A stretch of DNA of 23,856 nt from a virus, in the IMG/VR virus record IMGVR_UViG_3300031673_000482, positions 1 through 23,856 of that record; one strand, written 5' to 3'. Both the position numbers and the translations under genes were made by a program. Position 1 is the stretch's first letter. Each line of letters begins with the position of its first letter. This document shows, piece by piece, positions 1-23,856 of the stretch. Under the pieces are notes generated by a model. The model saw nothing but the letters and a program-made list of their open reading frames with translations, searched no databases and was not told where the DNA came from.

Positions 1-528
1 CAATACGCGCCAGGGTCACACGTTTGGCGTGTCGAAGTATGGGGCGATCTTGAGTGGGGCGACGACAAATTCTGCGGACTGCACCGCAAGGCTCTTTGGG
101 GCTTTGATGCGGCATCTATACTCGAGCGTTTCGCTCGTCTATGTGCTCTAGACGTGGCGAGGCTTTGGAATCCGCCCGATCTTGTCGTGAAGTTTTTGCG
201 ATCTGGTGACCCGGAGTTGCGCCAAGACGCTTTCCGGCTTGCTTCTCGGGCATACTGGGAAACGAAAGGCGAAGCATACGCTCGCGCCGCTCGCGCCGCC
301 AACGCTGCCATCAACGCCGCTCGCGCCGCTGCCGACGCCGACCGCGCCAACGCCGCCACCAACGCCGCCACCAACGCTGCCTTGCACGCAGCCCACGCCG
401 CCGCCAACCCTGCCTTGCACGCAGCCCGCGCCGCCAACGCCGCCATTAGAGAGAAGCAACGAAGACGCTTGACATCTATGATTTGTGCAACGTCGCGCAA
501 ATCACAAACCCAAAAGGAAAAAAGGTAA
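1..528 (+). CDS. Ala-repeat phage protein, 5' truncated (DUF7666-like head possible)
   Basis: The reading frame is open from base 1, so the gene begins upstream of the window; the GTG at 154 is only an internal candidate start. About 175 residues are visible. The first part (VWRVEVWGDLEWGDDKF...) is an ordinary beta-rich sequence. It recalls, from memory only, the head domain of phage proteins that carry long Ala-rich tails (DUF7666-type), where a V-x-V-x-G-x-x-x-x-G-D-x-K pattern is seen. A helical stretch follows (FARLCALDVARLW, then a region ending REAYW-like). From about residue 97 there is a low-complexity tail of AAR, AAN and AATN units with mostly GCC alanine codons. The last 30 residues are basic (EKQRRR, KSQTQKEKR). 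It stops 5 nt before the next gene and is probably co-transcribed with it. Function is unknown. That it is a real gene is fairly sure; the family is a guess. Confidence 0.65.
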   Translation, partial: QYAPGSHVWRVEVWGDLEWGDDKFCGLHRKALWGFDAASILERFARLCALDVARLWNPPDLVVKFLRSGDPELRQDAFRLASRAYWETKGEAYARAARAANAAINAARAAADADRANAATNAATNAALHAAHAAANPALHAARAANAAIREKQRRRLTSMICATSRKSQTQKEKR

Positions 529-533
529 TAGAT

Positions 534-1865
534 ATGCAGACTTCAGCCGATCCTCTTGCCGCTCTGCTTTCGGGCAACAGCAAGCCAGAACCCAAGGCGG
601 CCACTCCCGAAGAGATCCGAATGCAGCGGATCAAAGCACTTGCACCGGAGGCAATTATCAACGAAGGCGCCGATCTTGTAGCCATTACCTCCGCGCTGAT
701 TAATCAGCAAGCGAAGCTGATTAACGAGATCGCTAACTTGGAAGGCGTTGAAGACGCCAGCGTTCACGTCCAAGCACTGCGAGGGTTGTCAATTCCAGAT
801 CTACAAACGCGCCTAGGTCAGTTGCGATCGCAAACCGATCCCGAGCAAATGACGCGCGGACAACTAATTGCCAAGATCGGGGCGAAGTTGCCACAAGTGA
901 CGAAGGAAATGTTTGCCGCGCGTAGTGATAGCGATCTCCGACTAGCTGTAGGCCAGATCCTCGCTGATGAGGCTACCAAAGGCCACGCGGTAAACCCGCC
1001 GGAAGTAAAGGCTACAACCGATCCGACTCTGCCAGCAAAGATCGCCTCTAGCGCCCCGGAAATGCCGCTCGAAGACAAGACAAGCCGCGGGCTTAGGTTT
1101 GCCGACGGTTCGTTGTTGTCTACGGTTACGGTCAAAAGTGGGCTCATGCAAGCCGAGCTGAAACGGATGGGTTGGCCTATTCCGATCGGCGCGGGAAAAG
1201 CCGGAAGAATGCGCCAGCTCTGCCAGTTGGCGCTCCTTGGCGAAGATCCTGGCGATCTCAACAGCTTCGGGCCGTTTGCAGATTCCGGTCCGAAGGTTTC
1301 CGGTCCGCCGGAATCGGCCGATCTGACAACCGAGGATCTGGCACTCAAAAAGAAGTGCATTGACGAAGCGAATGATATCATCGGAGATCTTGATCTGGAT
1401 AGGCCAACGATACGGATGACGGATCCAACCGAAGTTGTCGTAAAGGAGCTGACCGATCTTCGCCTCATTCGCGACGAAGCCGCCAAACCGCAGATTGATC
1501 CTCGCCTCATTCGCGACGAAGCCGCCAAACCGCAGATCGATTGTCCACAAGTGACGCATTCCGTTAAGGTGGCGCAAGCCGGGTTGTTTACTCTCTATGT
1601 AGATTGCCGCCCGATGTTCGATAGCATCCTTGACGCTATCACCTTTGCTTTGCCATTCATGGCAGAGATCGCGAAGTCCGCTGGTGTTCCCCATTACCTT
1701 ATGTGCCCATATGGGGAGGGGAGCAACCGCGTTGCCGCTGCCGTTGCGATGAATGCAGACAAGCTGGCGGGCGCGGTTTACGTCAACACAGCGAGCAAAA
1801 CGGGCGCGCTGATTGCCGAAGCACTGTCACCGAAAGCATCCTATATCGTGAAGGGAGATAGATAG
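534..1865 (+). CDS. Hypothetical phage protein, 443 aa, with an internal 14-residue duplication
   Basis: The start is ATG 534, preceded by a purine-rich AAAGG about 8 nt upstream; an in-frame ATG at 483 has no such site and overlaps the previous gene. I do not recognise the family. The N-terminus is a polar linker, residues about 20-140 look mainly helical, and a middle segment around residues 185-235 (LRFADGSLL...LKRMGWPIP...LCQLAL) looks like a small DNA-binding-type fold but no motif is diagnostic. A 14-residue unit (RLIRDEAAKPQID) is repeated twice around residues 308-335. The last ~90 residues form an alpha/beta domain (LYVDCRPM...YVNTASKTGALIAEAL...ASYIVKGD) of a kind seen at C-termini of other phage proteins. 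It ends in TAGTG, sharing one base with the next start. Being first in a replication-type operon suggests a DNA-related role, which is inference. Confidence 0.8.
   Translation: MQTSADPLAALLSGNSKPEPKAATPEEIRMQRIKALAPEAIINEGADLVAITSALINQQAKLINEIANLEGVEDASVHVQALRGLSIPDLQTRLGQLRSQTDPEQMTRGQLIAKIGAKLPQVTKEMFAARSDSDLRLAVGQILADEATKGHAVNPPEVKATTDPTLPAKIASSAPEMPLEDKTSRGLRFADGSLLSTVTVKSGLMQAELKRMGWPIPIGAGKAGRMRQLCQLALLGEDPGDLNSFGPFADSGPKVSGPPESADLTTEDLALKKKCIDEANDIIGDLDLDRPTIRMTDPTEVVVKELTDLRLIRDEAAKPQIDPRLIRDEAAKPQIDCPQVTHSVKVAQAGLFTLYVDCRPMFDSILDAITFALPFMAEIAKSAGVPHYLMCPYGEGSNRVAAAVAMNADKLAGAVYVNTASKTGALIAEALSPKASYIVKGDR
1455..1538 (+). repeat. 42-bp in-frame tandem duplication (2 copies)
   Basis: Two adjacent 42-bp units, 1455-1496 and 1497-1538, differ at two positions (the fifth base, T/C, and the last base, T/C). 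They encode two copies of a 14-residue unit in a charged linker of the 443-aa protein. The near identity suggests a recent duplication by slippage or unequal recombination. Confidence 0.95.
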
Positions 1866-2077
1866 TGGATACACCTAGCTTGGAAGAAATGGCACTAGAA
1901 TTTGCTCTCGCCATTGTTAGTGGCGAGGGTATTCGTGAAGCAAGCCAGCCGAAGCATATCAAGAAGATAGTGGAATACGCTTACGCTCTTGCCGAGGCTT
2001 TCGTTGACTACGACCGCGCAGAAGCGCTTGACAAAGGCATTGCCGGCGCACCAAGGGAGAAACTGAATGATGAATGA
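1865..2077 (+). CDS. Small acidic helical protein, 70 aa
   Basis: It starts with GTG 1865, overlapping the preceding TAG by one base (TAGTG), with GGGAG at 1853-1857 as ribosome binding site. The product (MDTPSLEEMALEF...) appears fully helical, acidic and without cysteines; I do not recognise it. It overlaps the next gene by 11 nt. That neighbour has nearly the same length and a similar layout: an acidic start, a central loop with a G/E-rich turn, then a long helix containing an Ala-Tyr-x-Leu-Ala-(E/D) stretch (AYALAEAF here, CYTLADKM there). The two could be diverged paralogues or partner subunits. No function can be assigned. Confidence 0.75.
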   Translation: MDTPSLEEMALEFALAIVSGEGIREASQPKHIKKIVEYAYALAEAFVDYDRAEALDKGIAGAPREKLNDE

Positions 2078-2276
2078 TGAAGAATTCGAGTTGCGAGACA
2101 AGATCGCTAGAATGCTTCTGCTTAGCGAACCGGGCGAGGTATTCAGCGCAGTATCTGATATGGCTTACACGTCAGAAGGGCTAGACAAAACGGCCGCATT
2201 CATCGCGAACGTGTGTTACACACTCGCGGACAAAATGATCCTTCGCAGAAGACAGGAGTTGGAACCATGCGATTGA
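2067..2276 (+). CDS. Small helical protein, 69 aa, possible paralogue of its neighbour
   Basis: The start is ATG 2067 (or the adjacent ATG 2070), with AGGGAGA at 2054-2060 spaced 6 nt away. It lies in a different frame from, and overlaps, the end of the 1865 gene. The product (MMNDEEFELRDKIARMLLL...) is predicted helical, ends in a basic RRR patch and carries a single Cys near each of residues 49 and 68. It resembles the preceding 70-aa product in length and in the pattern of its last helix, but identity is low. No known family is recognised. It overlaps the next gene by 10 nt, so translational coupling along this chain is likely. Confidence 0.75.
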   Translation: MMNDEEFELRDKIARMLLLSEPGEVFSAVSDMAYTSEGLDKTAAFIANVCYTLADKMILRRRQELEPCD

Positions 2277-2809
2277 GGTTCACGGAAGCCGATGTTTCCG
2301 GCTTTAGCGGGAGCAAGATCCTTGTCGCGCCAGTAGAGTCTGGGCATATCCTCTTGCTCGTCAATACCGGGGCGATCGCTTACGTGCCCAACAAGGCGGT
2401 TTCGGGCTCTGATCTCTCACTCGACCTTAGCGAGTTGACAACTAGCTATGTACATACGATTGACAGCGCCAAAAGGAAGATCCAAAGCGTTTTGGACGAA
2501 GACAAGCCGCGCGGAATGTTGACCACGAAACATGACGCGAGCAACCCGGATTGTGCCTGCTACGAATGCGGGGAGTTGCGCGCCGCGCTGGATCGTCATT
2601 TTCTCACACAAGACGATCCAACCAAAACATTCCGCCTTGGCGAGCATTGCCGTATGTCGGAAGGGTCTGGCATTGTGCATAGGATCGCAGCCGAGGCAAC
2701 CGACGAGCTAGGTCCGTTGACGGACTGCGGGCGGCGGATCGATACCGGGCGCGCGTTGTTGTCGACCGCTCCGGTCAACTGTAAGAAGTGCCATAGAGGT
2801 AACCTATGA
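2267..2809 (+). CDS. Cys-pair (zinc-ribbon-like) phage protein, 180 aa
   Basis: The start is ATG 2267, chosen because AGGAG lies about 8 nt upstream; a longer in-frame ATG at 2213 would sit deep inside the previous gene without a ribosome site. The first ~75 residues are beta-rich. Residues ~100-115 carry CxC..C (DCACYECG). The C-terminus holds a second pattern, LTDCGR...PVNCKKCHRG, which is a common phage small-protein motif (Cys-Gly, about 20 residues, then CxxC) thought to bind a metal. The same pattern recurs two genes downstream at 2910. It ends in ATGA, overlapping the next start by 4 nt. Metal binding is inferred from spacing; function is unknown. Confidence 0.75.
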   Translation: MRLRFTEADVSGFSGSKILVAPVESGHILLLVNTGAIAYVPNKAVSGSDLSLDLSELTTSYVHTIDSAKRKIQSVLDEDKPRGMLTTKHDASNPDCACYECGELRAALDRHFLTQDDPTKTFRLGEHCRMSEGSGIVHRIAAEATDELGPLTDCGRRIDTGRALLSTAPVNCKKCHRGNL

Positions 2810-2913
2810 AGGACGACGAGCTTTGGGAAGCAATCCTATTGACCGTGGCTCTTAGCCTTGGCGTATTCGGCATATCCGTCGCAATCCTAAACCTCTTGGG
2901 AGCATTCCAATGA
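2806..2913 (+). CDS. 35-residue single-pass membrane peptide
   Basis: This tiny gene starts at ATG 2806 inside the ATGA overlap with the preceding stop and ends with a TGA at 2911-2913 that overlaps the next ATG (2910) by 4 nt. AGAGG lies about 6 nt upstream of the start. The product has an acidic N-terminus (MKDDELWEA), then one hydrophobic segment of about 22 residues (ILLTVALSLGVFGISVAILNLL) and a 4-residue tail, so an N-in or N-out single-span topology is expected. Being flanked by 4-nt overlaps on both sides in a row of real genes argues strongly that it is translated. Function is unknown. Confidence 0.75.
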   Translation: MKDDELWEAILLTVALSLGVFGISVAILNLLGAFQ

Positions 2914-3104
2914 GCTTGATTTCAGCCGCGCCCCATATGCTAGTGAAGGTAAACGCCCAAGCGAAGACGCTGCATGGGCTCCAATACGTGACGCAAGATG
3001 GCGGCGTTACATATTGCGGGATTCGCATTGCGTGGCCAGAATTGCGCCCCCAGTTGTTTTCTGGCATTACCTGTCAAAACTGCCTAACAAGAAAGGCTTG
3101 CTAG
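2910..3104 (+). CDS. Small Cys-pair (zinc-ribbon-like) protein, 64 aa
   Basis: ATG 2910 overlaps the stop of the membrane peptide by 4 nt, with GGGAG 7 nt upstream. The product contains TYCGIRIAW...ITCQNCL, a Cys-Gly followed about 20 residues later by CxxC, plus a last Cys at the C-terminus. The same arrangement ends the 2267 gene product, so the two share a small metal-binding-type module. Its stop lies 2 nt before the likely GTG start of the helicase. Function unknown. Confidence 0.75.
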   Translation: MSLISAAPHMLVKVNAQAKTLHGLQYVTQDGGVTYCGIRIAWPELRPQLFSGITCQNCLTRKAC

Positions 3105-3106
3105 TT

Positions 3107-4762
3107 GTGGCAGATACGGCACGCATACTAGAGATCCCGCGCGAGGCGCCAGTTGATGATCCGTTGCTGCCTTGGCGCCTCGGACTTGTCAGAAGCGGCG
3201 CTAAGGCGGCAATCTGGCCAGTCCAACGCAAAGCTCTAGGTGTCCTAGAACGGACCGGCGGGCTTATCTTACAAGCGGGTTGTGGTGACGGCAAAACACT
3301 AGTTGGCTTGCTGGGCGCGGCCGTATGCGACGCAAAGCGCCCACTATATTTGTGTCCGCCTAGCTTGGTGGGGCAAGTGCGCGACGAAGCGAACCGAATG
3401 CACAACTTCGGCTTTTGCGTCCCTAGCGTGGAAATTCGCTCGCACGTTTGGGTGAGTACACAACCAACCGGCTTGGAACGTATGGCGCCAGATTATGTTT
3501 TCGTCGATGAGGCGCACGCCTTTAGGCGCCCCGAGAGCGCTAGGCATAAGCGGTTGATTCGTTACCTGGTTGCCAACCCGCCGCGTACATGGGGCGGCAA
3601 ACTAACCCTGGCGTTTGCAAGTGGCACACTAGGTGAATCGAGCATACTTGAATTGACTACGCTCTTTCGCCTTGCGCTAGGGCGCGGTTCACCGTTGCCT
3701 GTTGGTGGCGCCGAGTTGGACGCTTGGGCAAACGTGCTAGATCCCGATGGTCAACCCGGTCCGCAAGACTGGGCAATCTTCGCCCCGATCGTGCGTTCGG
3801 CGCGTATGAATATGGAAGGCACAACGCGAGAGAAACGGCAGATTGCTAGAAAGGCGTTCGATCTACGGCGGCGTTCTACGCCTGGCGTGGTAGTCAGCGA
3901 TTCCGATTCCGTTCCTTGCTCGCTTGTCATATACCCACGCGACGAGCCAAAGGCCAAGGCGGCGCTAGCCGCAGCTATTGCTTACGTGGAAGCCGACGTT
4001 TTGCCCGATGGCAGCGGACGCATCGAAGATCCAACGGAAAAATCGCGCCACGCAAAGACACTGGCGGCGGGCTTCTGGTATCGTTGGCACTGGCCAAACG
4101 TGGGCAGACAAGATCCTGATTTGGATTGGATTGATGCTCGGGCGGCTTGGCAACGGGGCTTGCGGCGCGAGCTGGAATACCACGCCACGATCGGATATGA
4201 CTCCGAAAAGCTAGTGAAGATTGCGGCTAGAACCAAAGGCCACAAGCTAGGAAAGAAGCTAGCCGCTTGGGAGGCTTTGGCAGATCGATATGATATTGAT
4301 ACGTTGCGCGAAGCCGTTTGGATTTCGGACGAGATCCTTTTGTATGCGATCAACCTGGCGAATCAACTAGGGGCGATCGTATGGTATGAATCGCTAGCTG
4401 CGGAAGCGCGGTTGAAGCAACTCGGCTTCCCAACCTACGGCAAAGGATCTAAACTGCCTAGCGCTGGGGTTCCTTGTGCCCTAGCGCGGAAGGTATGGTT
4501 TCAAGGCCACAACTTGCAAGATCGTTGGAACGTCGCTATCTACCTTGAAGTCCCTTCTAGTGGCGTAGCTTGGGAGCAATCTCTAGCCAGAATACATAGA
4601 GCTGGGCAGAAAGCGGACGAGTGTGTAGCGATCCCAATGTGTCACGCGCCAGGATCGAAAAGAGCATTCCAGAAAGCCCGCGAAAGGGCGCGCTTTCTGG
4701 AATCAATCCAGGGTAGGCAACGCCTATGTTACTGCCCGATCGTTTCAATCAAAGGAGTTTAG
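3107..4762 (+). CDS. SF2/SNF2-like DNA helicase/translocase
   Basis: The product is an ATP-dependent helicase or translocase, acting on DNA in replication or recombination by analogy with similar phage proteins. With GTG 3107 as start (AAAGG ~10 nt upstream, just after the previous stop) it has 551 residues. Visible motifs are a Q-motif-like WPVQ (~38-40), Walker A AGCGDGKTL (57-65), DEAH (134-137), motif III-like SGT (~172-174), and motif VI ARIHRAGQ (~494-501), the R-x-H-R-x-G-Q form typical of the SNF2 group. The first RecA-like domain is compact and the C-terminal one is reached after a long helical insert. A longer frame reaches back to ATG 3014 but would overlap the 2910 gene by 91 nt. 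It precedes a possible ssDNA-binding protein by 3 nt, consistent with a replication module. Confidence 0.88.
   Translation: MADTARILEIPREAPVDDPLLPWRLGLVRSGAKAAIWPVQRKALGVLERTGGLILQAGCGDGKTLVGLLGAAVCDAKRPLYLCPPSLVGQVRDEANRMHNFGFCVPSVEIRSHVWVSTQPTGLERMAPDYVFVDEAHAFRRPESARHKRLIRYLVANPPRTWGGKLTLAFASGTLGESSILELTTLFRLALGRGSPLPVGGAELDAWANVLDPDGQPGPQDWAIFAPIVRSARMNMEGTTREKRQIARKAFDLRRRSTPGVVVSDSDSVPCSLVIYPRDEPKAKAALAAAIAYVEADVLPDGSGRIEDPTEKSRHAKTLAAGFWYRWHWPNVGRQDPDLDWIDARAAWQRGLRRELEYHATIGYDSEKLVKIAARTKGHKLGKKLAAWEALADRYDIDTLREAVWISDEILLYAINLANQLGAIVWYESLAAEARLKQLGFPTYGKGSKLPSAGVPCALARKVWFQGHNLQDRWNVAIYLEVPSSGVAWEQSLARIHRAGQKADECVAIPMCHAPGSKRAFQKARERARFLESIQGRQRLCYCPIVSIKGV
4666..4703. other. Strong hairpin inside the helicase 3' end
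   Basis: Arms 4666-4677 and 4692-4703 are perfect 12-bp complements (ATTCCAGAAAGC and its reverse complement). After one C-C mismatch three further pairs follow, and the loop is about 6 nt (GAAAGG). No T-run follows, so it is not an intrinsic terminator. It sits 60 nt before the helicase stop and about 63 nt before the next gene's ATG. Confidence 0.8.
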
Positions 4763-4765
4763 AGT

Positions 4766-5589
<824 letters not shown>

Positions 5590-5593
<4 letters not shown>

Positions 5594-5784
5594 TCGGCTC
5601 TACACTCTATGCAGCGTGCGAGGGTCCGCCGGAAATGCCCCATGGGCGCGTGATCTTTTCGCGCTGGATCTACGGTATAGATGGTCCGATCGAAGGCGGC
5701 TGCCCAGTCTGTACGGCGGCGGAAGCGCTGGCAAAGCTGACGCTCGCGGATCTTGTGGCGGCGCGGAAGGGAGAAGAGGCGTAG
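5590..5784 (+). CDS. Hypothetical small protein with CxxC, 64 aa
   Basis: GTG 5590 overlaps the preceding TGA by 4 nt (GTGA), with GAGG 7 nt upstream. The product (MIGSTLYAACEGPPEMPHG...) has one CxxC (GGCPVCTAAEAL) and a lone Cys near residue 10, followed by an Ala/Leu-rich helix and a charged tail. It is the last gene before a strong terminator. I do not recognise a family. Confidence 0.7.
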
Positions 5785-5789
5785 CCGTA

Positions 5790-5846
5790 GGGTCCGCCGC
5801 GCCTCGGCGCTGGCATGACGCGGAAGCGCGGCGGACCCTTCTTTTC
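5790..5846 (+). terminator. Rho-independent terminator
   Basis: Perfect 13-bp arms GGGTCCGCCGCGC (5790-5802) and its complement (5826-5838) enclose a 23-nt loop and are followed by TTCTTTTCT. This closes the rightward operon that ends at 5784, five bases downstream of its last stop codon. Confidence 0.85.
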
Positions 5847-5888
5847 TGCGGACTAGAGACTTTTTTTGCGGAAAAAGCAAAAAAGTTG

Positions 5889-5917
5889 TTGACGGTCAAA
5901 ATTCGGCGGGTTATTAA
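5889..5917 (+). promoter_or_regulatory. Sigma70-type promoter for the Ala-rich cassette
   Basis: TTGACG (5889-5894) and TATTAA (5912-5917) are separated by 17 bp. An A/T-rich stretch just upstream (5860-5885, T7 and A-runs) could act as an UP element. It lies between the terminator above and the first Ala-rich gene, giving a leader of about 40 nt. Confidence 0.6.
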
Positions 5918-5938
5918 GCAGTTCAGCTTGGGAGTTAA

Positions 5939-5989
5939 CCAAGCCAAACCGAAGGGAGCCGAAAAATGACGAACCAAACCAACGCCGCC
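5939..5989 (+). repeat. Duplicated leader/start region, copy A
   Basis: This 51-nt segment, spanning the ribosome site (GAAGGGAGCC), the ATG at 5966 and the first eight codons, recurs at 6610-6660 with one substitution. Its core CGAAGGGAGCCGAAAAATG also precedes the gene at 6983. Confidence 0.95.
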
Positions 5990-6601
5990 GCACTCGAAGC
6001 CCTTGAAGCGCTTGAAGCAGCTTATGCGGTCCGCGCCGCCGCCCGCGCCGCCGCCTACGCTGCCGAAGCCGCCGCCGCCCGCGCCGCCGTTGATGTTGAT
6101 AAAGCGGCTCTCGCTGCTACCACCACTACCGCAGATGTTTCGGCCTGTAGTGCCTACGCCGCCGCCCGCGCCGCCTATGACGCTGCCGACGCCGCCGCTA
6201 GTGACGCACTTGATACGTATGACGCAGCCCGCGCCGCCGCCCGCGCCGCCGCCCGCGCCGCCGAAGCCGCCGCCCTCGAAGCCTACGCCGACGCCGACGC
6301 CGCCCGCAACGCCGCCCGCAACGCCGCCCGCAACGCCGCCCGCAATGACATAGCCGCCGCCCTCGAAGCCTACGCCGACGCCGACGCCGACGCCGCCCGC
6401 AACGCCGCCCGCGTCGACGCTCGCGCCGCCCGTGACGCTCGCAACGCCGAAGCCGCCCGCGCCGCCCTCGAAGCCGCCGCCGAAGCCTCCGCCGAAGCCG
6501 CCCGCGCCGCCGAAGCCGCCGCCGAAGCCGCCCGCGCCGCCGCCGACGCCGCCGCCGACGCCGCCAACGCAGCCCACGCCGCCGCCCGCAACGCCAAGTA
6601 A
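5966..6601 (+). CDS. Ala-rich repeat protein, 211 aa
   Basis: ATG 5966 follows the shared leader with GGGAG at 8 nt. The product starts MTNQTNAAALEALEALEAAY and is then almost entirely Ala with Arg, Glu, Asp and Asn (ARAA, EAAA, ADAD, AARN units). It ends ARNAK, exactly like the next gene. Such a sequence should form long helices; whether it folds as a helical bundle, a coiled coil or a filament cannot be told. Nearly all alanine codons are GCC, unlike the mixed alanine codons elsewhere, which makes the gene very GC- and C-rich on the coding strand. Internal duplications are visible (see 6299-6346, and an 87-nt offset copy of a segment at 6269 and 6356). Long open frames on the opposite strand and in the second frame are by-products of this composition. 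Function unknown. Confidence 0.75.
   Translation: MTNQTNAAALEALEALEAAYAVRAAARAAAYAAEAAAARAAVDVDKAALAATTTTADVSACSAYAAARAAYDAADAAASDALDTYDAARAAARAAARAAEAAALEAYADADAARNAARNAARNAARNDIAAALEAYADADADAARNAARVDARAARDARNAEAARAALEAAAEASAEAARAAEAAAEAARAAADAAADAANAAHAAARNAK
6299..6346 (+). repeat. Four tandem 12-bp units encoding AARN
   Basis: Units at 6299, 6311, 6323 and 6335 read GCCGCCCGCAAC, with the last ending AAT. They are in frame and encode AARN four times in the 211-aa Ala-rich protein. Confidence 0.95.
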
Positions 6602-6609
6602 CCTAGCGC

Positions 6610-6660
6610 CCAAGCCAACCCGAAGGGAGCCGAAAAATGACGAACCAAACCAACGCCGCC
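6610..6660 (+). repeat. Duplicated leader/start region, copy B
   Basis: This is the second copy of the 51-nt leader and start segment, with one A-to-C difference from 5939-5989, placing the ATG at 6637 in the same position relative to the ribosome site. Confidence 0.95.
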
Positions 6661-6924
6661 GCCGCACTCGAAGCCCTCGAAGCCGACGCCGCCCACGCCG
6701 CCGCCCGCGCCGTTTTTGAAGCCGCCCGAAACGCTGCTAACGTCGCTTCCGCCAAGGCTACCCGCGCCGCCAAGTCCGCCCGCGCCGCCAAGTCCGCCTA
6801 TTACGCCGCCCTCGCCAACCACGAAGCTGCCATTACCGAAGCCACCAACGCCGCCCGCGTCGCCTCCGAAGCCTATGCAGTTGTTGTTTCTACCTATGCG
6901 GCTACCGCCCGCAACGCCAAGTAG
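6637..6924 (+). CDS. Ala-rich repeat protein, 95 aa (paralogue of the 211-aa protein)
   Basis: It shares with the gene at 5966 the leader, the first eight codons (MTNQTNAA), the LEALEA start of the helix and the last residues ARNAK, but the middle is shorter and less regular, with more Lys and Tyr (AAKSARAAKSAYYAAL). It is therefore a paralogue made by duplication and then length change. It is expected to be helical, without membrane segments or cysteines. Alanine codons are again mostly GCC. It is co-transcribed in the cassette after the 5889 promoter. Function unknown. Confidence 0.72.
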   Translation: MTNQTNAAAALEALEADAAHAAARAVFEAARNAANVASAKATRAAKSARAAKSAYYAALANHEAAITEATNAARVASEAYAVVVSTYAATARNAK

Positions 6925-6966
6925 CCCAGCGCCCAGCGCCCAAGCCAAACCAAACCGAAGCCAAAA

Positions 6967-6986
6967 CGAAGGGAGCCGAAAAATGA
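6967..6986 (+). repeat. Shared leader core, copy C
   Basis: The 20-nt core of the duplicated leader (CGAAGGGAGCC, then GAAAAATGA) occurs a third time here, in front of an unrelated coding sequence. The upstream bases also resemble the intergenic sequence at 6602-6621 (GCGCCCAAGCCAA). Confidence 0.9.
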
Positions 6987-7303
6987 TCATACATGCGAAC
7001 CACGCCGCCGATCGCGTACCAGATATCGTCAGCAAGGCGATTCACGCTTGCGCCCGCGGCTGCTACCAGGCTGCCTTGCTCGCAGGGAGGCAGAACTGGG
7101 CAGGGTCCGATCTCTCGGGCAAGGCGAACAAGTATGGGAGCCACTACGCACGCAGCCGCGCCGGGCTCATCGCGCGTATTGAGGATGCAATCGCTGACTA
7201 CGATTGGAGCGTCCGTAGCGAGCTGGTGTACCACGGCTCCCCGAAGCGCTGGCGGCGCGAGCTGGTGTTGATCTCGCCCGACGGCGAGCGGTTGATCTGG
7301 TAG
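6983..7303 (+). CDS. Hypothetical protein, 106 aa
   Basis: ATG 6983 lies in the third copy of the cassette leader (GGGAG at 8 nt); the frame extends further upstream but those codons overlap the Ala-rich gene. The product (MIIHANHAADRVPDIV...) has a helical first half with two Cys (CARGC), a basic middle (NKYGSHYARSRAGL) and a beta-type C-terminus (RRELVLISPDGERLIW). No family is recognised. It contains no CTAG, unlike most of the phage. It lies 7 nt before the PP-loop gene and may work with it. Confidence 0.75.
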   Translation: MIIHANHAADRVPDIVSKAIHACARGCYQAALLAGRQNWAGSDLSGKANKYGSHYARSRAGLIARIEDAIADYDWSVRSELVYHGSPKRWRRELVLISPDGERLIW

Positions 7304-7310
7304 CCCGACG

Positions 7311-8045
7311 ATGAGTAACATAACGGAAGTGATCGCATTGTCCGGCGGGAAGGATTCAACGGCGATGGCGCTGCGGTTGTATGAGACTGAGCCCGAGCTT
7401 GTCGCGCGTGCTCGAATCGTTTGCTCACCGACTGGCGACGAACTGCCCAACATGCAAGAGCATTGGCGGCGGCTCGAAGGGCTCATCGGTAAGCCGTTGG
7501 AGCACATTACAAACGACGGTCGCACGCTTCACGATTGGATCGAGCATTTCAACGCGCTACCGAATCCGCGAATGCGCTGGTGTACGCGGCTATTGAAGGT
7601 GCAGCCGTTCGTAGCCTTTCTCGCCAGTCTACCCAAGCCGGTCGTGCAGTGCGTTGGGTTGCGTGCGGACGAGCCGCTTCGCGCGGGGCTCTTCTCGGAC
7701 GAATTCGAGTCACGTTACCCTCTCCGTGAATGGGGTTGGGGGCTCGAAGATGTTGTCGGGTACCTCGAAGAGAAAGGGATTGAGATACCGAAACGCACCG
7801 ACTGTGCGCGGTGTCCATATCAGCGGCTTAGTGAATGGCACGAGTTGTGGAAGGCGCACCCGGACATTTACGAACACGCGGCGCGCCAGGAAGACGCAAC
7901 GGGGCGGACGTTCCGCAGCCCGTCGCGCGACACCTGGCCAGCGGGGTTGCGCGAGCTGGGCGCAGACTTTGAGCGTGGCCGCGAGCCGCGGGGCGGGTGG
8001 GTAGACGGCACGAATTCGCGCGCATGTCGCGTGTGCTCCCTATGA
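7311..8045 (+). CDS. PP-loop ATP pyrophosphatase, PAPS reductase/DndC-like
   Basis: The product belongs to the adenine-nucleotide alpha-hydrolase (PP-loop) superfamily, whose members activate a substrate by adenylation or reduce PAPS. The PP-loop SGGKDST is at residues 11-17. C91 lies in MRWCTRLLKVQP, a signature of PAPS-reductase-like phage proteins. Two CxxC pairs, C165/C168 (DCARCP) and C239/C242 (CRVC), could hold an Fe-S cluster or zinc. Length (244 aa) fits. Possible roles are sulfur metabolism, tRNA thiolation or DNA sulfur modification. No partner gene (such as a cysteine desulfurase) is in the window, so the substrate cannot be named. It sits 13 nt before the DNA polymerase. The ribosome site is weak. 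The gene has no CTAG at all and a GC-rich codon style, which suggests a separate origin from its neighbours. Confidence 0.85.
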   Translation: MSNITEVIALSGGKDSTAMALRLYETEPELVARARIVCSPTGDELPNMQEHWRRLEGLIGKPLEHITNDGRTLHDWIEHFNALPNPRMRWCTRLLKVQPFVAFLASLPKPVVQCVGLRADEPLRAGLFSDEFESRYPLREWGWGLEDVVGYLEEKGIEIPKRTDCARCPYQRLSEWHELWKAHPDIYEHAARQEDATGRTFRSPSRDTWPAGLRELGADFERGREPRGGWVDGTNSRACRVCSL

Positions 8046-8058
8046 CCGATCGATACAA

Positions 8059-10014
8059 GTGAGCGTCTTGATGCTTCACGCTCTAGATTGCGAGACTTGG
8101 CCTATTCGACCTGGCCAAGTCTCGCCTCGGCTTGTCAGCGTCGCGTTTCAAACCGGGCAATCGCAGCCCGCAATCTTTCATCGATCGGACGATTGGCAAT
8201 CACACTTCCGATCCGTCATATCGTGCGCATTGCGCGACGGAACGCCACTCGTCAATCAAAACATTGCTTTTGATTTCCGCGTCTTGATCAACGAAGAGCC
8301 AAGCCTAGCGCCGTTGATCTGGCAACTATACGATAGCGATCTCGTATGTGATCCGATGATCACAGCAATTCTCTTGAGCATCGCGCACGGGGAGCCCCAA
8401 GCGAACGGCACTCGTAAGGCAATGCACCTAGGCGGCTTCGCGCTGGCGGACCTAGCCAAGCGCCACCTAGGCGAGACAATCGAGGGAAAAGGTCCGGACG
8501 CTTGGCGCACTCGATACCATGAGCTAGATAGCGTACCGATCAAAGACTGGCCAGCCGCGGCGCGAGAGTATGCCATAGAGGATCCGGGTTGGGCTTTGCG
8601 CGTGTTCCAAGCCCTTCGCAACAGTAACGGAGGCGCTCGCCCTAGGGGAGAAACGCGCGGAGTGCGTACTTCTTGGGCACTTGGACTGGCAGAATCGTGG
8701 GGAGTGCGAACGGATCCCGAGTACGTTGAAGCACTGAAAACGCACCTAACAGCGCACGTTGCTGAGTGCTACGATAGGATCCGACAAGCGCCGGACTTCA
8801 ACGGCTGGCTTCGATCTAACGGCTCTCGCGATATGGTGCTTATGCGAGAGCGTATCGAAGCGGCGTTGCCGGAACATGAGAGAGCCGAGCGCATTACGCC
8901 TACCGGCAAGCGAACAACCGATCGTGACACACTTGAAGCCTGTGTTGACGCGGAAGATCTGGCGGCTTGGGTAGATCAAGGCGAGGCAAAAACAGAGTTA
9001 ACAACCTTCGTTCCACGGCTGGAAGAGGGAACAGCACTGCCAATCCATGCGCGTTGGTGGCCAATCGTGGAAAGTGAACGGCTTAGTTGCAGGAATCCTA
9101 ATCTAACGAATCTACCAAGGCGAAGCATGTTGATCGGCGGCGTTAGGGTTGGCGTTCGATCTTGCTACGTTCCGCGCCCCGGCTTCGTCTTCAGCGCGGC
9201 GGACTTTGGAACAGCGGAGTTGCGCGCATTTGCTCAGATCTGCCTTTGGTGGTTTGGCCATAGTGCCATGGCGCAAGCCTTTAAGGATCAAACTAAGGGC
9301 GGGTTGGATCTACACTCCAAGCTGGCGGCGCGTATCCTCGGCATATCGGACAATGACGCAAAGACGTTGAAAGCAAAGGGCGATGAAGACTTTGATCGCA
9401 CTAGGCACGTTGCCAAGCAAACAAACTTCGGGCGGCTCGGCGGTATGGGAAATGAGCGCTTCATTCTTACGTGCCGTAAAGACGGAGTAGATTTGACACT
9501 TGGCGGAAGACTCGGCAACAACCTTGAAGAGATTGCCGAAGCGCTGAAGCTAAAGCAGTTTGCCCTATTCCCCGAGATTCCTGAGTATTTCGCTAGGATC
9601 AATAGCATACTCCGAGAAAGTGGGGGCGATAACGCCACGATAACTAGCGCTGGCACTGGCCTAGTGCGAGGCAACGTAGGCTATTGTGATACGTGCAATC
9701 ACTTCTTCCAGAACCTTGTGGCACAATGGACTAAAGATGCGCTGTATGTGATAGCACGAGAATGCTACAACGTGCCAAGCTCTCCCCTTTATGGGTCGCG
9801 TCCGATCATTGTTCCGCATGACGAGACGATCTTGGAGGTGCCAGAATACAAGGCGGGCGCGGCTGCGGATCGGCAAGCTGAGATCATGCGCCTAGTTGCC
9901 AGCGCTTCAGCGCCGGATGTCCCTATTGAGTGCGAAGCCGCGCTAATGCGGCGTTGGGATAAGCGAGCGAAGCCCGTTCGCGTCAATGGTATTCTAGTGC
10001 CTTGGGAGGCATAA
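8059..10014 (+). CDS. polA: DNA polymerase, family A, with 3'-5' exonuclease
   Basis: This is the phage replicative DNA polymerase. With GTG 8059 it has 651 residues; ATG 8071 is equally possible and neither has a clear ribosome site. Exonuclease motifs: D10-x-E12 (ALDCETWP), Exo II NQNIAFD with D72, Exo III Y171-x-x-x-D175. Polymerase motifs: A, ADFGTAELR with D382; B, R449...K453...NFG 456-458; C, H587-D588-E589. After NFG the usual tyrosine position (E. coli Y766) is Gly (RLGGMG), which matches a phage subgroup with NFGxxGGxG. All catalytic acidic residues are present, so both activities should be intact. Phe at 457 is the residue linked to discrimination against dideoxynucleotides in this family. 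It lies downstream of the PP-loop gene and upstream of two small genes. Confidence 0.95.
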   Translation: MSVLMLHALDCETWPIRPGQVSPRLVSVAFQTGQSQPAIFHRSDDWQSHFRSVISCALRDGTPLVNQNIAFDFRVLINEEPSLAPLIWQLYDSDLVCDPMITAILLSIAHGEPQANGTRKAMHLGGFALADLAKRHLGETIEGKGPDAWRTRYHELDSVPIKDWPAAAREYAIEDPGWALRVFQALRNSNGGARPRGETRGVRTSWALGLAESWGVRTDPEYVEALKTHLTAHVAECYDRIRQAPDFNGWLRSNGSRDMVLMRERIEAALPEHERAERITPTGKRTTDRDTLEACVDAEDLAAWVDQGEAKTELTTFVPRLEEGTALPIHARWWPIVESERLSCRNPNLTNLPRRSMLIGGVRVGVRSCYVPRPGFVFSAADFGTAELRAFAQICLWWFGHSAMAQAFKDQTKGGLDLHSKLAARILGISDNDAKTLKAKGDEDFDRTRHVAKQTNFGRLGGMGNERFILTCRKDGVDLTLGGRLGNNLEEIAEALKLKQFALFPEIPEYFARINSILRESGGDNATITSAGTGLVRGNVGYCDTCNHFFQNLVAQWTKDALYVIARECYNVPSSPLYGSRPIIVPHDETILEVPEYKAGAAADRQAEIMRLVASASAPDVPIECEAALMRRWDKRAKPVRVNGILVPWEA

Positions 10015-10016
10015 CC

Positions 10017-10235
10017 ATGGGTAACCTAACGTGCGATCGTCAGTCTCTGATCATGTATAGCGAAGGGATCTTGTTGGATTTCAGGCAAGGAAGGGGGCGA
10101 ATGTGTAACGAGGTAGAGGTTGAACGCGCATTTGAAGCCCTTGAAAAAGGCGAGACTGTCTACCTACTAGAAGCCGGGCGGATTGTCTCGTCTATCAAAG
10201 AGATCTGCGGTTGCTGGGAAGAGTGCGAGGTATAA
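10017..10235 (+). CDS. Hypothetical small protein, 72 aa
   Basis: ATG 10017 follows GGGAGG with 7-nt spacing and comes 2 nt after the polymerase stop; a longer start at 10002 lies inside the polymerase and upstream of that ribosome site. The product (MGNLTCDRQSLIMYSEG...) has Cys near residues 6 and 30 and a C-terminal CGCWEEC cluster. The EVERAFEALEKGETVYLLEAG stretch looks like helix then strand. It is not recognised. Its start context (GAGG, TAAccATGG) is repeated at the next gene. Confidence 0.75.
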   Translation: MGNLTCDRQSLIMYSEGILLDFRQGRGRMCNEVEVERAFEALEKGETVYLLEAGRIVSSIKEICGCWEECEV

Positions 10236-10237
10236 CC

Positions 10238-10459
10238 ATGGATAAGGCTAGGGATAACGAATTGCTAAGGCTACCGCCAGCAAGCGCGATGGCAGGCGTA
10301 TGGGATATTTCGATTCAGACTGTGTATCAGCGGACACACGGGCGGATCCAAACCAGCGCACGAGCAATCGCGACGCTCGCGAGAGAGCTAGATCTAGACT
10401 GCGGGCTTCTCTGCATGGAATTCGCCCGGCGGCGCGCCCGTTTTCTGGCGGATCACTAG
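10238..10459 (+). CDS. Small protein with HTH-like pattern, 73 aa
   Basis: ATG 10238 follows GAGG with 7-nt spacing, 2 nt after the previous stop. Residues ~14-52 (ASAMAGVWDISIQTVYQRTHGRIQTSARAIATLARELDLD) have the rhythm of a Cro/CI-type helix-turn-helix: helix, Gly-like turn, recognition helix, then a helix with LARELD. The match is by eye and weak. If correct it would be a small DNA-binding regulator placed at the end of the replication operon. The C-terminus is basic (ARRRARF). It is the last rightward gene before the convergent lysis/tail block. Confidence 0.7.
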   Translation: MDKARDNELLRLPPASAMAGVWDISIQTVYQRTHGRIQTSARAIATLARELDLDCGLLCMEFARRRARFLADH

Positions 10460-10517
10460 AGACTTCCTCGCGGGAAAGCAACGAACCAAACCGACAAAAT
10501 CGAAACCGTCGAGTGCG

Positions 10518-11984
10518 CTAGCCGCCCGTTACTGGCTCATTAAAAGCTTGGACCACGCCAAGGGTAGGCGAGACTGCGTGCGCCGCTAGGGCTCGCCTAG
10601 ACCCGTCATAGCCCTCTTCTACGTGCCATCTATCCGCGCCCGTCGCACTTGGCCAACGGATGATCTGAAGATCGCTCCTTTGCGGCAAGTCGCGTTCCGT
10701 ATGGTAATGACCAGTAAAGCAGTAGCGCCAACGCGACAAGCCCCATTCGCGAGCGAATCGCTTTGGGATCACTTCGCTGAGCGCCTTTACCCGCAGCTTG
10801 TCGCCATGATGCACGCAAAGCAGAGTCTCGCCATAGAGCTGGCCAATCACGGGATCAACGATCGTGCCATATACCTGAACGTCTTGCCGCTGAGAAAACC
10901 AAGCGCGCACGGCTTCGGTCATTAGTGCGGACGCGAAGCGATCGTGATTGCCTTGCATTGGCCAAAGCTCTACCGGCGCAAGCTGTGTCAGCGCGTCGAT
11001 TTGCTCTACTTTATATTCTACCCAAGACGAGGCGATCTCAAGTGGCGATCCGTCTACGTCTTGCGGCGTTCCCTGAGTTGTTGTTCCGCCGCTTGTGTCA
11101 ATATGCAACCCGTCAGATCCGATCGGGATAATGATCTTCGCTGGCCTACCTAGCAACTCAACTCGTCCAATCAGCCGCTCTATCAGCTCTAGGTAGAGCG
11201 TGCGTTGCGTTTCACGGCCGTAGCCACCAACGCCACGCTTTCCCCAATGCTCATCGGTTAGGCCAACAACCAAAGTGAACGGTTCGCGCGGCTTTCGGAT
11301 TCGGATCTTTGGCGGCGCGTAGGTTGGCGCCCGTTCTGCAAACCAGCGCTTTAGCGGCTCTAGCGTATGCTCTCGGAACGCGCGCCATTTCTCAGCGTCG
11401 CGCTTGTATTCCCGCCATTTGTCTTGCTCAATCTTCCTATAGACATCAAGCTGACGAAGTTGTCTCGCTTCGTCCCTTAGTTCGTTTTCGCTAGCAGTAC
11501 CTAGCCGCTCTTCCGTAAACGGCAAACTGTCATGCGTTTTGCCCAGCGCGCGGAGTATCCCGATCACAACCGGACGTGGTAGATCGTGCGTGCGAGCAAC
11601 TTGATTGATCGTCGCGGGCTTGCCAGTGACGTTGGAATAATCAGCAAGAATAGAATCAACGCGGTCCGTAGATAGAACGATATTCCTGGCGATTCCAGCA
11701 ACGCGAAAAACGTAAGTTTGCGTTGCTGCATTGTATTCGTAGTCGTTTGGTTTGCTGGCTTCCGCTGCGGGCTTTACGGCTTCCGCTGCGAGCTTTACGG
11801 CTTCCGCTGCGGGCTTTACGGCTTCCGCTGCGGGCTTCAGTCTAGAGCGAAGAAAACGGCCAAGCTCTCTTGCCTCGTCCCATGGTAGCCCGGTCAGTAC
11901 CGCAATCCGCTTCCACTTCCTGGATCTTGCGCTTACTTGGAGCGTTTCGATCTTCTCATGCTTTAGGTACTCTTCCCAACCCAC
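10518..11984 (-). CDS. Calcineurin-like metallophosphoesterase with HTH-like region
   Basis: The catalytic domain (~235-455) has the full motif set: D244-x-H246 (LTDEHWG), GSD with D291, G345-N346-H347-D348, H392/H393-G-D (CVHHGD), and G425-H-Y-H428. So a two-metal phosphoesterase (DNA or nucleotide substrate) is expected to be active. Upstream, residues ~118-160 (INQVARTHDLPRPVVIGILRALGKTHDSLPFT) resemble the winged-helix/HTH region seen in other phage proteins of this type. Residues 50-77 hold four heptads (KPAAEAV). Charged helices lie between. The start is GTG 11984, overlapping the previous TAG by one base. It is the last gene of the leftward lysis operon. The exact role is unknown; trimming or processing of DNA is plausible inference. 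Confidence 0.88.
   Translation of the reverse strand: MGWEEYLKHEKIETLQVSARSRKWKRIAVLTGLPWDEARELGRFLRSRLKPAAEAVKPAAEAVKLAAEAVKPAAEASKPNDYEYNAATQTYVFRVAGIARNIVLSTDRVDSILADYSNVTGKPATINQVARTHDLPRPVVIGILRALGKTHDSLPFTEERLGTASENELRDEARQLRQLDVYRKIEQDKWREYKRDAEKWRAFREHTLEPLKRWFAERAPTYAPPKIRIRKPREPFTLVVGLTDEHWGKRGVGGYGRETQRTLYLELIERLIGRVELLGRPAKIIIPIGSDGLHIDTSGGTTTQGTPQDVDGSPLEIASSWVEYKVEQIDALTQLAPVELWPMQGNHDRFASALMTEAVRAWFSQRQDVQVYGTIVDPVIGQLYGETLLCVHHGDKLRVKALSEVIPKRFAREWGLSRWRYCFTGHYHTERDLPQRSDLQIIRWPSATGADRWHVEEGYDGSRRALAAHAVSPTLGVVQAFNEPVTGG
11757..11840 (-). repeat. Four 21-bp tandem units encoding a heptad (KPAAEAV)
   Basis: Units 11757-11777, 11778-11798, 11799-11819 and 11820-11840 are near identical. 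They differ at one internal position in the second unit and at the end of the fourth. They encode four copies of KPAAEAV-type heptads between the N-terminal region and the HTH-like part of the phosphoesterase. Confidence 0.95.
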
Positions 11985-12373
11985 TAGATCGCCCCGGCCG
12001 CATACACACTTAGCAGCACAACTGTAATAGCTGCGATCGCGCTAACTGGCGCAACAAAAGCCGGCGCTTCATACCATGGCACAACCGGAGGCGCGCTCTG
12101 CCTATCTAGCAAAGATCGCAAACGATCGCCACGTTGGCGCTCTATCTCCGCCAGTCTAGCCGCAGCGGCAAGCCTTGCTTGCGCCTCGCGCTCTACCAAA
12201 GTGCGCATAGCTTGGCACGCTTCCAGCTTGACGGTTCGTCCTAGTGCTTCTCGCGCCTCTTGGAAGGGTACTAGAAGCCCGCTACAAGGCTTCTCTACCA
12301 CTTGCGCTTCCGTACATGGGGCGGGCGCTGCTGCGAGCGCTAGAGCTATTAGCTGGCACGCTAGGCCAATCAT
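11984..12373 (-). CDS. Signal-peptide, coiled-coil, C-terminal TM protein (lysis accessory), 129 aa
   Basis: The start is ATG 12373, which forms an ATGA 4-nt overlap with the preceding stop; an in-frame ATG at 12388 is less likely. The N-terminus (MIGLACQLIALALAAAPAPC) looks like a signal peptide, with Cys 20 not in a good lipobox. Residues ~45-95 form a charged coiled coil (EREAQARLAAAARLAEIERQRGDRLRSLL). The C-terminus is one membrane span (AFVAPVSAIAAITVVLLSVYAAG). This layout would expose the coil to the periplasm and anchor it at its C-terminus. It lies in the lysis operon, so a spanin-like or lysis-timing role is possible, but the topology is unlike classical Rz. Confidence 0.75.
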   Translation of the reverse strand: MIGLACQLIALALAAAPAPCTEAQVVEKPCSGLLVPFQEAREALGRTVKLEACQAMRTLVEREAQARLAAAARLAEIERQRGDRLRSLLDRQSAPPVVPWYEAPAFVAPVSAIAAITVVLLSVYAAGAI

Positions 12374-12705
12374 AGGCGCCTGTTCCATTCGGCTGCTAGA
12401 TCGGCGCCTTCCAAGTGGGAGATCAAATCCAGCGCTTCGGTTTCGGTTGCCATAACCTCGGCGCCAGTTTCATTGATTACACCAAGCTCTTCCGCTAGCG
12501 AAGCGCCCGAAGTCCGCTCGGCAGCGTCGCGATCTGAATTGATCGCTTCAATCTCTTTGGCGACTTTTGCGCGTTGCTCGGCTGCGATACGCGCCCGGCG
12601 CTCCCGTCGGAAGAGCCAAGCGAAGCCGCCAGCAATGGCAGCTAGAACGATCCAAGCGTAGCGCCCAACCTTGGCAAACGCAGCTTTGATTGCCGCCCAA
12701 ATCAT
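12370..12705 (-). CDS. N-terminal TM plus coiled-coil protein, 111 aa
   Basis: ATG 12705 overlaps the preceding stop by 4 nt (ATGA). Residues 16-32 (YAWIVLAAIAGGFAWLF) form a membrane span followed at once by a strongly basic RRERRARIAAEQRAK and a long helical coil. One-span-plus-coil proteins beside endolysins are often inner-membrane spanins, but the basic cluster after the span predicts a cytoplasmic C-terminus, so it may instead be a holin-associated or antiholin-type protein. It is in the lysis operon between the probable holin and the signal-peptide protein. Confidence 0.72.
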   Translation of the reverse strand: MIWAAIKAAFAKVGRYAWIVLAAIAGGFAWLFRRERRARIAAEQRAKVAKEIEAINSDRDAAERTSGASLAEELGVINETGAEVMATETEALDLISHLEGADLAAEWNRRL

Positions 12706-13040
12706 AGGCGCTCGATTCGTTTTCTAGCCTCTTTGACAATCCAAACTGGCGCACAACCGGAGGCAAACCCTAGAACCGCGCCAACCTCTAACGAAAAAGG
12801 TGTTGCGTCCCAAGCCGCTACAGCTACACCAGATAGCGTGCCAGCAATCACGGCGAACGAGCCCACAACACCCGTCCAATACCAGCTAGCGGGCGGGTTG
12901 TTCGTCAACTTCAGATAACGCTTGTGCGGCGCAAGCCATTTGCGGTTGATGAATTCGGCGCAAGCCCAAGCCGCGAAGCCCGAGATCGCGACGAGTAGAA
13001 GGATCCAAGGCGCCATTATTGCCGGTGTCTCGCCTCGCAT
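12702..13040 (-). CDS. Probable holin, three membrane segments, 112 aa
   Basis: Three hydrophobic segments are visible: ~11-30 (PWILLLVAISGFAAWACAEF), ~55-77 (WTGVVGSFAVIAGTLSGVAVAAW) and ~83-102 (SLEVGAVLGFASGCAPVWIV). The C-terminus is short and basic (KEARKRIERL). Small size, three spans and position beside a muramidase that lacks a signal peptide fit a class I holin, which would release the lysin across the membrane. Two starts are possible. ATG 13040 has GGAG 5 nt upstream and overlaps the previous gene by 25 nt; ATG 13016, eight codons later, overlaps the stop of the previous gene by one base (TAATG). The assignment as holin is inference from topology and context. Confidence 0.72.
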   Translation of the reverse strand: MRGETPAIMAPWILLLVAISGFAAWACAEFINRKWLAPHKRYLKLTNNPPASWYWTGVVGSFAVIAGTLSGVAVAAWDATPFSLEVGAVLGFASGCAPVWIVKEARKRIERL

Positions 13041-13237
13041 TGTCTCTCCGTCGCAAGTGTACGCTCTTCCAAGCGCGAAACCCTATCTCGCAAGCCTTCA
13101 ACATCTACGCGATCTAGGCGCTCGGTCAATGACGTTAGCCTCGAATCAACGCCTTTAATCTGGCCAGACAAGCGCCAGCTAGAGCCGAGGATTGCCAGAA
13201 TGATCGTGACAACCGATCCAATGATTGCGCCTTCCAC
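13016..13237 (-). CDS. Small TM plus coiled-coil protein of the lysis operon, 73 aa
   Basis: GTG 13237 shares one base with the muramidase stop (TAGTG). Residues ~4-20 (AIIGSVVTIILAILGSS) form a membrane span, and the rest (GVDSRLTSLTERLDRVDVEGLRDRVSRLEERTLATE) is a clear heptad coiled coil with one Cys near the end. The layout resembles XhlA/BhlA-type holin partners, though in XhlA the coil precedes the span. It probably works in lysis with the neighbouring holin candidate. Confidence 0.75.
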   Translation of the reverse strand: MEGAIIGSVVTIILAILGSSWRLSGQIKGVDSRLTSLTERLDRVDVEGLRDRVSRLEERTLATERQCEARHRQ

Positions 13238-14022
13238 TATGCTTCGCCCTTTGGTTGCACGAGGAAAGTGGCAAAGTCCGCTTCCGATCCAATGAAGAGA
13301 TCTCGGTCAATCTTGCCAGCGCCGTTGCGGTAGCCGTAGCATTTGCCTTTGCCAGTATATTGCCAGATATGAAGCGTTCCGGCTTCCGCCATGCTTACCG
13401 GCGGGTTGTGTTCTGGCGGACCGAATAGGTTATCAAGTGCAACGTAGGCTGCTTGCCAGATAGGGTAACGAGCCAAGCGCTTTGTCCGTGCAAGCCTGTA
13501 GTGCCAGAAGGATCGGCCAGTATACAAAACGGGGGTTATGCCTGTCAGCTCTTCAACCCGCTCGAGGAAAGTAAGTGCCCAAGCAAGCACTTGCGAAGCG
13601 GGAAACTTAGCAGCGCGAGCGCCTAGATCCTTACCGCGCGCCAGCTTCTTTTCGTCCTTTGTTCCGCCCGGATAGCTCTGCCACTCTAGATCCAGCGCTG
13701 GCGGAAGATCGCCGGGCTTCAAAGGACCGAGCGTCTTGACGAAGATTTCGGCTTGCCTCTTGGCGCTGGCTAGGCTCTTCTTTCCCCAACGGAGATCCGC
13801 ATAGTGATACCCTCCGAAAGCAATCGGGAGCATGACACCGGCGGGTGAATCGTTGTAGCCGCGGAAGCGCTTTTGATGCTTGCGAAACGAGCGCATAGGT
13901 TTGACGCCTTGGCTTGTTTTGGCATAGCAACCGCGCACTTGATCGGCAATGCGAAGAGTAACAGGATCACAACGGCTAGGCCATTGCCAACCAGAAACAT
14001 CTATGAGGTTGATCCGTTGCAC
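13237..14022 (-). CDS. GH25 muramidase (endolysin)
   Basis: The enzyme hydrolyses the MurNAc-GlcNAc bond of peptidoglycan at the end of the lytic cycle. The GH25 fold is shown by D8 in IDVSGWQ, the GGYHYAD motif with H73, the catalytic D111-x-E113 in PPALDLEW, LYTGRSFW, and IWQYTGKG near the end with IDRDLF. It has 261 residues, only the catalytic domain, no signal peptide and no wall-binding repeats, so a holin is needed for export. The start is GTG 14022 with no ribosome site. A TACAAT hexamer ends exactly 6 nt before this GTG, which would put the transcript start at the codon itself. It is first in the leftward lysis operon and divergent from the gene at 14138. Confidence 0.92.
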   Translation of the reverse strand: MQRINLIDVSGWQWPSRCDPVTLRIADQVRGCYAKTSQGVKPMRSFRKHQKRFRGYNDSPAGVMLPIAFGGYHYADLRWGKKSLASAKRQAEIFVKTLGPLKPGDLPPALDLEWQSYPGGTKDEKKLARGKDLGARAAKFPASQVLAWALTFLERVEELTGITPVLYTGRSFWHYRLARTKRLARYPIWQAAYVALDNLFGPPEHNPPVSMAEAGTLHIWQYTGKGKCYGYRNGAGKIDRDLFIGSEADFATFLVQPKGEA

Positions 14023-14028
14023 TTCTGC

Positions 14029-14057
14029 ATTGTAGCGCTATGGGAAAAAGAAGGCAA
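14029..14057 (-). promoter_or_regulatory. Candidate leaderless promoter for the muramidase
   Basis: Read on the minus strand, TTGCCT (14057-14052) and TACAAT (14034-14029) are 17 bp apart, and the -10 ends 6 nt before GTG 14022. Transcription would start at or next to the start codon. The -35 lies inside the left arm of the inverted repeat 14049-14116. Confidence 0.5.
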
Positions 14058-14116
14058 GCCGCACAAGATTAGGTGGGGAGCCAAGGTTGCCAAGTAATCT
14101 TGCGGGCTTGCCTTCT
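14049..14116. repeat. Inverted repeat between divergent genes
   Basis: Left arm 14049-14071 and right arm 14095-14116 are complementary over about 22 bases, with a C/G mismatch and one extra base, around a 23-nt spacer. Both arms present GGCTTGCCTTCT outward, toward the muramidase on one side and the 14138 gene on the other. On the minus strand the hairpin is followed by TTTTTCCC (14049-14042), so it could also act as a leftward terminator. Confidence 0.9.
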
Positions 14117-14123
14117 GCTTTGA

Positions 14124-14132
14124 TGGTATGAT
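14124..14132 (+). promoter_or_regulatory. Candidate extended -10 promoter for the 14138 gene
   Basis: TGGTATGAT matches an extended -10 (TGn followed by a near-consensus hexamer), ending 5 nt before ATG 14138. No proper -35 is seen at 17 bp, but TTGCCT of the inverted repeat lies 13 bp upstream. A transcript from here would be nearly leaderless. Confidence 0.45.
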
Positions 14133-14137
14133 GAAGC

Positions 14138-14800
14138 ATGGCACGTAATCAAGGCATAGTCATAGTTAACTTTGACGCTGGGCTCTTTAAGCGGGACGTG
14201 TTGCGCTTCGCAAAGAAACAAGTGCCGTATGCGATAGCTACGGCGTTAAACGCAACGATCCTAGACACTAAAGAGCAACTGATAGAGGATCTACCGAAGA
14301 CGTTTACGATCCGCTCTGATTGGACTGAGAAAGGGATACGTGTAAGGCTCGCCAAAAAAACCAAGCTAGGCGCCAGCGTAGGAACGGTTGATGAATACAT
14401 GCGGCGGCAAGCCGTTGGCGACACAAAGAAGCCCAAAGATGCGAGAATGTTGGGGGTTCCGGTCAAAGCAAGGGCGAACCCCAAAACGAAAATTACACCA
14501 GCGCTATGGCCAGGCCCTATCCAAAGGAAACAAAAGGGCTTCTACCGTGAAACCAAAAGTGGCGGCAAAATGCTGCTAGTCCCTAGGCGCCCAAGGAAGC
14601 CGAAGAAAGGCAGAGCGCGGCGCAAGCGTCGTGCAAACGCGAGCAAGGGAAAGCTCTTGCTTATGTACATCCTCAAATCTAGCATCTATGTACCGAAGCG
14701 CTGGCCACTAGAAAAAACGCTGCATATCGTAGCAACAAAGCGTTGGGTTCCGAATATGGCCAAGGCTTGGAAGCGCGCTCTAGCCAGCAAAAAGCGCTAG
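14138..14800 (+). CDS. Tail protein resembling lambda gpZ minor tail family
   Basis: The 220-residue, very basic product opens with a helical region (RFAKKQVPYAIATALNATILDTKEQLIEDL) followed by FTIRSDWTEKGIRVRLAKKTKLGASV. This parallels the start of lambda gpZ-type minor tail proteins, in which a VPxAxAxALNxT helix precedes an Ile-Arg-rich strand. The middle is Arg/Lys-rich (RRPRKPKKGRARRKRR) and the end has a conserved-looking KSSIYVPKRWPLEKTLHIVATKRW. Proteins of this family help complete or terminate the tail. ATG 14138 has no ribosome site. The orientation is odd: it is the only rightward gene in the late region, convergent with the tail fibre (their stops share CTAG 14797-14800). Family assignment is tentative; that it encodes a protein is likely. 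Confidence 0.75.
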   Translation: MARNQGIVIVNFDAGLFKRDVLRFAKKQVPYAIATALNATILDTKEQLIEDLPKTFTIRSDWTEKGIRVRLAKKTKLGASVGTVDEYMRRQAVGDTKKPKDARMLGVPVKARANPKTKITPALWPGPIQRKQKGFYRETKSGGKMLLVPRRPRKPKKGRARRKRRANASKGKLLLMYILKSSIYVPKRWPLEKTLHIVATKRWVPNMAKAWKRALASKKR

Positions 14801-16764
14801 CCTACGTAGCATAGTGCAATCCCGTAGCCTCGCTCCGAACCGTATGCACTAACGACTTGCATACATTGGATCGCCTTACCAGCGCCGGGCTCGTTTGCGT
14901 GCATTCCAAGCCCTTGCTTGCCTGGTACAACGAAGCCGCCGGGCTCAACACTAGCGTCCACTAGCACGCGGATTTGACCTAGCAGTCCAACGGCCGTCCA
15001 CTCTTCCGGGCGCTTGTCACGCGGTACATAGGACATTGCAGAATCATATTTCGGGTTGATCAACGCGCGGCCGTCTTCGTCGCAAAGAGGCGCGCCCATT
15101 TCATCCCGCAGATACCGATCGTGCCAACCAAGCGGCGCGCTGTTCGCCAGCGTCGCGGGCGCTACCGATACCACGCCAAGGATCCGATCGCCAACGCCAG
15201 CGATAGCGACGCGCCCTTTGGCCAGCGTAACGATTGCCCCACGCGGGATCGTTCCTAGCTCGAGGTTTTCAAAGCACTCGGCATAGTCCGCAGTTCCCGC
15301 ACCAATCGTTCCATCCGAATAGATATCACCAGAATCTGATTCGATGCGCCAAGTCTGCCCACCGCTCGTTCCTCCGCAGATCGATCGCGTGTTTGCAACC
15401 GTGATCGCTCCGGTTCCAAAGTCACTAGCCACAACCAGCGTGGAACTGCCCGAAACAGTGAGATCACCAGTGCAACCGATGATCGTTGCGCCCGATCCAG
15501 AAGCCAGCGGTCCAACACTCCCGGTTCCTTTCTGGCTTGTGATTGCTGCGGAAGCGTTGCCGTTTGCCGTAACAGCGCCGCGGCAAGCAATCAAAGCGAC
15601 CGCTTCCCCACCGCTGATTGTAGGGATTGCGGTAGTCACGCGGGCGCAAGCTACGATCGCCCCGGCTTCCGAGATTCCGCCGATGATTCCGCCATTACTT
15701 GCGCAAATCCACGATCTGCCGTTGGTGGTATTGATCGTGACATTTCCGCAAGCAACAGCCGCGATGTCCGTCCCTTGCGCGACGCTGACACTATCACAAG
15801 CCGCGGCAAGGGAGCGAACCGCGGAGGCGCCGATCGTTGTAGGCGAAGCCGTAGAACCATAGCAACCGACGATTGCACTATGAGTGCCTGCGTTGGAACA
15901 ATCGGCGCCACCTAGCGCTTGGCCTTCGCTGGCGATCGTGAGAAGGTATGCGCCGCCCGCTATGGTGCTAGCTCGTTTTGAGACTGCAACCATAGAGCTA
16001 GGGCTATTGGCTAGGCCGTTTTCGGCGCCGATTACGGATGAAGCAACGGCACCGGCAAGACTACCACCTGTTGCGCCTATAACAACCGTGTTTGCTGCGC
16101 CGCTGGTATCGCTGGATAGAGAAGCCGCAATGAAAGAGTAATCAGCGCTCGCGATATCGCAACTAGCACTTGAAAGAATACAAGCAGTACTATTGGTGGC
16201 TGCGATCGTGCAAGTGTCCGAAGCTGCGATCACCCTTTCAGTACCAGCGCCCGAAACGATCTGACAACTAGTGGATCCAATAACGGCGCACTGTACACCG
16301 GCAACAACGCCAGCCGAAGATCCGGCCGCAAAGGCGTTGGTTCCGGTAACAGCAAGTCCATTACAAGCAATAGCTGCGGCTTGCGTGCCAGATACCAGGC
16401 AAACATTAGACGCAACAACGCTAGCATTCAGCCCATTCGCTTGGCTAGCAATGCAGCCTAGCAGGGTATTGGTATGGGTTGTTGAGCTAACGCCAGTATC
16501 TGAGATATCAGACTTCAAGCCCGCCACTTCGCTGATATTACCAAGCGCCGTTGCGAGCTGGTTATTGCTAGTCTTGCTGAGAATTCCGCCCGTCGCCTCT
16601 ATTGCGTTGGCGATCTCTTCTTGGACTGCGTTTAGCCAGTCCGTTGTAACTACGGTTCCGCGAGTGCTGGTGCCAGTGTCCGCCTTGCGGAAATATCCAG
16701 GCGTTCCAAGCGCGCTAGGCGTTGGCAATACTGCAACATTGTCCGGGCCGTCGATTCTGTACAT
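14797..16764 (-). CDS. Tail fibre, Cys-rich beta-roll with C-terminal Peptidase_G2-like domain
   Basis: The N-terminal ~60 residues (MYRIDGPDNVAV...TVVTTDWLNAVQEEIANAIEATGG) are a typical baseplate-attachment domain of phage fibres. Residues ~100-485 are Gly/Ser/Ala/Thr-rich repeats of about 13-16 residues with alternating small hydrophobics (AVIGSTSC, TIAATNSTAC, ILSSASC), like trimeric left-handed beta-rolls. Unusually they carry 17 Cys at similar places. From ~491 (TADYAECFENLELG...GDRILGVVSVAPATLANSAPLGWHDRYLRDEMG) the sequence resembles the Peptidase_G2 intramolecular chaperone domain, which folds the trimer and cuts itself off. The C-terminal part of the gene would then be absent from the mature fibre. 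It should bind the host surface. It is the last gene of the tail operon. The start ATG 16764 has AGGGA about 9 nt upstream. Confidence 0.85.
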   Translation of the reverse strand: MYRIDGPDNVAVLPTPSALGTPGYFRKADTGTSTRGTVVTTDWLNAVQEEIANAIEATGGILSKTSNNQLATALGNISEVAGLKSDISDTGVSSTTHTNTLLGCIASQANGLNASVVASNVCLVSGTQAAAIACNGLAVTGTNAFAAGSSAGVVAGVQCAVIGSTSCQIVSGAGTERVIAASDTCTIAATNSTACILSSASCDIASADYSFIAASLSSDTSGAANTVVIGATGGSLAGAVASSVIGAENGLANSPSSMVAVSKRASTIAGGAYLLTIASEGQALGGADCSNAGTHSAIVGCYGSTASPTTIGASAVRSLAAACDSVSVAQGTDIAAVACGNVTINTTNGRSWICASNGGIIGGISEAGAIVACARVTTAIPTISGGEAVALIACRGAVTANGNASAAITSQKGTGSVGPLASGSGATIIGCTGDLTVSGSSTLVVASDFGTGAITVANTRSICGGTSGGQTWRIESDSGDIYSDGTIGAGTADYAECFENLELGTIPRGAIVTLAKGRVAIAGVGDRILGVVSVAPATLANSAPLGWHDRYLRDEMGAPLCDEDGRALINPKYDSAMSYVPRDKRPEEWTAVGLLGQIRVLVDASVEPGGFVVPGKQGLGMHANEPGAGKAIQCMQVVSAYGSERGYGIALCYVG

Positions 16765-16773
16765 TGCTAGTCC

Positions 16774-17385
16774 CTAGGTAGGCGTTGCCACTTCGTTTGC
16801 TCGCAAGCCGTCAATGGCTATCGCGATTGTATTAGCTGGCTTGATATTGTTGAAGAGTGCCAGCAAGCGATCCCAACCAAGCGCCGGCGCTGTAAGCCGC
16901 CAAACATACCAGACAAAGGACCAGCTATCCCAATCGTAAGCGCGCTCGTCGCTAGCGCTTTCGTCCGCGCGAAACAACGTAGGGACTTGAATCTCTATGT
17001 CGGTTTCGTAGCCGAGTGCGATCGCTGCGTCATAGAGGATCTGGGGCTGCGTTCCGCCGCGCGCCAGGAACCGAGAGAGTACCGAGGCAATCCGATCCAC
17101 AAGCAACGTCGGCGGACTTGGATCGTCGGGATCTGGCAAGCCTAGTACACGTTCCCAGCCGTCTATCAGTTCACTAGTTGTTCTAGGATCGGCTTCCTCT
17201 AGAATATCTAGCAGCCTATTATGCACGGTAGCGAGCTGGGGCGAAAGCCCGGCAAGCGTCAACGTCAATCCGCTTGCTGGATCTCTCGTATCCCAAGCCT
17301 TGCCGCGGGGAATAAGCCGCCCTAGCAATTCAGCGTAGTCAACAGCCGCAAGGCGATCGGCAAATTTAGTAGCAATCGGAATCAT
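16774..17385 (-). CDS. Baseplate protein, Mu gp48/YmfQ family (DUF2313)
   Basis: The 203-residue product shows the family pattern: Y-x-x-L-L-x-x-L-I-P-R-G-K-A-W near residues 17-31, a RLLDILEEADPRTT segment, DGWERVLGLP(D), then an Arg-Gly-Gly-rich helix (ARGGTQPQILYDAAIALGYE) and a C-terminal FNNIKPANT. In Mu-like phages this protein lies at the rim of the baseplate, between gp47 and the fibre. ATG 17385 overlaps the previous stop by 4 nt (ATGA). It matches its expected place between the gp47 and fibre genes. Confidence 0.88.
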   Translation of the reverse strand: MIPIATKFADRLAAVDYAELLGRLIPRGKAWDTRDPASGLTLTLAGLSPQLATVHNRLLDILEEADPRTTSELIDGWERVLGLPDPDDPSPPTLLVDRIASVLSRFLARGGTQPQILYDAAIALGYETDIEIQVPTLFRADESASDERAYDWDSWSFVWYVWRLTAPALGWDRLLALFNNIKPANTIAIAIDGLRANEVATPT

Positions 17386-18527
17386 GGCAGATAAACCACG
17401 CCACTAAGATATGGGAAGTTATCGGCGCCGATCGTTACGTCCGCTGGCGTTCCGCCGTCTATGCCTGTCAGCTCGTGGGAATCTTCGCCCGGCGCTGCGT
17501 CAATAGCGCCCCAAAATTGGCTGACTTTAAGCGTTCCGCCGGGGCGCGCTTTCTGAAGCATCATTGCTTGCAATGAGTCTTCAACCGCGGCGCGGACTTC
17601 TGGCGTATCGGGATCAAGGTTTGTGATCTCTACAGCTATGCCTTGTGCTGTAATTTCTGGGATCGTAATACGATCCCCAATCAAAGGCGCTGGGCTTTTT
17701 GCGTCCGCGTACGGGAATGGACTAGCGGAAGGATCGCCCCGAACGTAAAGCCTCGCTGCCAAAACCTCGGCCGATGAAGGGATAGCCAAAAGAGGATCGC
17801 CAGTGGGACCGGGCTCTACTATAAAGCGGATCGTCACTTCGCCTAGCACTGGCGTATTTGGGTAGACATAAACCTCGCGTGTATTGGCTACGGCTTCCTT
17901 AGTCCATTGAACGAAATCAGAAACCGCGCCGCCTTCGGGCGGATCGGACATACGATCCAGAACGCGATCGCGCTCTGATTCTGTACCTTCATCGTCGACG
18001 CCTCCGGTCAAACCTGGCGATTGCACTAGGTTTTCCGTATTGACGCCAGCGATCGGGCTCGATAGGTACAGAGCAACGCCAGTTTCCGCATTGCCGGCCG
18101 CGCCCGCGTCGACGGCTTCAATCGCGACGTTGGCGATTCCGCCACCGCTGATAGTTGCCGGCGCAAGTGTGACATAGACAAAGCCGTTAGCGCGCACAAC
18201 GGGGGTTGCTGTAGGGATTACGGTTGCTGGGGTTCCCGTGAATTGCGTTGTGCCATTCGCGCGTTCGCCAGCAACATCGGGCAAACCCCATAACTTGCGC
18301 CAGCGCCTTACACCGGCGGCGCTTGCAAGATCGGGAAGGATCTCATTTGAGATTGAAAGAGCGAACTTGTAGAGAAGCCAGTTAACGCCGCCTAGTGCCA
18401 TAGCCAAGGCGCGGGTTGCTCTGCGGCGGATCCTCGAATCAGCGCCCGGCAATGCGGCGTTAACGTCATTTTGTACGCTGGTAACGCAGTCCGCAAGAGT
18501 TGGAATCGTGAAGCCGGAATCCGCCAT
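17382..18527 (-). CDS. Baseplate J-like protein (Mu gp47 family)
   Basis: The 381-residue product has family features: an N-terminal helix region (FTIPTLADCVTSVQNDVNAALPGAD), WLLYKFALSISNEILPDLASAAGVRRWRKLWGL, a beta domain, then GLTGGVDDEGTESERDRVLDRMSDPPEGGAVSDFVQWTKEA. The last element (D-x-E-(S/T)-x-x-x-x-R-x-L then P-x-x-G-(G/T)-x-x-D-(F/Y)) is the hallmark of baseplate J proteins. It builds the wedge around the tail spike hub. The start ATG 18527 lies 3 nt after the previous stop. Confidence 0.92.
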   Translation of the reverse strand: MADSGFTIPTLADCVTSVQNDVNAALPGADSRIRRRATRALAMALGGVNWLLYKFALSISNEILPDLASAAGVRRWRKLWGLPDVAGERANGTTQFTGTPATVIPTATPVVRANGFVYVTLAPATISGGGIANVAIEAVDAGAAGNAETGVALYLSSPIAGVNTENLVQSPGLTGGVDDEGTESERDRVLDRMSDPPEGGAVSDFVQWTKEAVANTREVYVYPNTPVLGEVTIRFIVEPGPTGDPLLAIPSSAEVLAARLYVRGDPSASPFPYADAKSPAPLIGDRITIPEITAQGIAVEITNLDPDTPEVRAAVEDSLQAMMLQKARPGGTLKVSQFWGAIDAAPGEDSHELTGIDGGTPADVTIGADNFPYLSGVVYLP

Positions 18528-18530
18528 AGC

Positions 18531-19052
18531 TTAACCCCAAGTGATACCATAGCGTAGCGTTTCAGGCGTATCGCCAGGCTTGCGCGTCATAACGATCAAG
18601 ATATCAACGCGGTTCCGATCTACCAGTTCCGCGGACGCTTCAATCTTAGTCAAGATCCGATCCGCCACAAGCCAATCAACCGAAGTCTGAGCATGACGCG
18701 CAATCGTTTCGATTGTCAGCGATCCAGCGGCGCCGCCTTCGGCTACGATTCGCGCCCGGTCCGCAAGGTGCAACCGCCCGCCCCATTCGTCGCCTTCCGT
18801 TTCTGGGAACGTATCGCCCCAGTACCCTTTCTGATCTGTAGATCCTGGCGTCAGCTCTGACAATTCCACGCGACGATCGGTAAAGAGGCTAGCAAAGATA
18901 GATGCCTCAAAGTCTTCTAGCGAGTTGCCCGGTACACCGTTTGCGGGATCCGCACTCCATTCGTCCGGCGGCGGAAAGATTGAAGGCTCGCCAGCTTGCG
19001 GACCGTCAATGTCCATTACAACCGATCGGGTTTCTGTAGCCAGGCTAATCAT
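18531..19052 (-). CDS. Baseplate protein, Mu gp46 family
   Basis: The 173-residue product begins with a proline/acid-rich stretch and contains LFTDRRVELSELTPGSTDQKGYWGDTFPE, matching the L-F-T-D-x-R-a-x-x-d-x-x-x-p-d-x-x-D-x-x-G-W-W-(G/A) pattern of Mu gp46. The C-terminal half (ARHAQTSVDWLVADRILTKIEASAELVDRNRVDILIVM) also fits. It is a baseplate wedge-type component. It starts at ATG 19052, 14 nt after the gp45 stop, with AAGG about 13 nt upstream. Confidence 0.88.
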   Translation of the reverse strand: MISLATETRSVVMDIDGPQAGEPSIFPPPDEWSADPANGVPGNSLEDFEASIFASLFTDRRVELSELTPGSTDQKGYWGDTFPETEGDEWGGRLHLADRARIVAEGGAAGSLTIETIARHAQTSVDWLVADRILTKIEASAELVDRNRVDILIVMTRKPGDTPETLRYGITWG

Positions 19053-19066
19053 GCTCTGATTCTACC

Positions 19067-19678
19067 TTAGTCAACAGCTTTAACCAATGAGGATCCACTT
19101 GTGATCGTGCCGTTCATGCTAGTGATCGGAGTAACAGCGCCGGGAGCAATGACATTGATTGCGGCTTGCACTTGCCCGATCCAATCGTCAAAAGCCGAAT
19201 CGCTGGTTATTGGGTCGCCTTCCCGCGCAACGCCTTTCGTCGCACCGTCGCCAAGCTCGATTGTGTCGCCATTGCTGACAATAACAACCTCGGCTTCACG
19301 CAACTCTAGCCTATGCCCATGGATATCCCATAGGGTGACATCACCAGCGCTAGCCAGTTTCGGGCGATCTTCTCGGTATGCCGTAGCGATTACGGCTTGC
19401 ACGTTAGGCTCGCCACCTAAGCGCAGCAAGATCGCTTCAGATCCTTTTGGTGGCGAAGAGGTAAACCCATAGTGCGCAAAGTTTTCAATCTCGTCTTGGA
19501 TCTCGGGATCGTCGCCTTCTCCGTCAAGCGCGCCCATAACCTCGAGTTGCAGAGTTTGCAGCTTTGGACTGTCATTGATGAGCTGGATAACAGCGCGCCG
19601 GATCATGTTTGCAGCCCGGATCCGAAGTGGTCTAGTAGCCTCAGATATGCGACGCTCGGTTTCGCTGAATAGGCTCAT
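19067..19678 (-). CDS. Baseplate spike protein, Mu gp45 family
   Basis: The product has 203 residues from ATG 19678, chosen because it overlaps the previous TGA in an ATGA; ATG 19693 is a longer alternative, with a ribosome-like GGAG too close to it. The family signs are LQTLQLEVMGALDGEGDDPEIQDEIENFAHYGFTSSPPKGSEAILLRLGG, where hydrophobic-Gly-rich beta strands precede the F(T/S)SxPxxGxE motif of Mu gp45 spikes. The C-terminus (GDTIELGD...INVIAPGAVTP) continues the beta-helix tip region. The trimeric spike pierces the outer membrane when the tail contracts. Confidence 0.85.
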   Translation of the reverse strand: MSLFSETERRISEATRPLRIRAANMIRRAVIQLINDSPKLQTLQLEVMGALDGEGDDPEIQDEIENFAHYGFTSSPPKGSEAILLRLGGEPNVQAVIATAYREDRPKLASAGDVTLWDIHGHRLELREAEVVIVSNGDTIELGDGATKGVAREGDPITSDSAFDDWIGQVQAAINVIAPGAVTPITSMNGTITSGSSLVKAVD

Positions 19679-20766
19679 ACTGGCGACCGCCATGCTCCAA
19701 TGGATCGCTTTGTCTTCTCGGGCAACCTAGCATAGTAGCCATATTCCGGACCTAGCGTAAGCTCTGCCGTTGTGCCGTCTTCTGAAGACTTGTGCAAACC
19801 GACATTGGTGATCAAGAGTCTTCCTGAAACCCGCATAAATGGATCGTCCACTTCAACCGTTGTGCCTGGTTGCCATAGGTTGCCGTCGCTACGATACCAG
19901 CCGCAAAGGGTATAGCTAACAGAGCTTGCGCGCCCGATCCTTGTTGCGGCTTCCCATTGTGCCCGAGCCTTACACCTAGCAGTGCTAGATCCTTCGCCAG
20001 TCATAACCAGAACGCGGGCGCGCCCGATCGCCGTTGTGCGTTCTAAAGCCTCGATTCCAGCCGCAAGATCTCCGAAGCCTTCGTCCGTCCCTACGGCTTG
20101 TCCCTTGCACCTATAGGTAGAATACACTTGAGAAGCATCAAACGTACCTTCCGCGGATTTGATGTTGACTCCGCGCCGCAAAACGTCATTAGGCGAAGCA
20201 CTAAAGCTCCCGTCAACGGCGCGTTGTAGGACGAGATCTCCGTCAGCGTCATCATAAACGAGAAAGCCAAAGCGCTCGGTTAGGCTTTCGATTGCGTCAA
20301 ACACTTTGTCGCCAACGTCAATCGAAAACCGATCTACTAGCTCGCCTATATCTCCGTCTACAGTGGCGGATATACCGTGCGGATCAAGCATTTCCAGCAA
20401 GATCGCACCAACGGATTGGCGGTTAAAGCGCCGCTTGCCAACATGGCACGAATCAATCAAATCACCAGTGCGGCTTCTGCCATTGATCGTGATCCGAGAT
20501 CCGGCCGGATCATAGCTCGGGTTAATACCGTCAACGTATCCTGTCAGAACCTTCCGCTTGCGCTGCGGCGGACCGATGAAGATCTCGCAAGCGTCGCCAA
20601 GGTAGATCTCACCTTGGCTTACTTTCTCAGCGTCCCGCGTCGATTCGATCGCGAAGTCCCGCGCGCCAGTCTCTATGCCGTAGGATACATCTACAGTCTG
20701 CCAGATCGGATAGTCTCGCCCGCCTATCCTAAGCGTCAACGTGTGTTGCTCTTCGAAGGTAGGCAT
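19675..20766 (-). CDS. Baseplate hub protein, Mu gpP/late-control D family
   Basis: The 363-residue product follows the gp44/gpP pattern: an N-terminal beta domain (TLTLRIGGRDYPIWQTVDVSYGIETGARDFAIEST), GYVDGINPSYDPAGSRITINGRSRTGDLIDSC, then FDAIESLTERFGFLVYDDADGDLVLQRA, an AxAQWEA helix (CKARAQWEAATRIGRA), and WQPGTTVEVDDPFMRVSGRLLIT. These are hallmark segments of the phage hub proteins that cap the tail tube and hold the spike. It starts at ATG 20766, in a TAATG overlap with the previous stop, and is followed by the spike gene with an ATGA overlap. Confidence 0.9.
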   Translation of the reverse strand: MPTFEEQHTLTLRIGGRDYPIWQTVDVSYGIETGARDFAIESTRDAEKVSQGEIYLGDACEIFIGPPQRKRKVLTGYVDGINPSYDPAGSRITINGRSRTGDLIDSCHVGKRRFNRQSVGAILLEMLDPHGISATVDGDIGELVDRFSIDVGDKVFDAIESLTERFGFLVYDDADGDLVLQRAVDGSFSASPNDVLRRGVNIKSAEGTFDASQVYSTYRCKGQAVGTDEGFGDLAAGIEALERTTAIGRARVLVMTGEGSSTARCKARAQWEAATRIGRASSVSYTLCGWYRSDGNLWQPGTTVEVDDPFMRVSGRLLITNVGLHKSSEDGTTAELTLGPEYGYYARLPEKTKRSIGAWRSPV

Positions 20767-21962
20767 TAGCTACTCAAAACTTGGATCGTTCCTGGCCTAA
20801 TAAAGCCGCCATGCACAATGCCGTTGCGATCTTGGATCTCTTCGGCGCGTTCAGCGTCCGCATAAAGATCCCATGCAATCTCTAGTGAGCTAGTGACGCT
20901 CCCGATCTCTAGGTCACGCAACTCCGCGAGATCTTCCGCGAACGAAGTGAGCCAACCATATAGCGCGTTCGCGCCATCAATGAGTGTACGATACACAATG
21001 CGATCGATTGGTGTATCCCCTTCCGCGTCCGCAAGCTCTGATAGCTCGTCCCGCACTGCGATCGCTTCATCATAGACCACAAAATCGGTATTCTTCGCTG
21101 CCTTGATTGCCTCGGCTAGTGCAACCCGCTGGATCAATGCCGAGGTTGCGTCCGCGTTGCTAGCGATCGTCGCCTCGGTCGGGTTTGTTGGCATTGACGC
21201 TGCGTCCGGTATAAGTACCGAACGGCGCAAGCGTGCCAGCGCAATCAACACTCCAAGATCTCCGATAGCTTGGATCGCTGCTAGATGATTCGATAGAATG
21301 GCCACCGTAGCCATTGCATAGGGTGTAGAAGCCAACGCAGCTTGCGAGGCTAGGGCAGACTGCAAAGCGGTTGGATCTTCGATTGTGGCCTTACGAGGAG
21401 TGCGCATAGCCGATCGTATGTCAGAGATACGAGACAAGAGATCAAGCCCGGCGCTTTCTTGTGCTACTCCCGGTTCAGTCTCTACTGAATAGGCAGCGGT
21501 AAACTCGGCGGAAGCAAGAGTTGTCAGCTCGTCCGCCTTAGTGTCAACAATAGCATCCTCCGACTCAAACCAAATCAACCCGGCGCTCGCGAGATCCTCG
21601 GTAAAGGACAAGGAAAACCTAGCCTCGCCTTGCGTGCCTAGCCCTTCCGCGATCGTCCACGATCTGCAAATGCACTGGCGCTCGCCCCAGCGAGGATGGA
21701 TCAAAAGCCCCGCGCCTGATTGCAGCGCTACGATTAGATCTTGCGTCCCTAGGTGGTAGTCGTCACCTACCACGTAAGCGTCAAATGAGAAGCGCTCTAT
21801 TTTGTTGCCTGCGTTTTCGGTATTGCCTTCATCGCGCCCGTAATACTCATGATCGGCGCCACGAATTCCGCCTTCGCGGGTTTGCTGCGTCACCTTGAAT
21901 GGGATACCGCGGAAACTAGCATCAACTAGAGATCTAAACCATTCGGGATCTTGCATTGCCAT
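20766..21962 (-). CDS. DNA circularisation/tail protein, Mu gpN family
   Basis: The first ~120 residues are diagnostic of the family: EWFRSLVDASFRGIPFKVT, GGIRGADHEYYGRDEGNTENAG, FSFDAYVVGDDY, then HPRWGERQC and EARFSLSFTED. The remaining ~280 residues are helical and Ala-rich, as in other members, and end in GFIRPGTIQVLSS. The protein sits between tape measure and hub genes; its Mu homologue is a tail/baseplate component despite the old 'circularisation' name. The start is ATG 21962 (ATG 21956 also possible), 2 nt after the tape measure stop. Confidence 0.88.
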   Translation of the reverse strand: MAMQDPEWFRSLVDASFRGIPFKVTQQTREGGIRGADHEYYGRDEGNTENAGNKIERFSFDAYVVGDDYHLGTQDLIVALQSGAGLLIHPRWGERQCICRSWTIAEGLGTQGEARFSLSFTEDLASAGLIWFESEDAIVDTKADELTTLASAEFTAAYSVETEPGVAQESAGLDLLSRISDIRSAMRTPRKATIEDPTALQSALASQAALASTPYAMATVAILSNHLAAIQAIGDLGVLIALARLRRSVLIPDAASMPTNPTEATIASNADATSALIQRVALAEAIKAAKNTDFVVYDEAIAVRDELSELADAEGDTPIDRIVYRTLIDGANALYGWLTSFAEDLAELRDLEIGSVTSSLEIAWDLYADAERAEEIQDRNGIVHGGFIRPGTIQVLSS

Positions 21963-21964
21963 AG

Positions 21965-23856
21965 CTAACCCGTTCCCGTCTTGCGCTTGCCAACCGCGGG
22001 GCGCACTGGCACTTTTGGATTCTTAGAGGTTGCTTCAACGCTAACCTCTTTGCTCGCGCCCGTCTTGTCTTCGATCGTGATCTTCACTTCGCCACCAATA
22101 TCAACGGGCTTGCCAGCTCCCATTACGCCACTTCGCGATCGCGGATCAAAGGCCATAGACTTTCGGATAACCTCTGCCAGAATCTCGGGCGGGATTGCCG
22201 CGCCCATGATCCCTAGGCCAGCCGAAAGCCCAGCGCCGCCAGTCTCAGCAATGCCAGTGCGCGCAATCTTGCGTTGCCTCGCTTGTCCCGCTGCGTGAAC
22301 CCCAATGCCTTGATCTTTGAGTGTGTTAGATCTTAGGTGGCCTACACTCCACGCTTCCATAACGGTTTGCGCCAAGCCCTCTTCTAGCTTCTGGGCGGCG
22401 CGTCCCGCGGCAAAATCGCCATACATAGCGCGAGCGTCTAACTCTTCGATCTGCTTTTGAATCGTGACACGTTCGATCGTCCTAGTCCCTACCTTCTTTG
22501 CTGCTTGCTGCGATCGGTCAACGCCTTTGCGTGCATCGTCCCAAGCGTCTTTAACGTCTACTGCCGTGTTGATTAGATCCGCCGCCGCCGTTGCCAGACT
22601 ACCAATCGCGCTTGTCACTTCGCCAAAGCTACGCCCAGCGCTAACAGCGAATTGTTGCCAGTCCATAGTTGCCAGCTCGTTCGCTGGATCAAGTGCTTTG
22701 ACAAAACCTTCCGCGAATCCCTTGGCACCGGATCGAATGCCTTTGCCGGCTTTGGCTACGCGCTCCGGTATGTCGTCAAGATCACCAAGGCCAAGCCCTT
22801 CGGCTATACCGCCACCTAGTTCGCCTATGAGCAAAGAGAATCCGGTTTTCATTTGCTGGATTCTAAAGCCCATGCGTTTTTGTACGTTGGCAAACTTGTT
22901 GTCTAGTGTCCCGGCGGAGTCTCCCATCTTAGCCGTGATAGTGAGCAGATCTTCAAAGCCCGATCCCGCCAAGCGGACCGTTCCTTTGATCGCTTCCTTG
23001 CGCCCGAAGATTTCTGTAATGATTCCGGGGCCTTTTTCGGCTGCAACCTCTTTGACTCTCTCAATCCACTTGACTAGGCTCCCAACCTCTTTGATTGCGC
23101 CAGCGCCAACAAACTCTTTGCCTAGTAGCTTTTTCATGCGCTTTTCGGCTTTGGCAGTAGGTTGGACAATGCCAGCAACGATAGAGCTGACTTGAGTAAA
23201 GGCAGCGCCCGTGCTAAGTCCCACTTTTGTCAGCGTCGCCATAGTCGAAAGCACTTCGTCAAAGGACACTCCCATTTCCTTTGCGAAGCCAGCAACTTGC
23301 CCGATCTCGCTAGAGATTTTGGCAAAGTCCGTTTTGCCTAGTGCCTCAGTAACAAAGAGCTTATTGGCGGCTTCCGCCGCTGTAATTCCGGTATCGGCAA
23401 ACGTGTTTAGAATGCTAGTTAATGCGTCGACTGCAACGGCGGGCTCGGCAAAGCCTGCCTTTGCTGCCTTCAAAGCTACCGGCAAAAACTCTTGAAGCGC
23501 GCTCTTCGTTGTGTCAACGCCGCCCGAGAAGGCCATATAGGCGGCTTGTGCCGTTTCGATTGGATCCGTTCCATAGCGGATCGCCATATCTTTGAGTAGA
23601 TCCGAATACTCCGAAACAGGATCAATCGAGTTGTCAAGTAGGTTGCCAAGGCGCGCAACTTCTAGTTCGAATTTACCAGCGCGATCAACTGCCATACCGA
23701 AACCAGCGGCAAGCAACCCGCCCGTCTTAGCCAGCGCACCAAAGCCGCGCTTGGCCATTCCCGCGGCTCTTCCCGCGCCTTGGACAGCGCTACCAGCCGC
23801 GCGGAAACCGCGACGCATACCTCTACTAGCGCGCATTCCAAGGCGTTCGATCTTAC
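21965..23856 (-). CDS. Tail tape measure protein, 5' truncated
   Basis: The frame is still open at the right edge (codons KIERLG precede the ATG at 23836), so at least 629 residues are visible and the true start lies outside. The sequence has Gly/Ala-rich hydrophobic helices (FRAAGSAVQGAGRAAGMAKRG; GALAKTGGLLAAGFGMAVD) and the TP901-type core (LDNSIDPVSEYSDLLKDMAIRYGTDPIETAQAAYMAFSGGVDTT, then LNTFADTGITAAEAANKLFVT and FAKEMGVSFDEVLSTMATLTKVGLST). The C-terminus is basic (PVRPAVGKRKTG). The protein sets tail length and helps DNA ejection. It leads into the gpN-hub-spike genes in the standard order. Confidence 0.9.
   Translation of the reverse strand, partial: KIERLGMRASRGMRRGFRAAGSAVQGAGRAAGMAKRGFGALAKTGGLLAAGFGMAVDRAGKFELEVARLGNLLDNSIDPVSEYSDLLKDMAIRYGTDPIETAQAAYMAFSGGVDTTKSALQEFLPVALKAAKAGFAEPAVAVDALTSILNTFADTGITAAEAANKLFVTEALGKTDFAKISSEIGQVAGFAKEMGVSFDEVLSTMATLTKVGLSTGAAFTQVSSIVAGIVQPTAKAEKRMKKLLGKEFVGAGAIKEVGSLVKWIERVKEVAAEKGPGIITEIFGRKEAIKGTVRLAGSGFEDLLTITAKMGDSAGTLDNKFANVQKRMGFRIQQMKTGFSLLIGELGGGIAEGLGLGDLDDIPERVAKAGKGIRSGAKGFAEGFVKALDPANELATMDWQQFAVSAGRSFGEVTSAIGSLATAAADLINTAVDVKDAWDDARKGVDRSQQAAKKVGTRTIERVTIQKQIEELDARAMYGDFAAGRAAQKLEEGLAQTVMEAWSVGHLRSNTLKDQGIGVHAAGQARQRKIARTGIAETGGAGLSAGLGIMGAAIPPEILAEVIRKSMAFDPRSRSGVMGAGKPVDIGGEVKITIEDKTGASKEVSVEATSKNPKVPVRPAVGKRKTGTG

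Follow-up and report, generated by a model that had tools for sequence, protein, structure and literature searches.

Divergent leaderless promoters have been described in the telomere phage PY54, where the cI and cro genes form a divergent pair and both mRNAs begin at AUG, as determined by RACE (PMC4488713). The locus described here is similar in that two divergent phage genes carry promoters, here putative ones, immediately upstream of their start codons (PMC4488713), but the PY54 genes are immunity repressors arranged around the Cro operator, whereas the present genes code for a lysis and a tail protein, are separated by a terminator-like hairpin and include one GTG start. PY54 was the sole divergent leaderless phage pair found in the literature searched, and it drives repressor genes; the publications found on leaderless late phage genes were few and general. 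A PY54-type switch of divergent leaderless regulators and an operator does not describe this locus, where a lysis gene and a tail gene carry the divergent leaderless signature.

In bacteria, the motif TANNNT approximately 12 nt before the start marks leaderless 'TA-led' genes (Zheng et al. 2011, PMC3160421), the share of which is highest in Deinococcus-Thermus, Actinobacteria, Aquificae, delta-Proteobacteria and Acidobacteria (PMC3160421). The two genes studied here share with TA-led genes a TANNNT at about 12 nt and the lack of a Shine-Dalgarno site (PMC3160421), but they are phage genes with starts predicted from sequence. Intrinsic (Rho-independent) terminators consist of a stable stem followed by a U-rich tract, as found here in the first intergenic gap beyond a leftward operon; unlike the usual ones, the present stem has a length of 22 bp, one bulge and a loop of 23 nt, its 3' arm would also serve as the -35 element of the next promoter, and one antisense gene lies between it and the last stop codon of the operon. 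Bidirectional promoters with a shared -10 element (Warman/Grainger; PMC12825309 and a 2021 paper cited there) also direct divergent transcription from one short region; in these, a single overlapping and near-symmetric -10 is used on both strands. That model was rejected here, as the two -10 elements are separate and lie on opposite sides of the gap (14029-14034 and 14127-14132), approximately 92 bp apart.

The window, that is the whole stretch of DNA analysed, is a 23,856-base virus record of a tailed phage with Mu-like baseplate genes, and IMGVR_UViG_3300031578_000239 (30,427 bases) is a longer copy identical to it. The baseplate wedge gp48 family and a Peptidase_G2 fibre were detected with Pfam and PHROG, and the DNA circularisation and baseplate J proteins have homologues in Bordetella, Salmonella and Shigella phages. 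A tRNA search of the longer copy, starting at window position 7385 and going rightward, and of the related phages L066 and L068 found none; the window had no match in Rfam, cultured phages showed no DNA similarity around the gap, and the searches with single proteins returned only the identical longer contig. Early genes run rightward up to 10459 and the remainder leftward, except for a single rightward gene, whose strand is opposite to that of the other tail-operon genes. The genes around the gap are:

13237-14022, minus strand: GH25 muramidase (endolysin) gene, with its GTG start at 14022 (Pfam Glyco_hydro_25, E 7.6e-17; PHROG endolysin, E 2.4e-20)
14138-14800, plus strand: minor tail protein gene (PHROG 1924; phrog_1924, E 8.2e-19), with its ATG at 14138, predicted to be leaderless
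14797-16764, minus strand: tail fibre gene (Peptidase_G2, E 5.3e-41; short tail fibre PHROG)

The muramidase gene leads the leftward lysis block, which shares its strand with the tail operon and follows it downstream. The fibre gene is the final gene of that operon and is convergent with the minor tail gene, the two stop codons overlapping by 4 nt. The gap between GTG 14022 and ATG 14138 is 115 bp.

Profile searches that started from the tail gene and from the fibre led to L015/L067, L066, L068 and L145, and several phages carry gp47, the fibre and the PHROG-1924 gene together. A genome scan with the tail gene gave no match, and one with the fibre found distant prophages; among these, the tail gene is present in L151 (a Myxococcota MAG) alone, in the same direction as the fibre. 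The PHROG-1924 gene is co-directional with the fibre in L145, L013/L014, L069, L148 and L151, and inverted in the window, L066, L068, L067 and L070. The window, L066 and L068 form a clade with 98/98 support; the inversion is common to all three, with GH25 as the next leftward gene, and the tail gene most closely related to that of the window is the one of L066 (53% identity). Since L067 and L070 are placed elsewhere in the tree, outside this clade and with weak support, the inversion may have arisen on more than one occasion. The gene keeps the same place after the fibre gene on either strand, depending on the phage, and the two stop codons overlap or abut in the window, L066 and L068; this one gene was apparently inverted in place.

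Both predicted starts bordering the gap are sound. GTG 14022 is the sole possible start ahead of the conserved IDVSGWQ motif, with an in-frame stop 18 nt upstream, and ATG 14138 is the first start in its frame and gives an N-terminus that aligns with those of the relatives. An earlier note on this DNA had proposed that both genes have divergent, apparently leaderless promoters, with a -10-like hexamer ending 5-6 nt upstream of each start, a -35 supplied by an inverted repeat on the muramidase side, and no ribosome site at either start. The hexamers and the -35 were found as described:

14020-14022, minus strand: GTG start codon, at which a leaderless muramidase mRNA is predicted to begin (+1), with TACAAT 6 nt upstream and no ribosome site
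14029-14034, minus strand: -10 element TACAAT of the putative muramidase promoter, ending 6 nt before GTG 14022
14052-14057, minus strand: -35 element TTGCCT of the same promoter, with a 17-bp spacer, within the 3' arm of the leftward hairpin
14124-14132, plus strand: extended -10 element TGG-TATGAT of the putative tail-gene promoter, the hexamer ending 5 nt before ATG 14138

The TATGAT hexamer occupies 14127-14132, with the TG one base ahead of it. Counted from its first T, TANNNT lies 12 nt from the GH25 start and 11 nt from the minor tail start, within the distance of about 10-12 nt typical of TA-led genes. As for the ribosome sites, the claim held fully for GTG 14022, where the duplex energy of +0.2 kcal/mol indicates a clear absence, and in part for ATG 14138, which has a weak site (-3.1 kcal/mol) rather than a proper one. 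Across the window and its continuation, energies of -4 to -8 kcal/mol are found for most other genes, and the other weak sites belong mostly to overlapping, probably coupled genes or to genes with uncertain starts.

The TTGCCT-17-TACAAT combination was found by a promoter scan, in which 9/12 matches were not rare in the region (4 found versus 4.6 expected). The hexamers themselves are among the best -10 sequences in the window, only 25 (TACAAT) and 20 (TATGAT) of approximately 47,700 hexamer positions scoring as high. An equal or better hexamer 4-8 nt upstream was found for 0.28% (TACAAT) and 0.19% (TATGAT) of the window's 2,156 ATG, GTG and TTG codons, and composition-matched shuffles of the gap gave p values of 0.004 for the muramidase and 0.002 for the tail gene, with both together in 0 of 20,000. 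On the tail-gene side no -35 matches at 16-18 bp; a copy of TTGCCT lies 13 bp from TATGAT, a spacer too close for a -35, and this candidate was rejected. The idea that the same box serves each gene symmetrically failed on this point (13 versus 17 bp).

The same signature was found at both genes in L068, which has a gap of 74 bp without recognisable similarity to that of the window. Its GH25 gene has TTGACC-18-TAAACT ending 6 nt before GTG 8042, one of the two matches of the promoter scan in 5.7 kb (0.2 expected), and its tail gene has TGC-TATCCT ending 6 nt before GTG 7967, a start picked from two candidates, although this MAV start aligns with the L066 start. These hexamers are equalled at 0.78% (GH25) and 0.47% (tail gene) of starts, with a shuffle p of 0.005 each; the Fisher combined p was 3e-4 for L068 and 1e-3 with L066 included. 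The window and L068 have the same class of elements, GH25 having a full -35/-10 and the tail gene an extended -10. At each of the four starts, TANNNT begins 11-12 nt upstream. In L066, the GH25 start has a weak -10 (4.3% of starts, shuffle p 0.15) without the leaderless signature, and the tail gene has TTGAAA-17-TATCGT, the only promoter match in 6.5 kb (0.6 expected), which would give a leader of approximately 25 nt. In L067, where the neighbour is not GH25, both genes have strong ribosome sites and no -10 at their starts. The proposal of divergent, apparently leaderless promoters is supported by the rarity of the hexamers and by their recurrence at both genes in L068, L066 being without the signature.

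Between the two promoters, the near-perfect 68-bp inverted repeat was confirmed both in the sequence and by folding statistics. Perfect 12-bp arms (14049-14060/14105-14116) extend past one bulged base to a stem of 14049-14071/14095-14116, spanning 68 nt. Arms of 12 bp were rejected as an unusual feature window-wide, as the longest arms in shuffled windows measure 9-13 bp; the unusual feature is that a single 115-nt gap contains so long a bulged stem. The best 80 nt of the gap fold at -37.2 kcal/mol, compared to -17.2 +/- 3.3 in shuffles, of which 0 of 1000 were as low.

14049-14116, minus strand: hairpin of the putative leftward terminator, with a 22-bp bulged stem and a 23-nt loop (-38.5 kcal/mol, z -5.5; plus strand, z -4.9)
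14044-14052, minus strand: U-rich tract TTCTTTTTC of the putative leftward intrinsic terminator, with predicted RNA 3' ends at approximately 14042-14046

A symmetric operator, in which a dimeric phage or host regulator on two GGCTTGCCTTCT boxes would co-control the lysis and tail promoters, was the reading favoured in the earlier note, and we consider it unlikely. The perfect 12-bp arms, one close to each promoter, would suit it, and PY54 cI/cro provides a known case of divergent leaderless promoters around an operator (PMC4488713). However, the boxes are 44 bp apart and unequally spaced from the -10 elements (17 versus 13 bp), a -35 is supplied on one side only, and the complementarity continues past the bulge, which is explained by an RNA hairpin and not by half-sites. 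An operator repeat would be conserved or repeated at co-regulated promoters, whereas this one occurs once in the 30.4 kb of the longer contig and is absent from L066 and L068; a pattern search with the arms in IMG/VR matched that longer, identical contig of this virus and nothing else. L066 has a perfect 14-bp palindrome, ATCGTGTACACGAT, at 8054-8067, centred in the 41-bp gap between its divergent GH25 and tail genes; although it could be cited in favour of an operator, its sequence is unrelated. It is a possible operator or overlapping promoter in L066 only.

The alternative mentioned in the earlier note, a leftward terminator, fits better. TTTTT follows the stem on the minus strand (TTCTTTTTCCC) and is absent on the plus strand (TTCTGCTTTG), and the T-tract score is 3.2-3.5 leftward versus 1.0-2.6 rightward. 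A stable hairpin (-38.5 kcal/mol) followed by a U-tract (TTCTTTTT) downstream of an operon is found on the leftward strand only. A scan of the 30.4 kb found two unbranched long-stem hairpins with a T-rich tail in intergenic DNA, the one in the gap and one at 5786-5840 (CTTCTTTT tail), the remaining candidates being branched or within coding sequence. The second hairpin (plus strand) has a 14-bp perfect stem, a 23-nt loop and the tail CTTCTTTTCTG, and lies between early genes in a 180-nt gap after the gene 5590-5784; a run of seven T follows shortly downstream, and it looks like an intrinsic terminator. Both hairpins have long loops and end in C(C)TTCTTTT, suggesting that the phage builds its terminators in this style. 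Since shuffled genomes also give hairpin-plus-T candidates at similar energy, the argument draws on where the hairpins lie and how they are built, and not on energy by itself. A leftward intrinsic terminator is the best reading of the gap hairpin because its U-run is leftward only and the phage contains a second hairpin of the same build. Its efficiency is uncertain, as it scores -5 to -7, below the d'Aubenton-Carafa threshold, owing to the long loop; the d'Aubenton-type formula used here provides only a rough test.

Could the terminator be the only functional element of the gap? The -10-like hexamers would then be due to chance and both genes would be expressed from elsewhere. The strong stem and leftward U-tract are accounted for in this way, and promoter matches in the window are not above chance overall. 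However, the nearest preceding rightward gene ends at 10459, so that the minor tail gene needs a promoter in or near the gap, and the terminator would separate the muramidase from tail transcription, so that the muramidase would need a promoter as well. Moreover, each hexamer is found at fewer than 0.3% of starts, and both recur in L068. We regard this explanation as improbable.

The reading that we prefer, and consider probable, is that of two back-to-back leaderless sigma-70-type promoters with a leftward terminator between them, made necessary by the inverted tail gene. From the observed sequence features and their rarity, the recurrence of the promoter signature in one relative and the inversion shared by a supported clade, we infer start-site positions, leaderless translation, termination and insulation as follows. 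TTGCCT-17-TACAAT would start the muramidase RNA at or within 1-2 bases of the GTG, and the extended -10 TGG-TATGAT would start the minor tail RNA at or within 1-2 bases of the ATG, yielding two leaderless mRNAs. Points against this reading are that leaderless GUG starts are poorly used in some hosts, that L066 lacks the leaderless signature and that neither L066 nor L068 has the hairpin. The hairpin would be outside either mRNA and form the 3' end of the leftward tail-operon RNA, with its U-tract extending from the muramidase -35 into the -35/-10 spacer. Because the tail gene is co-directional with the tail operon in several distant relatives and inverted here, it would need its own promoter. 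The leftward tail transcript would run antisense through it, and a terminator in the gap would be required because this antisense RNA would otherwise enter the lysis genes. No terminator could be placed between the fibre and minor tail genes, since their overlapping stop codons leave no space, making the gap the first site available outside genes. The tail RNA would end at approximately 14044, inside the spacer of the muramidase promoter, insulating the lysis genes. Judging from usual footprints, polymerase may cover approximately 14000-14075 at the muramidase promoter and 14085-14160 at the tail-gene promoter; both would probably be occupied together in the window, and the closer promoters of L068 may compete.

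Instead of insulating the lysis genes, a leaky or antiterminated attenuator might admit tail transcription into them late only, the muramidase promoter being minor. The position of the lysis genes, which come after the tail operon and share its strand, is compatible with such read-through, as is the hairpin being the sole evident barrier between the two, but no antitermination signal was identified, the hairpin is missing in L066 and L068, and a clear promoter is present at the corresponding GH25 start of L068; we find this regulated read-through doubtful. Least probable is a timing device, in which leaderless translation and back-to-back polymerase binding would allow the muramidase and the inverted tail gene to be translated late in infection without normal ribosome recruitment, and the hairpin, as terminator and -35 in one, would couple muramidase initiation to passing tail-operon transcription.

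With back-to-back promoters and a terminator, the locus would provide a sequence-based case, repeated in one diverged relative, of leaderless promoters that serve, as a pair, two late genes of a phage, one for lysis and one for the tail. It would also illustrate the sequel to inverting one gene of an operon, namely a promoter of its own for the gene and a new stop for the antisense RNA, and promoter and stop would both fit in 115 bp as the terminator stem supplies the -35. The parts are familiar; the apparent twist, a small one, is this supply of the next promoter's -35 by a terminator stem.

Elsewhere in the phage, signs of gene duplication were observed. Two adjacent Ala-rich ORFs in the window (5966-6924; 211 and 95 aa) have near-identical start regions (ribosome site GAAGGGAGCCGAAAA, MTNQTNAA), representing a duplicated gene start. 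In L011, a continuation of the same phage, the consecutive genes 8776-9579 and 9591-10358 (minus strand) have identical first 15 nt, ATGGCTACTGTAATC, which suggests another tandem duplication.
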